Origin: Nitrosomonadales bacterium
GTDB lineage: Bacteria > Pseudomonadota > Gammaproteobacteria > Burkholderiales > Gallionellaceae
DNA length: 64,000 bases
Assembly: GCA_016234685.1 (NCBI GenBank)
Contig: JACRAT010000043.1
Location: 124,001 to 188,000, forward strand
Reading direction: 5' to 3'
The notes beneath the pieces were generated by a model. That model was not told where the DNA came from and made no database searches. It worked only from the letters and a program-made list of their open reading frames with translations. A program made the translations under genes and the position numbers. Below are positions 1-64,000 of this stretch, piece by piece. How positions within the stretch are numbered: position 1 is the stretch's first letter; the number at the start of each line of letters is the position of its first letter.

Positions 1-448
1 CGTGGTCGAGCCACACGCCAAGAATAATGGCGAGCAATAGGTAGATGCCGGGTAGCAGAGCGTCAATCTGAAATAACAATAGAGGGGAAATGGCGAGTAG
101 GCCGCTTCCGATGAGGGCGGTTTCTGGGTCGAATCGCTTCTCAGCCCAAGCATGAGACAGCGAGATGGTGATGGCGACGAGGATGACGCTGAATACCTTC
201 GCTGCAATCAGGCTTCCTGTCCACAAAAAACCAACGGGTAAGAGCAAAAGGGCTCGAAGATCAGGGGCGCCCAAGGTAACGACGGTGCTGGCAACCTGAT
301 CGGCGATGGACCAGGTAAGCAGCAGGGCTTTTGCGCCACCCTCATCAAGGCCGTAGGGGCTATTGTTTAAGAGGAAGATTGCTAGTCCTCCCCAAAGTGT
401 TAATGCGATGTGGCCAAAATGGGGGCGGAGAGCTGAAAGAATGGACAT
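1..448 (-). CDS. Polytopic membrane protein, C-terminus runs off the left edge (partial)
   Basis: My own reverse-strand translation: MSILSALRPHFGHIALTLWGGLAIFLLNNSPYGLDEGGAKALLLTWSIADQVASTVVTLGAPDLRALLLLPVGFLWTG..., open to base 1 and strongly hydrophobic; absent from the ORF track because it is not closed. Confidence 0.7.
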   Translation of the reverse strand, partial: MSILSALRPHFGHIALTLWGGLAIFLLNNSPYGLDEGGAKALLLTWSIADQVASTVVTLGAPDLRALLLLPVGFLWTGSLIAAKVFSVILVAITISLSHAWAEKRFDPETALIGSGLLAISPLLLFQIDALLPGIYLLLAIILGVWLDH

Positions 449-587
449 GGTTTCTGAAAATTAAGGGTGGAATCGCTGCGTATGGCAGTTGCAGGACGGA
501 TTATACGCGGGAATGTCGGGGTGTGAAAAAGCTTCAAACAGGGCTTAAAGTTATGTTCGTATCTCGTGCGCTGGAGGGAATAATTTC

Positions 588-617
588 TTGACAATGCAAC
601 AAACAGGGTCTTATTAT
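588..617 (+). promoter_or_regulatory. Sigma70-like promoter TTGACA-N18-TATTAT upstream of the oxidase cluster
   Basis: TTGACA at 588-593 and TATTAT at 612-617, in the gap between the divergent gene at 1-448 and the first cluster ORF at 740. Confidence 0.5.
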
Positions 618-739
618 TTGCCCGAGCTATATATTTCGCGAAGATTGCTCTGGGGTGCAGGTTCGGTGGTCAGCGAGAGTGTGTCTCTAGAGGTTTGTTT
701 TCTTGTTTAGAGTTTGATGCTTAATAGAGGGAGGGGAAG

Positions 740-1009
740 ATGGAAAAAAAGTCAATTGTGTCAAAGTCATTTTGGGTGATTGTCATTGCAGGCATGACGA
801 CCGGAATGGGGAATGGGAGTGTGTTTGGTGCGGCAGTGATGTGTCTGCTGGGTCGTGGGCCTTTCGCTGATTGGGGCGGTCAAGGTGCGCTGGCCTACTC
901 GCCAGCTACGTTCTCGGGTTTTCTCGTCTGGTGCATGATTTTGTTCGGAGTGGCATTCTCGGCAATTATGGCTATTGGTATGTCTCGCCATAACGCGATG
1001 GAAAACTAA
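740..1009 (+). CDS. Small membrane protein, first gene of the oxidase cluster
   Basis: 89 aa, two hydrophobic stretches, purine-rich SD (gaggggaag) just upstream. Confidence 0.65.
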   Translation: MEKKSIVSKSFWVIVIAGMTTGMGNGSVFGAAVMCLLGRGPFADWGGQGALAYSPATFSGFLVWCMILFGVAFSAIMAIGMSRHNAMEN

Positions 1010-1059
1010 AAACACTGTTTTTTTGTATTTTTGTTCTAAATTCAAGGGAGGATAGAAAC

Positions 1060-1161
1060 ATGGCAACAATCGCTGGATTGCTTGGGGTGCTGCTAGCATT
1101 TTCGAGTATGGTGCTTTCGTGGTATGTGATGACGCCAAAGAAAAAGAATGAGCAGAAGTGA
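1060..1161 (+). CDS. 33-aa single-TM micro-protein (MATIAGLLGVLLAFSSMVLSWYVMTPKKKNEQK)
   Basis: Below the ORF-track size limit; SD-like AGGGAGGA upstream, one TM helix with a basic tail, lies between two cluster genes on the same strand. Confidence 0.55.
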   Translation: MATIAGLLGVLLAFSSMVLSWYVMTPKKKNEQK

Positions 1162-1227
1162 TCCCGGTTGTTTGGGGGTCGTAATCGCGCTAGATAAGCC
1201 TGAATAGAGCTAAAGAGGAGATGTAGA

Positions 1228-2634
1228 ATGCTCAAATATTTATTTGCAAAAAATGAGGATATTCCGACCGGAACAGCGGCGGTGTTCTTTGGTTTTTCGT
1301 CCATAGTCTGGTTCGTTATTGGAACTGGTCTGGGGTCTTTCAATGCGGCAAAGCTGGCATTCCCTGATTTTGTTATGGGGAATGAGTTCTTGGCGTTCGG
1401 TCACTTGCGTCAAGTGCACGTCCATGCAGTGATTTTTGGCTGGATTTCGATGGCGTTTGCGATGGCGATGATGTACATCACGCCGGCCTTGGGTAATACA
1501 AAGCTGTGGTCTGAAAAGCTGGGTGTGTGGAACTGCTTCCTGTGGAACGTGGGTCTGTCACTGGGCTTGACTGTACTTTGGGCTGGGATTACATCTGGTC
1601 GTGAATACTCGGACTTCCCTTGGTTCATTGACTTGTACATCGCTTTGTTCATTGCGATTCCGCTGTCGCTGAATGTTTGGATGACCGTGATCACTCGTCG
1701 CACTCAGGGTATCTACACGACTAACTGGTTCTTCGTGGGTGCTTGTTTCATGTTGATCATCGTGTTCCTGATCGGCAATCTTCCTGAGTTCTTCCACTTG
1801 ACTGGTTTGACGGAGGCGTATCTGACATGGTGGTTTGCTCACAACGTGCTCGGCCTGTGGATTACTCCTGTTGCAGCCGCGATTGCTTACTACACCATCC
1901 CTAAGGTTACGGGTAATCCTCTGTACTCTCACCGGATCGGTCACCTGCACTTCTGGTCTGTTGTGGTGTTCTACTCGACCCCGGCTGCTCACCACTTGAT
2001 GTCTGCACCTTTGCCTGAGTGGTTGAAGTCGTTCGCTTCTGTTGAGGGTGTGCTGATCTTGGTTCCTGCCGTTGCGTTCGTTTCCAATATCTTGCTGACC
2101 ATGCAGGGTAAGTGGAACATGTTCGTGGAGAACTTGGAAATCCGCTTCACCATCACTGGCTGCTTGCTAGCTATTCCGCTGAACATGCAAGGTGGCTTCC
2201 AGCAAACTCGTGCGATTAACTGGTATGTACACGGTACCGGCTGGATCGTTGCTCATGCGCACTTGGCGTTGCTGGGTTTCTCTACCTTCCTTGAGGGTGC
2301 TGCGGTGTATCTGGGTCTTCAGACCCTGATGAAGAGAAAGCTGTACTCGCTGACTTTGGGTAATGTGCACTTCTGGTTGTTGTTGATTGGCTTCGCGATC
2401 TACTGGATCTCGATGACGATCGCTGGTCTGATTCAAGGCGCGGGTAAGATTTACGAAGTGCCTTACATTGATGTGGTTATCGCTGAACACCCATACATGA
2501 TCGCTCGCTGGATCGGCGGCACTATGGTGTTCATCTCGAACGTGGTTTGGTTGTACAACATGTGGATGACTGCTCGCGAAGGCACTGTAGTTCCCGCAGG
2601 TCGTATGCCTCATGAATTGGCCTACGAGCGTTAA
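1228..2634 (+). CDS. Divergent cbb3-like (C-family) heme-copper oxidase subunit I, CcoN-like
   Basis: Ligand motifs visible: HVHAVIFGW (helix II His), WWFAHN (CuB His), FYSTPAAHHL (matches CcoN LYIWAGPHHL including the Tyr and His-His), VAHAHLALLG (helix X His pair). Confidence 0.85.
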   Translation: MLKYLFAKNEDIPTGTAAVFFGFSSIVWFVIGTGLGSFNAAKLAFPDFVMGNEFLAFGHLRQVHVHAVIFGWISMAFAMAMMYITPALGNTKLWSEKLGVWNCFLWNVGLSLGLTVLWAGITSGREYSDFPWFIDLYIALFIAIPLSLNVWMTVITRRTQGIYTTNWFFVGACFMLIIVFLIGNLPEFFHLTGLTEAYLTWWFAHNVLGLWITPVAAAIAYYTIPKVTGNPLYSHRIGHLHFWSVVVFYSTPAAHHLMSAPLPEWLKSFASVEGVLILVPAVAFVSNILLTMQGKWNMFVENLEIRFTITGCLLAIPLNMQGGFQQTRAINWYVHGTGWIVAHAHLALLGFSTFLEGAAVYLGLQTLMKRKLYSLTLGNVHFWLLLIGFAIYWISMTIAGLIQGAGKIYEVPYIDVVIAEHPYMIARWIGGTMVFISNVVWLYNMWMTAREGTVVPAGRMPHELAYER

Positions 2635-2663
2635 TCAATACTCAACGATTTGGGAGAATAACT

Positions 2664-3605
2664 ATGAATTTTAGAGAGTATAAGGTTGGCGCAAGACTGT
2701 TCTCGTTTGCGCTGGGGTCTTCGATGGTCATCACGCTTCTGTTTCCAGCCATGGAAATGGGCGCGGCGGTTGCGACGGATATCGCGTTGGACAAACAGTT
2801 GAGTGCTGGCCGTGAGACCGGTTTTAACTATGATGATCCGTTGATGTTGGGCTGGGGCAAGCCGTCCAAGGTTTTGGTGAGCGCAGACCCGGTTTCTGGT
2901 CAGCCGATTCCAGCTACGTACGCCTATGTGTACCCGGCTGGCACACCCTTCCCTAGCGGTATTTTGCATCCGCGCACTTTGGGTTCTGCCGGTGCAGGTC
3001 TGTCTGAGAAGGTCGGACGTGTTGGTGAGGCTCAGAAGAAGTCGGGAGCTGTTTTCCTGATTAAGAGTGATGAGCAAAAGCATTTCTATATCGAAAATGC
3101 AACGGCTACATTGGGCTGGGCGCCAGATGCAGTACTGAAGGCGGCTTTGGATGAGAATGTTGCTCATGTTGGTGCAGGTAAGACGCAGTTCGTTCGTGAA
3201 GGCTGCTGGTGGTGTCATACTCTGCTGCCAGAGCAAACGCAGGATTGGCAGGTCTTCGGTGCGCCTCCAATGTTGGGTGACTTCAATGGTGAGTCTCCCA
3301 CTGCGTTCGGTTCTGACCGGAAGGCTCCAGACTTGTTGCACGTAGCTTCACGCAACTCTTCTAAAGAGTGGATGATGTTGCACTTCTTCAATCCTCGCTT
3401 GGTGCAGCCGCACTCGATCATGCCTCGGTATGATTACTTGTGGGGTGAGAAGGATGCAACTGGAGCCAAGATCGACTTCAATAAGTGGCGTGCCGAGTAC
3501 ACCGAGTATAGCGAGGGCAAGCGGGCTGATGCGCCTGAAGTGCCTTCCTTTGCTAAGGATAGCCGGATCCGCGATCTGGTCGATTTCATGCTGAGTCTTA
3601 AATAA
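2664..3605 (+). CDS. CcoO-like membrane-anchored monoheme cytochrome c subunit
   Basis: N-terminal TM; single CXXCH (REGCWWCHTLLPEQTQDW) in a CcoO-like context; SIMPRYDYL; directly follows the CcoN-like gene. Confidence 0.8.
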   Translation: MNFREYKVGARLFSFALGSSMVITLLFPAMEMGAAVATDIALDKQLSAGRETGFNYDDPLMLGWGKPSKVLVSADPVSGQPIPATYAYVYPAGTPFPSGILHPRTLGSAGAGLSEKVGRVGEAQKKSGAVFLIKSDEQKHFYIENATATLGWAPDAVLKAALDENVAHVGAGKTQFVREGCWWCHTLLPEQTQDWQVFGAPPMLGDFNGESPTAFGSDRKAPDLLHVASRNSSKEWMMLHFFNPRLVQPHSIMPRYDYLWGEKDATGAKIDFNKWRAEYTEYSEGKRADAPEVPSFAKDSRIRDLVDFMLSLK

Positions 3606-3618
3606 GGGGAGCGCTACT

Positions 3619-4242
3619 ATGTCATGGGTATTTTCCAATCCACTAGTAACATTGAGTGATTCTGAAAAGAATGAACGGGATAAGGCGCTTTGGGAGGCTG
3701 AGGACCTAGGTGGGATCACTGAGGACAACAATCGCGTGCCGGTTCCGGTTGTTGCTCTGGTTTTCCTGACTGTGCTGACTGCATTTGCGATTACCTTCCC
3801 GCTTTGGGGGCAGCGTCCAACTGCGGCAATCTATGTTGACTATGTCAAAACCCTAAACTCTCCTGAAGTTCAGGCGATTCAGGATGATGCCGTAGCCATG
3901 CAAAAGATTGTTGATGCTAACAAGGGTAGTGCTCAGGCTTCGCAGATAGAGCGCCATCCTGTGTCTTTGGATGACCTGCGTATCTTGGCTCCTCAAATCG
4001 AAGCGTTGCAAAAGAACGGTGCCGATTTGCGCGAGTACACAGTGGTCGGTCCGCAGGTTGTACTCTCCAACTACGAGGGTAATAAGAAGGCTGACGGTAC
4101 TAGAGAGCGCTTCCAGCCTTGGTGGGATATCGGTTACACAATCGATATTTTCTATCTGTTGGCGTTCTTCTTGGGCGCAACCATCGTCATCAAGCGCTTG
4201 CCTCCCAGCAGCTGGGAGCCGACGCATAAGCATGATCATTGA
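3619..4242 (+). CDS. Unrecognised membrane subunit with FPLWGQRP motif
   Basis: 207 aa, two TM segments flanking a soluble domain; shares the TM-FPxWGxRP module with the ORF at 11766-12191. Confidence 0.7.
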   Translation: MSWVFSNPLVTLSDSEKNERDKALWEAEDLGGITEDNNRVPVPVVALVFLTVLTAFAITFPLWGQRPTAAIYVDYVKTLNSPEVQAIQDDAVAMQKIVDANKGSAQASQIERHPVSLDDLRILAPQIEALQKNGADLREYTVVGPQVVLSNYEGNKKADGTRERFQPWWDIGYTIDIFYLLAFFLGATIVIKRLPPSSWEPTHKHDH

Positions 4243-4288
4243 TTGATTTGCCTATATTTGATTGTAATAAATTTACTAGGAGATAATA

Positions 4289-4414
4289 ATGATTGAGCTT
4301 GACAATGGTCCGATCGCAATTGGTTTGATTATCGCAATTGCGTACCTAGGCCCGCTCGTTTTCAGCTTCTTTGTGGATAACTACGACAAGAGTTCTCCGC
4401 AAGTCAAAGCTTGA
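4289..4414 (+). CDS. 41-aa single-TM micro-protein (MIELDNGPIAIGLIIAIAYLGPLVFSFFVDNYDKSSPQVKA)
   Basis: Below the ORF-track size limit; SD TAGGAG at 4277-4282; one TM helix. Confidence 0.6.
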   Translation: MIELDNGPIAIGLIIAIAYLGPLVFSFFVDNYDKSSPQVKA

Positions 4415-4435
4415 TTTGACAGCAGGTGAGTAAAG

Positions 4436-4460
4436 CAATGCCGCCCGATGGGCGGCATTG
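4436..4460 (+). promoter_or_regulatory. Perfect 11-bp-stem hairpin (CAATGCCGCCC-GAT-GGGCGGCATTG) in the oxidase transcript
   Basis: Perfect inverted repeat with a 3-nt loop between ORFs 4289-4414 and 4497-4799; no clear T-tract follows. Confidence 0.7.
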
Positions 4461-4496
4461 TCATGTTTGGAAGTCGATAATAAGGAGTTCGTTAGT

Positions 4497-4799
4497 ATGC
4501 AGCTTGATATGGTAGGTACTGCTCATGGGCTGCTGATACAGGCGGGAGAGGGTGTTTCGCCAAGTTTGGATTTGAGTATAGAAGGAATGCGGAGCCAAGA
4601 GTTTAGTGTAGGGGTGTTCGTGTTTATGCTCTTAGGGGTGTTCGTCTTTTCAGGTATCGTTTTTACGGTTATGTTCGGTAAGTCGGCCCCCAAAACGATG
4701 AAGCGGGGCGAAAAAATTCTCTTTGGTGCCATTATTCTGGGTATCATTGCCGCCGTTGCTTTTGGTGCAACACAGATGCTTTCCGGCTATCTGTTCTAG
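4497..4799 (+). CDS. Small membrane protein, two TM helices
   Basis: ATG at 4497 preceded by AAGGAG (4482-4487); preferred over the 4458 start, which overlaps the hairpin. Confidence 0.65.
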   Translation: MQLDMVGTAHGLLIQAGEGVSPSLDLSIEGMRSQEFSVGVFVFMLLGVFVFSGIVFTVMFGKSAPKTMKRGEKILFGAIILGIIAAVAFGATQMLSGYLF

Positions 4800-4814
4800 T
4801 CTAGCGAGGAAAAT

Positions 4815-5087
4815 ATGGGATTTTTTGAATCATTGGGTGATGGATGGACTATCTATCTGTGGCTGATAATCGGCGGCATGATTATCATCGCTGCGATTTA
4901 TGGTATTCGTTGGGCGTCCAAGAATGAACAGTTTGATGAGGACATCAAGTATCTAGTCTTCAATGAAGGCGATCAGGACAAAATGACCCCTGAGGAATAT
5001 GCAAAAAGTCGGGAAGTCTTGGTTGCACAAGAAAAGAGCCGAGAGCGTCACTTGAAGTTAGAAGAAGAGCGTAAGAAAAAGAAATGA
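4815..5087 (+). CDS. CcoS/FixS-like small membrane protein
   Basis: One TM helix followed by IRWASKNEQFDEDIKYLVFNEGDQD, resembling the CcoS pattern FWAVrsGQFDDLegpahRIL..DD. Confidence 0.5.
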   Translation: MGFFESLGDGWTIYLWLIIGGMIIIAAIYGIRWASKNEQFDEDIKYLVFNEGDQDKMTPEEYAKSREVLVAQEKSRERHLKLEEERKKKK

Positions 5088-5575
5088 AGCGCGGGGAGAA
5101 GGTAATAATCCTAATCATCGTCTTGGTAGTGGCTGTGGCGATGGCAAAAAATATCTGGGTCCAGCACACGACCAAGGAAGTCGATCAGGGCATACCTTAC
5201 TATTCTACTGCGACGCCCGAGCTGTCGCGGACTGCGATGGATATCTACCGCGAGAATGGTTGCAAAAAGTGCCACTCGCTATGGACGGTGAAAAATATGC
5301 AAGAAACGGTGCCAGCTCCTATTTTGGACGGCATAGGCTCTTTGCGTACCGAGGAATGGCTCTACAGCTATCTTTCGGCCGAATCGCCACAGGAAATTCT
5401 CCCGACCAGATTGCTTCCAGAATGGAAGATGCCATCTTATGCCAAGCTCTCAGAGCAGGATCGTAAAGCACTGGCTGGCTATCTGGCGAGCCTGAAGGTC
5501 AAGGATTGGTATCTGGAAGATACGCGCAAGGCTGAATATCAGAAGCTCACAGGTAAGCCATACAAGCATGAATAA
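5084..5575 (+). CDS. Membrane-anchored monoheme cytochrome c
   Basis: N-terminal TM, ENGCKKCHSLW heme-binding motif, later EWKMPSYAKLSEQD; ATGA overlap with the upstream gene. Confidence 0.85.
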   Translation: MKRGEKVIILIIVLVVAVAMAKNIWVQHTTKEVDQGIPYYSTATPELSRTAMDIYRENGCKKCHSLWTVKNMQETVPAPILDGIGSLRTEEWLYSYLSAESPQEILPTRLLPEWKMPSYAKLSEQDRKALAGYLASLKVKDWYLEDTRKAEYQKLTGKPYKHE

Positions 5576-6032
5576 AGAACGCCTGACCAACGGATTCGTC
5601 GCACTGCTGTTGGGCAGTGCGTTGAATCACTTCGGAGATAGGCTCCTTGGGGTGCAAATCGAGGTCTTCAAGGGGTTGGAAAGTTTTAGTCCCTTGTGGA
5701 TTGCTGACGTTTTCGTCTTGCCGTTCTTTGTCGGATTGTTGGTTGCGGCGATCTTCGGCATGGGAGGGAAATGGTTGTGTTACTTCCCGCCTCTCATCGT
5801 ACGGAGTATCGCCTATGTTCAAATCATGAATGCACCGCATCTCTTGCCGGGTGAGCATTTGCTGCCTTTCGGTTGGTGGGGATTTTTCGTGATCCTTGCT
5901 ATGGAGGCGGCGGCCTTCGGCGGGATACTTGGCGAGATCATGATAAAGAGCACGTACGGCAGACGCCCCCGTCACTTGGTATACAAGGATAAGAATGCGC
6001 CGGCAGATGCGGGCGTTGAAGTGAAAGAATGA
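5568..6032 (+). CDS. Polytopic membrane protein of the oxidase cluster
   Basis: 154 aa, hydrophobic, overlaps both neighbours. Confidence 0.65.
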   Translation: MNKERLTNGFVALLLGSALNHFGDRLLGVQIEVFKGLESFSPLWIADVFVLPFFVGLLVAAIFGMGGKWLCYFPPLIVRSIAYVQIMNAPHLLPGEHLLPFGWWGFFVILAMEAAAFGGILGEIMIKSTYGRRPRHLVYKDKNAPADAGVEVKE

Positions 6033-7108
6033 CACAGCCTCACATCGGTTATAAGTCGGTCGTTACGGTCGAAGAGCGCGCGCGTCGTAAGCGTTATCTC
6101 TCTGCTACCATCGTAACCTGCCTCGTTCTGGCCATCATCGGCGGAAGTGTTCACGTGGTTCAGCTGGGCGCTAACCGCGTGTCTGACATGCGGAACAAAG
6201 CCACCTACGATCTGAAAGAGGAAAGTTCCAGAGTTCGTGCGGCTGGCGAAGATGTCTCGTTGCATAAGATCAACGAAGACAACAAGGATGTGGTTGCGGG
6301 CTACACGCAAGACCAGATCGAGACCTTGATCCCCCAAGCTGAGTGGGCCGAGTTGGATCAAACCGTCTTGATCACTGCGGGCGAATTCCAGATGGGAACG
6401 GATTTGGAGCGTGCCGATGCGCAGAATCATCCTCAGCACGGCGTGCAACTGGGCGCATATGAAATCGACAAATATCCTGTCACCAACGCGCAATATGCCA
6501 AGTTCGTGGCGGCCACCGGCCATCGCCCTCCCTTGCATTGGAAAGACGGCAAGATCCCCTTGCATGAGCTGAAACATCCTGTCACCTTGGTTTCTTGGTT
6601 CGATGCGGCGGCCTATGCCAAATGGGCGAACAAGCGTCTGCCCACTGAGGCTGAGTGGGAGAAGGCCGCGCGCGGAAGCGATGCGCGGCGCTGGCCTTGG
6701 GGTAACACGATGGAGCCAACGCGTTTGAACACCTATTACAACGTCGGCTCGACGACGGATGTGACCCGTTATCCCGAGGGCGCAAGCCCCTACGGCGTGA
6801 TGGATATGGCGGGCAATGTGAACGAATGGACGGCAGATGATTTCAAGCCTTACGACGGCAGCAAGGCGCCGGAAGATTTGTTCCAAGGTAAGGTTGCTCG
6901 TGCAGCCAGCGATCAGGACAAAGCGCTTAAAGTGGTCGACTTGATGCCTGTCGGCGGGCGCTACAAAGTACTGCGTGGTGGCTCATGGAAGGGCGACCCC
7001 TTCTCGACAGCGACCTTCCATCGAAACTATGCATGGCCGAATTACGCCTCCGACTTTTTTGGGTTCCGCTGTGTGCGGGATGTCCAGCACGAAGGAAAGA
7101 AAAAATGA
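6029..7108 (+). CDS. SUMF1/formylglycine-generating-enzyme-like domain protein with N-terminal TM
   Basis: GEFQMGTDLERADAQNHPQH, RLPTEAEWEKAARG, YGVMDMAGNVNEWTADD, VLRGGSWKGDPF...GFRCVRD; ATGA overlap with upstream gene. Confidence 0.9.
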   Translation: MTQPHIGYKSVVTVEERARRKRYLSATIVTCLVLAIIGGSVHVVQLGANRVSDMRNKATYDLKEESSRVRAAGEDVSLHKINEDNKDVVAGYTQDQIETLIPQAEWAELDQTVLITAGEFQMGTDLERADAQNHPQHGVQLGAYEIDKYPVTNAQYAKFVAATGHRPPLHWKDGKIPLHELKHPVTLVSWFDAAAYAKWANKRLPTEAEWEKAARGSDARRWPWGNTMEPTRLNTYYNVGSTTDVTRYPEGASPYGVMDMAGNVNEWTADDFKPYDGSKAPEDLFQGKVARAASDQDKALKVVDLMPVGGRYKVLRGGSWKGDPFSTATFHRNYAWPNYASDFFGFRCVRDVQHEGKKK

Positions 7109-7350
7109 ACACAAGTGGATACCTCTCGCGCATCGCCGGGGTGCTGTGTCTTACCCTGTTATGGACTGAACCGAGCTGGGCGATGGATAGCTACCGCTAT
7201 CTACATGTCTCCATCGACACCCCGTGGTATATCTTCATCTTTCTGCTGACCATCTTCTTCGCCCCATTCCTGTTGATGGCGATCTTGGTCTGGCGTTATG
7301 CCGAGCGCAAGAAAGAACACAAGAACGCGGCATCGGGAGAGCAGAAGTAA
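7105..7350 (+). CDS. Small membrane protein
   Basis: Internal ATG at 7105 overlapping the upstream TGA; MNTSGYLSRIAGVLCLTLLWTEPSWAMDS... (signal-like) followed by a TM. Confidence 0.6.
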   Translation: MNTSGYLSRIAGVLCLTLLWTEPSWAMDSYRYLHVSIDTPWYIFIFLLTIFFAPFLLMAILVWRYAERKKEHKNAASGEQK

Positions 7351-7739
7351 TGATCGGTAAGACTTGGGATGTGGTATCGGCGTGCCTGCGTCACGCCATG
7401 CTGGCCTTGTCGCTGAGCTTGTACTTTCTCGCGCCGACGGCCTTGGCAGCACAGCCACCAACTGAAGCCAACGCGACAGCGGTGATGAAAGCCTTTAAGC
7501 AACAGGAAGAAGCGGCTGCCGCCGCAGCGAACCCGGAGCGGGATCATCAGCGCCAGGTCATCATGTTCCTGCTCGGTGCGCCGTTGCTGGTGTTGCTGCT
7601 CATCACCGGCGGACTGGGCATCGCCATGGGCATCTATGGCAAGCGCGTATTCGTTCCGCACACGATCTTTGCCGGGCTGACTATGACGTTGGCCTTGGTG
7701 CATGTGGTCGTCGGCTTGGTCTGGTTCTACCCCTTCTAG
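7350..7739 (+). CDS. Small membrane protein
   Basis: ATG at 7350 overlapping the upstream TAA (TAATG); signal-like N-terminus and two TM helices; ends VVGLVWFYPF. Confidence 0.6.
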   Translation: MIGKTWDVVSACLRHAMLALSLSLYFLAPTALAAQPPTEANATAVMKAFKQQEEAAAAAANPERDHQRQVIMFLLGAPLLVLLLITGGLGIAMGIYGKRVFVPHTIFAGLTMTLALVHVVVGLVWFYPF

Positions 7740-7820
7740 CCATCATAGCTTGCCTCGGTCTGCCATCGTGTCGGGGGCAATCTTTTCAGGCATTCGTGCC
7801 ATTAAAACTAAGGTGTGAAC

Positions 7821-10472
7821 ATGCTTGAGGGGAAGAGTCTGCCGACTCAGCCGAATCTCTCCAATCTGTACTGGCTGCTGGCGGCGCTTTACGGCATATC
7901 CGGCCTGACCAGCGTTGCCTACGAGGTGCTGTGGGTGAGGATGCTCTCGCTGCAATTCGGCGTCAGTGTGTTCGCTGTCGTGCTGACCGTCACTGCCTTC
8001 ATGGCTGGACTGGGGGCGGGCAGCCTGTTCGCCGCACGCAAACTGGCACACATCCAAAAACCACTGTTGTTGTTCGCCGCGCTGGAGGGGGGCATCGCGC
8101 TGTATGCCTTACTGTTGCCCACCTTGATGCACGCCTCTTCCGGCGGCATCGAGGCGGCGGCAGCGCAGCTTGAGTTGACGCAATGGTATGTCCTGCAAGG
8201 TGTCGTGGCGGTGCTGCTGCTGATGCTGCCCGCCTTTGCGATGGGCGCAGGCTTTCCGCTCGTGCTGGCTGCGCTGGGCAACGTCCCCTCGCGCTTGGGC
8301 CCGATCTATGGGCTGAATACGTTGGGAGCGGCGTGCGGGGCGCTGTTGCCGTTGGGTTTGCTGCCGTTGTTGGGATGGGGCGGTGCGGTCAGGCTCATCG
8401 CTGTTCTGGGCGTTCTGGTCGCGTTGGCCGCCGTGCTGCTGTCCGTGCGCTTTGCCGTCAGATCGGAGACAGCGCCAAGTGCGCCCGTCGTCCGCCCGTC
8501 CTGGGCGACCTTGCTGGTCTATGCGGGCATAGGCGCGTCCAGCTTGATCTTGGAGATAGGCTGGACGCGCTTGTTCGGTATGGTGATGCTGCGCACCGAG
8601 TATGTGTTGGCGATCATCTTGGCGGCATTCTTGTTGGGCATAGGCTTGGGCAGCTTGTTCGCACCCGCGCGGCACAAAGAAAAGTGGTTCCTCGCGCTGC
8701 CCGTTCTGGCCTGCGGCTTCGCACTGCTGAGTCTGTGGGCGTTGCCGTTCTTGTCGGCATGGATAGAGCGAGCGGAATTTGTCTCGTTATTCTTCGCCTT
8801 GAGTACGCAAGGCTTGGTGCTGGCCTTGCTCACCTTGCCGGTCACTTTGGTGTTGGGGGCGTGGCTGCCCTTGCTGCATGGACGCACGCAGGGCGGCGGT
8901 ATGTGGCTGTATGGTGCGAATTCGCTGGGTGCTGCGCTGGGGGCGATGTTGGCGGGCTTTGTGCTGATCCCCTTGTTGGGAAGTGCCGCCACGGTCGTGA
9001 TCGCGGCGCTGGTGTTGCTGGTGTTGGGGCTTTGTTGGGCTGCGTCACGGGCCGCTTGGCTCGCCGTGCCCGTTCTGGCTGTGGCGGCTTGGCCCTTGCT
9101 CAAATTTCCCGAGGTCAGCGCCTTGCTGCCCAAGGCGCAAGTCCGCAGCCAGAACCTCTATCTGTACGAGGATGCGGTCTCCATCACCCATGTCGTCGAG
9201 CAGCGCGATGGGCAGCGCCTGTTGCTGACCGATCTCCAGCGCATGGATGCCTCCACTGAGCCGACTGCCGTCTATGTGCAGGCCAATCAGGCGCGCCTGC
9301 CATTGTTGCTGCATCCGCATCCGCGCTCGGTGTTGTTCCTCGGATTGGGCACGGGTATCAGCGTCTCCGGTTCTTTGCCCTTCCCTGATTTGCAGCGCAG
9401 TGCGGTGGAGTTGTCGCAGGGGGCGATCATCGCCTCTGAGCACTGGTTCGCTTCAGCTAACCATGACGCGATGAAGCAGACTCATGTTGCGCGTGACGAT
9501 GCCCGGCATTATCTGAGTGCGACGACTGAGCATTACGATGTCATCATCGGCGACGTGTTCCATCCTGATCTGGTCGGGTTGAGTTCGCTGCTCTCGGTGC
9601 AGCAATTCCAACGCGCGCGTGAACGGCTCAGCGACGACGGCATCTTCGTGCAATGGCTGGCGGTGAACCAGTTCGACAAGGAATCGCTGCGCGTGGTGTT
9701 GCGCACTTTCCGGCAAGTCTTCCCCGAAGCGCAATTGTTCCTGGATGGGATGCATTTGGCGCTGGTCGGACCGCGTCAGCACTTTGCCGGTGCAGCCGGG
9801 GTGATGCGCAATCTGCAACGTATGTCGCCCGATCAGCAAGAGGCGGCCACAGCGGGCGAAGGCGGTTGGACTTGGCTGGGGCGCTATTGGGGCGCGATCC
9901 CCGAGAGTGCTGGGCCGGTGCAGGACGAATGGTCGCCGTTGCTGGAGTTTCGCTTGCCGCGCGCTCGTTACGCAGGTGAACTGGATGTCGCGGCGATGCT
10001 GAACGTGCTGCTGCGAGTCAGGCCACGTATGGACAAGGCGGCGGAGTCGCTAGGCGTGACTGAGGGCGATCACGAGTCGTTCGAGCGTGGCTATGCGGGA
10101 ACGGAGCTGATGGTGCGCAGTTGGCTGGCGGGCATGGAAGGCTCTCCGCAGCAGGCCACCCATCTGGTGCGCATGGCCTATCAGGCCAACCCGCGCGATC
10201 ATTGGACTACATTAGCATTGGCTGATACGATGCTGGCGTCGCTCTCGCAGGCTAGGCAGCATGGGCTGAGCGAGAAAGATGCCCTGCATCAGATCTTGCG
10301 CATCAACCCCCAGCATGTCGAGGCCTTACGCGCGCTTTGGCGTATCGAGCGCCAGACTGGCGATCCGGTAGCCAGCGCGACACGTGCCCGCTTGCTCGAA
10401 TTGAGTCCGTTTGACCGTGAGGCCCGCCAATCAGGAGATCAACCGCATGTCCGCCAGCCCCCAGCCCCGTAA
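7821..10472 (+). CDS. Fused polytopic membrane / spermidine-synthase-like protein
   Basis: N-terminal multi-TM half, then an SAM-type Rossmann domain (VLFLGLGTGISVSGSLP..., EHYDVIIGDVFHPDLVGLSSLLSVQQF) and a helical C-terminus. GTG at 7815 is an alternative start. Confidence 0.85.
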   Translation: MLEGKSLPTQPNLSNLYWLLAALYGISGLTSVAYEVLWVRMLSLQFGVSVFAVVLTVTAFMAGLGAGSLFAARKLAHIQKPLLLFAALEGGIALYALLLPTLMHASSGGIEAAAAQLELTQWYVLQGVVAVLLLMLPAFAMGAGFPLVLAALGNVPSRLGPIYGLNTLGAACGALLPLGLLPLLGWGGAVRLIAVLGVLVALAAVLLSVRFAVRSETAPSAPVVRPSWATLLVYAGIGASSLILEIGWTRLFGMVMLRTEYVLAIILAAFLLGIGLGSLFAPARHKEKWFLALPVLACGFALLSLWALPFLSAWIERAEFVSLFFALSTQGLVLALLTLPVTLVLGAWLPLLHGRTQGGGMWLYGANSLGAALGAMLAGFVLIPLLGSAATVVIAALVLLVLGLCWAASRAAWLAVPVLAVAAWPLLKFPEVSALLPKAQVRSQNLYLYEDAVSITHVVEQRDGQRLLLTDLQRMDASTEPTAVYVQANQARLPLLLHPHPRSVLFLGLGTGISVSGSLPFPDLQRSAVELSQGAIIASEHWFASANHDAMKQTHVARDDARHYLSATTEHYDVIIGDVFHPDLVGLSSLLSVQQFQRARERLSDDGIFVQWLAVNQFDKESLRVVLRTFRQVFPEAQLFLDGMHLALVGPRQHFAGAAGVMRNLQRMSPDQQEAATAGEGGWTWLGRYWGAIPESAGPVQDEWSPLLEFRLPRARYAGELDVAAMLNVLLRVRPRMDKAAESLGVTEGDHESFERGYAGTELMVRSWLAGMEGSPQQATHLVRMAYQANPRDHWTTLALADTMLASLSQARQHGLSEKDALHQILRINPQHVEALRALWRIERQTGDPVASATRARLLELSPFDREARQSGDQPHVRQPPAP

Positions 10473-11757
10473 AGTTATCCCCATCAAGCTGGTCGGCGCC
10501 AAGAAGCCTCCTGAGCCTAGCCACTTCCACTGGAAACGCCGCGCGGTACAGATCGCCACGCTGATTCTAGCAGTGCTGATCCCCGCTAGTGGTTTGTTTC
10601 GCATCGACCCGATGGCGGGCGCTTTTGTGGTGCTGGATCGGCAGATCTGGCTGGGCGATTTCTTTATGATCATGGGGTTGTGGGTGTCCATCGTCAGCTT
10701 GTTGGTGCTGGTCTACTCCACGGTCGGCACCGTGTTCTGCGGCTGGGTCTGCCCGCAGAACACGCTTTCGGAGTGGGCGAACCAGCTCACCCGCAAGATG
10801 CTGGGCAAGCGTGCCGACATGAGCCTTTCCTCGGGTTCGATGGTGGTGGCGGCAGATAAGAACAAGGTGCTGAACTGGCTGATACTGGGCGGAGCTTTTT
10901 TGGTTGCCTCCCTGTTGCTCGCGCTCATTCCGCTGTTCTATTTCTATCCGCCGGAGATGGTCTGGTCTTTCGTCACGTTTCAGGACGATCCGAATCTGGC
11001 GCGCTCCTTACACTGGATCTACGCTTTTGCGGTGGCGATCACGTTCTTGGACATCGCCATGCTGCGCCATTTCTGGTGCCGCTTCGCTTGTATCTACCGC
11101 ATGTGGCAGCACTCGTTCAAGACCAAGCAGACGCTGCATGTAGCCTACGACGCGACGCGCGCCGAAGACTGCGCCAAGTGCAACTACTGCGTGACGTCGT
11201 GCTTCCTCGACCTCGATCCGCGCAAGACCGATGTCTATTCGAGCTGCATCAACTGCGGCGAATGTATCGACGCCTGTGATCGGCTACATGCCAAGCAGGG
11301 CGAGGCCGGCTTGTTGAAGTTCGAGTTGGGCGCGCGCGAAGACAAGCTCAGCAAACTACGCGATGCGAGCTATTCTTTGTTCTCGCGTGTGGGCTGGACG
11401 ACGCCGTTCGCCATCATCGGCGCGGTCATGTTCACTTGGGGCTTGCTGACTTACGATCCCTATCATGTGACGGTCTATCGCGGCGATACGGCAGAGGGGC
11501 GCAACTTCCAAAGTTACCGGATCGCGGTATCCAACAAGATGTATCATTCCGCGCAGTTTGCTGTGAAGGTCAATGGCTTGCCGCAGGGCAGCTACCAACT
11601 CAGCGAGGAAGCCTTCGAACTCGGGCCGGTGGGGCGTGAATCGGTCACACTCAGTATCTTGCCGGGGATGCAGCATGGGCTGGCGTCTTTTGTGGTCGAA
11701 GTTGAGGCGGCGGACGGTTGGGTAGGGCGCTTCCCGATCCAGCATTTCACGAAATAG
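10447..11757 (+). CDS. CcoG/FixG-like 4Fe-4S membrane protein
   Basis: VFCGWVCPQNTLSEW, CAKCNYCVTSCFLDLDPRK, SSCINCGECIDACD; C-terminal Ig-like domain typical of CcoG. Confidence 0.88.
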   Translation: MSASPQPRKVIPIKLVGAKKPPEPSHFHWKRRAVQIATLILAVLIPASGLFRIDPMAGAFVVLDRQIWLGDFFMIMGLWVSIVSLLVLVYSTVGTVFCGWVCPQNTLSEWANQLTRKMLGKRADMSLSSGSMVVAADKNKVLNWLILGGAFLVASLLLALIPLFYFYPPEMVWSFVTFQDDPNLARSLHWIYAFAVAITFLDIAMLRHFWCRFACIYRMWQHSFKTKQTLHVAYDATRAEDCAKCNYCVTSCFLDLDPRKTDVYSSCINCGECIDACDRLHAKQGEAGLLKFELGAREDKLSKLRDASYSLFSRVGWTTPFAIIGAVMFTWGLLTYDPYHVTVYRGDTAEGRNFQSYRIAVSNKMYHSAQFAVKVNGLPQGSYQLSEEAFELGPVGRESVTLSILPGMQHGLASFVVEVEAADGWVGRFPIQHFTK

Positions 11758-11765
11758 GAGGGGCG

Positions 11766-12191
11766 ATGTCTGCAAACGATGAGAAGAAAAAGATCCCGCT
11801 GACCGCCGTCGAAGAGTCGAGTTGGGGGCAGGATACCGCCAGTCATTTTGGCTACGCGAACGACGAAGAGCGTCGTGCCAAACGCGGTCTGGAAGACTGG
11901 GAATTGGTGGAAAAGATCCCGGAGTCGCAGGCGGGGATCCCGTTCTGGTTTCTGTCGGTCATTCTGACCGTGCTCTTGGTGGCAGTCGGCCTAAGTTTCC
12001 CGTTCTGGGGCGATCGTCCCGGCTATGAGCGGGCGTGGGTGGATTGGGGGTTCGGTGCGGCGCTGGTTTATGTCACAGCGGCAAGCGCGCTGGTTTATTA
12101 CATGGTGAAGCTGTATGGCTCCAAAGATGGCGGACGGCTGGATTCGGATACGAACAAAGATGGCACAGATGAAGCTGAACAGAACAAGTGA
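11766..12191 (+). CDS. Membrane protein with FPFWGDRP motif, similar to part of ORF 3619-4242
   Basis: GIPFWFLSVILTVLLVAVGLSFPFWGDRP vs VPVPVVALVFLTVLTAFAITFPLWGQRP in 3619-4242. Confidence 0.65.
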   Translation: MSANDEKKKIPLTAVEESSWGQDTASHFGYANDEERRAKRGLEDWELVEKIPESQAGIPFWFLSVILTVLLVAVGLSFPFWGDRPGYERAWVDWGFGAALVYVTAASALVYYMVKLYGSKDGGRLDSDTNKDGTDEAEQNK

Positions 12192-12585
12192 TTCGCTGGC
12201 ATTCGCGCGGCTCGGCAGTGTCGTGCTGTTGTCTGGCCTGCTGGCTTCGTGCGGTGGAGAGGATGCCGGCGCGACCATCCCGACGCAGCAATGGCAAGGC
12301 GTGGAGATACGCGTCGAATCTAGGCCGATGCCACCTCAGCCGGGGATGAACGAATTTCTGGTGATGGCGACAGGCGCGCGCGGGCGCCCAGCTTTCGACT
12401 TGATGGTGTCTTTGCGCACATCCGATCAGGATGTTTGGCGGCAGGCGATACAGGATGGACAGGTCGGTGTCTATCGCCGTGCCGTGGATGTGGAGCCGGG
12501 TGAGCGCTCGGTGTTGCAGGTGCAGATCAAGCGCAAGGGAGAGGAAAGTGTGCTGCGCTTCCCTCTCGGCGTGGTTGCGAAGTAG
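12160..12585 (+). CDS. FixH/CcoH-like putative lipoprotein
   Basis: Lipobox-like LLASCGG; C-terminal FixH-like pattern (WRQAIQDGQVGVYRRAVDVEPGERSVLQVQIKR); follows the CcoG-like gene. Start may be 12169. Confidence 0.55.
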   Translation: MAQMKLNRTSDSLAFARLGSVVLLSGLLASCGGEDAGATIPTQQWQGVEIRVESRPMPPQPGMNEFLVMATGARGRPAFDLMVSLRTSDQDVWRQAIQDGQVGVYRRAVDVEPGERSVLQVQIKRKGEESVLRFPLGVVAK

Positions 12586-12587
12586 TC

Positions 12588-13103
12588 TTAAGCGCTAGCC
12601 TTCTTACCGAGCAGCAGCGTCAGCGCGATATTGAGCATATAGACGCCGAAGCCCGTCGCCATCACGATGCCGGAGCCAGCGACCACAGGGCCATAGTAGC
12701 CGTGTACCACGATTTGATCCGGCGAATTGCTTAGCAGCAGATTCCCTTCCCACACGCCAAAGATGATGAGCGTGGTATAGAAAAAGAACACGCCCATGCT
12801 GGTCCACCAGAACGAGTGGTTGATCAAGCGTTGCGAGTAGATCGGCTTGCCGCTGAAGATGGGTAGCAGATAGTACGAGATGCCCATCGCCAGAATCACC
12901 ACTCCGCCAACCAGATTCAAGTGAGCGTGAGCCAGCGGGTCGATCATGTGCCCGGGGCCGCCGAAAGGGCTGCCGATGGAATCCAGCCAGAGGCGCACCG
13001 CAGGGATTACCTGCAACATGCCGTGCATCGCGCCGACGAAAAATGACGCTGCGGACATCAGCACGAATTTCACCAGATAGGGGTGTTCGGTTGTTGGGCT
13101 CAT
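12588..13103 (-). CDS. Stand-alone fragment-like heme-copper oxidase subunit I homolog (C-terminal helices only)
   Basis: PLAHAHLNLVGGVVILAMGISYYLLPIFSGKPIYSQRLINHSFWW aligns with IVAHAHLALLGFSTFLEGAAVYLGLQTLMKRKLYSLTLGNVHFWL of the CcoN-like protein. Confidence 0.7.
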   Translation of the reverse strand: MSPTTEHPYLVKFVLMSAASFFVGAMHGMLQVIPAVRLWLDSIGSPFGGPGHMIDPLAHAHLNLVGGVVILAMGISYYLLPIFSGKPIYSQRLINHSFWWTSMGVFFFYTTLIIFGVWEGNLLLSNSPDQIVVHGYYGPVVAGSGIVMATGFGVYMLNIALTLLLGKKASA

Positions 13104-13124
13104 GAAGGTATTGTGCGTAAGGAT

Positions 13125-13155
13125 AAAAAAACACGGTCTATACGACCGCGTTTTT
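13125..13155 (-). terminator. Intrinsic-terminator-like hairpin with A/T-rich arms
   Basis: AAAAACACGGTC-TATAC-GACCGCGTTTTT, with T-rich sequence on the minus strand after the stem. Confidence 0.6.
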
Positions 13156-13232
13156 ACAAAGACAGAACAAACGATTTGCTTTTGAAGCGCCGAGGTACGC
13201 CGTAAGCGCCCCCGGCCTAGCCGGTGAGTCGA

Positions 13233-13340
13233 TTACTTCTTGCTCACTTCTTCAAGGCGCTGAACTGCGGCGCTGGAGCAGGCGACGGAAACCACGATGC
13301 CCAAAACGAAAATCCCAACTGGTACCAACAATGTAAGCAT
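13233..13340 (-). CDS. 35-aa single-TM micro-protein (MLTLLVPVGIFVLGIVVSVACSSAAVQRLEEVSKK)
   Basis: Below the ORF-track limit; GGAGAGGG SD upstream; hydrophobic N-terminus and charged tail; terminator-like hairpin downstream. Confidence 0.55.
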   Translation of the reverse strand: MLTLLVPVGIFVLGIVVSVACSSAAVQRLEEVSKK

Positions 13341-13527
13341 AACCCTCTCCTTTGATACAGCTCGTTATAGAAAAAACGCGACACATCAGTGCTGCCAACC
13401 AATCTCGCGGGCGAAGTTTATCCTACTCGGCCGTGCGCGTGCAATAAGGTTTACGGGCCGCGTGGCCTAAGCGGTATCCGGGGGCGGGTGGTGGTAGAAT
13501 GCGCGCCTTACTTTTGCAGGCCTCACC

Positions 13528-15123
13528 ATGTTAGCTACCGCCAATATCACCATGCAATTCGGCGCCAAGCCGTTGTTCGAGAACGTCTCTGTCAAATTCG
13601 GTGACGGCAACCGTTACGGCTTGATCGGCGCGAACGGCTGCGGCAAATCCACCTTTATGAAGATCCTCGGACGGGATCTGGAGCAGACCTCGGGCGAAGT
13701 CATGCTGGATCGCGGCGAGCGCCTCGGCAAGTTGCGGCAAGATCAGTTCGCTTACGAAGACAATCGTGTGCTGGATGTGGTGATGATGGGCCACACCGAG
13801 ATGTGGGAGGCGATGAGCGAGCGCGATGCACTATATGCCAATCCTGACGCCACCGAAGAAGACTACATGCGCGCCGCTGATCTGGAAGCGGTGTTCGCCG
13901 AATACGACGGCTACACCGCCGAAGCGCGTGCCGGTGAGTTGTTGCTGGGCTTGGGTATCGCCATCGGTTTGCACACCGGCCCGATGCGCGAAGTCGCGCC
14001 CGGCTTCAAACTGCGCGTGTTGCTGGCGCAGGCCTTGTTCGCCAACCCGGACATCCTGCTGCTGGACGAGCCGACCAACAACCTCGACATCAACACCATC
14101 CGCTGGCTGGAGGACATCCTCAACGCGCGCAACTCGACGATGGTCATCATCTCGCATGACAGGCACTTTTTGAACAGCGTGTGCACCCACATGGCCGATC
14201 TGGACTACGGCAAGATCACCGTGTATCCGGGCAATTACGACGACTACATGCTGGCTTCGTCGCAGGCGCGTGAGCAGCAATCTGCCGACAACGCCAAGGC
14301 CAAGGAAAAGGTCGCTGAGCTGAAAGCGTTCGTGGCGCGCTTCTCCGCCAACGCTTCCAAGGCCAAGCAAGCGACTTCGCGTGCGCGCCAGATCGACAAG
14401 ATCAAGATCGAGGACATCAAACCTTCCAGCCGCCAATACCCGTTCATCCGCTTCGAATATGACGAGCGTGACAAGCTGCACCGCACCGCCGTGGAAGTGC
14501 AGCAGATGAGCAAGGGCTTCGACCGCGTGCTGTTTTCCAATGTGAACTTCCGCATCGACGCGGGCGAGCGCATCGCCATCATCGGTCCGAACGGCATCGG
14601 CAAGACCACGCTGCTGCGCTGTCTGGCGGGCGATCTTGCGCCGGATGCCGGCACCATCAAGTGGACGGACAAAGCCAAGATCGGCTATTACGCGCAAGAC
14701 CACGCGCACGACTTCGCCGAAGACAAGCTGATGATGGACTGGATGACCGATTGGCGCGGCCCGTCTGACGACGATCAAGTGGTGCGCGGCACGTTGGGAC
14801 GTTTGCTGTTCTCTGGCGACGATGCAAAAAAGAACGTCAAGGTGCTGTCCGGCGGCGAAAAGGGTCGCATGTTGTTCGGCAAGCTGATGCTGCAACGCAA
14901 TAACGTGCTGCTGATGGACGAACCGACCAACCACATGGACATGGAATCCATCGAGTCGCTGAACACCGCACTGGATCAGTTCAAGGGCACACTGGTGTTC
15001 GTCAGCCATGACCGCGAGTTCGTTTCGTCGCTGGCCACCCGCATCATTGAGATCTCTGATAAGGGCGTGACTGACTACAACGGCACTTACGAAGAGTATC
15101 TGCGCAGCCAGTTGGAGGTTTGA
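13528..15123 (+). CDS. ABC-F family ATPase (YbiT-like)
   Basis: Two ABC cassettes: [63 protein letters not shown]; no TM domains. Confidence 0.93.
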
Positions 15124-15165
15124 TCGGAATACTCCCGCCGCATCGGGAGTGACGGGAGTTAGCGC

Positions 15166-15984
15166 GTGACATCATTTTCGGGAACCATCGCTGTGTTCGA
15201 TTCCGGCGTGGGTGGACTGTCGGTGCTACAGCACATCCGCGCCGAGCTGCCGACGGCGCGACTGATCTACGTGGCCGACTCCGCCCACGTTCCTTATGGC
15301 GACAAGTCTCCGGTCTATATCGAAGCGCGCTCCTTGCTGCTCAGTCGTTTTCTGATCGAACAAGGCGCGGAAGCCATCGTCATCGCCTGTAACACAGCTA
15401 CCGCCGCTGCCGCTGGCGGGCTGCGACGGCACTATTCGCTGCCCATCATAGGCATGGAGCCCGCCGTCAAACCCGCCGTGGCGGCGACGAAAACCGGCGT
15501 GGTCGGCGTGCTGGCCACCATAGGCACGCTGGAAAGTGCACGCTTCGCCGCTTTGCTGGAAAAGTATGCCGGCAACGTCAAGATCGTCACCCAAGGCTGC
15601 CCGCGCCTAGTCGAAATAGTCGAGCGGGGCGACCTGCTAGGCGCGGAAGCCCGCCAGTTGATCGAGCGCTACACCGCACCCTTACTGGCAAGCGGAGCCG
15701 ACACCCTGATCCTCGGCTGCACCCATTATCCCTTCCTTGCTCCGTTGATCCGCGAGGTGGTCGGCGCAGAGATCACCTTGGTCGACACCGGCCTCGCCGT
15801 CGCCCGTGAACTGAAGCGTCGCATCGACCTCGAACTACCGCAGCCGACTGACCTCGACGCGATGCCACCCTTGGGTGACGAGCGTTTCTATACCAGCAGC
15901 GAGCCGACACAGGCCGTGCGCATCATGTCCAAACTGTGGGCGACTGGCGTGACCGTCGAGCAGTTGCCTGTCGTCTATCGGTAA
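15166..15984 (+). CDS. murI: Glutamate racemase (GTG start)
   Basis: IAVFDSGVGGLSVLQHIRAELP, ADSAHVPYGDKS, IACNTATAAA, LGCTHYPFL. Confidence 0.95.
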   Translation: MTSFSGTIAVFDSGVGGLSVLQHIRAELPTARLIYVADSAHVPYGDKSPVYIEARSLLLSRFLIEQGAEAIVIACNTATAAAAGGLRRHYSLPIIGMEPAVKPAVAATKTGVVGVLATIGTLESARFAALLEKYAGNVKIVTQGCPRLVEIVERGDLLGAEARQLIERYTAPLLASGADTLILGCTHYPFLAPLIREVVGAEITLVDTGLAVARELKRRIDLELPQPTDLDAMPPLGDERFYTSSEPTQAVRIMSKLWATGVTVEQLPVVYR

Positions 15985-16087
15985 TTCGCTTTGTTTCAAG
16001 TGCGCAAGTTGCGGTAGGGCTAGTCTTTGTGGGTAAGCAGCATTTAGACCTTACCTTCGGATTGGCTAATAGATGGTAGTCAGACCA

Positions 16088-18784
16088 CTACGGTTGAGGA
16101 AAATATGCGTTTTGCAGCTTCTCTGCAATCTGCTGCCGCACATCCCGCCCTTGCTCATCCTTGGCAACTGCCATCAAAAACAAACAACGCCCACCACTAG
16201 ATTTCTCCCACTGATTCCCCACTTGGTTTTTCTCGCGGGAATCATCGTTGGTTTTGTATGGCTCGCCTTTGTATTCCACCGCCAACACTCGCCCGTCATC
16301 CAGCTCCGCAATAAAGTCGGGGTAGAAGTAATCGGTTGAGGTGGGCAACCAGAACGAGAACTTTTCCTGCCGCTCGATGTTGCGCACCCATTGCTTGACC
16401 TTGGGATGCGCATCCAAGGCTTGCGCGCACACGAACTCTTCTGCGGTTTGTCCGGCTGGGGTCTTCTCGCGCAAGTCGTGAATGACCGGATAAAAATGTT
16501 TGCTGAATTCGTAGCTGCCTTGATAACTCTGGCGAGCGGGATACATGCCTGCTTCAAATTGGAAACTGTAATGCCCAGACTGATCCAGTGATGGCACAGT
16601 CATTTCAAACAACCGCCCCTGAAACCCATGCTCCATCGCAATCTGCCGCAAGCGCACCACCTCACGGGCAAGCGCCTGAGCCAATTGAAACCGTGCGCGT
16701 ACCAACGCTGTCAGGCTAAATCCACGCTCACGGGTCAGATGCGTAATCACTTTGACCAAATACGCTTGCAACTGAGCCTGCGACAAATAAGGCTTACGCA
16801 CCTCACTATCCAGCCAGCGCACCAAATCTTGTTCGCTGACATGACTGGCTACCTCATTCAGCTTGAGTTGCTGTGCGTCCAGATGGCGGTATTTGATTTT
16901 CTCGCCGTTCACATCTATCTCGAACGAGTTGACGCTCTCGGTAATCGAGAATCCAGCCAGCTGCACCGGCTGACCTAGCAAGTCCCAGTCGCCTAGACTG
17001 GACAGCGTTTCTTTTTCGACCACCTCCAGATAACCATCGAGATTCAAACAGAGTTGCGGGATCGGCGCGAAAGTCAGCCCGAGTTGTGCGGGCGCGCGCA
17101 ACGCGCGGCGCATGGCGCGATGCGCATCGAATTGTTCCTTGACTGCAATCCGCGCCTTTTCCGGCAAGGCATGGCTGATGAAAGTTTCAGCCTGTGTCAG
17201 CGTGTCGGCATCCATATCGCCTTTAAGCAGAATCGTTGCGCCTTGTGACGTGGGCATGATCTGTATGGCGGCCTTGATTTCATCCGGCCAATGCTGGGTG
17301 TCCGGCATCTTCGGCACTTCGATATGACAATCGGGTATGGAGGGTAATGTTGCTGTTGCGCCTCCCGTCAAAGGCAATGCTTTCTGCTCCGGCACAATGG
17401 CTAGGCTAGCCTCAAACCGCTCAAAGCCCATGTTCTGCACCATGCGGTCTTTCAGATTGGATGCAGCCTGTGCAAAATTTTCCGCGACAATGTGCGCGTA
17501 AGCCTTGTTCAGCCCCTCCTGCTGTCGCGTTCTTGCGTAAGGCATACGCAACACGCGCCCCAGCAGCTGCTCGACATCCTTGGCTGAATTAACCGATTGC
17601 AAAGAGGCCAGCACGTAAGCGAACGAGCAATCCCAACCTTCTTTCAATGCCTCGACCGTAATCACATAACGAATCGGGCAAGCCGGATCAAATAGGTTGA
17701 TGCCGCTCAATTCTTTCTGCTCCCCCGTGGCAACTGCAATCTGGCTCTCGGGGATATTTTCCTGTTCCAGTAAATGCTGTCGCACGACATCGACTGTGGC
17801 TTCGTTGCCCTTAGGGGCAGCCTGCACCAACACGATGGGGCGAATGTAGTCCGCTTCTTTTTGCGCCACCAATTCCAAACTATCGCGCTGCAAAATCGCA
17901 TCGCGCAAACACTCGCGCCAACCTTCGGGATGCTCCGCCAACACGATGGGCAATTTAATCATCTGCTCGGTTTTCAACTCCTGCGCCGAGACGTGATACA
18001 GCACGTTGTTACCCGCCACCGGAGTGGCCGTCAGTTCCACCACGCAACTTGGATTCAATCTGCCCAGCGTCTTGAAGAGGCGGTCGGTGCGGTTGTTGTG
18101 CGCCTCATCCACGATCACCACCGGATGATGCAAGTGCAGCCAGTTCGCCACGGAGTATTTGGTGCGGCCAATATCCTTGGCGGTCAGGTAAGGCTGGTTT
18201 TGCAAATCGGCTTCCGTCACTTTTTCCAGCCCCGCGCTGATGTTCGCGGGCAGGTTATCGAAGTGTGGCGCGAGTTCCTCAAAGAACGAATACACATTGC
18301 GCTTGGCGGTGTCCGTCACGTTGAACGACTGAATGGTCGCCACCACCACGATGCACGCCTTGCCCACATCGTGCGGGCTGATAGTTTGCAAACTTTCCAG
18401 ATCGCACACCCGCACATGGTCGCCGAAATACTGAGCCAAAGCCTGGCGGTACGGATGCCGCGCATTACTCAATGCCTCCAGCGTCTGCGAACGAATGGTA
18501 TCGCTCGGCGTAAGCCATAAGGCAAGCGGCGCGTCGGAATCCAGCACCGCCTTACCCGCCAGCGCCACACCATGTGCCGCCAGCAACGTCTTGCCGCCGC
18601 CAGTGGGAATGCGCAGACAAACACACGGCACTTCATCAAACACCGTGTGATAACGCTCATCGGTTCGATTCTGCGTTGCCAGCATGGCATGGAACGCATC
18701 AGCCACCGGCACACTGCGGCAGGCTTGGAGAAATTGCGTTAGCGCCGACAGCGCGTTTTTTTGATACTGCTTGAGTTCTAACAT
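16088..18784 (-). CDS. Type III restriction enzyme, Res subunit (DEAD/DEAH helicase-nuclease)
   Basis: LRIPTGGGKTLLAAHG (Walker A), IVDEAHNNRTD, ELTATPVAGNN, LLGRVLRMPYA, C-terminal nuclease-like YFYPDFIAELDDGRVLAVEYKGE. Confidence 0.9.
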   Translation of the reverse strand: MLELKQYQKNALSALTQFLQACRSVPVADAFHAMLATQNRTDERYHTVFDEVPCVCLRIPTGGGKTLLAAHGVALAGKAVLDSDAPLALWLTPSDTIRSQTLEALSNARHPYRQALAQYFGDHVRVCDLESLQTISPHDVGKACIVVVATIQSFNVTDTAKRNVYSFFEELAPHFDNLPANISAGLEKVTEADLQNQPYLTAKDIGRTKYSVANWLHLHHPVVIVDEAHNNRTDRLFKTLGRLNPSCVVELTATPVAGNNVLYHVSAQELKTEQMIKLPIVLAEHPEGWRECLRDAILQRDSLELVAQKEADYIRPIVLVQAAPKGNEATVDVVRQHLLEQENIPESQIAVATGEQKELSGINLFDPACPIRYVITVEALKEGWDCSFAYVLASLQSVNSAKDVEQLLGRVLRMPYARTRQQEGLNKAYAHIVAENFAQAASNLKDRMVQNMGFERFEASLAIVPEQKALPLTGGATATLPSIPDCHIEVPKMPDTQHWPDEIKAAIQIMPTSQGATILLKGDMDADTLTQAETFISHALPEKARIAVKEQFDAHRAMRRALRAPAQLGLTFAPIPQLCLNLDGYLEVVEKETLSSLGDWDLLGQPVQLAGFSITESVNSFEIDVNGEKIKYRHLDAQQLKLNEVASHVSEQDLVRWLDSEVRKPYLSQAQLQAYLVKVITHLTRERGFSLTALVRARFQLAQALAREVVRLRQIAMEHGFQGRLFEMTVPSLDQSGHYSFQFEAGMYPARQSYQGSYEFSKHFYPVIHDLREKTPAGQTAEEFVCAQALDAHPKVKQWVRNIERQEKFSFWLPTSTDYFYPDFIAELDDGRVLAVEYKGEPYKTNDDSREKNQVGNQWEKSSGGRCLFLMAVAKDEQGRDVRQQIAEKLQNAYFPQP

Positions 18785-18806
18785 CGTGACTTTTAATCCT
18801 CCCAAT

Positions 18807-18930
18807 CCGTCATTCCGGCGCAGGCCGGAATCCAGTCAAATAAATAATCCTGCGCAGCAGACCACACCTGTTTGTGCCGCTTCGCGGCGAGGTTTGTTTC
18901 GCTGGATTCCGGCCTGCGCCGGAATGACGG
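18807..18930. repeat. REPIN-like inverted repeat between mod and res (two 29-bp arms)
   Basis: CCGTCATTCCGGCGCAGGCCGGAATCCAG (18807-18835) and its exact reverse complement at 18902-18930. Confidence 0.9.
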
Positions 18931-18931
18931 C

Positions 18932-20492
18932 TTAGCCACGCATCTTCACGTCGTAAGGAATTTGTTTGAACGTGATGTTCTCCGCCGCCAACCGTGCCGC
19001 GCCCAAGCGCGTGGTTTCGCCGTAGATCACCTTGCACCCAGCGTGCGGGAAGATGTCATGGATCATCTGCAATACTGCGTGCGTCAGCACGTTGCCCGAA
19101 GCCGGACGGCGGTCGCCGAGGATGCCGTTGAAAAGCAGGTAATAGGCTGTGCCGTTGTGGATGCCGAGTAGCGGCGTGTTGTTGCCCCCCTCGCCCTCCG
19201 GGAGAGGGGCAGGGGGTGAGGGTATGCCCGTCTCAAAATGCCACACGTAAGCTGCCAGTGTGGCGAAGCGCACTGCCTGATTGATGCGTCCGTGCTCATC
19301 GAAGGCCGCCTCGCCCAGCGTGCAGAAACGGAAACCGCCGCCGCCCTGCCAGTTCACCGCTTGGCTGATGCCGCCTTGTTCACCTTCGATCACCTTTTGC
19401 AGACGAGTAATACAGTGTGTGCGCGCATGTTCACCCATCTCGATGCCAATATAGCGACGGCCCATCTTGTGGGCGACAGCGGCTGTTGTACCTGAGCCAA
19501 GAAAGGAGTCAATTATTAGGTCACCTGAATTTGATGCGATAGTAAGAATTGCTTGTAGCAACCGCTCCGGTTTGGGGGTCAAAAAATCATCTGACAGCAT
19601 CGTCGTTCCCAATACCTCGCGCGCTTCTTTACGTGCTCCATCGGTATGACCTGCAAATTCATGGCTCCAGACAGTTTCTGGAACAACCCCATCGTTTCGC
19701 AACATGTGCAGATACCTTTTGAAGGCTGGCACCTTGCCTAATCCATCCTTTCCCCAGTAGATCAAATTCTCAGAGACGTGCCTTTGATGCTCGTCCTTTG
19801 AATAGCGCCATACCGCCGTTTTCTTGGGCCAAATCTCTTCTCCTGTATTTGGCTGTATTACCGGATAGTAAAGATTTGGTCGTTCGTCAGATGTTTTTCC
19901 GCATGTGTAGTTGTCAGGCCGAAACTTTCCTTTCAAGTCTTCAAAGCGATACTGGCGATTTTTCTCTTCACCTCGCGGCATAAGATTTCTTTGCCAACCA
20001 TCACTTTTTCGATAGACAACGATGTGATCGTGCATTGGAGCAATCGTCTTGTGGTCATTCGCGGCAGCATATTTTTTTTTGCCAAACCACATTAGCCACA
20101 AAATTCTTTCGCCCAAACACCTCGTCCATCAACACCTTGAGATAGTGAGCTTCGTTATCATCTATCGTCACCCAGATGCTGCCGTCTTCCGCCAGTAAGT
20201 CGCGCAGCAATACCAGACGCGGATACATCATAGACAGCCATTGGCTATGCTCCAGCCTATCGTCGTAATGGGTAAAGGCGCTTTGTGTGTTGTACGGCGG
20301 GTCGATGAAAATGCACTTGACCCGCCCTGTATAGAACGGAATCAGCGCCTTGAGCGCCAGCAAGTTGTCACCCTGAATTAGCAAGTTTTCGGCGCTGTCG
20401 CCATACACAGCTTCCTGCTTGAGCAGGTGGTAAGGCACTTCGCGCGAGGCTTTCTGCGCCTGATTTTTATTGACCCAATCGAGAAACGGCAT
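18932..20492 (-). pseudogene. Type III DNA methyltransferase, Mod subunit; reading frame split at an A9 tract (phase-off, pseudogene or assembly indel)
   Basis: Frame A 20055-20492 carries the DPPYNTQSAFTHYDDRLEHS motif and ends QKKICCRE*; frame B 18932-20116 continues KKYAAANDHKTIAPMHDHIVVYRK... and carries IDSFLGSGTTAAVAHKMGRRYIGIE. Deleting one A from the run at 20072-20080 restores ...NVVWQKKYAAANDHK.... Confidence 0.9.
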
Positions 20493-20535
20493 GAACTTCT
20501 ACTAATTTGTTGATTACGCCAAATTATCCATTAGT

Positions 20536-20593
20536 TTGCGCAATGCGCCAATTTATTAAGTTTCGTGCGGCATCCGCTTTGCGTTAAACGCAA
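20536..20593. promoter_or_regulatory. Two palindromes in the mod/XRE divergent intergenic region (candidate operators)
   Basis: TTGCGCAATGCGCCAA (20536-20551, imperfect) and TTGCGTT-A-AACGCAA (20579-20593, perfect). Confidence 0.45.
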
Positions 20594-20613
20594 TAGATTT
20601 TGACAATTGGCGG

Positions 20614-20979
20614 ATGGAAATCGGACAAGTCATTCGCGCCTTGCGCCAAGAGCGCAAGGAAACATTGGAACAAATGGCATATGGGATCGGAACTGACCCC
20701 AGCAATTTGTCGCGCATTGAACGAGGGGTACAACAACCCACGGCAATTATGTTGAAAGCAATTGCTGCGGCACTTCAAACAACAGTGGCGGCACTTCATG
20801 CCCGCACCGAAGGCGTAAGCACTAACGACAACGAACGGAATTTATTAGGCGGAGACTCTGACGATTACACAGCCGAGTCCATTCAACTTCGCCGCCATTT
20901 CCGCGCCCTCACTCCCGAAAACAAACACCTCGCCGTCGAGTTCGTCAAACTCCTGAGCCGCCTCCAAAGCGGGCGGTAG
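20614..20979 (+). CDS. XRE-family helix-turn-helix regulator
   Basis: IGQVIRALRQERKETLEQMAYGIGTDPSNLSRIERGVQQPTAIMLKAIAAAL is a canonical HTH_3 domain; divergent from mod. Confidence 0.9.
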   Translation: MEIGQVIRALRQERKETLEQMAYGIGTDPSNLSRIERGVQQPTAIMLKAIAAALQTTVAALHARTEGVSTNDNERNLLGGDSDDYTAESIQLRRHFRALTPENKHLAVEFVKLLSRLQSGR

Positions 20980-20980
20980 A

Positions 20981-21016
20981 AATAAAAAAGGACACGGTGA
21001 CGTGTCCTTTTTTATT
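20981..21016. terminator. Bidirectional intrinsic terminator
   Basis: AATAAAAAAGGACACG-GTGA-CGTGTCCTTTTTTATT, perfect 16-bp stem with A and T tracts, between convergent XRE and ccdB genes. Confidence 0.9.
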
Positions 21017-21030
21017 AACCTAAGCGCGCA

Positions 21031-21345
21031 TCAAATCCCGGTAAACAGTAAATCAATCGCGGCGATGATCTCGTTGCGTTGGTCATTGAGTGAATGTACT
21101 TTTTCACCCAGCGAGCGCTTCGGTACGCCAGCCAGTTCAGCGGTGGACATCACCACGGGTGCGCCTTGGAGGGTGAATTTCGGGTTGAGGTGTTTGGCGG
21201 CTAGGGGCATTTCTGCGGCGACGCGCAGCGGCACGACCACGCGGGTGGCCAAGCTGTCGAGCAGGTTGGCTTGCACATCCAGCAGGTACGGTACGGCAGC
21301 ACGGGTTTCGGGATTCGCGTTGAGGTAAACGTCGAATTGCGCCAT
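21031..21345 (-). CDS. ccdB: CcdB-like toxin
   Basis: [40 protein letters not shown]... is CcdB-like; start overlaps the ccdA stop. Confidence 0.9.
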   Translation of the reverse strand: MAQFDVYLNANPETRAAVPYLLDVQANLLDSLATRVVVPLRVAAEMPLAAKHLNPKFTLQGAPVVMSTAELAGVPKRSLGEKVHSLNDQRNEIIAAIDLLFTGI

Positions 21346-21593
21346 TAGAATCTCCGCAGCCCGTCGCTGAATACACCGCTCGTTTCGACGCGGCGGTTGT
21401 ATTCGTCTAGCGCGGCTTGGTTCTCCGCCAGCCATTGTTCCCGTTTTATCTGCTGCACCACTTCGCCCAAATGCCGCTCCAAGGTCTGAGACAGGTTGAT
21501 GTTGAGTGCCTTGGCTTGTTGCAACAATTCGTTATTGATAGCCAGATTGACAGACTTTTTGCTTGAGGGGTTACCAACGGTTAGTGTGTCCAC
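21345..21593 (-). CDS. ccdA: CcdA-like antitoxin (GTG start)
   Basis: [71 protein letters not shown], classic CcdA C-terminus. Confidence 0.9.
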
Positions 21594-21605
21594 TCTGTAT
21601 CTCCT

Positions 21606-21648
21606 GCGTCTAATCCATGCGCACAATCTACGCGCATGGATTAGACGC
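21606..21648. promoter_or_regulatory. 17-bp perfect inverted repeat upstream of ccdA and uvrA
   Basis: GCGTCTAATCCATGCGC - 9 nt - GCGCATGGATTAGACGC. Confidence 0.75.
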
Positions 21649-21753
21649 GTCAATAACCCGCTATCCCGTCATACTGAGGGGTACCTAGACTCGTTTGGGA
21701 AAGCACTGAAACTCGCGTATATTCGCGGGTCGTTTTCGTCTTTCTGGTTCAGC

Positions 21754-24597
<2,844 letters not shown>

Positions 24598-24600
24598 GTC

Positions 24601-25620
24601 ATGCTCAACGAACGCGCGCAGATCCTGCTTCGCACCTTGGTCGAACGCTACATCAGCGATGGACAGCCGGTGGGGTCGCGCGCCTTGCAGCAATTCTCCG
24701 GGCTGGAGGTCAGTTCGGCGACCATCCGCAACGTGATGGCCGATCTGGAGGCGATGGGGCTGGTGTCCAGTCCGCATACTTCCGCCGGGCGGATGCCGAC
24801 CGGGCTGGGTTATCGCTTGTTCATCGACCGCCTGATGGTGGTGCAGCCGGTCGATGCGCTACGGCTGCACCAGATGGAGCAGCAGTTGCAGCCGGACAAT
24901 CATGCGCGTCTGCTGGCGCAGGCTTCCAGCGTGCTCTCCGAATTGACCCGCTACGCCGGGGTGGTGGCCACGCCGCGCCGCGAGGCGGCGACCTTGCGCC
25001 AGATCGAGTTCCTGCGGCTGGGTGAACGGCGCGTGCTGCTCATCATCGTGTTGCCCGACGGCGAGGTGGAGAATCGCGTGCTGCTGGTCGACCGCGATTA
25101 CACTCAATCGCAACTCACCGAGGCAGGAAATTTCATCAATCAGAACTATGCCGGTTGCACTTTTCATGAGATGCGCCAGCGACTCACTGGTGAGCTGCGT
25201 CAGTTGCACGTGGACATGACCGTGTTGATGTCTGCCGCCATCACCGCAGGAGACGAGACACTGGCGCGCAAGTCGGAGAGCTATGTCATCAGCGGCGAAC
25301 GCAAACTGCTGGAGGTGAACGAGTTCTCCGGCGACATGGATCGGCTGCGTCGCTTGTTCTCGCTGTTCGAGCAAAAGACCGAGCTGATACAGCTGCTCGA
25401 TGCTGGTCGGCATGGGCAGGGAGTGCATGTCTTTGTCGGCAGCGAGTCCGGGGTTTCCTCGCTGGATGCGTGCAGCGTGGTGAGTGCGCCCTATTCGGCG
25501 AACGGTCAGGTCATTGGCACGCTGGCGGTGGTCGGCCCGAAGCGTATGGATTACGAGCGCATCGTGCCGGTGGTGGATGTCACGGCCCGTTTGCTCAGCA
25601 ACGCCCTCTCGCTTTCATGA
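24601..25620 (+). CDS. hrcA: Heat-inducible transcriptional repressor HrcA
   Basis: MLNERAQILLRTLVERYISDGQPVGSRALQQFSGLEVSSATIRNVMADLEAMGLVSSPHTSAGRMPT. Confidence 0.95.
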   Translation: MLNERAQILLRTLVERYISDGQPVGSRALQQFSGLEVSSATIRNVMADLEAMGLVSSPHTSAGRMPTGLGYRLFIDRLMVVQPVDALRLHQMEQQLQPDNHARLLAQASSVLSELTRYAGVVATPRREAATLRQIEFLRLGERRVLLIIVLPDGEVENRVLLVDRDYTQSQLTEAGNFINQNYAGCTFHEMRQRLTGELRQLHVDMTVLMSAAITAGDETLARKSESYVISGERKLLEVNEFSGDMDRLRRLFSLFEQKTELIQLLDAGRHGQGVHVFVGSESGVSSLDACSVVSAPYSANGQVIGTLAVVGPKRMDYERIVPVVDVTARLLSNALSLS

Positions 25621-25806
25621 TTTCCTGAAAACTGTGCTGGTGGGCGGGGTTCTTTTTCGCCTCTATCTGGTATAGTTGTTCCCGACCACTGTCATCAACT
25701 GATTTCAGCTCAAACAGCCCATCAGCACAAAACTGCGTCATTCCCGCGCAGTCGGGGATAACGGGCTCAGGGTAGTTTGGGCACAAAATAATGCCCAGGG
25801 GGAAAC

Positions 25807-27087
25807 ATGGCAAAGCAGGTGAGTTCGCGTTTCGTTAGTTTGATGACCAAGAATACCTACGCCATGGTATTGGCGGGGGGCCGAGGTAGTCGCTTGCACC
25901 AGTTGACTGACTGGCGCGCCAAGCCTGCCGTACCGTTCGGCGGCAAGTTCCGTATCATCGATTTCGTGTTGTCCAATTGCGTCAATTCCGGCATTCGCCG
26001 CGTCGGTGTTGCCACGCAGTACAAATCACACAGCCTGATCCAGCACATCCAGCGCGGCTGGAGCTTTTTGAACGGCAAGTTCGGCGAGTTCATCGACGTG
26101 CTGCCTGCGCAGCAGCGTATCGACGAAGAGTGGTATCAGGGTACGGCGGATGCGGTGTTCCAGAACATCGACATTCTGCGCGAAACTGCGCCCGACTACG
26201 TGCTGATCCTAGCCGGCGACCACGTCTACAAGATGGACTACGGCAAACTGCTGGCTTTCCACGCCGAGAAGCAGGCCGACATGACAGTGGCTTGTATCGA
26301 AGTGCCGATCGAAGATGCCAAGGGGTTCGGCGTGATGGGTGTGGACGGCGATTCGCGCGTCGTCACCTTCGTCGAGAAGCCCGATAATCCTTCGCCGCTG
26401 GCCAGTAACCCGGATCGCGCGCTGTGCAGCATGGGTATCTACATCTTCAACACGCGCTTCCTGTACGAGCAGTTGATGCGCGATGCGGACGACCCTCGCT
26501 CCAGCCACGATTTTGGCAAGGACATCATCCCGCATCTAGTCAATTCGCATTACCGTGTCTACGCACAGAGCTTCTCCGGCAGCTGCGTCAAAGCGGATGA
26601 CGGCGTGCCTTACTGGCGCGACGTGGGAACCATAGACTCCTACTGGGAAGCCAATATGGAGCTGACCAAGATCGTGCCTGATCTGAATATGTACGATCAG
26701 GAGTGGCCGATCTGGACTTATCAAGAGCAATTGCCCCCGGCGAAATTCGTGTTCGACGAAGACTCCCGGCGCGGCGCGGCCATCGACTCACTGGTTTCCG
26801 GCGGCTGCATCATCAGCGGCGCGACGGTGAAACGCTCCTTATTGTTCTCCAATGTCTATGTCCACAGCTATGCCAGCGTCGAAGACTCGGTCATCCTGCC
26901 GGATGTGGACATCGGGCGCGGTGCGGTGCTCAATCGCGTGGTGGTAGATAAAGGTTGCAAGATACCCGAGGGTCTCCGGGTTGGTTTCGATCAGGAAGAA
27001 GACAGCAAGCACTTCTTTGTGACATCCAAGGGGATCACGCTCATTACGCCAGACATGCTCGGACAAGACATCCACCGAGTTCGCTGA
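25807..27087 (+). CDS. glgC: Glucose-1-phosphate adenylyltransferase
   Basis: [68 protein letters not shown]. Confidence 0.95.
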
Positions 27088-27095
27088 CCTTCACC

Positions 27096-27132
27096 CCGGG
27101 CGTCCCGTCACGCGGGATGCCCGGCGTTTTTT
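27096..27132 (+). terminator. Intrinsic terminator after glgC
   Basis: CCGGGCGTCCCG-loop-CGGGATGCCCGG followed by CGTTTTTT. Confidence 0.85.
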
Positions 27133-27143
27133 CGGAATCATCC

Positions 27144-28865
27144 ATGAACAAACCCCTAGATTTAGTTTTCCTCTGGCACATGCATCAGCCGGATTACCGC
27201 GACTACGCAAGCGGCGAATTCCTGCTGCCTTGGGTCTATCTGCACGCCATCAAGGATTACTCTGACATGGCGAGCCATCTGGAGCGTCACCCCAAGATGC
27301 GTGCAGTGGTCAACTTCGTGCCCATCCTGCTCGATCAACTGGAGGATTACGAACAGCAGTTCGCCAGCGGTACGATCCGTGATCCGCTGCTGCGTCTGTT
27401 GGGGCGCAACGATCTCAGCTGCCTGAGTCACGCTGAATGCAAGTTCATTCTGGATAGCTGTTTCCGCAGCAACCATACCAAAATGATCGCGCCGTACCCA
27501 GCCTACAAACGCCTGTACGACATGTTCAAGACGCTGGAGGCGGCGGGCGACACGGCGTTGACCTATCTCTCTGGCCAGTACATGGCCGACCTGCTGACTT
27601 GGTACCACCTAGCGTGGTGCGGAGAAAGCGTGCGGCGCGAACATGAGGTGGTCGTGACGCTGATGAGCAAGGGAGAAGGTTTCGACGCCAATGACCGTCG
27701 CCAGTTGTGCGAAGTCATCGGCGAGGTTGTTTCCGGCATCATTCCGCGTTATCGCAAGCTGGCCGAAACTGGGCAGATTGAGATCTCTGCCACGCCGCAC
27801 TACCATCCGCTCGCGCCCCTGCTGCTGAATCTGAACAGCGCCCGCGAAAGCACGCCCTACAGCAGCCTGCCGCAATCGCCGAACTATCCCGGCGGACGCG
27901 GTCGTGTCGCCGCCCATCTGACCTCGGCGCTGGAATCACACCAGAAGCGCTTCGGCACGACGCCGCAAGGCATCTGGCCTGCCGAAGGTGCGGTATCGAC
28001 GGCGTTGCTGGAAGTGCTGGCAGAGCAGGATTGCCATTGGGCCGCCAGCGGCGAAACGGTGCTGGCCAACAGTCTGCGCGCGGTTCAGAGCAATCTGCCC
28101 GCGCGCGCGGAGTATCTGTATCGTCCCTATCACATCGCCGGAGCCAGCCGGAAGATCCACACCTTCTTCCGTGATGACCGCCTCTCCGACCTGATCGGTT
28201 TCGAATATTCGCGCTGGCATGGTCGCGATGCCGCATTGCACTTCATCGCCCAGATAGAAGAGATCGCCCGTCAACGTCAGGGCGATGAGACACCAGTCGT
28301 CAGCGTGATCCTCGACGGCGAGAACGCTTGGGAATACTACCCGTACAACGGTTTCTACTTCCTCGACGATCTTTATGCCGCACTGGAAGAACATACCGTC
28401 ATCCGGTCCACGACCTACAGCGACTATCTGGCGCGACGCGGCGAACAAGGCAGCGTCGATTTTCCCGCCGAGGGCGAATTGCCGGGCTTGGTCGCCGGAA
28501 GCTGGGTCTACGGCACTTTCTCCACCTGGATCGGCTCACCCGACAAAGATCGCGCTTGGGATCTGCTGTGCATGGCGAAACAAAGCTACGACATGGTGAC
28601 TGTAGGCGGCCACTTGAGCGAGGCGGAATATCAGGCGGCAGAGCGCCAGCTCTCCTCCTGCGAAAGCTCCGACTGGTTCTGGTGGTTCGGCGATTACAAC
28701 CCCTCGCACGCCGTGGAGAGCTTCGACCGACTCTACCGTCACAATTTGATCCATCTCTATCACTTGCTCAAGCTGCCTGCGCCTGCGGTGCTCAATCATC
28801 CGATCAGCCACGGCGGGCGTGGCGAAGAGGTCGAGGCGGGCGGCGCGATGCGTCGCGGCTCGTGA
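27144..28865 (+). CDS. Glycoside hydrolase family 57
   Basis: LDLVFLWHMHQPDYRD; QIEISATPHYHPLAPLLL; GIWPAEGAVS; WYGTFSTWIGSPDKDRAWDLL. Confidence 0.92.
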   Translation: MNKPLDLVFLWHMHQPDYRDYASGEFLLPWVYLHAIKDYSDMASHLERHPKMRAVVNFVPILLDQLEDYEQQFASGTIRDPLLRLLGRNDLSCLSHAECKFILDSCFRSNHTKMIAPYPAYKRLYDMFKTLEAAGDTALTYLSGQYMADLLTWYHLAWCGESVRREHEVVVTLMSKGEGFDANDRRQLCEVIGEVVSGIIPRYRKLAETGQIEISATPHYHPLAPLLLNLNSARESTPYSSLPQSPNYPGGRGRVAAHLTSALESHQKRFGTTPQGIWPAEGAVSTALLEVLAEQDCHWAASGETVLANSLRAVQSNLPARAEYLYRPYHIAGASRKIHTFFRDDRLSDLIGFEYSRWHGRDAALHFIAQIEEIARQRQGDETPVVSVILDGENAWEYYPYNGFYFLDDLYAALEEHTVIRSTTYSDYLARRGEQGSVDFPAEGELPGLVAGSWVYGTFSTWIGSPDKDRAWDLLCMAKQSYDMVTVGGHLSEAEYQAAERQLSSCESSDWFWWFGDYNPSHAVESFDRLYRHNLIHLYHLLKLPAPAVLNHPISHGGRGEEVEAGGAMRRGS

Positions 28866-28901
28866 TGATCAGGCATCTGGTTCTTTCCTGAAAGGTTTTC
28901 C

Positions 28902-30407
28902 ATGCATTTCGCCCGCAGCAGCGGCATCCTGCTTCACCCCACCTCTTTGCCCGGAGCTTACGGCTCGGGCGATTTCGGCGCAGCGGCCTATCACTTCGTC
29001 AACTGGCTGGTATCCGCCGGGCAAAAGATGTGGCAGATATTGCCGCTGGGCGGCATCGGCCCCGGCAACTCGCCCTACATGAGCAGCTCTGCCTTTGCGG
29101 GTAATGTGTTGTTGATCGACTTGGACGAACTGCGTGAGCTGGGTTGGCTGGCAGATGGTGAACTGACGCCGAGCCTTGATTTTCAGGTACATCGAATCGA
29201 CTACGGCGTAGTGCATCAATATCGCATGGACAAGCTGCGGCTGGCTGCCAGCCGCTTCTTCAGCGGCCGGCAGGGATATGAGGAATATGAGGCGTTCTGT
29301 GCCGCAGAGTGGTCTTGGCTGGACGACTACTCCCTGTTCATGGCGCTGGCCGAACATCACGACTGGAAAGACTGGTGCGATTGGGGGCTGGAACTGGCTC
29401 GTCGCGAAGAGCGTGCCTTGAGTGCAGCCCGCGCCGAACTGAGCGACGATGTCGAATTCTGGCGTTTCTGCCAATGGTGCTTCTTCCGCCAATGGCGCAA
29501 GCTGAAGCAGTACGCCAACGAACGCGGCGTGCAGATCGTCGGCGACATCCCGATCTTCATCGCCTACCAAAGCGCGGAAGTCTGGGCGCGGCAGGAGTTA
29601 TTCGACTTGGCGGAAGACTATCGTCCGGCGGTTGTCGCCGGGGTGCCACCGGACTTCTTCAGCGAGACCGGGCAGCGCTGGGGCAACCCCCTGTATCACT
29701 GGGCTGCCCATGAAGCAGAAGGCTACGCTTGGTGGATAGAGCGGATACGCAACACTATCGCGTTGGTGGACATCGTGCGCATAGACCATTTTCGCGGCTT
29801 TGCCGGATATTGGGAGATCCCCGCCAGCGAGCCGACCGCCATCCAAGGACGCTGGATGCCCGGCCCCGGTGACAAGCTGTTCCATGCGATCCAGAATGCG
29901 CTGGGGAAATTGCCCATCATCGCCGAAGATTTGGGCGTCATTACGCCCGACGTGGTCGCCTTGCGCGAGCAGTTCGGCCTGCCGGGGATGCGTATCCTGC
30001 AATTCGCCTTCGGCGGCGGCTCGGACAATAGTTTTCTGCCGCACAATTATCAGCGCAACACTGTGGTCTACGGCGGTACGCACGACAACGATACCGCGCA
30101 GGGCTGGTTTGCCTCTGCCACGTCGCACGAGCGGGCTTATGCCTGCAAATATCTGAATACCGACGGACAAGAAATCCACTGGGATCTGATCCACGCCGCC
30201 TCGCAGTCGATAGCCGACCTCGCCATCCATTCTTTTCAAGATGTGCTCGGGCTGGGCACGGAACATCGCATGAACCTGCCGGGCAAGTCAGAAGGCTATT
30301 GGGAGTGGCGTTACTCGTGGGATCAAGTTCAGCCCGACCACGCCGAACGGCTGTACGAGATTACCGCCGTGCATGGTCGTTGCGATATGGGGCGACTGTC
30401 TTTTTAG
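28902..30407 (+). CDS. malQ: 4-alpha-glucanotransferase
   Basis: RSSGILLHPTSLPGAYGSGDFG; GDIPIFIAYQSAEVW; VRIDHFRGFAGYWEIPA; VYGGTHDNDTAQGW. Confidence 0.95.
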   Translation: MHFARSSGILLHPTSLPGAYGSGDFGAAAYHFVNWLVSAGQKMWQILPLGGIGPGNSPYMSSSAFAGNVLLIDLDELRELGWLADGELTPSLDFQVHRIDYGVVHQYRMDKLRLAASRFFSGRQGYEEYEAFCAAEWSWLDDYSLFMALAEHHDWKDWCDWGLELARREERALSAARAELSDDVEFWRFCQWCFFRQWRKLKQYANERGVQIVGDIPIFIAYQSAEVWARQELFDLAEDYRPAVVAGVPPDFFSETGQRWGNPLYHWAAHEAEGYAWWIERIRNTIALVDIVRIDHFRGFAGYWEIPASEPTAIQGRWMPGPGDKLFHAIQNALGKLPIIAEDLGVITPDVVALREQFGLPGMRILQFAFGGGSDNSFLPHNYQRNTVVYGGTHDNDTAQGWFASATSHERAYACKYLNTDGQEIHWDLIHAASQSIADLAIHSFQDVLGLGTEHRMNLPGKSEGYWEWRYSWDQVQPDHAERLYEITAVHGRCDMGRLSF

Positions 30408-30530
30408 GAAAAACCTTATCCCATTTCGCTGAAATGGTCTGCTAGAATCGGGCCGATTGTTTATCGCTGGATTAGGTCGACGCGATGCGAAAACAAGGGC
30501 GACAGGCTGACATAGATAGGGGCAATCCCG

Positions 30531-30959
30531 ATGGATCCATTGAAACACTCCTTTACGGAGGACACGCTGTATGTCGTGTGGAGCGATGTTTACTGTACAG
30601 GCATCCCCATCATCGATGAGCAACACCGCACCATCGTTTCCGTCATCAACTCGCTGTACTACTTCATCGAGAACGACCACGGCATGGAGATCATCGTGCC
30701 TGCCTTCAACATGATGGTCGAATACAGCCACATCCACTTCAAAACCGAGGAGACCCTGCTTCGGGCCGCCGGTTATCCTGCGCTGCCCGCGCATATCGAG
30801 CTGCACCGGCATTTCCTTAACAATCTTAAGGACAGTGCGCATCAGGCGATCGTTGAGCATGACGGGATGCAGTTACTGAAGATACTGAAGGACTGGTGGC
30901 TACATCACATCAATCAGGAAGACCGCCGATACGTGCCGTTCATGACAGGCAAACGCTGA
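30531..30959 (+). CDS. Bacteriohemerythrin
   Basis: IPIIDEQHRTIVSVIN, YSHIHFKTEETLL, HIELHRHFL, WWLHHINQEDR: hemerythrin metal-ligand spacing. Confidence 0.9.
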   Translation: MDPLKHSFTEDTLYVVWSDVYCTGIPIIDEQHRTIVSVINSLYYFIENDHGMEIIVPAFNMMVEYSHIHFKTEETLLRAAGYPALPAHIELHRHFLNNLKDSAHQAIVEHDGMQLLKILKDWWLHHINQEDRRYVPFMTGKR

Positions 30960-30976
30960 TGGGGCGGAAGTTCGCC

Positions 30977-31465
30977 TTATTCGACTGAGGTTGGCGTCCA
31001 CTCATCGAACATCGCGGCCTGCCCGTGATATTGCCCCGCTGCGTCCAGCAGATTCCACACCGTCGCCCGTTCGATCACAAAACGTTTGCCGCTGCTAGCG
31101 ATGCGCACGCCGGAGTAGTCGTCGACATAGCCTTGCTGCGTCACCCTTGCCAGCAGATGCGTGCGAGCTTCGCGGGCCAGCGGTTCGGCAGAGTAGCGCG
31201 AGGGCAGGCGGATGAAATCGGCGCAGTCGAATTCGAACAGATGCAGCGCCAGCCGGTTGCCGTAAAAGAACACCGGATCGGCCTCGGTGCCGTGGGCGAG
31301 GATGACGCGCGGCGCTTCCCACAGTGCCAGACGAAGCTGGCTGATGTCGTCGCCGGCGTTTGCAACCAGCGCGCCGCCGATTATTCGTGCATAACTTTCG
31401 ATTAGCAGACGCAGTCGGGCATCTAGTTGCGGCGTGTAGTTCGGGGTGTCGGCAGGGTAGGGCAT
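30977..31465 (-). CDS. MEKHLA-domain protein
   Basis: ADPVFFYGNRLALHLFEFDCADFIRLPSRYSAEPLAREAR, YSGVRIASSGKRFVIERATVWNLLDA. Confidence 0.75.
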   Translation of the reverse strand: MPYPADTPNYTPQLDARLRLLIESYARIIGGALVANAGDDISQLRLALWEAPRVILAHGTEADPVFFYGNRLALHLFEFDCADFIRLPSRYSAEPLAREARTHLLARVTQQGYVDDYSGVRIASSGKRFVIERATVWNLLDAAGQYHGQAAMFDEWTPTSVE

Positions 31466-31538
31466 GGGAGGATTAGTCTTGGGGGAGTGTCGATTTATTC
31501 CGTTCGTGGTGAGCTTGCCGAACCCTGATCGGAGTGAA

Positions 31539-32762
31539 TCAGCGGATTTTGGGCGCGCTTGCGTTCAGCCAGTCCAGCGCGCCCAGTCCAGCCGCCCTTC
31601 CGCTGGCGAAGCAGGCGGTGAGCAGATAGCCGCCGGTCGGTGCTTCCCAATCCAGCATCTCGCCTGCGCAGAACACGCCGGGCAGATGCTTCACCATCAG
31701 CTTTTCGTCCAGTGCTTCGAAGCGCACGCCGCCTGCGCTGCTGATCGCTTCATCCAACGGGCGCGGGGCGAGCAGTCTCAGCGGCAGTGCCTTGATGGCG
31801 GTGGCGAGACGGGCCGGGTCGTTGAACTCCGCCGCCGTCAGGCATTCGCGCAGCAAGCCCGCCTTCACCCCTTTCAATCCCAAGCGGCTTTGCAGATGGC
31901 TGGAGAGTGAGCGCGAACCGCGTGGATGGGCGACGGCGGCGGCGACCTTTTCCGCCGACCAATCCGGCAACAAGTCCAGATGTAGCACGGCGCTGTCCGC
32001 CTGCTCGATCTCGTTGCGCAGCGCGGCAGACAGTGCGTAAATTAAGCCGCCCTCGATACCGCTGGCATCTATCATGCACTCGCCCGCGCGGCGCACCGAG
32101 CCGAAACTCGCCGCCACCGATTTCACCGGCTCACCGGCAAAACGGCTACGGAAGTACTCGCTCCAAGCCACCTCAAAACCACAGTTGGACGGGCGCAGTG
32201 GCGCGACTTCCACCCCGCGCGCTGCCAACAGCGGCAGCCACGCCCCATCCGAACCCAGCTTGGCCCAACTGCCGCCGCCCAGCGCCAGCACCACCGCATC
32301 GGCAGCGACCCGATGTTCGCCTTCCGGCCCAGCGAAACGCAGCGCGCCATCATCCGCCCAGCCCAGCCAGCGCTGGCGCATCGCAAAATTCACCCCGCTC
32401 TGGCGCAGCCGGTGCAGCCAAGCGCGCAGCAAGGGCGCGGCTTTCATCTCGGTGGGAAAGACGCGGCCAGAGCTGCCGACGAAAGTCTCCACTCCCAGCT
32501 CGTGTATCCAGCCGCGCAGCGCCTCGGGCGGCAAGGCGCGCAGTAGCGGTTCGATCTCGGCCCGGCGCGCGCCGTAGCGGGAAACAAAAGCCTCGAACGG
32601 CTCGGAATGCGTGATGTTCATCCCGCCTTTCCCCGCCATCAGGAACTTGCGCCCCGCGCTGGGCATCGCGTCGTATACCGTCACCCGCGCCCCGCCCCGC
32701 GCCAGCACTTCTGCGGCCATCAGCCCGGCAGGGCCAGCACCGATGATGGAGATGGGAATCAT
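31539..32762 (-). CDS. NAD(P)/FAD-dependent oxidoreductase, HI0933/YhiN-like
   Basis: ISIIGAGPAGLMAAEVLARGGARVTVYDAMPSAGRKFLMAGKGGMNITHSEP; GGVRFEALDEKLMVKHLPGVFCAGEMLDWEAPTGGYLL. Confidence 0.92.
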   Translation of the reverse strand: MIPISIIGAGPAGLMAAEVLARGGARVTVYDAMPSAGRKFLMAGKGGMNITHSEPFEAFVSRYGARRAEIEPLLRALPPEALRGWIHELGVETFVGSSGRVFPTEMKAAPLLRAWLHRLRQSGVNFAMRQRWLGWADDGALRFAGPEGEHRVAADAVVLALGGGSWAKLGSDGAWLPLLAARGVEVAPLRPSNCGFEVAWSEYFRSRFAGEPVKSVAASFGSVRRAGECMIDASGIEGGLIYALSAALRNEIEQADSAVLHLDLLPDWSAEKVAAAVAHPRGSRSLSSHLQSRLGLKGVKAGLLRECLTAAEFNDPARLATAIKALPLRLLAPRPLDEAISSAGGVRFEALDEKLMVKHLPGVFCAGEMLDWEAPTGGYLLTACFASGRAAGLGALDWLNASAPKIR

Positions 32763-33074
32763 GGCTGGGAGCTTGTGGCGAGTGGCCCGTAGCTCGGATG
32801 CAGCGTAGCGGAATCCGGGGCGGAGGGGAGGGTGGTCATGGTCGGGCGGGAGCAAGCGGCGTTTTTATGGACGGCGAATGCTAATACAAAATGGGAGCAA
32901 GTGTAGGGTGCGCTTGCGCACCGATTCCCATTTGTAGGAGCGACAAGGCCTAGTTTATCCAAGGTCACCAGTCCCACCGTTCGCCTTGAGCCTGCTGAAG
33001 GGACGCTGCATAGCAGCAGGGCGTCCACCGGCGTACTCCTTGCTGGGATTCGTATCTTCTCCAACCTGTCGGGC

Positions 33075-33383
33075 TCAGCGCAGGTCGGGACGCTTGAACT
33101 CTATCCGGTTGCGGAGTTTTTTCTCAAGCAGATGATTGCCGCCAGCAAAAACGGCGATAAAGATCGCTGCCCCTGCCATCCAGCCTGCCAGTGTATGCAG
33201 GCTGCTGCTGAGCGCGTCCGAGATCAGGTTGCCAGCCACCAGCGCGGCGATCACTGCCAGCAGGTAAACCGAAAGGATGGCGTACGACGGCGCGCCATAC
33301 TGGATCTCGGCCTGACATCCCCGACAAACCTTGTCGCCCCGAATGGAGGTGGACTTGCAATACGGACAAACAAATTCGTTCAT
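33075..33383 (-). CDS. Small zinc-ribbon membrane protein
   Basis: MNEFVCPYCKSTSIRGDKVCRGCQAEIQYG plus two hydrophobic segments. Confidence 0.7.
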   Translation of the reverse strand: MNEFVCPYCKSTSIRGDKVCRGCQAEIQYGAPSYAILSVYLLAVIAALVAGNLISDALSSSLHTLAGWMAGAAIFIAVFAGGNHLLEKKLRNRIEFKRPDLR

Positions 33384-33584
33384 GGGGCTTCCTCTTTGAG
33401 ATGGAATCTGCGCGGCAGTGTAAGACCGGGGGAGGCAATAATCAAACGACTTGACGCATCCCGTGTGCAGCCGGGTTTTGTGCGATGGGTGGAGCGTAGC
33501 GATACCCATCAATTAAAATCGCCGGGGGTGGCACCCGCAAGGGGTACGCCGTGGTTGTAAGGGGCTAAAGCCCCAACAACCACG

Positions 33585-34160
33585 CAGCCCGGCAGCCAGT
33601 TACTTTCTTTGTCTCGCCAAAGAAAGTAACCCAAGAAAGGCGACCCCGATCCGCCATCCCTGACGGGATTCCCTGCGCGGCTCCGGCTGGACAGGCTTCC
33701 TCATAAACTCGTCCGATCTGCTGCGCAGCCACGGACTCAAACATATTGGCTACGACATAACCTAAAGATTAGTCTCCGCCGCAACAAGCTGCTACGCAGC
33801 ATGTTGTCGTCAGAATTCCCTGTCCAGCCTCCACTGTTCGGTGGCGGATGAGGGGAAGGAAAATCAAACTCGAAGGAAGGGCTGGCAACATGTTGCCAGC
33901 CCTGATTATTTTGTTTTTCCCAAAGATGTGCGCGCAGCGCACACAAAACCGCTTTGCCTTTCTCTCCCCTGTGCGCCGCCGAGTAGCGGAAAACGGTCAG
34001 GGGATTTCGGCGAGGACTGTTTGAGCGCGCAGCGCGAGTTCCGCAGCCGCCTGACCGTTTGAGCAACGCAGGGAACCCGAAGGGCGGCAAACCGGGGTCG
34101 CCTTCTTTGGATTACTTTTCTTGGCGAGACAAGAAAAGTGATTGGCTGCCGGGCCACCCC
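33585..34160. repeat. Large imperfect inverted repeat, non-coding mosaic unit (two head-to-head copies)
   Basis: Left half (GGCAGCCAGTTACTTTCTTTGTCTCGCCAAAGAAAGTAACCCAAGAAAGGCGACCCC...) matches the reverse complement of the right half (...GGGGTCGCCTTCTTTGGATTACTTTTCTTGGCGAGACAAGAAAAGTGATTGGCTGCC). Confidence 0.75.
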
Positions 34161-34202
34161 CGGCGGTGTTTCCATGCGGCGCAATGCCCGTGGTTATTGC
34201 AC

Positions 34203-34658
34203 CTAGCTTTTTTCCTTGGATGGCAGTTCTTCAAAAATAGCAAAGGTAGCTACTCCAGCGCCAATAGCCGCGATTCCAAACGCGATCATTTCTTTTCCCA
34301 TTTCCAAAAGTAGCTTTAATGCAAGCAATACGGAGGCTGAGTGACGTGGAAATTTATCCATCCAGAAGTCGATATTCTCTATAACCTGGGAGGCTTCTAC
34401 ATTCATCACTGAAGCGCTGAAAATTAACAATACCCCCCATGTGAATCGGGAGGCGCGAGAAAATCCACCCCGTGTACAGTAGAGATAAACGATTCCGACA
34501 GTACCCCAAAAGCTAGAGCCCAATAGTGACCAAAGGGTGGAGTTAAAAATAAGGCCAAACTCCCCTTCGCATAAAGGAAAAATGAATATGGAAATACCCC
34601 CTGAAAAATAGAGAAAAAGCGCCATGCAGAGGTAATGCTGTAATTGAAGCGACCTCAT
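34203..34658 (-). CDS. Hypothetical membrane protein
   Basis: 151 aa, several hydrophobic segments, locally AT-richer than its surroundings. Confidence 0.5.
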   Translation of the reverse strand: MRSLQLQHYLCMALFLYFSGGISIFIFPLCEGEFGLIFNSTLWSLLGSSFWGTVGIVYLYCTRGGFSRASRFTWGVLLIFSASVMNVEASQVIENIDFWMDKFPRHSASVLLALKLLLEMGKEMIAFGIAAIGAGVATFAIFEELPSKEKS

Positions 34659-34660
34659 AT

Positions 34661-35749
34661 TTATCTAATCTTTGTCGTCCCACACACCACATCCCCATTC
34701 TGCCCTCGATTCCTCATCGCATGATCCATCAACACCAACGCCACCATCGCTTCCGCGATCGGTGTGGCGCGTATTCCCACACAAGGATCATGCCGCCCCT
34801 CGGTGGAGACATCTACCGCTTCACCGGCCTTGTTGATGGAGTGGCGCGGCAGGCGGATGCTCGAAGTCGGTTTGATGGCGTAGTGGGCGACGATGTCCTG
34901 GCCGGTGGAGATGCCGCCGAGGATGCCGCCGGCGTTGTTGGAGAGGAAGCCATTCGGGGTGAGTTCGTCGCCGTGCTGGCTGCCGCGTTGGGTGACGCAG
35001 TCGAAGCCCGCGCCGATCTCCACGCCCTTGACGGCGTTGATGCCCATCAGGGCGTGGGCGATGTCGGCATCAAGGCGGTCGAACACGGGTTCGCCCCAGC
35101 CGACCGGCACGCCGCTGGCGACCACGCCCAGCTTGGCGCCGATGGAGTCGCCGGATTTACGCAGCGCGTCCATGTAGTCTTCCAGCGCGGGCACGACGCT
35201 GGCGTTGGGGGCGAAGAAGGCGTTGTTGGGCACGTCGTCCCAGTTTTGGAACGGCACTTCGATCTCGCCCAGTTGTGCCAGATAGCCGCGCACGGTGACG
35301 CCGAAACGCTCGCTCAGCCATTTCTTGGCGATGGCTCCGGCGGCGACGCGGGCGGCGGTTTCGCGGGCGGAGCTGCGCCCGCCGCCGCGATAGTCGCGGA
35401 TGCCGTATTTCTGCCAGTAGGTGTAGTCGGCGTGGCCGGGGCGGAAGCTCTCGGCGATGCTGCCGTAATCCTTGCTGCGCTGGTCTTCGTTGCGGATCAA
35501 CAGGGCGATGGGCGTGCCGGTGGTCTTGCCTTCGAATACGCCGGAGAGGATCTCAACGGTGTCGTCTTCGCGACGCTGGGTGACGTGGCGCGAAGTACCG
35601 GGTTTGCGGCGGTCGAGGTCGGGCTGGATGTCGGCTTCGGACAGTGCCATCCCCGGCGGGCAGCCATCGACGATGCAGCCTATGGCCGCGCCGTGCGATT
35701 CGCCGAAAGAGGTGACGGTGAACAGGGTTCCGAAGGTGTTTCCAGACAT
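34661..35749 (-). CDS. aroC: Chorismate synthase
   Basis: [76 protein letters not shown]. Confidence 0.97.
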
Positions 35750-35910
35750 GGCAGATACTCGTTGAAAATATGGGCGAAGTTTAGCATAGCGCCCTTGACC
35801 CTCCCCAGCCCTCCCTGCTCAGGGAGGGAATCCGGTTCGGCATCTCCCTTGACGTGGGGTGAGTAGGCAATCCACGCAGCGGATGCTCGCACAAGGGACG
35901 GGCGTGGGAC

Positions 35911-38427
35911 TTACTCCCCGGATTCTTGCTGGATCAGCCAGTCGCCGCCGGAGTGGACGAGCACCAAGGTCTTGCTGCTGGTGTCGCGGTGGCGGTCAGA
36001 GCTGTAGACTTGCTTGAAGGTGACGCGGGCGTGGCTGTCGTCGATCTTGCTGACGCTGGCCTTGCGCACGATGACGCGGATGAACTTTTGATCCTTGATG
36101 CGCTGGCTGCGCTGGGCTTCCCAGTCGCTGCGGTTGGTGCCCTTGGGCAGGGCGAAATCGTCGGCGTAGAACGAGAGATAGTCGTCGGCATGTTTCGACG
36201 ACCACGCTGCCGCCCAGCTATTCACTACGTCCAGCACGGCGTGGCTGTCGAACTTTTCACCAGCGGCAGGTTTGGTTGGATCGGTTTCGGCAGTCGCGGC
36301 GGGAGCTGCGGCGACTGGCGTGTCGGCTTTCACCTTGGTGTCGGCAGTGTCCGCTGCGCTGTCCTCGTCGCTGGCGTGAGAAGATTTCTCTTTTTGGATC
36401 AGCCAATTGCTACCTGACTTCACCAGCACCAGCGTCTTCTCGCTCACGTCTTTGCGATGTTTGGTGCGGTAGGTCTGGGTGAAGCTGGCACTGGCGTGGT
36501 TCTTGTCGATCTGTTCGATCTGGACATCGGCCAAGCTGACCTGGATGGATTTCTCGCTCTTGATGCGTTTGCGGCGGGAATCCTGCCACTTGGCATGGCT
36601 CAGGCCGTTCGAAGGCTTGAAGTCGTTGGCGTAGAACGACAGGTAGTTGTTCGCATTGCGCGAAGACCACGCCGCAGCCCAGCGTTTGATCGAATTCTCT
36701 ACGGCGGCGCTGTCAAACTTATCGGAGGCGGTCAGCTTGGTCGCGGCAGGTTTCTCGCTTGCGGCGACAGGGGCTGCCGGTGTCGTGGCAACTGGTGCAG
36801 GCGCGGCTTGCACAGCCTTGACTGGCGTTGATTCGACCCTAGCGCTTTCGACTTCAGTGCGTCCGATCTTCTCTTTCTGAATCAGCCAAGCGTTGCCCGA
36901 CCTCACCAGCACCAGCGTCTTGTCGCTCACATCCTTGCGGTGCTTGGTGGCGTAGGTCTGCTTGAAGCTGACGCTGGCGTGAGTGTCGTCCAGTTGTGCG
37001 ACTTGCAAGTCGTCTAGGCTGACGTGGATGGATTTTTCGCTGCCGAGGCGCTGACGGCGCGAGTCTTCCCACTTTGAGCGCTTGATGCCGCCCGGCGTTC
37101 TGAAGTCGTCTGCGTAGTGTGCAAGGTAGCGCTTGGTGTTCCGCGCAGACCATGCGGCGGCCCACTCGTTGACGGCGGCTTGAACTGCGTCGCTATCGAA
37201 CTTACCTGTTGCCGCAGTCTTGCTCGGAGTCGGCGCGGCAGTCTTGGCCGGCGCGGCAGCGACCACGGGGGCAGGTGTCGCGCTGGTCGTGACGGTAGTC
37301 GCGGCGGTCGCCGCAGGTGGCGTGGCCTTGACAGCGGCGATCGGGGCGGGTGTCGCAGGCGCTACCGCGACCTTGGTCGGCTCAGCCTTGGCTGGCGTCT
37401 TTGCGATCTGCGAGCCGTACTCTTCCTTCTGGATCAGCCAGTTGTTGCCGGTTTTGACCAATACCAGCGTCTTGCTGGTGGCATCTTTGCTGCGGTTGGT
37501 GAGGTAAGTCTGCTTGAAACTGACGCTGACGTGGCTGCTGTCGATAGGCGTGATGTTGGGCTCGTCCACGCTGACGTGGATGAAGCTGGGTTTGTTGATG
37601 GACTTTTTGCGAGAGGCCTCCCACTGGGCGCGGGTCGCGCCGTGGGGCAGCTCGAAGTCGCGCGAGTAGAATGAAAGATATTTCGCCGAATCCTGCGCAG
37701 ACCAAGCATCGGCCCAGTCGTTGATGCTCTTCAGCACCACGTTGCTGTCGAATTTGTCGGCCGGGGCGGCCTTGCCGGGAGCGGCAGTCGCGGGTTTTGC
37801 AGCGACTGGTACAGGAGCAGGTGCGACGGTGGGCTTGGCTGGGGCCGGTGCTGGTGTCGCCTTGGTCGGAACTGGCGTCACGACGGTGGTGAGTGGCGTC
37901 GATTTGTTCTCGCCAGCCAGCGCCAGCGCTTGTTGCTGCTTGGCTTGTTGGGCGGAGTCCTTGGGATTCAGTTTCGCTGCCTGAGTATATGATTGCCCGG
38001 CCATCTTGGCGTGCAGGTCGCCTAGGTTGTCGTGGGCGGCGGCGTAATCAGGACGCAGACGGATCGCCGCTTGGAACTGCATCTCGGCTTTGTCGTATTG
38101 TTTCAGGCTGGCATAAAGCACGCCCAGATTGTTGTAAGGCTCAGGGGTGTTCGGGTAATCGTTGGTCAGGGCTTGGAACACTAGGATGGCATCGTTGGTG
38201 CGATCCATCTCGATGAGGATCAAACCTTTCAGGTAGCGTGCCTGCATGTCCTTGGGCTTGCTGGCGAGAATGGCATTGACCTTGTTCAGCGATTGCTGGA
38301 GCTGACCATCCTGAAACAACTTGTTCGCGTCTTGGATTTCACCCGCCCCGGCGGAGAGACTCAGGCACAGCAGACCGCACAGTGCGGCTCGTTTAATCAG
38401 AGATTGGAGCAGGCGGGACTGGTTCAT
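35911..38427 (-). CDS. Exported protein: N-terminal TPR region plus four tandem NTF2-like (Cds6-like) domains
   Basis: Signal peptide, TPR-like YLKGLILIEMDRTNDAILVFQALTNDYPNTPEPYNNLGVLY, then four repeats of FDSxxVxxxxxxWAxAWS...YLSFY..DF...W...R..R......F.Q.Y......DxxxKTLVLVxxGxxWLIQxE. Confidence 0.85.
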   Translation of the reverse strand: MNQSRLLQSLIKRAALCGLLCLSLSAGAGEIQDANKLFQDGQLQQSLNKVNAILASKPKDMQARYLKGLILIEMDRTNDAILVFQALTNDYPNTPEPYNNLGVLYASLKQYDKAEMQFQAAIRLRPDYAAAHDNLGDLHAKMAGQSYTQAAKLNPKDSAQQAKQQQALALAGENKSTPLTTVVTPVPTKATPAPAPAKPTVAPAPVPVAAKPATAAPGKAAPADKFDSNVVLKSINDWADAWSAQDSAKYLSFYSRDFELPHGATRAQWEASRKKSINKPSFIHVSVDEPNITPIDSSHVSVSFKQTYLTNRSKDATSKTLVLVKTGNNWLIQKEEYGSQIAKTPAKAEPTKVAVAPATPAPIAAVKATPPAATAATTVTTSATPAPVVAAAPAKTAAPTPSKTAATGKFDSDAVQAAVNEWAAAWSARNTKRYLAHYADDFRTPGGIKRSKWEDSRRQRLGSEKSIHVSLDDLQVAQLDDTHASVSFKQTYATKHRKDVSDKTLVLVRSGNAWLIQKEKIGRTEVESARVESTPVKAVQAAPAPVATTPAAPVAASEKPAATKLTASDKFDSAAVENSIKRWAAAWSSRNANNYLSFYANDFKPSNGLSHAKWQDSRRKRIKSEKSIQVSLADVQIEQIDKNHASASFTQTYRTKHRKDVSEKTLVLVKSGSNWLIQKEKSSHASDEDSAADTADTKVKADTPVAAAPAATAETDPTKPAAGEKFDSHAVLDVVNSWAAAWSSKHADDYLSFYADDFALPKGTNRSDWEAQRSQRIKDQKFIRVIVRKASVSKIDDSHARVTFKQVYSSDRHRDTSSKTLVLVHSGGDWLIQQESGE

Positions 38428-38604
38428 AATCGAGCGCACAAAGGTCGGGTACGAGAAGATGGGGCATTCTATCAAAAGTACCTGTCGGCATCACGGCTTA
38501 CCGAGAAATTCTCAGGTTTCTCTGCATGGTGGGGTGCTGTCGCCCGGGCGGTGCAGGATTTAAGGTAAAATCCGGCCACATTCCATTGCACGATTCCATA
38601 CAAA

Positions 38605-40266
38605 ATGAGCAGCGACGCACCCGTTCCAGTTTCCAATTTCATCCGCAGCATCATCGACGCCGATCTGGCGAGCGGCAGGCATAGCAGCATCCAGACGCGC
38701 TTCCCGCCGGAGCCGAACGGCTATCTGCATGTCGGTCACGCCAAGTCCATCTGCCTGAACTTCGGGCTGGCCAAGGACTACAGCGGCCTGTGCAACCTGC
38801 GTTTCGACGACACCAATCCCGAGAAGGAGAGCGAGGAATACGCGCAATCCATTCAGGCCGACGTGCGCTGGCTGGGTTTTGAGTGGAACGGCGACGTGCG
38901 CTGGGCCTCGGATTATTTCGATGCGCTGTACGACTTCGCGGTCGAACTTATCAACAAGGGCTTGGCCTATGTGGACGACCTTAGCCCGGAGCAGATGCGC
39001 GAATATCGCGGCACGCTCAAGGAGCCGGGTCGCAACAGTCCGAACCGCGACCGCTCTGTCGCCGACAACCTCGACCTGTTCACCCGCATGAAGAACGGCG
39101 AATTCGCCGATGGCGCCATGGTAGTGCGCGCCAAGATCGACATGAACTCGCCCAACATCAACATGCGCGATCCGGTCATCTACCGCATCAAGCGCGCGCA
39201 CCACATCCGCACCGGCGACAAGTGGTGCATCTACCCGATGTACGACTACACGCACTGCATCTCCGACGCGCTGGAAGGCATCACCCATTCCATCTGCACG
39301 CTGGAGTTCGAAGACCATCGTCCGCTGTACGACTGGGTGCTGGACAACCTCACCATCCCTTGCCACCCGCGCCAGTACGAGTTTTCGCGGCTGGAGTTGC
39401 AATACACCATCACCAGCAAGCGCAAACTGCTGCAACTGGTGAACGAAAAGAAGGTGAGCGGCTGGGACGATCCGCGTATGCCCACCATCAGCGGGATGCG
39501 CCGCAGAGGCTACACGCCGCAAGGTATACGCGAATTCGCCCGCCGCATCGGCGTCTCCAAGAGCGCGAACAACGTGGACTTGGCGGTGCTGGAAGGCGCG
39601 ATCCGTGAGGATCTGGAACTGCGTGCGCCGCGCGTGATGGCGATCATCAATCCGCTCAAAGTCACGATTACCAACGCCGACGGCGCGCAGACCCGCGAAG
39701 CGGATTTTCACCCCAACGTGCCGGAACTTGGCAAGCGCGTCGTGCCGTTCTCTAACGAACTGTTCATCGAAGCCGATGACTTCGCCGAAGTGCCGCCGCC
39801 GGGCTGGAAGCGATTGACGCTGGGTGGCGAGATCCGCCTGCGTCACAGCTATGTGATGCGCTGCGACGAAGCGATCAAGGACGCATCGGGCAGGGTCATC
39901 GAACTCAAGTGCAGCATCGATCCTGAGACGCTGGGGCAAAACCCGGTCGGGCGCAAGGTCAAGGGCGTGATCCACTTCCTGTCGCGCGCTCACGCGCTGC
40001 CCGCCGAGATCCGCCTGTACGACCGCCTGTTCACCGTGGCCGAGCCGGATGGGGATAAAGAAACGAGCTTCCTCGACTTCATCAACCCCGAGTCGCTGAC
40101 CGTGGTGCAAGGCTGGGTGGAAGCCGCTGTGAAAGATGCCGCCCCCGAGACGTGCTACCAGTTCGAGCGTCTGGGCTACTTTGTGACCGACCGCCGCGAC
40201 CATCAGCCCGGTGGCAAACTGGTGTTCAATCGCACGGTGACGCTGCGGGATAGCTGGAGCAAATAG
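38605..40266 (+). CDS. glnS: Glutaminyl-tRNA synthetase
   Basis: [46 protein letters not shown]. Confidence 0.97.
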
Positions 40267-40276
40267 CAGGCGTGAT

Positions 40277-40349
40277 CGTCATTCCGGCGAAGGCCGGAAT
40301 CCAGTGGTTTTATTCAAGATGCCGTTGATTTTGTCCGTGCATTGCACGG
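40277..40349 (+). repeat. Left 73-bp terminal inverted repeat of the GIY-YIG element
   Basis: CGTCATTCCGGCGAAGGCCGGAATCCAGTGGTTTTATTCAAGATGCCGTTGATTTTGTCCGTGCATTGCACGG; gapless, 67/73 identical to the reverse complement of 40798-40870. Confidence 0.9.
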
Positions 40350-40411
40350 GGGTTTTAACCAACTGGACACCGGCTGTTGCCGGTATGACGAAAAACCGGG
40401 GGGGCGATACG

Positions 40412-40702
40412 ATGAGCAAGCTGCCGTGCGTATATCTGCTTGCCAGTAAACGTAACGGTACCTTGTACGTCGGAGTCACTTCGGATTTGGTGAAGCGAGT
40501 GTGGGAACACAAGAATCACGTTGTCGATGGTTTCACCAAACAGCATGGCGTGGATCAACTGGTTTGGTATGAAGTGCATGAAACCATGGAATCCGCCATT
40601 CAGCGCGAGAAGGCAATCAAGGAATGGCAGCGAGCATGGAAATTGAAGTTGATTGAAGAGAGCAATTCAGACTGGAAGGATTTGTACGACACGATATGTT
40701 AG
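40412..40702 (+). CDS. Small GIY-YIG domain nuclease
   Basis: LPCVYLLASKRNGTLYVGVTSDLVKRVWEHKN...VWYEVHETMESAIQREKAIKEWQRAWKLKLIE, matches single-domain GIY-YIG proteins. Confidence 0.9.
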   Translation: MSKLPCVYLLASKRNGTLYVGVTSDLVKRVWEHKNHVVDGFTKQHGVDQLVWYEVHETMESAIQREKAIKEWQRAWKLKLIEESNSDWKDLYDTIC

Positions 40703-40797
40703 TCCGTCATCCCGGCAGCGAGTCGTCATACCGCCCCTTCGACAGGTTCAGGATAAACTGACCTGCGGTCAGGTCGGTATCCAGTCAAAAATACGGT

Positions 40798-40870
40798 CCG
40801 TGCAACGCACGGACAAAACCAACTGCATATTGAATAAAACCGCTGGATTCCGGCCTACGCCGGAATGACG
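40798..40870 (-). repeat. Right 73-bp terminal inverted repeat of the GIY-YIG element
   Basis: See left repeat; both ends even encode matching peptides in the ORF track (DKINGILNKTTGFRPSPE / [18 protein letters not shown]). Confidence 0.9.
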
Positions 40871-40885
40871 GCTCAGGTAAGCGAC

Positions 40886-42364
40886 ATGTTAAGAATCTAC
40901 AACACCCTCACCCGCGACAAGCAGGAATTCATTCCCCTCGAAGCCAACAAAGTGCGCATGTATGTGTGCGGCATGACGGTCTACGACTTTTGCCACTTGG
41001 GCCACGCGCGCGTGATGGTGGTGTTCGACATGGTGCAGCGCTGGCTGAAGGCGTCCGGTTATGAGGTGACCTACGTCCGCAACATCACCGACATCGACGA
41101 CAAGATCATCAAGCGCGCGGCGGAGAGCAATGAGTCCATCCATGCGCTGACGCAGCGCTTCATAGCCGCGATGCATCAGGACGCTGACGCGCTGGGCGTG
41201 CAGCGCCCCGACCACGAGCCGCGCGCGACGCAGTTCGTGCCGCAGATGCTCTCCATGATCGAGCAGTTGGAGCGGAACGGCTTGGCCTATCAGGCTGCTG
41301 ATGGCGACGTGAACTACGCGGTGCGCAAGTTCGACGGCTACGGCAAACTCTCCGGCAAATCGCTGGAAGACCTGCGCGCCGGTGAGCGCGTCGAGGTCGC
41401 ATCCAACAAGCATGACCCGCTGGACTTCGTGCTGTGGAAATCGGCCAAGGAATTCGAAGCCGACGAAGTGAAATGGGATTCCAAGTGGGGCAAAGGCCGC
41501 CCCGGCTGGCACATCGAGTGTTCGGCGATGGGTTCGGAACTGCTTGGTAAACACTTCGACATCCACGGCGGTGGCGCGGATTTGCAGTTCCCGCATCACG
41601 AGAACGAGATCGCCCAGAGTGAAGGTGCGCACCAATGCCAGTACGTCAACTACTGGATGCACAACGGTTTCATCCGCGTGGACAACGAGAAGATGTCCAA
41701 GTCGCTGGGCAACTTCTTCACCATCCGCGAGGTGCTGAAAAAGTACGATGCGGAAGTGGTGCGTTTCTTCATCCTGCGCGCGCATTACCGCAGCCCGTTG
41801 AATTATTCGGATGCGCATCTGGATGATGCCAAGGGGGCGTTGACTCGGCTGTATACGGCGCTGAAGGAGGCAGGCACAGAACTACGGCGTCCAATATCGG
41901 CTATTTCTGTCGACCAACTTAAGGTGCAGGATGGGGATGTGAGCTTGGTATCCCTGTTTGTTGATGCTATGGATGATGATTTCAATACCTCGGAAGCCGT
42001 GTCCTTACTATTCATAATGGCTAGCGATATTTTTGTCACAGTCAATGATCTTCGGGATACAGAACGTCGGCCAGACCGTGTTCCAATTGAATATCAGAAA
42101 GAATTCTTAGCCAAACGTGCTACGCAGCTCAAGTCTCTGGCGGGTGTGCTGGGTCTGTTGCAGCGCGATCCGCAGGAATTCCTGCAAGGTGGCGCGGGCG
42201 ACGGTGACTTGGACGATGCCGCCATTGCCTCGCAGATCGAAGCCCGCGCCGCTGCTAAGAAAGCCCGTGATTTCGCCGAAGCCGACCGCATCCGCAAATC
42301 CTTGCTGGAGGCGGGCATCGTGCTGGAAGATACGCCGCAAGGGACGACTTGGCGGCGGTCATAG
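40886..42364 (+). CDS. cysS: Cysteinyl-tRNA synthetase
   Basis: [74 protein letters not shown]. Confidence 0.97.
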
Positions 42365-42454
42365 TCGTTACGCCAACTTCCCACGCTCTAGTCCTTGGCC
42401 CAAGACGCTCACAGCAGCGGGGTATCTTGGGCTAAGTCGTTTTCAGCCACGGCC

Positions 42455-43492
42455 TCAGAAGAACTCGGCGTCCTGATTGTTTTGCAGAACCGCCAAGTCG
42501 CCGCTGGCGATGAGGTCTTCGTAGCCGCAGACTTGGTTGCGGCCATGGTCTTTGGCGAAGTAGAGGGCTTCGTCGGCCTTGCCTATCACTTCTGAAGGGG
42601 TGTCAGTTGCAGCGACGGAAGAGAAGCCGATGGAGATGGTGACTTGGCCGACCTGCGGGAAGGCGTAGCTTGCCACAGCCTGACGGAACTGTTCGAGCTT
42701 GAGCCGCACGCCTTCGGCTCCGACGTTGCGCATCAGGACGACGAACTCTTCGCCGCCGAAGCGGTAGAGGCGATCGTGGCGACGGAAGGAGCGGCGCATC
42801 AGATTGGCCATCAGGATCAGAACCTCGTCGCCGTAAAGATGGCCGAAGTTGTCGTTGATGCGTTTGAAGAAGTCGATGTCGATCACTGCCAGCCAATGAT
42901 GGTTGCCGGCTTGCCGTTGCTCGTCTGGGCGCTTGGCCGATTGTTCGCTGTAGGCGGCGAGCAGCCCGGCGAAACCTTGCTCGAAGGTCTTGCGGTTGAG
43001 CAGCCCGGTCAGCGTGTCGTGCTGGCTGTCGCGCAGCAGGTCGAGATAGTTGCGGAACACGCCGATGATGCCGTCGAGCACGTCTTGCTCGTTCTCACTC
43101 ATCGCCTGTTGGCCAATGAACTCGAAGATCGCATAGGGTTTTTCGCCCAGCACGATGGGGATGCAGACCTTGTGGCCTGCATCCGATGGGGTGGAGATGG
43201 TCGTCAGGCTGGATAACGCTTGGGCGATGGGCGAATCCGCCAAGACGGGCGTTACTTGGTCGTCTTGCGGCAGGTCGTTGCTGCTGCGCACTTCGCCTTT
43301 CTCGCTCCAGGCCGACAGCGCCAGCAGATAGCCGGCTTCGCCTTCCAGCACGTCGTACAGATGCACGTCGTCGATGCGAGTCAGCGAGAGCATGGTATTC
43401 ATCAGGCTGACCTTCAGCAAGGACGTGTCGCGGTAGCGCGTCAGCGTTTCCAAATGCTGGAGTATCTTGCCGGTCATGGGTGAGGGTCTCAT
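42455..43492 (-). CDS. GGDEF-domain protein (putative diguanylate cyclase)
   Basis: DTLTGLLNRKTFEQGF, DIDFFKRINDNFGHLYGDEVL, YRFGGEEFVVLMRN. Start may be internal. Confidence 0.9.
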   Translation of the reverse strand: MRPSPMTGKILQHLETLTRYRDTSLLKVSLMNTMLSLTRIDDVHLYDVLEGEAGYLLALSAWSEKGEVRSSNDLPQDDQVTPVLADSPIAQALSSLTTISTPSDAGHKVCIPIVLGEKPYAIFEFIGQQAMSENEQDVLDGIIGVFRNYLDLLRDSQHDTLTGLLNRKTFEQGFAGLLAAYSEQSAKRPDEQRQAGNHHWLAVIDIDFFKRINDNFGHLYGDEVLILMANLMRRSFRRHDRLYRFGGEEFVVLMRNVGAEGVRLKLEQFRQAVASYAFPQVGQVTISIGFSSVAATDTPSEVIGKADEALYFAKDHGRNQVCGYEDLIASGDLAVLQNNQDAEFF

Positions 43493-43601
43493 GGTTCAGA
43501 TACTACGGCTGATCGCGGAAAAATTGAACGGAATTTTCCAGCAAGATGGCTCTTGATGGCGTCATTCCCGCGCGCGAGGGACGATATTCAGGCGAGCGAG
43601 T

Positions 43602-44474
43602 TCAATGCGCGCCACTCATCCGAACCGCCGCCACCTGTTCGCAGACTTGCGCTGCGCCTTGCAGGATGCGCGGCCCGGCGCGGCTCATCAGATCGGGAGG
43701 GATAAAGGCGGCGGGCGGGATCGTGGGCAGTGTACGCCAGCTGCGGCGGGCCTCCGCTGCATCCGTTTCATTGGCGGCAAGGGCGAAGAACAGGGCGGGC
43801 TGCGCGGCCAGCAGGCCCTCGGCGGAGATGGTCGGGGTGAGCAGGGGCGCAGCGGCGAACACGTTCTCCGCGCCGCACAGCCGCAACACATCGCTGATGA
43901 TGTGCGTGCCGTTCACCGTGAGCAATGGCGCGGTGGCGATCTGGAAATAGGCGCGTACCAGCGGCGGATGGGCGTAGCGGCGGCGCAACTCGTCGCGCTG
44001 CTGCTCAAAAGCGCGGGCGGCGGCCTCGGCAGTCTCGTTGCTCTGCGCGACTTGCCCCAGCAGGCGCAACGCCTTCGGTATGTCGTCCAGCCGATGCGGG
44101 TCGAGTACCAGCAGCTTCAAGCCCAGCTTGCCGAACATGGCGCGGTCACGCGCGGAAAGTCCGCTCTGCCAAGCCAGCACCAAATCCGGCTTGAGTGCCA
44201 GCAGCCGTTCCCAATCCAGCCGAAAAGCGTCGCCAACCTGCGGAAGTTGCCGCGCCGCAGCAGGAAAATCGCTATATGCCGTGACCGCCACCAACTGTCC
44301 GCCCAGCCCGGCAGCGTAAGCCAGTTCGGTGATGTGGGGGGCAAGCGAGACGATGCGCTGCGGCGATGCGGAGAAAGTCAGCGTGACGCCGTTGTCATCG
44401 TTGATGCGCAACGGCGCGGCTTGCAGCGGGGCGGCAAGCAGAGCGGCAAGGAGTAATAAATGCCGCCCTTTCAT
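43602..44474 (-). CDS. BtuF-like periplasmic cobalamin/metal-chelate binding protein
   Basis: Signal peptide; ASPQRIVSLAPHITELAYAAGLGGQLVAVTAYSDFPAAARQLPQVGDAFRLDWERLLALKPDLVLAWQSG. Confidence 0.85.
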   Translation of the reverse strand: MKGRHLLLLAALLAAPLQAAPLRINDDNGVTLTFSASPQRIVSLAPHITELAYAAGLGGQLVAVTAYSDFPAAARQLPQVGDAFRLDWERLLALKPDLVLAWQSGLSARDRAMFGKLGLKLLVLDPHRLDDIPKALRLLGQVAQSNETAEAAARAFEQQRDELRRRYAHPPLVRAYFQIATAPLLTVNGTHIISDVLRLCGAENVFAAAPLLTPTISAEGLLAAQPALFFALAANETDAAEARRSWRTLPTIPPAAFIPPDLMSRAGPRILQGAAQVCEQVAAVRMSGAH

Positions 44475-44484
44475 GCTGCCAACT

Positions 44485-45600
44485 TCACTGCTGGTAGCGT
44501 GCCGCCAGCGCCACGCGCTTGAGATAGGCCTCGCGCGCGATCTGCACGTCCTCGATGAACTGCGGCAACTCGGGGATCAGCAGTGCTTGCGGGCCATCGA
44601 CCAGCGCCTTGGTCGGGACAGGGTGAAAGTCCACCAGCACCATGTTCGCACCGGCCATCACGCCCTGAGCGGTGGCGTGCATGATGTCGAGGATGCCGTC
44701 CGGCCCGGCGGCGCGCGTGCCGACCGAGTGCGACGGGTCGATGCACACCGGCATCCGCGTCAGGCGCTTGACCACCGGGACGTGAGCGAAATCCACCAGA
44801 TTGCGGTGCGGGTCGCCCATGTTGGTCTTCATGCCGCGCAGGCCGAACACCACGTTGCGATTGCCTTCCGAAGCCAGATATTCGGCGGCGTTGAGCGATT
44901 CGTCCAGCGTGATGCCGAAGCCGCGCTTCAACAGCACCGGCATCTCGGTCTGGCGACCGACGATCTTGAGCAGCTCGAAGTTCTGTGTGTTGCGGGTGCC
45001 AATCTGCAACATCACGCCAGTGGGGTTGCCGGTCTGATCCAACGCGGCGCGGATCTCGTCCAGATGCGACTCATGGGTGATCTCCATCGCGATCACCTTG
45101 ATGCCGTATTTGCCCGCCAGCTCGAACACCCAGGGCAGACACGCCTTGCCGTGGCCCTGGAAGGCATACGGGCTGGTGCGCGGTTTGTACGCACCCATGC
45201 GGGTGCAGACCTGACCGTTGTCGCGTACCGCCTTCAGCATCAGCTCGACATGCTCGCGGTTGTCCACCGCGCACAGCCCAGCGAAGAGGTTGAAAGTGTC
45301 TTGCTCGAAGCGCACGCCGTTGTATTCAAAATGCGAGGGGCGCTCGTCGTCCTTGTGGCGGCCAAGGATGCGGTATTCCTGCGATACCCGCACCACGCGC
45401 TCGACGCAGGGCAGATTCTGCATGTCTTCGATCTCCAGCGCCTTGGTGTCGCCGATCAGATACAGCTCGGTCAGCGTCTGCTCTTCGCCGCGCTCGGTAT
45501 GGACGCGGGTCTTGATGCCCGGCAGGGCGTCGAGATGGTTCATCAGGCGCTGGAACTCGGCGTTGTCGGGGGTGGTGTTGGAAGCGAGAAGCAGGATCAT
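44485..45600 (-). CDS. 3-deoxy-7-phosphoheptulonate (DAHP) synthase
   Basis: MGAYKPRTSPYAFQGHG; QIGTRNTQNFELLKIVG; PVLLKRGFGITLDE; CIDPSHSVGTR. Confidence 0.9.
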   Translation of the reverse strand: MILLLASNTTPDNAEFQRLMNHLDALPGIKTRVHTERGEEQTLTELYLIGDTKALEIEDMQNLPCVERVVRVSQEYRILGRHKDDERPSHFEYNGVRFEQDTFNLFAGLCAVDNREHVELMLKAVRDNGQVCTRMGAYKPRTSPYAFQGHGKACLPWVFELAGKYGIKVIAMEITHESHLDEIRAALDQTGNPTGVMLQIGTRNTQNFELLKIVGRQTEMPVLLKRGFGITLDESLNAAEYLASEGNRNVVFGLRGMKTNMGDPHRNLVDFAHVPVVKRLTRMPVCIDPSHSVGTRAAGPDGILDIMHATAQGVMAGANMVLVDFHPVPTKALVDGPQALLIPELPQFIEDVQIAREAYLKRVALAARYQQ

Positions 45601-45651
45601 GGAGTCACCTCGGATGGGGAGTTATCGCGTCGATGTACTTGCGAGGGCGGG

Positions 45652-46095
45652 TCACTTGCCCGACAGCACCGGCCATTGTTTGGCCCATTGCTCCAGCGGG
45701 TCGCGGGTGAATCCGCTCTTGCCGAACAACTGCCAGCGTCCGATTACATAGCACAGCAGCACGTTGGCACGTGCGCCGATGTCGGTGTCGGCGGGCAATT
45801 CGCCTTCGGTCACGGCGATGCGCAGCGATTGCTTGAGCGTGGCTTCGATGCGGTCGAGCAACTGGTTGATGCGCAGTTGCAAGCGATCATTCTCGTTCAC
45901 CAGTGCGTCGCCGATCAGCACGCGGGTCATGCCGCGATTCTTCTGGGCGAAGCGCAGCAGCAGGAACAGCACGTTCTCGACCTGCTTCAGGCCGCTGGTC
46001 TCTTCGGTGGTGATCTTCTCGCCCTTGGGTTGTGCCAGCATGGTGGCGATGGTTTGCAAGATCTGTAGTTTGCGTTCACCGGGTTTTGTGGCCAT
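45652..46095 (-). CDS. SlmA-like protein; reads as shorter than a full TetR-family protein
   Basis: KPGERKLQILQTIATMLAQPKGEKITT...ENVLFLLLRFAQKNRGMTRVLIGDALVNENDRLQLRINQLLDRIEATLKQSLR resembles SlmA. Confidence 0.7.
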   Translation of the reverse strand: MATKPGERKLQILQTIATMLAQPKGEKITTEETSGLKQVENVLFLLLRFAQKNRGMTRVLIGDALVNENDRLQLRINQLLDRIEATLKQSLRIAVTEGELPADTDIGARANVLLCYVIGRWQLFGKSGFTRDPLEQWAKQWPVLSGK

Positions 46096-46152
46096 GTTCT
46101 CTCCTTGCTTGTTGCGCCGTCGCATTGGCTTATGCCGGGTGACGGGCTCGTC

Positions 46153-46785
46153 CTACCGTAATCGTGCCAGATTCCTAGGCAGCTCCAGCACATCCTTGAT
46201 CTTCACATCTACCGCTGCGGGCATACGCTGTCCGGCGTTCACCCACACGGTCTTCATGCCTAAACGCTTGGCGGTTTGCAGATTCTCCAAGCTGTCTTCC
46301 ACCATCACGCAGCGCGCCGGGGTCAGTCGGTGTTTCTTCAGCAGCCGCACGTAGCCCGACAGTTGCGGCTTGGGGCGGAAGCCGGTCTGCTCGATGGCGA
46401 ACACATCGTCGAACAGGTCGTCTACTTTCAGCAACGCCAGCACCGCGCGGGCGTAATGCTCCGGCGCATTGGAAAACTCCAGCTTGCGCTCCGGCAGCCG
46501 CTTCAGCAGATGGCGCAGGCGCGCTTCGCGCAGCACCATGTTCGGCAGATCGGGGAACTGGTGCGTGTGCCACAAAAAATGCTGCGGGTCTGTGCCGTGA
46601 TGCCGCATCAGCCCGGAAAGCGTCGCGCCGTAACGCTGCCAGTAGTCCACCCGCAAAGTGTTCGCCGCTGCCTCGTCCAGTTGCAGATGCTCCTGCAAAT
46701 ACGCCGTCATGCTGCGGTTGATGTGCGGAAAGATATGCGGCGTGGCGTTGTGCAGCGTGTTGTCCAGATCGAAGATCCAAGTCAC
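46153..46785 (-). CDS. HAD-family pyrimidine 5'-nucleotidase
   Basis: TWIFDLDNTLHNATPHIFPHINRSMTAYLQEHL; GTG at 46785 preferred because the upstream extension is repeat sequence. Confidence 0.85.
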   Translation of the reverse strand: MTWIFDLDNTLHNATPHIFPHINRSMTAYLQEHLQLDEAAANTLRVDYWQRYGATLSGLMRHHGTDPQHFLWHTHQFPDLPNMVLREARLRHLLKRLPERKLEFSNAPEHYARAVLALLKVDDLFDDVFAIEQTGFRPKPQLSGYVRLLKKHRLTPARCVMVEDSLENLQTAKRLGMKTVWVNAGQRMPAAVDVKIKDVLELPRNLARLR

Positions 46786-46890
46786 CCCCCGCTCCCGGTG
46801 GGAGGAGGGGAGTGGGAGTTGCGCCACGCCCCCCACCCTAACCTTCCCCCGAAGGGAGAGGGGACTGAGTCTGTGTTCCGTCCATCATGC

Positions 46891-47784
<894 letters not shown>

Positions 47785-47835
47785 TCAGACGAAATCGGAT
47801 AACGAAACAAGCGGAAGTGCTGAATAAATCGAATG

Positions 47836-47963
47836 CGTCATTCCGGCGCATAACCAGCGACTTTGCTGGCGTCTTTTGCCAGCTTAGTCGAATGGCTAGT
47901 TGTTCCATCAGGCCGGAATCCAGTGTATTCAACCCACTGGGCCCGGCTCGCGCCAGTGCGACG
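47836..47963. repeat. REPIN-like element; left REP split by a 60-bp insertion, right REP degenerate
   Basis: CGTCATTCCGGCGCA (47836-47850) + 60 bp + GGCCGGAATCCAG (47911-47923) rejoin into the 28-nt REP; ACTGGGCCCGGCTCGCGCCAGTGCGACG (47936-47963) is an inverted degenerate copy. Confidence 0.75.
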
Positions 47964-48679
47964 AATTGCTCAGTGCCTCCAAGCGAATCAGCAATCAAAA
48001 CAGGCGCGCATTCTACACCACAAAAGCCAACGGGCAGCCTGTAGCCGTCCGTTGAAAGCGAAGTTTGCGCTCACCGGAGCGAGGCGGGTCGGTGATGGTT
48101 GGAGAGGAGTGTCGCAGAGTCCGGGGGGCGCTAGAGCCGCGCCCCAGTCGGCTCACGTCCCGCGATTGACAGCCTCGCCCCCAGCCCTTAGAGTTCAGCC
48201 CACTTGCACATCTACCGCCCACGTACATCGCCCCGCAAGCACGGCGCAAGACGCACGGCAGATTCCCCCCAGACTGCGAAGGGGGGCGGCAAAGCCGCCG
48301 GGTTGCGCCAAGACCGCCCGTAGGGCGAGTGTCTGGCGGTATCCTCTTTACGGGGGCACCCACCGGCGTACCCCTTGCGGGAGCAGGAGCTGGTCGCAAG
48401 ACAAACCTGTGACCAAACCGCCATCACGTGGCAGTTTGACCGATCACCCGGCACTCTCAGCCCGTTCGCGCTGAGCTTGTCGAAGCGTATCAGCACGGGA
48501 AATCCAGTTGGCAATCTGTTTGAACGAGGGGGGTATGAGTCACCAATCACGGGCAGAAAGTCAAATCAGCGGAAAAACCGTGGGCTGTCCCGGTTTTCCT
48601 TCGCGGTAACTTCACCGCTCCTTCGGGATGGGGGAGTCCCTTTCATTCGTTATGCCTTCAAACCAACATAGGAGCCAAC

Positions 48680-48964
48680 ATGGCTGATACATGGAAATCC
48701 ATCTTTAAGGGAATAATTGAGAACCGCCCCGTGGAAATTGAAATTTACGACGAAGGCGGTTATCGAGTTAACACCACCCAAGGCGCAGACGACCCAGGCA
48801 CCGTCCAAAGCGACGGCTCATCAACCATCATCATTCCACCAACGGCAAAAGGTCGGCAGATAGCCATTGAAGGTGAAACGACCGACGAAATCCGTAAAGA
48901 CCTACTTGCCGAGGGTTTCAGTGAGGCTGCCGCAGATAAAATCGTTGGCAAGCTTTCGGTATAA
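48680..48964 (+). CDS. Hypothetical protein
   Basis: 94 aa with SD-like AGGAG upstream and normal protein-like composition; no recognised family. Confidence 0.55.
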   Translation: MADTWKSIFKGIIENRPVEIEIYDEGGYRVNTTQGADDPGTVQSDGSSTIIIPPTAKGRQIAIEGETTDEIRKDLLAEGFSEAAADKIVGKLSV

Positions 48965-49195
48965 CCCTGCGGTCGTACACATGAATAATCGGGGACAGCA
49001 ACAACTGTCTTTATAGGTGTTATTCCTTATCTAAGTGCCATGAGGGGCAGACTCGACTTAATCTGTACGGTGGCGCAAGCACGTCGCATGGCTCCGCACT
49101 TCCGCCCATCCTTCGACTTCGCTGCGCTACGCTCAGGACGAACGGATCACGGTAGGCTGGGGTGCGGCACGAACCCCTGCCCACCGAACACCCAA

Positions 49196-49510
49196 ATTCG
49201 TGCGCGCAGCGCACACAAAACCGCTTCTACCTCCCCTGTTCCGCCACCGAGTAGCGGAGGCTGGACAGGGAATTCTGACGAATATGTTTGAGTCCGTGGC
49301 TGCGTAGCAGATCGGACGAGTTTATGAGGAAGCCTGACCAGCCGACAACAAGCCGCTCAACGGCTTGTTGCGGCGTAGACTAACCTTTAGGTTATGTCGA
49401 AGCCAACAACGCAGGGAACCCCGAAGGGGTGGCGGATTGGGGGCGCCTTTCTTGGATTACTTTCTTTGTCTCGCCAAAGAAAGTAGTCGGCGTGCGGGGC
49501 CGCTCCCCGC
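49196..49510. repeat. Second, single-orientation copy of the 33585-34160 mosaic unit
   Basis: GTGCGCGCAGCGCACACAAAACCGCTT, CCGAGTAGCGGA, GGACAGGGAATTCTGACGA, TAACCTTTAGGTTATGTCG and GCGCCTTTCTTGGATTACTTTCTTTGTCTCGCCAAAGAAAGTA all recur from 33.6-34.2 kb. Confidence 0.7.
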
Positions 49511-49719
49511 GCTGCCCGTTCGGCTTCTGCCAGCCCCAACCGCTATTTCAATTCCCGTTCCCCAATTCTGGCTACAAGAGGCGAATCGCATCGCGCTTCC
49601 GCCCATCCTTCGACTTCGCTGCGCTCAGGACGAACGGATCAGGGCGCGTTGGTGGTGAGGCCATCGTGAGCGCTGGTGCGCAAGCGCACCTTACTCGGCT
49701 CCATGGGGCGAGGCGGGAC

Positions 49720-50571
49720 TCAGCCGCTGACTTTGACGGCGAGGCCGAGTCGGCGTAGGCGGGCGGCGTAGGTTTCGAGTCGGTCTGGCGGAAGTGCGGA
49801 GAGTCGTGCCGCTTCGGCTTGCAGCGAGGGGCGGGCTAGGCCGTAGAGTAGGATGCCTTGCGGGCGGATGCTGTCGCGCAGCAAATCGGAGAGAAAGGCT
49901 AGATAGGCATCTTCGTCTTCCGCCGCCGGAGCTTTGCCGTCTAGGGCGAACCAGCAGGTTTGCAGCCAGGTGGGGCAGAGTGAGATGGCGGTGGTGAGGT
50001 GTTCGCGGACTTTGGCGAGGCTGGTGCGGGTGTCGTTGATGGCGAGCATCCCGGCTGCGCTGGCGCGGTCGAGTTTGAACCAGACTTCGCCATTGAGTCG
50101 CGCCATCTGGCGCAGGCCTTGTTGCACATGGTCTCGATGGATCAGGCTGCCGTTGGTGATGAGCACCAGCTTTTGCTCGGCTAGGCCGAATTCGGTCTTC
50201 AGCTTGCCGATGAGTGTGATGACTTCGGCGAATTCTGCGGCGCTGGTGGGTTCGCCGTTGCCAGAGAGGGCGAGGTCGTTGATGCGGCGCATCCCTTCCG
50301 GCACGCGGCTCGCCATGAAATCGCCGTGCAGCAGCTCATGCAAGAAGCCGCGCAGCTCCTGTTCCAGCAGCTGCAGATCCACCGGCGGGGCGCTGCCCAA
50401 GGTCAGGTTGGGCACTTGGCAATACAGGCAGCGCCAGTTGCAGGCGTTGTTGGGGTTGAGATTGATGCCGATGGAGACGCCGCCCGCGCGGCGCGAGATC
50501 ACCGGGTAGACGTAGCGCAGTCCGGCGCTGTCGCGGTCGTGGTTGCGAGTGGAAAGCGGGGCGTCGCTCAA
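49720..50571 (-). CDS. Radical SAM protein (TTG start, TTGA overlap with nlpD-like stop)
   Basis: GINLNPNNACNWRCLYCQVPNL (CxxxCxxC-type cluster motif), LALSGNGEPTSAAEF. Confidence 0.85.
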   Translation of the reverse strand: MSDAPLSTRNHDRDSAGLRYVYPVISRRAGGVSIGINLNPNNACNWRCLYCQVPNLTLGSAPPVDLQLLEQELRGFLHELLHGDFMASRVPEGMRRINDLALSGNGEPTSAAEFAEVITLIGKLKTEFGLAEQKLVLITNGSLIHRDHVQQGLRQMARLNGEVWFKLDRASAAGMLAINDTRTSLAKVREHLTTAISLCPTWLQTCWFALDGKAPAAEDEDAYLAFLSDLLRDSIRPQGILLYGLARPSLQAEAARLSALPPDRLETYAARLRRLGLAVKVSG

Positions 50572-51608
50572 GGCTTGATCGGCGGCAGCAGTTTGGCTGG
50601 GTCGATGGGTTTGCCGAACTTGCGGATCTCGAAGTGCAGCTTCACTTGGTCGGTGTCGGTGCTGCCCATCTCGGCGATCTTCTGGCCTTTCTTTACCGTC
50701 TCGCGCTCTTTCACCAGGATCTGGTCGTTGTGGGCGTAGGCGCTGATGTAGGTTTTGTTGTGTTTGATGATGACCAGTTTTCCGTAGCCGCGCAGGCCGC
50801 TGCCGCTGTACACCACTTTGCCGCCGGAGCTGGCGTAGATGGGCTGGCCCGCTTTGCCGGCGATGTCGATGCCCTTGCGGTTGGCGCTCTCGGAGAATTC
50901 GGCGACGACCTTGCCTGCGGTCGGCGCTAGCCAATCCACGGCGTCTTCGTCGCTGGAATCGTCAGTAGTGTCGGGTGCGGGTTTGGCTTCTTCTTTGCTC
51001 GGCTCGACCTTGGCCGGGATGGGCTTGATGATCTCAGGCTCGGGTTTGGGGGCGGGCTTGGGTTCGTTCTTGGCGACGACCTCGGCCTTGTCCGATTCGC
51101 CAGACAGGGCTTCGGCTTGCGCTACGGCGCGTTCCGAGTAAGGCAGTCGCACGGCTTTGGGCTGGGTCTTGGTGACGATCTCGGCAGGCTTGGTTTCTGC
51201 TGCGGGCTTGGTTTCCGGCGCAGGTTTGGCTTCCGCCGGGATGGGTCTGACCTCGACCGTGCGCACGCCGTTCGCCGCACTCTGCGGGAACAGGCGGATC
51301 TCTTGCCCGATCTGGATCATGCTGGGATTCTGGATGCCGTTCAGTTCGGCCAACTCGCGGTAATCGAAGCCATGATTGAAGGCGATGCTGTACAGCGTGT
51401 CGCCCTTTTGCACGATGTAGACGGAAGGACGCCAATCCTTGCTGGCGGGCGCGTTCTTCTTGGATGCCGTCGTCGCGGCGACGGGAGCGTTGCCTGTGCC
51501 GCGTTCTTCTACCGCCACGCGCTGGCTGGTCGAGCCGCAACCCGCCAGCACGGCTGCGCACAGCAAGGCGCAACCCAAGTGCAGTCTGATCGTTGTTTGC
51601 TTACTCAT
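50568..51608 (-). CDS. nlpD: NlpD-like lipoprotein: LysM + M23 peptidase domain
   Basis: Lipobox [49 protein letters not shown] (LysM); [53 protein letters not shown] (M23). Confidence 0.92.
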
Positions 51609-52261
51609 GCCATCCCCGTCAACAGCGGTACGAACTTAACCGCTTCCATCTGTGTTTGATGATAGCCGCGCTCGTCGCGCTCGATCAAAGTCAGCATCTG
51701 TTCCTGCGTGCCCAAGGGCATCACCATCCGGCTGCCCACCGCCATCTGTGCCAGCAATTCGCGCGGTACGTGCGTTGCCGCTGCGGCCATGATGATGCCG
51801 TCGAAGGGGGCGATGCTGGGCAGGCCCATGCCGCCGTCGGCGTGACTCAGCCGCACGTTGCGTGCGCCGATCTCTTTGAGGCATTGCGCCGCGCGTTCGT
51901 GCAGTGGTTTGATGCGCTCGACCGAATACACTTCGCGGGCGACCTGCCCCAGCACCGCCGCCTGATAGCCGCGCCCGGTGCCGACTTCCAGCACGCGGTT
52001 GAGCGGCTTGTCGTTACGCAGGATCTCGATCATGCGCGCCACGATGTAGGGCTGCGAGATGGTCTGGCCATAGCCTATGGGCAGGGAGACGTCTTCGTAG
52101 GCGCGGGTGGCCAGCGCCTCGTCGACGAACAGGTGGCGCGGCACGGAATTCATCGCGGCCAGCACCACCTCGTCGCGGATGCCTTGGGCGCGCAGGCGCT
52201 CGATCATGCGGTTGCGCGTGCGCGCGGAAGTCATGCCGATGCCGCTGTGACGGACGTTCAT
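51605..52261 (-). CDS. pcm: Protein-L-isoaspartate O-methyltransferase
   Basis: [59 protein letters not shown]. Confidence 0.96.
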
Positions 52262-53010
52262 GCGCGTTCTCCCAGCCAGCCGCGCACGGCGTCGAGTTGG
52301 CTGTATTGGGTCAGGTCGATCTGCAAAGGGGTGATGGAAGCGCGGCGGCTGGCGACGGCATGGAAGTCTGTGCCCTCCCCGGCATCTTGTGCCTGACCGG
52401 CTGCGCCCACCCAGTAGACGGTGTCACCGTGCGGATTCTGTCCGCGCACCACCGGCTCGGCCTTGTGGCGCTTGCCCAGCCGGGTGACTTGCGTACCTTG
52501 CAACTCGCTGTAGGCCACGTCCGGCACGTTCACGTTCAGCAGCCAGGGCTGGCCGTGGGTGTTTTGCTCGAAACGGCGCACCAGTTCGACCACGACTTGC
52601 GCGGCCGTGTCGTAATGCTTCAGGCTCTTGCCGCCGGCCAGCGAAACGGCGATGGACGGGATGCCGAGCAGAAAGCCTTCGGTCGCTGCCGCCACCGTGC
52701 CGGAGTAGATGGTGTCGTCGCCCATGTTGGCCCCGGCATTGATGCCCGAGATCACCATGTCCGGCTGGCGATCCAGCATCCCGGTGACGGCCAGGTGGAC
52801 GCAGTCGGTGGGCGTGCCGTTGACGTAAAAGAAGCCGCTGGCGGCGCGATGCAGATTGAGCGGGCGATCCAGCGTCAGCGAATTGGAAGCGCCGCTGCGA
52901 TTGCGCTCAGGTGCGACCACCGTCACTTCGGCGATGGCGGCGAGATGCGTGGCCAGACAGGCCAGACCCGGTGCGAAATAACCGTCGTCGTTACTGATTA
53001 GAATGTGCAT
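52258..53010 (-). CDS. surE: 5'-nucleotidase SurE
   Basis: [51 protein letters not shown]. Confidence 0.97.
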
Positions 53011-53084
53011 CGGAGGGACTCAGGGAAACCACTGTTTTATTGCGCGCCATTGTACACGGGGAAACCGTGGCCACGAAACTTGCT

Positions 53085-54131
53085 TTATCCCGCACGGGCT
53101 TGGCGCTCGATCAGCATGGCATCACCGTAGCTGAAGAAGCGGTAGCCTTGCGCCACGGCCTCGCGGTAGGCGGTCAGTAGCTCATCCATACCGCCAAAGG
53201 CGCATACCAGCATCAGCAGGGTGGAGCGCGGTAGGTGGAAGTTGGTGAGCAGCACGTCCACTACGCGGAAGCGGTAGCCGGGGGTGATGAAGATGTTGGT
53301 CTCGCCGGAATCGGCGCTGAATTCACTGCCGCTCGCCGCACTCTTTGCTGCGGCACTTTCCAGTGCGCGCAGGCTGGTCGTGCCTACCGCCACCACGCGT
53401 CCGCCCCGGGCGCGCGTCTCGCGGATGGCCTCCACCGTGGCTTGCGGGATGCTGTAGCGCTCACTGTGCATCACGTGCTCGCTGATGTTTTCGGCGCGCA
53501 CCGGCTTGAACGTGCCTGCGCCGACGTGCAGAGTGACCTGGGCGCTGCGCACGCCGCGTGCGTTCAGTGTCGCCAGCATCGCTTCGTCGAAATGCAGTCC
53601 GGCGGTGGGGGCGGCGACTGCGCCGGGTTCGCGTGCGAACACGGTTTGGTAGCGCGAATCGTCTTCCTCGCCAGCCGCGTGGGTGATGTAGGGCGGCAAC
53701 GGCAGATGGCCGCAACGCTCCAGTGCGTCGTGCACCGATTCCTTGCCGGTGAAGCGCAGTCGGTAGAACTCGCTCTCACGGCCCAGCACCTCCACAGGAA
53801 GTTCGCCCGCTAGCAACAGGTGAGTGCCTGCTCGCGGTGATTTGCTGGCGCGCACTTGGGCTAGAGCTTCGTGCTCATTCAGCACGCGCTCCACCAGCAC
53901 CTCGACTTGTCCACCGCTTTGTTTGACACCGAACAACCGTGCTTTCAGTACGCGGGTGTCGTTCAGCACCAGCAGGTCGCCTGCGCGCAACAGTTCGGGC
54001 AGATCGGTGAAATGCCGATGGTCGCGCTGTCCGTCATGTAGATGGAGCAAGCGGCTGCCGCCGCGCTGGGCGGGCGGATGTTGGGCGATCAGGTGTTCGG
54101 GAAGGTCGAAATCGAATTGGTCGGTGCGCAC
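53085..54131 (-). CDS. queA: S-adenosylmethionine:tRNA ribosyltransferase-isomerase (GTG start)
   Basis: [56 protein letters not shown]. Confidence 0.96.
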
Positions 54132-54352
54132 AAAAGTCTTCAAAAAGTAAAGATGCCGGGAGTCGCCCAGCGAACAGGCCGCGATTATATCAGTGGCTTC
54201 GTGGCGTTCTGGCAACAGTGTTTCACGCCGATTAGGGGCTTTGCACTTTGCGATGTTACAATCGGAACTCGATACAGAGCATTGATTTAAAGAAGACTCT
54301 GTTTGACGCCCCGCGCCTCTTGGTGAGATGGGGCGAATTAATAGGAGTCTCC

Positions 54353-54952
54353 ATGCAGCGCCCGTCAGTTTCACACCTTCCGCTTGTCGGCCTAATTCTG
54401 GCCGTCATGGTGTTGAGTGGGTGCGACAGTGAAGTGCAGCGGGCTTGCCCGGATGTCGATTGGTATCAGGCCGGCTATCAAGATGGTTTTGCGGGAGAGC
54501 GGGGATTGCGCATCGAAAATGTCCGCGTCACTTGTTCCAAAGTCGATGCTTGGAATAAGCCTCGCCCTGATCGGGCGCTCTATTTTTCAGGCTGGAAAAA
54601 AGGCGTGATCGAATATTGCTCGCCGGCCAACGGCTTGGCTTTGGGCAAAAAAGGGGTCTCTTTCAAAACCATCTGTCCAGCGGAGTTGACTACGGATTTT
54701 GAGAACGCTTATCGCGAGGGGCGCAAAGCTTTCGATGGGCGGCAGTCGCTCGATGCGCGCAAGGGTGCGCTGCGCAAGCAGATCAAGCAGCTCGAGGCCG
54801 AGCAGTATCAGCTGAAGGCGCAACTTGCTCAATCCGAGAATCAGTCCGAATACGATCTGACCCGCAATCGTCTGCGCGACAACGCCCGCAGACTGCGCGA
54901 ATCCACAGATGAACTGCAAAGTCTGGAGGCGACAGGCCGAGGGGTGAAGTAG
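54353..54952 (+). CDS. DUF2799-like lipoprotein
   Basis: Lipobox [24 protein letters not shown] ... [25 protein letters not shown] ... AYREGRKAF. Confidence 0.8.
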
Positions 54953-55033
54953 TCATTCTGGGGTGTAACACCAACCCAATCCATCCGGCAGCGCGAGCTG
55001 CCGCTTTCAATTTCTGGCCTTTCAGGAGCAAAT

Positions 55034-55372
55034 ATGAGCGATCTACCAAAGTGTCCGCAGTGCGGTTCGGAATATACCTACGAGGACGGCGACAATTTCG
55101 TCTGCCCTGAGTGCGCGCACGAGTGGCCCAAGGTCGCGGCTGAGGCGGTCGAGGCGGCGAAAGTGTTCAAGGATGCTTTTGGTACGGTGCTGAATGACGG
55201 CGATACGGTGACGGTCATCAAGGACTTGAAGATCAAGGGTTCGTCGTCGGTGGTGAAGGTCGGCACCAAGGTGAAGAACATCCGCTTGGTGGACGGCGAC
55301 CACGACATCGACTGCAAGATCGACGGCATCGGTGCGATGCAGTTGAAGACCGAGTTCGTGAAGAAGGCCTAG
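55034..55372 (+). CDS. PhnA-like zinc-ribbon protein
   Basis: [28 protein letters not shown]...[60 protein letters not shown]. Confidence 0.93.
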
Positions 55373-55454
55373 TCTTTGGAGTGCGCAGACCCGGCTGCGC
55401 TGGATATTCGGTCGGCGGCGACGTGTCGCCGCACTCCAAACGGCAGGGAGAACG

Positions 55455-56129
55455 ATGGACTGCTTGATCTACTGCGACGATTCGCTGCTGATCGCCAACA
55501 AGCCCGCCGGTCTGCTGGCCGTGCCGGGGCGCGGTGAAGACAAGCAGGATTGTCTGTCTGCGCGCCTTCAGCAAACTTTCCCTGATGCGCTGGTGGTGCA
55601 TCGCCTCGACATGGCGACTTCCGGTCTGCTGGTGTTTGCGCGCGGAACGGCGATGCAGCGGCGTTTGTCCTGGATGTTCCAGCAGCGGCAGGTGGAAAAG
55701 CGTTATGTGGCCCTGGTCTCCGGCGCGCTGGTGGATGAGTCCGGCGAGATCGCCTTGCCTCTAGGCGCAGACTGGCCGAACCGACCTAGGCAGAAGGTTG
55801 ATCCTGAGGCGGGGAAGGCATCTCTGACGAGGTTTCAAGTGATAAGTCGCAGCGATGGCAGCCCTTCGACTGCGCTACGCCACGCTCAAGGCGAACGAGC
55901 GGAGGCGGGCTTTGGTACTTCCGCCCACACTCGGCTTGAACTCACGCCCGTCACTGGCCGCACCCATCAGTTGCGTGTGCATCTGGCCGCCATCGGCCAT
56001 CCCATCATTGGCGATGCGCTGTATGGGGGACACGCTGCGCTGCGCCTGATGCTGCACGCTTGTGCGTTGGATCTCACGCATCCGCTGAGCGGTCAGCCCT
56101 TGAAGTTCGTCAGTCCGCCCCCATTCTGA
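55455..56129 (+). CDS. RluA-family pseudouridine synthase
   Basis: IANKPAGLLAVPGRG, VVHRLDMATSGLLVFARG, LTPVTGRTHQLRVHLAAIGHPIIGDALYG. Confidence 0.92.
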   Translation: MDCLIYCDDSLLIANKPAGLLAVPGRGEDKQDCLSARLQQTFPDALVVHRLDMATSGLLVFARGTAMQRRLSWMFQQRQVEKRYVALVSGALVDESGEIALPLGADWPNRPRQKVDPEAGKASLTRFQVISRSDGSPSTALRHAQGERAEAGFGTSAHTRLELTPVTGRTHQLRVHLAAIGHPIIGDALYGGHAALRLMLHACALDLTHPLSGQPLKFVSPPPF

Positions 56130-56199
56130 CAACGGCGCGACGGTATGGGTTGCGATGCTATACTGCGCTCCGCTCGTTCAATCACCTGAAGAGGATTAC

Positions 56200-57057
56200 A
56201 TGAAACGTTTCTTGATGTTGTTCACCCTGATCGTAACCTGCCTAGGGCTGTTCGCAGTCGAGGCCAATGCCAAACGTCTGGGCGGCGGTAGCAGTGTAGG
56301 TAAGCAGCGCACGATGGATCAACAACAGATGCAGCGTCAGCCGACCGCAGCGCCAGCACAGGCCGCTCCGGCCGCCGCCGCGCCACAGTCCAACCGCAGC
56401 AAGTGGCTCGGCCCCTTGGCTGGCTTGGCGATCGGCGCTGGCTTGGCCGCGATGTTCGCCAGCATGGGCTTGGGCGAAGGTATGGGCATGTTGCTGATGA
56501 TCGTGTTGGGCGTGGCTGCACTGGCATTCGTCGTTGCCATGTTGCGCAAGAAGAAACAACAAGCGCCGATGCAATATGCTGGCGCGGGTGCGCCTTACAG
56601 CCAGCCTGAGTCAGCTTATCAGCCGGTCTCTGGTGGTAGCGCCGCACCGGTGGCTGAGCCTGTCGCTGCGGCGCCAGCCAGCATCCCTGCCGGTTTCCCG
56701 GTTGATGCCTTCCTGCGTTCCGCCAAGACTTCGTTCATCCGCCTGCAAGCCGCGAACGACCGCAAGGACTTGAACGACATTCGCGAATACACCACGCCGG
56801 AGATGTACGCCGAGATCTCGATGCAGATGCAAGAGCGTGACGATGCGCCGCAGAAGACTGACGTGCAGGCAGTGAACGCCGCGTTGATCGAAGTGGTGGA
56901 AGAGGGCGATGTCGCCATCGCCAGCGTGCGTCTGAGCGGCCAGTTGAGTGAGAACGGCGGCGCGGCGGAGAACTTCGACGAAGTGTGGCACGTGCAGAAG
57001 AATCTGCGCGACGACAAGGCAGTGTGGTTGTTGGCTGGTATCCAGCAAGTCGCCTGA
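56200..57057 (+). CDS. Tim44-like domain protein
   Basis: Signal peptide, RLGGGSSVGKQRTMDQQQMQRQ, two TM segments, C-terminal Tim44-like FLRSAKTSFIRLQAANDRKDLNDIREYTTPEMYAEI. Confidence 0.9.
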   Translation: MKRFLMLFTLIVTCLGLFAVEANAKRLGGGSSVGKQRTMDQQQMQRQPTAAPAQAAPAAAAPQSNRSKWLGPLAGLAIGAGLAAMFASMGLGEGMGMLLMIVLGVAALAFVVAMLRKKKQQAPMQYAGAGAPYSQPESAYQPVSGGSAAPVAEPVAAAPASIPAGFPVDAFLRSAKTSFIRLQAANDRKDLNDIREYTTPEMYAEISMQMQERDDAPQKTDVQAVNAALIEVVEEGDVAIASVRLSGQLSENGGAAENFDEVWHVQKNLRDDKAVWLLAGIQQVA

Positions 57058-57059
57058 CG

Positions 57060-57644
57060 ATGTTCGCAAAGCCAGCCGTCGCTACGCTCAACCACCTGCT
57101 CGTGGGTAGTGGTTGGGCGCTGCCCCGGCTGGCCCGTTTCGCCGGAATGACGGCGCGATTCCATGTCGCGCCGTTTTCTTTTTGCTGCACTATCGGCCCG
57201 GACGGGTTGCTGAGTGCGGCATCGAGTGACGCCGCTGCCGATGTGGTCTGCGTCGTCCCCCCTTCATTGCTGCCGCGTCTGGCCTTGCAGGACGAGGCAG
57301 CGTCCAATCAGATCGAGACTTCGGGCGATGCGGCCCTGCTCGCCGAATTGCTCTATCTCACTCGCAACCTGCGCTGGGATGCTGCGGAAGACCTCAGTCG
57401 CGTTACTGGCGACATCGCTGCCGAGCGCATCGTGCGGCTGGTTTCCGCCAAGCATCGTCAGGCGCATGAGACGGTGCTGAACCTCTCGCAGGCGCTGGCC
57501 GAATACTGGACGGAAGAAAGTCCGCTGCTGGCCAAGCCCACGCAAGTGGCCGCTTTCGTACAGCAGGTCGACCAGTTGCGCGATGATGTGGCGCGGCTGG
57601 AGCAGCGCCTCGCACGCCTTGTCTCTTCCCCCGGAGCTAACTGA
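57060..57644 (+). CDS. ubiJ: UbiJ-like protein
   Basis: SCP2-like N-terminus and coiled-coil C-terminus, immediately before ubiB. Confidence 0.8.
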
Positions 57645-57649
57645 AAACA

Positions 57650-59173
57650 ATGCGATTGTTGCGCATCTTCAAGATAGTGTTCGTCGTGCTGCGTTTCAGG
57701 CTGGACGAGTTCATCCTCGCTCACCGCCGCACCGCTTGGTTGCGCGCCACCCTCAACGGGCTACTGTTCTTCCGCTCCAAGCGTGTGCCGCGCGGCGAAC
57801 GCTTGCGGCTGGCGCTGGAATCGCTGGGGCCGATCTTCGTCAAGTTCGGCCAGATGCTCTCCACCCGCCGCGACCTGATCCCCCTTGATCTGGCCGATGA
57901 GTTGGCGCGCTTGCAGGATCGCGTGCCGCCTTTCCCCTCGAAGCAGGCTGTCGCCATGCTGGAGGTCAACTTCGGCAAGCCGCTTTCTGAAGTGTTCGCC
58001 CGTTTCGACGAGACGCCCATCGCCAGCGCTTCGGTGGCGCAGGTGCATTTCGCCCAACTGCCGGACGGGCGCGAGGTGGCGGTCAAGGTGCTGCGCCCCG
58101 GCATCGCCCGCGTCATCGACCATGATCTCGACCTGCTCGACACGGCAGCTGGCCTGCTCGAACGCTTTTGGGCAGACGGCAAGCGGCTGAAGCCGCGCGA
58201 GGTGGTGGCCGAGTTCTCCAAGCATCTGCACGACGAACTCGACCTGATGCGCGAGGCTGCCAGCGCCAGCCAGCTGAAGCGCAACTTCGCCAACTCCGAT
58301 TTGCTGATGGTGCCGGAGGTGTACTGGGACTGGTGTTCCGAGTCGGTGATGGTGATGGAGCGCATGTACGGTATCCCGGTCTCGCAGGTGGATGCGATCC
58401 GCGCGGCGGGCGTGGACATCTCCAAACTGGCGGCGGATGGCGTGGAGATCTTCTACACCCAGGTGTTCCGCGACGGCTTCTTCCACGCCGACATGCACCC
58501 CGGCAACGTGCAGGTGGCGCGCGACGGGCGCTACATCGGGCTGGATTTCGGCATCATGGGCACGCTCACCGATACCGACAAGAAATATCTGGCGCAGAAC
58601 TTCATCGCCTTCTTCCGCCGCGACTACAAGCGCGTCGCCGAAGTGCATATCGAATCCGGCTGGGCGCCTGCCGAGACGCGCGTGGATGAGCTGGAAGCGG
58701 CGATCCGCTCGGTGTGCGAGCCCATCTTCGACAAGCCGTTGCGCGAAGTGTCGTTCGGGCGCGTGCTATTGCGCCTATTCCAGACCTCGCGTCGTTTCGG
58801 CATCGAGATCCAGCCGCAACTGGTGCTGCTGCAAAAGACCTTGCTCAACGTCGAAGGCTTGGGGCTGCAACTCGACCCCGAACTCGATCTGTGGAAGACC
58901 GCCAAGCCTTGGCTGGAACGCTGGATGAGCGAGCAGGTCGGCTGGCGCGGCTTCGTCAAGGCGCTGCGCGAAGAGGTGCCGACCTATGCCACCTTGCTGC
59001 CGCAACTGCCGCGCTTGTTGCATCAGCGCCTGAACGATCCGCGTCTGGATCAGCTGGAAGGCTTGCTGCACTACCATCTGCGCCAGACGCAGCAGCGTAA
59101 CCACTGGCTGCAAATCATCGCTGCAATCCTGTTCGCCATGCTGCTCTGGATGATGTACTCCACCGGAAAGTAA
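57650..59173 (+). CDS. ubiB: Ubiquinone biosynthesis protein UbiB (atypical kinase)
   Basis: [64 protein letters not shown]; two C-terminal hydrophobic residues stretches. Confidence 0.95.
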
Positions 59174-59257
59174 GTGATAATTGGCAGGTGCGCCGGGTTG
59201 CTTTGTAGGGGCGCGCTGCTGTAGCATTAGCAAACTCTAATACACAGGTATCCCCAG

Positions 59258-60589
59258 ATGAAACTCAAACCGATCTATGGATTGCTGGTCGCATTGGCGG
59301 CTCCGCTGGCGCAAGGTGCAGATCTGCTGGAGGCCTACCGCGCCGCACAAGGGCAGGACTCCACCTTCGCCGCTGCTCGTGCCACTCACGGGGCTGGGCA
59401 GGAAAAGCTCACGCAGGGTCGATCGCAGTTGATGCCGACGGTCAGTTTGACGGCGAACAGCACCTTTAATGATGTAATTACCAATTCAGCAAGCAACGTC
59501 CGTTTCGGGTTGCCAAATCCCTACAATAGTCGCTATAACAGCCATGGATATGGCATCTCGCTGACGCAGCCTTTGTTCCGTCAGCAAAACTGGATCAGTT
59601 ATACCCAGTCAGAAGTGCAAGTGTCGCAGGCCGATGCGCAATTCCGCGCTGCCGAGCAAGACCTCATTGTGCGCGTGGCGCAGGCCTATTTCGAGGTGCT
59701 GCTGGCGCAAGACAACGTACAACTGGCCGAGGCACAGAAGTCCGCCATCGCCGAGCAATTGGCGCAAGCCAAGCGCAACTTCGAAGTGGGCGGGGCGACC
59801 ATCACCGATGTCTACGAAGCGCAAGCCCGCCATGATCTGGTTAGCTCGCAGCAGATCGCTGCGCAGAGCAGCTTGTCGATCAAACAGCGCGCCTTGCAGC
59901 AATTGACCAATACGCCGGTGGGCGCAGTGCGTCCTCTGAATCAGGCGCTTGCACTCGATCCACCGCAACCCGCCGATCTGCGCAAGTGGGTGGAGGAGGC
60001 AACGCTGCACAGCCCGCTGGTAGCGGTGGCGGAGGCTGCGGTCGAATTGGCTGACAAAGAAGTTTCCCGCAACTTTGGCGGGCATCTACCGACCGTCGAT
60101 CTGGTCGCCAGCCACAATCAGGCACTTTCCAATGGCGGGAGTTTTGGGGCGGGAAGCGATACTCGCAGTACCGTCGTCGGAGTGCAGTTCAATATGCCGA
60201 TCTTTCAGGGGATGAGCACGCAATCCAAATGGCGCGAGGCTTCGGCCAACCATGAGCGGGCCAAGCAAGATCTGGAGACGGCTCGCCGCAATGTCGAGTT
60301 GAGTACGCAGCAGGCTTATCTCGGCGTGGCCGACGGCATCACGCAGATCGCTGCCTTGAAGCAAGCGCTGAAGTCCAGCGAGAGTCTGCTGGATGCCAGC
60401 AAGCTAGGGCAGGAAGTCGGCGTGCGTACCAATCTCGACGTGCTGAACGCTCAGCAGCAACTCTTCTCCACCCGTCGCGATCTGTATCAGGCGGAATACA
60501 ACTACCTGCTGAATCGTTTGAAACTGAAGGCCGCGACGGGTACGTTGTCGGAGGATGAGCTGGCCGCGATCAACAAGGCGCTGTACTAA
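59258..60589 (+). CDS. tolC: TolC-family outer membrane channel
   Basis: Signal peptide; DLLEAYRAAQGQDSTFAAARATHGAGQEKLTQGRSQLMPTVSLTAN; repeated coiled-coil OEP domains. Confidence 0.92.
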   Translation: MKLKPIYGLLVALAAPLAQGADLLEAYRAAQGQDSTFAAARATHGAGQEKLTQGRSQLMPTVSLTANSTFNDVITNSASNVRFGLPNPYNSRYNSHGYGISLTQPLFRQQNWISYTQSEVQVSQADAQFRAAEQDLIVRVAQAYFEVLLAQDNVQLAEAQKSAIAEQLAQAKRNFEVGGATITDVYEAQARHDLVSSQQIAAQSSLSIKQRALQQLTNTPVGAVRPLNQALALDPPQPADLRKWVEEATLHSPLVAVAEAAVELADKEVSRNFGGHLPTVDLVASHNQALSNGGSFGAGSDTRSTVVGVQFNMPIFQGMSTQSKWREASANHERAKQDLETARRNVELSTQQAYLGVADGITQIAALKQALKSSESLLDASKLGQEVGVRTNLDVLNAQQQLFSTRRDLYQAEYNYLLNRLKLKAATGTLSEDELAAINKALY

Positions 60590-60661
60590 GCCAAACTCCA
60601 TTCGCGGTGGCTGCTTCATGCGCTCACCGCGAACCTCCCTCTCCATTGCTCTCTGAGAAAC

Positions 60662-61237
60662 TCAGGCCAGCAGCGCTTTGACCGCCGCCAGATTGCCGTG
60701 AGTCTCTGCCTTACGTCTCGTGCTGTGTTCGGCGTTGGCGGGTAGTACGGCCAGATGCAGCGGTACGCCGATCTCGGTTTGCAGGGTGAAGCTGGGCACG
60801 GTCTGTAGCTTGCCGCCGAAATGTACCCGCCACTCGCCGCCCTCGAAATCCCATCCATGTTTGAGCAGATAGAGCATCACGGCTTTATCGTCGTCCGAGA
60901 ACGCGACGAGGTTGATGTCCGACTGTTCGCCAGCCGTGCCATCGAGTACCGATCCGGTGAGGTAGGGATGGAATGGCGCTAGCCGCTCCATGAAGGTCAA
61001 CGCCTGTTCGCGCAGTGCGCGCAGTACGCCGGGGTGGGTGTCGCGCTGGAACAGGGCACGGAAGCTGCGCAGCGCTTCGTCCACCTCCTGATTGCTGGGC
61101 AGGTGATGGGTGTCGGCTGCGCCCATCTGCCGGGCGGCTTTGCGCTTGGCGTAGGTGTAGTCGGTGATGCCGTCCTCGGCCATCAGCCGGGCGGCGTGAT
61201 GCGCGAGTTGTTCGCGCATGAGGTCACGCTTGCTCAT
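60662..61237 (-). CDS. Conserved hypothetical, possible nucleotidyltransferase-like fold
   Basis: MSKRDLMREQLAHHAARLMAEDGITDYTYAKRKAARQMG; GSVLDGTAGEQSDINLVAFSDDDKAVMLYLL; stop overlaps no gene but start overlaps mrcA stop. Confidence 0.75.
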   Translation of the reverse strand: MSKRDLMREQLAHHAARLMAEDGITDYTYAKRKAARQMGAADTHHLPSNQEVDEALRSFRALFQRDTHPGVLRALREQALTFMERLAPFHPYLTGSVLDGTAGEQSDINLVAFSDDDKAVMLYLLKHGWDFEGGEWRVHFGGKLQTVPSFTLQTEIGVPLHLAVLPANAEHSTRRKAETHGNLAAVKALLA

Positions 61238-63540
61238 GGCGACAGTAGCTTTTCTTTCAGCGCCTCAAGTGGCTTGACTATGGTGTCGAGCAGTGTCTCC
61301 GGCGGCAGGTTCTCCTCGTAGAAGACTTCGCTCAGCGCGCTGCTGGAATCGCGGCGACCGCTCTCATTGATGTGCGCCACCACCATCTTGGCGGGCATCT
61401 GGTACTCGACCTCGGGCGTGTCCTTCAGCGCCTTGTCCATGTAGGAGATCCAGATCGGCAGAGCCGCCGCGCCGCCGGTCTCCTTTTCGCCCAGCGTGTG
61501 CGGTGTGTCGAAACCTATCCAGGAGATGCCGACCTTGGTGGCTTGGAAGCCGCAGAACCACGCATCCATCGCATCGCTGGTGGTGCCGGTCTTGCCGGCC
61601 AGATCGTGGCGACCGAGTTGCATGGCTTTGGTCGCTGTGCCGCGCCGTACCACGTCTTGCATCATGCTGATCATGGTGTAGGCGTTGCGCACGTCGATCA
61701 CCTGCTCGGCATCCTCTCCGGCGATCACTGGCTTGGCCTTGCTCAGTACGTTGCCGTGTTCATCTTCGATGCGGTCGATGAAGTAGGGTGCGATGCGATA
61801 GCCGCCGTTGGCGAAGGTGGAATAGCCCACCAGCATCTGCATCGGTGTCACCGAGCCTGCGCCCAGCGCCGTGGTCAGGTAGGGCGGTTGCTTCTCGGCG
61901 TCGAAGCCGAAGCGGGTGACGTATTGCCGTGCGTATTCCGGCGTGATGGCCTGCATGATGCGCACCGAAACCAGATTCTTCGATTTGATGAGCGCCTCGC
62001 GCATCCGCATCGGGCCGTCGAACTTGCCGTCGTAATTCTTCGGCGACCAAGGCTCACTGCCGGTCTGGGCGGCATCGAAGCTCAGCGGTGCGTCTTGGAT
62101 GACGGTGGCGGGCGTAAAGCCTTTTTCCAGTGCTGCCGAGTAGATGAACGGCTTGAAGCTGGAGCCGGGCTGACGCCAAGCCTGTGTGACGTGGTTGAAC
62201 TGGTTACGTCCGAAATCGAAGCCGCCGACCAGCGCGTAGACCGCGCCATTGAGCGGGTTGGCGGACACGAAAGCGGATTCGACCAGTGGCAACTGCGTGA
62301 TCTGCCAAGCGTTGCTCTCGCTGCGTTGCACGCGGATGATGGAGCCGGGGCGGATGCGCTGGTTCAGAGCCACTTTGTCGCCCAATGCACGCTGGGCGAA
62401 CTTCAGCCCGTCGCCGCTGATCTCGGCCACTTCGCCGCCTTTGCAGTAGGCGACCACGCGGCTGGCGTTGGCTTGTTGCACTACGGCGGGAATCAAGCCT
62501 TCGCTATCGACGGTATCCTGCAAGGCCTCTTCCAGCGACTCTTCATCGTTGCCTTGAGCCAGATCGACATAGCCTTCCGGGCTGCGATAGCCGTGGCGAT
62601 GGTCGTATTCCAGCACGCCTTTGCGCACCGCCTCGTAAGCGGCGGTCTGGTCGGCGGCGCGGATGGTGGTGTAGACCCGATAGCCCTGGGTGTAGATGGT
62701 GTCCTGATAGCGGCTGTATGCCTCTTGGCGCACCATTTCCGCCAGATAGTCGGCGCGCACCGGGAAGATCTGGTTGCCGTGTTTGATGAGCAAGGCGGTC
62801 TGCTGTGCCGACTTGAAGGCCTTGTCGTCGATGAAGTTCAATTCGTGCATCCGCCGCAGCACGTATAGCTGACGCAGGCGGGCGCGTTTGGGGTTGGCGA
62901 CGGGGTTGTAAGCGGAAGGTGCTTTGGGCAAGCCCGCCAGCATGGCCATCTCGGCCACGTTGATCTGGTCGAGCGGCTTGCCGAAATACACTTGTGAGGC
63001 CGCCGCGAAACCGTAGGCGCGCTGTCCGAGATAGATCTGGTTGATGTAGAGCTGAAGGATCTCGTCCTTGCTCAGGTTGTGCTCGATCTTGAATGACAGC
63101 AGGATCTCGTTGAATTTGCGGGTGAGCGTCTTTTCCTTGGTGAGAAAGAAGTTGCGCGCGACCTGCATGGTGATGGTGCTGGCGCCTTGCTTGGCTCCGC
63201 CCGAGACGGAGTTGGAGAGTGCGGCGCGCAGTACGCCGAGATAATCGACGCCGCCGTGCTGATAGAAGCGGTCATCTTCTGCGGCGAGGATGGCTTTCTT
63301 CATCAAGTCAGGCACTTCTGCGACATTTACCAGTGCGCGCCGCTCCTCGCCGAATTCGCCTAGCAAGGTTCCCTCGGCACTGTAGATGCGTAATGGTATC
63401 TTGGGGCGATAGTCGGTCAGTACTTCCAGCGATGGTAGCGTGGGGTAGGTCAGGATCGCGGCGAACACCAGTATCAATAGTGGCAGCAGCGTTGCGGTGA
63501 CTAGGATTATGGCCGGGTAAAACCACCAGCGAGAGGTCAT
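61234..63540 (-). CDS. mrcA: Penicillin-binding protein 1A
   Basis: AILAAEDDRFYQHGGVDYLGVLRA (GT51), QPGSSFKPFIYSAALEKG, TGKTGTTSDAMDAWFCGF. Confidence 0.96.
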   Translation of the reverse strand: MTSRWWFYPAIILVTATLLPLLILVFAAILTYPTLPSLEVLTDYRPKIPLRIYSAEGTLLGEFGEERRALVNVAEVPDLMKKAILAAEDDRFYQHGGVDYLGVLRAALSNSVSGGAKQGASTITMQVARNFFLTKEKTLTRKFNEILLSFKIEHNLSKDEILQLYINQIYLGQRAYGFAAASQVYFGKPLDQINVAEMAMLAGLPKAPSAYNPVANPKRARLRQLYVLRRMHELNFIDDKAFKSAQQTALLIKHGNQIFPVRADYLAEMVRQEAYSRYQDTIYTQGYRVYTTIRAADQTAAYEAVRKGVLEYDHRHGYRSPEGYVDLAQGNDEESLEEALQDTVDSEGLIPAVVQQANASRVVAYCKGGEVAEISGDGLKFAQRALGDKVALNQRIRPGSIIRVQRSESNAWQITQLPLVESAFVSANPLNGAVYALVGGFDFGRNQFNHVTQAWRQPGSSFKPFIYSAALEKGFTPATVIQDAPLSFDAAQTGSEPWSPKNYDGKFDGPMRMREALIKSKNLVSVRIMQAITPEYARQYVTRFGFDAEKQPPYLTTALGAGSVTPMQMLVGYSTFANGGYRIAPYFIDRIEDEHGNVLSKAKPVIAGEDAEQVIDVRNAYTMISMMQDVVRRGTATKAMQLGRHDLAGKTGTTSDAMDAWFCGFQATKVGISWIGFDTPHTLGEKETGGAAALPIWISYMDKALKDTPEVEYQMPAKMVVAHINESGRRDSSSALSEVFYEENLPPETLLDTIVKPLEALKEKLLSP

Positions 63541-63675
63541 GGCAGGGAAGGGAGGTCAGATTGGCTGTGCGCCGATTATATCGGCTCTCGCCGATAAAAA
63601 TAACCCCGAATATTTACATGGTTGGTGGATGTTGTTACGATGGCCCAACAATTACGAAAAGACTTTAACTGGCCC

Positions 63676-64000
63676 ATGGTTAAAGGAAAACTCAATCTCC
63701 CGCTCAGTTTCTTGCGCATCAGTACACCGCCCCTGGTTGGAGTGGACATCGGCTCATCTGCGGTAAAAGTTGTCGAGTTGGCCAAGGCCTCCGGTGGTGG
63801 TTACACGCTGGAACGCTATGCCATTGAAAGCCTGCCAAAAGATGCGGTGAGCGATGGCAATATCAATAAGCTCGATGTCGTGTCCGACGCTATCCGCCGT
63901 GCGTGGGGGCGGCTGAACACCCGTATCAAAAACGTCTGTCTGGCCCTGCCCGCTTCCGCTGTCATCACCAAGAAGATACTGTTGCCCGCTGGCTTGAACG
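63676..64000 (+). CDS. pilM: Type IV pilus assembly protein PilM (partial, runs off right edge)
   Basis: My translation: ...PPLVGVDIGSSAVKVVELAKASGGGYTLERYAIESLPKDAVSDGNINKLDVVSDAIRRAWGRL...; divergent from mrcA as is common. Confidence 0.9.
   Translation, partial: MVKGKLNLPLSFLRISTPPLVGVDIGSSAVKVVELAKASGGGYTLERYAIESLPKDAVSDGNINKLDVVSDAIRRAWGRLNTRIKNVCLALPASAVITKKILLPAGLN

Follow-up and report, generated by a model that had tools for sequence, protein, structure and literature searches.

The window, i.e. the whole analysed stretch of 64,000 nucleotides, carries at positions 740-12585 a run of 17 co-directional, mostly overlapping genes, among them a CcoN-like and a CcoO-like gene, as the earlier note on this DNA had described; every feature given below with window coordinates lies on the plus strand, with the exception of one CcoN-like fragment. 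The same order and the same reading frames, micro-genes included, have been found in 80 independent loci (CcoN 82-93% identical), and because they recur there, the cluster is not a product of chance; the gene-neighbourhood comparison, which the earlier note had proposed as a check, delimits by synteny a strictly kept cluster of 16-17 genes, with the small subunits recurring in order. Throughout, counts of gene conservation are out of these 80 loci, counts of ligands and other active-site residues are drawn from 92 relatives, and those of the promoter from 86 loci. Upstream of the cluster lies a strong sigma-70-like promoter, TTGACA-N18-TATTAT (588-617), and in 37 of the 86 loci the same pattern precedes the first gene by about 160-220 bp. 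A conserved RNA hairpin (4415-4496, z -3.2) divides the structural half of the operon from the accessory half; in this gap, z is below -2 in 49 of 66 relatives, compared with 6 of 53 and 4 of 74 in two other gaps, and the hairpin may cause the structural genes to be expressed above the accessory ones.

The CcoN-like catalytic subunit (1228-2634, 468 aa) is identified by its match to PF00115 (254 bits), by its ligands and by its position in the tree: all six histidine ligands of haem b, haem b3 and CuB, already noted from the window's letters, are invariant in the 92 relatives, and the cross-linkable tyrosine of helix VII (Tyr249, equivalent to Tyr251 of P. stutzeri) is kept in 92 of 92. Score, tree and alignment set the protein apart from a NorB-type active site, which has no helix-VII tyrosine, with 203 bits to solved CcoN versus 35 to NorB. 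It does not reach TIGR00780, the equivalog of canonical ccoNOQP (224 bits, cut-off 583), and the phylogeny that had been suggested as a check places it in a clade apart from canonical CcoN (support 100/100; 99/93 for the clade with its sister). Among the K-channel-type residues, T213 and Y221 are invariant in the 92 relatives, and the whole clade has Gly in place of S240. It also has Gln in place of E323 (canonical numbering), and owing to these two clade-wide replacements the proton pathways may differ.

The CcoO-like monohaem subunit (2664-3605, CWWCH; PF02433, FixO, 60 bits, over the cut-off) has an extra domain of about 115 residues (about 50-165), where the pLDDT of the structure model is mostly >75; the best fold matches of the model are CcoO of cbb3 oxidases, matched weakly by the haem domain with TM-scores of 0.2-0.36 and a haem loop of low confidence, and the structure comparison gave no match for the extra domain. 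The second monohaem cytochrome c of the cluster, cytc (5084-5575, CKKCH), is membrane-anchored; a check of all 17 cluster proteins has located CXXCH in these two only, in agreement with the two monohaem cytochromes counted previously, and the cluster thus holds no dihaem cytochrome and no dihaem CcoP. The absence of a dihaem CcoP, as claimed in the earlier note, is correct for the cluster but not for the genome, where a separate canonical ccoNO(Q)P with a dihaem CcoP is found on contig C40.

Judged by their profiles, p207 (3619-4242), which also has a second helix (QPWWD.GYTID), and its paralogue p142 (11766-12191) are haem-less relatives of the N-terminal anchor of CcoP. FixP_N (PF14715) is matched by 39 of 45 members of the p207 family (best E 9.7e-5), the match being short (~38 residues) and the window's own p207 giving none at E<=1; the profile comparison of p207 with FixP_N gives 78-86%, versus <10% for nine control families, and the 114-aa p207 homologue of the sister cluster passes the Pfam cut-off for FixP_N. 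The profile of p142 matches p207 at 91.5% and the sister FixP_N protein at 93%, while the structure model of p207 has no fold match. Because p207 and p142 are such relatives, CcoP appears, as far as sequence can tell, to be split into haem-less anchors and single-haem cytochromes. A third protein, the two-helix membrane protein p104 (4497-4799, 74/80 loci), has a second helix similar to the anchor of cytc (26-column profile match, 91%), so that p207, p142 and p104 can be removed from the membrane proteins previously listed as unrecognised, where others remain.

The first gene encodes ORF89 (740-1009), a small membrane protein with the motif TGMGNGSVFG...MC..GRG.F..WGG, present in 80/80 loci. 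The single-helix microproteins s33 (33 aa, 1060-1161; reading frame kept in 80/80 loci) and s41 (41 aa, 4289-4414; 74/80) bear on the question of CcoQ: they lie in comparable places, and neither has a CcoQ match in a Pfam search. Of the pN/pS values for the small proteins, only those of s33, s41 and p104 (0.3-0.4) are mildly informative, since synonymous sites are saturated and the alignment of pairs of equal length may be wrong. Further membrane proteins are p154 (5568-6032, 67/80), p130 (7347-7739, 60/80) and the small p81 (7105-7350, 63/80; DSYR..HV.I.TPW.IF.FLL), which is present in the 60%-identity sister cluster too. Also as announced from the letters, a membrane-anchored FGE-fold protein (6029-7108; PF03781, 192 bits) and a multi-helix membrane protein with a fused spermidine-synthase-like domain (7815-10472; PF01564, 36.9 bits, over the cut-off; 58/80) are present. 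In the former, RGGSWKGDPF stands where the catalytic Cys motif of formylglycine-generating enzymes would be expected, and the catalytic Cys pair is absent (two Cys in the whole protein, one of them in the membrane helix); an active formylglycine-generating enzyme has therefore been rejected. The expected CcoS/FixS-like protein (4815-5087; conserved; PF03597, 19.5 bits, just below the cut-off of 23.1) and CcoG-like Fe-S membrane protein (10447-11757; TIGR02745, 130 bits, below the cut-off of 317) are found, but the FixH-like factor is weak: at its position lies a lipoprotein (12169-12585, lipobox LLASC) with no Pfam match, matched in only 23/80 loci, with many loci stopping short of it.

Next to the cluster, on the minus strand, lies a stand-alone four-helix unit with an invariant HxH (12588-13103; PF00115, 41 bits, and alignment), which we call CcoN-third type B and which adjoins the cluster in several relatives, ES-1 among them. 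The other form, type A, belongs to a companion unit made up of a dihaem Cyc1-like cytochrome, a membrane NorC-like monohaem cytochrome and the CcoN-third, in that order; this unit is directly upstream of the cluster in many relatives and on another contig (C26) in the window's genome, a genome that also has a Cyc2 (75%). Among Gallionellaceae genomes, CcoN-third type A occurs in 45 of the 46 that have the oxidase and in 2 of the 112 that do not (Fisher 7e-36, not corrected for relatedness). If such a detached third of a haem-copper oxidase acted as a subunit, it would be without a precedent that we know of. The micro-genes at 1060-1161 and 4289-4414, the fragment at 12588-13103 and the companion unit had all been missed by the earlier note.

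The oxidase clade is present in Gallionellaceae, Nitrotoga, Ferrovum and some Gammaproteobacteria, and the second class that carries it is probably Zetaproteobacteria; the genome search covered Pseudomonadota. In six Nitrotoga genomes, the only full-length haem-copper oxidase (COX1) is that of the cluster, five of the six being without CydA, and for Nitrotoga fabula the use of a predicted cbb3 oxidase is reported. The proximal/distal naming of cbb3 clusters reportedly follows Ducluzeau et al. 2008. In the genome taken as Sideroxydans lithotrophicus ES-1, CcoN occurs exactly twice, at 89% and 32% identity to the window's, and a Cyc1-type dihaem gene adjoins the copy at 89%, in agreement with the published description of ES-1. 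PMC8788666, PMC10734462 and PMC7029218 describe two cbb3 clusters (proximal and distal) in Fe(II)- and nitrite-oxidisers, with high expression of the cluster of the second lineage in ES-1 transcript data. Of the two cbb3 clusters (proximal and distal) reported in Sideroxydans ES-1, one is the cluster described here; since ES-1 has it and the literature names it, a wholly new oxidase lineage has been rejected, and the lineage, called uncharacterised in the earlier note, is already published as one of two cbb3 forms.

On the ground for refutation that the earlier note itself had named, its claim fails for the oxidase clade, which is a known one, but not for the subunit set: what is new is the anatomy, i.e. 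the haem-less CcoP relatives, the detached CcoN-thirds and a large conserved set of extra membrane proteins, and we have found no description of this set of CcoP remnants and CcoN-thirds in the literature. The second cbb3 cluster of ES-1 and Zetaproteobacteria shares the CcoN lineage and the adjoining Cyc1-type gene, and where PMC8788666, PMC7029218 and PMC10734462 discuss its make-up, they give a differing subunit composition only, with no accessory anatomy. Canonical ccoNOQP oxidases (TIGR00780; PDB 3mk7, 6xkw, 8smr) share the CcoN active site, a monohaem CcoO and the CcoG/CcoS factors, whereas the cluster has a CcoN ~31-33% identical to theirs and no dihaem CcoP or ccoNOQP order, and adds the CcoO extra domain and many membrane proteins. 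The three-gene ccoN-ccoO-monohaem cytochrome c oxidases of Paraburkholderia and Azoarcus plasmids also have no dihaem CcoP and have Gln at 323, but their CcoN is 34% identical and on a separate branch, with the extras not annotated; among the 512 matching records of the plasmid collection, all <60% identical (best ~34%), none is of the cluster's type. The cbb3 cluster of Ferrovum strain JA12 likewise has subunits I and II only, and the relevant section of its description suggests co-localised cytochromes as replacing subunit III, without taking the accessory genes further (PMC4725956); the Ferrovum compared here is a relative of JA12, F. myxofaciens P3G (L053).

We read the cluster, with a probability of roughly 85%, as encoding a C-family (cbb3-type) cytochrome c oxidase that would carry out the last step of lithotrophic respiration, the reduction of O2, because the ligands and the tyrosine are invariant and because it is the sole full-length haem-copper oxidase in the six Nitrotoga genomes; together with tree and synteny, this upholds the distinct, lithotroph-tied C-family assembly with extra membrane proteins that the earlier note had proposed. 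Cyc1 would hand electrons to one of the monohaem cytochromes with a membrane anchor, and from there they would travel through haem c of CcoO and haem b to haem b3-CuB. CcoP would have been taken apart, its N-terminal anchor surviving as the haem-less p207 and p142 and separately anchored single-haem cytochromes standing in for its two haems, and the small proteins would be structural or assembly subunits. More tentatively, these features may define a lithotroph subclass of C-family oxidases with a dismantled CcoP, CcoN-thirds that maybe bind haem b, and one large Cyc1-docking complex.

It is doubtful, given their near-perfect co-occurrence with the oxidase and the fact that a CcoN-third immediately precedes CcoN in the sister cluster (60% identity), that the CcoN-thirds and the NorC-like cytochrome make up a redox module of their own, outside the oxidase, e.g. 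a haem-b sensor or a Cyc1 docking or oxidising unit, although the unit has its own Cyc1-NorC-like-CcoN-third order and lies on another contig in the window's genome. An ordinary cbb3 oxidase, in which CcoN and CcoO work with one soluble cytochrome while the neighbours are maturation factors and the small proteins stay outside the complex, would suit the CcoG-, CcoS- and Trx/Sco-like factors, which are typical assembly proteins, and the three-gene operons annotated elsewhere with none of these extras; we consider it unlikely, as ORF89, p207 and the microproteins are kept as strictly as CcoO and lie beside the catalytic genes or in between them, and the conserved hairpin stands between ORF89-s41 and the maturation genes, which would fit a structural role for ORF89-s41. 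A nitric-oxide reductase or another non-O2 member of the superfamily, which the NorC-like anchors on the cytochromes and the Gln replacing E323 would recall, is highly improbable, and the former has been rejected on the ligands, the tyrosine, the score and the genome context, i.e. the lack of another full-length haem-copper oxidase in aerobic Nitrotoga.

Of the steps in models of microbial Fe(II) oxidation, which run from Cyc2 through Cyc1 to the oxidase, and of nitrite oxidation in Nitrotoga, none is defined as poorly as the terminal oxidase, and the list of conserved candidate subunits turns a cbb3-type oxidase with a missing subunit III into testable complexes. The anatomy also bears on the evolution of haem-copper oxidases, in which CcoP would have lost haem domains and a single CcoN repeat unit would have been put to use.

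The cbb3-like cluster described in the earlier note is borne out, its genes having been found where they were claimed, but the gene list was incomplete: two single-helix microproteins, s33 (33 aa) and s41 (41 aa), had been overlooked. A promoter (TTGACA-18-TATTAT, 588-617) lies at the start of the cluster (740-12585), whose first half consists of ORF89, s33, CcoN, CcoO, p207 and s41, followed by an RNA hairpin; after the hairpin come p104, a CcoS-like protein, a membrane-anchored monohaem cytochrome c (CKKCH), p154, an FGE-fold protein, p81, p130, a spermidine-synthase fusion, a CcoG-like protein, p142 and a lipoprotein. A CcoN-like fragment gene (12588-13103, minus strand) converges on the cluster, and at the opposite end a divergent gene (1-447, minus strand, continued in L085:11045-12448) encodes a 467-aa membrane protein; its relatives adjoin the cluster in 30/45 loci, and a second membrane protein, of 65 aa, is often present as well.

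The CcoN of the window scores 203 bits against solved CcoN and weakly, at 35 bits, against NorB. Every ligand of the haems and of CuB, as well as the tyrosine of helix VII, is invariant in 92 relatives; so are three substitutions, E125 to Asp, S240 to Gly and E323 to Gln (P. stutzeri numbering), the last being common to other non-canonical C-family proteins. In the tree, the window-type clade (support 100/100) groups with a 60%-identical sister (99/93), separately from canonical CcoN and from two further C-family groups; its rooting is unsure, because the sole NorB outgroup sits on a very long branch. Two Gallionellaceae loci (L099:2579-5683, L100:3687-6848) hold open frames of 1034-1053 aa that contain a CcoN domain, a third C-family type that appears to be fused, and plasmids of Paraburkholderia and Azoarcus (L111, L113) carry three-gene ccoN-ccoO-monohaem cytochrome c operons.

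The sister's cluster (L098, G216:C157, 404-6672) has a smaller gene set and resembles a pared-down form of the window's system: a monohaem cytochrome, a CcoN-third (see below), a 72-aa membrane protein, CcoN, a short CcoO that lacks the extra domain of the window's CcoO, a FixP_N-like protein of 114 aa, two membrane cytochromes, a CcoS-like protein and a p81-like protein. Upstream of it lie more cytochrome genes and a gene for a 512-aa protein, in which a single CXXCH occurs close to the N-terminus.

Scanning species genomes within Pseudomonadota confirmed 200 relatives; in the 80 loci fetched, CcoN identity is 82-93%, and nearly all sufficiently long loci, from Gallionella, Sideroxydans, Nitrotoga, Ferrovum and Gammaproteobacteria, share one gene order. 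Counts out of 80 for downstream genes are lower bounds, since many loci stop short of them. The cluster is rearranged or shortened in L019, where the best matches to the first genes are shifted by ~9 kb, and in L027, L035 and L043, where later genes are absent or relocated. Identity to the window's CcoN is bimodal in Gallionellaceae (>=77% or <=34%). The window-type oxidase occurs in 32/369 sampled genomes of the class and 42/399 of the phylum, the latter positives being chiefly one family from another class (77-80% identity), probably Zetaproteobacteria. Nitrotoga is aerobic; in six of its genomes, possibly incomplete assemblies in which the pattern nevertheless recurs, no further full-length COX1-family protein was found, nor was CydA in five of the six. 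The published Nitrotoga fabula genome is likewise described with a cbb3 oxidase.

One Gallionellaceae genome, which we take to be Sideroxydans lithotrophicus ES-1, the location of its cyc2 agreeing with that strain, has exactly two CcoN, the window type at 2.694 Mb, adjoined by a dihaem Cyc1-type gene, and the canonical type at 0.416 Mb. The ES-1 transcriptome paper describes two highly expressed cbb3 clusters of differing subunit composition, which fall into the subtrees that Ducluzeau 2008 called proximal and distal, and it links a cyc1 homologue to a cbb3 cluster; the same names recur in papers on Zetaproteobacteria and other Gallionellaceae (two-form literature: PMC8788666, PMC7029218, PMC10734462). 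The oxidase lineage is therefore already known, and the window's oxidase is one of the two so named.

Judging by profiles, p207 and p142 are paralogues (91.5% match) related to the N-terminal anchor of CcoP. The direct profile match to FixP_N is 78-86%, against <10% in nine control families; FixP_N is matched by 39/45 p207 members and by at most two members of any other family, and the sister's 114-aa protein passes its cut-off (26.2 against 24.9 bits). No haem motif is present in any of these proteins.

The CcoN-thirds are free-standing four-helix proteins of ~170-200 aa with an invariant HxH; they align best to the C-terminal third of CcoN and less strongly to the other two thirds. Upstream of the cluster, type A is accompanied by two cytochromes, a NorC-like membrane protein and a Cyc1-like dihaem protein; in the 45 loci having 9 kb upstream, the Cyc1-like protein is found in 43 and the NorC-like in 40, a few of which may be the cluster's own cytochrome. 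In the window's genome this unit sits on another contig (C26). Among Gallionellaceae it is present in 45/46 oxidase-bearing genomes and in 2/112 lacking the oxidase (exact test 7e-36, relatedness ignored). A conserved membrane protein of ~150 aa with no Pfam match (L005:7152-7610) and a thioredoxin-like lipoprotein (L022:5717-6271) each accompany the unit in 34/45 loci. CcoO, the cluster's cytochrome and the NorC-like cytochrome contribute one haem c each; canonical cbb3 likewise has three, whereas here each is on a separate chain, and the three single-haem chains may stand in for CcoP.

The FGE-fold protein cannot carry the catalytic cysteine pair, because it has just two cysteines, one of them inside a membrane helix. 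The hairpin lies in the s41-p104 gap (z -3.2), where z is below -2 in 49/66 relatives, against 6/53 and 4/74 for two other gaps; the p207-s41 gap, likewise close to the end of the structural half, gives 16/26. Among the open-licence literature, the ancestry of p207 and p142, the CcoN-thirds, the haem c distribution, the FGE-fold cysteines and the hairpin appear to be new; the subunits may have been described elsewhere, for example in Barco's 2015 Mariprofundus PV-1 proteome.

Taking the active site and the co-occurrence as the observed steps, we infer the roles of the subunits and a route in which Cyc2 would pass electrons to Cyc1, and Cyc1 to a membrane-anchored monohaem cytochrome, from which they would go on to CcoO and finally serve O2 reduction at the b/b3-CuB site. 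The window's genome also encodes a Cyc2, 75% identical to one from the genome taken as ES-1, a canonical ccoNO(Q)P and a cytochrome bd, which is consistent with an iron oxidiser.
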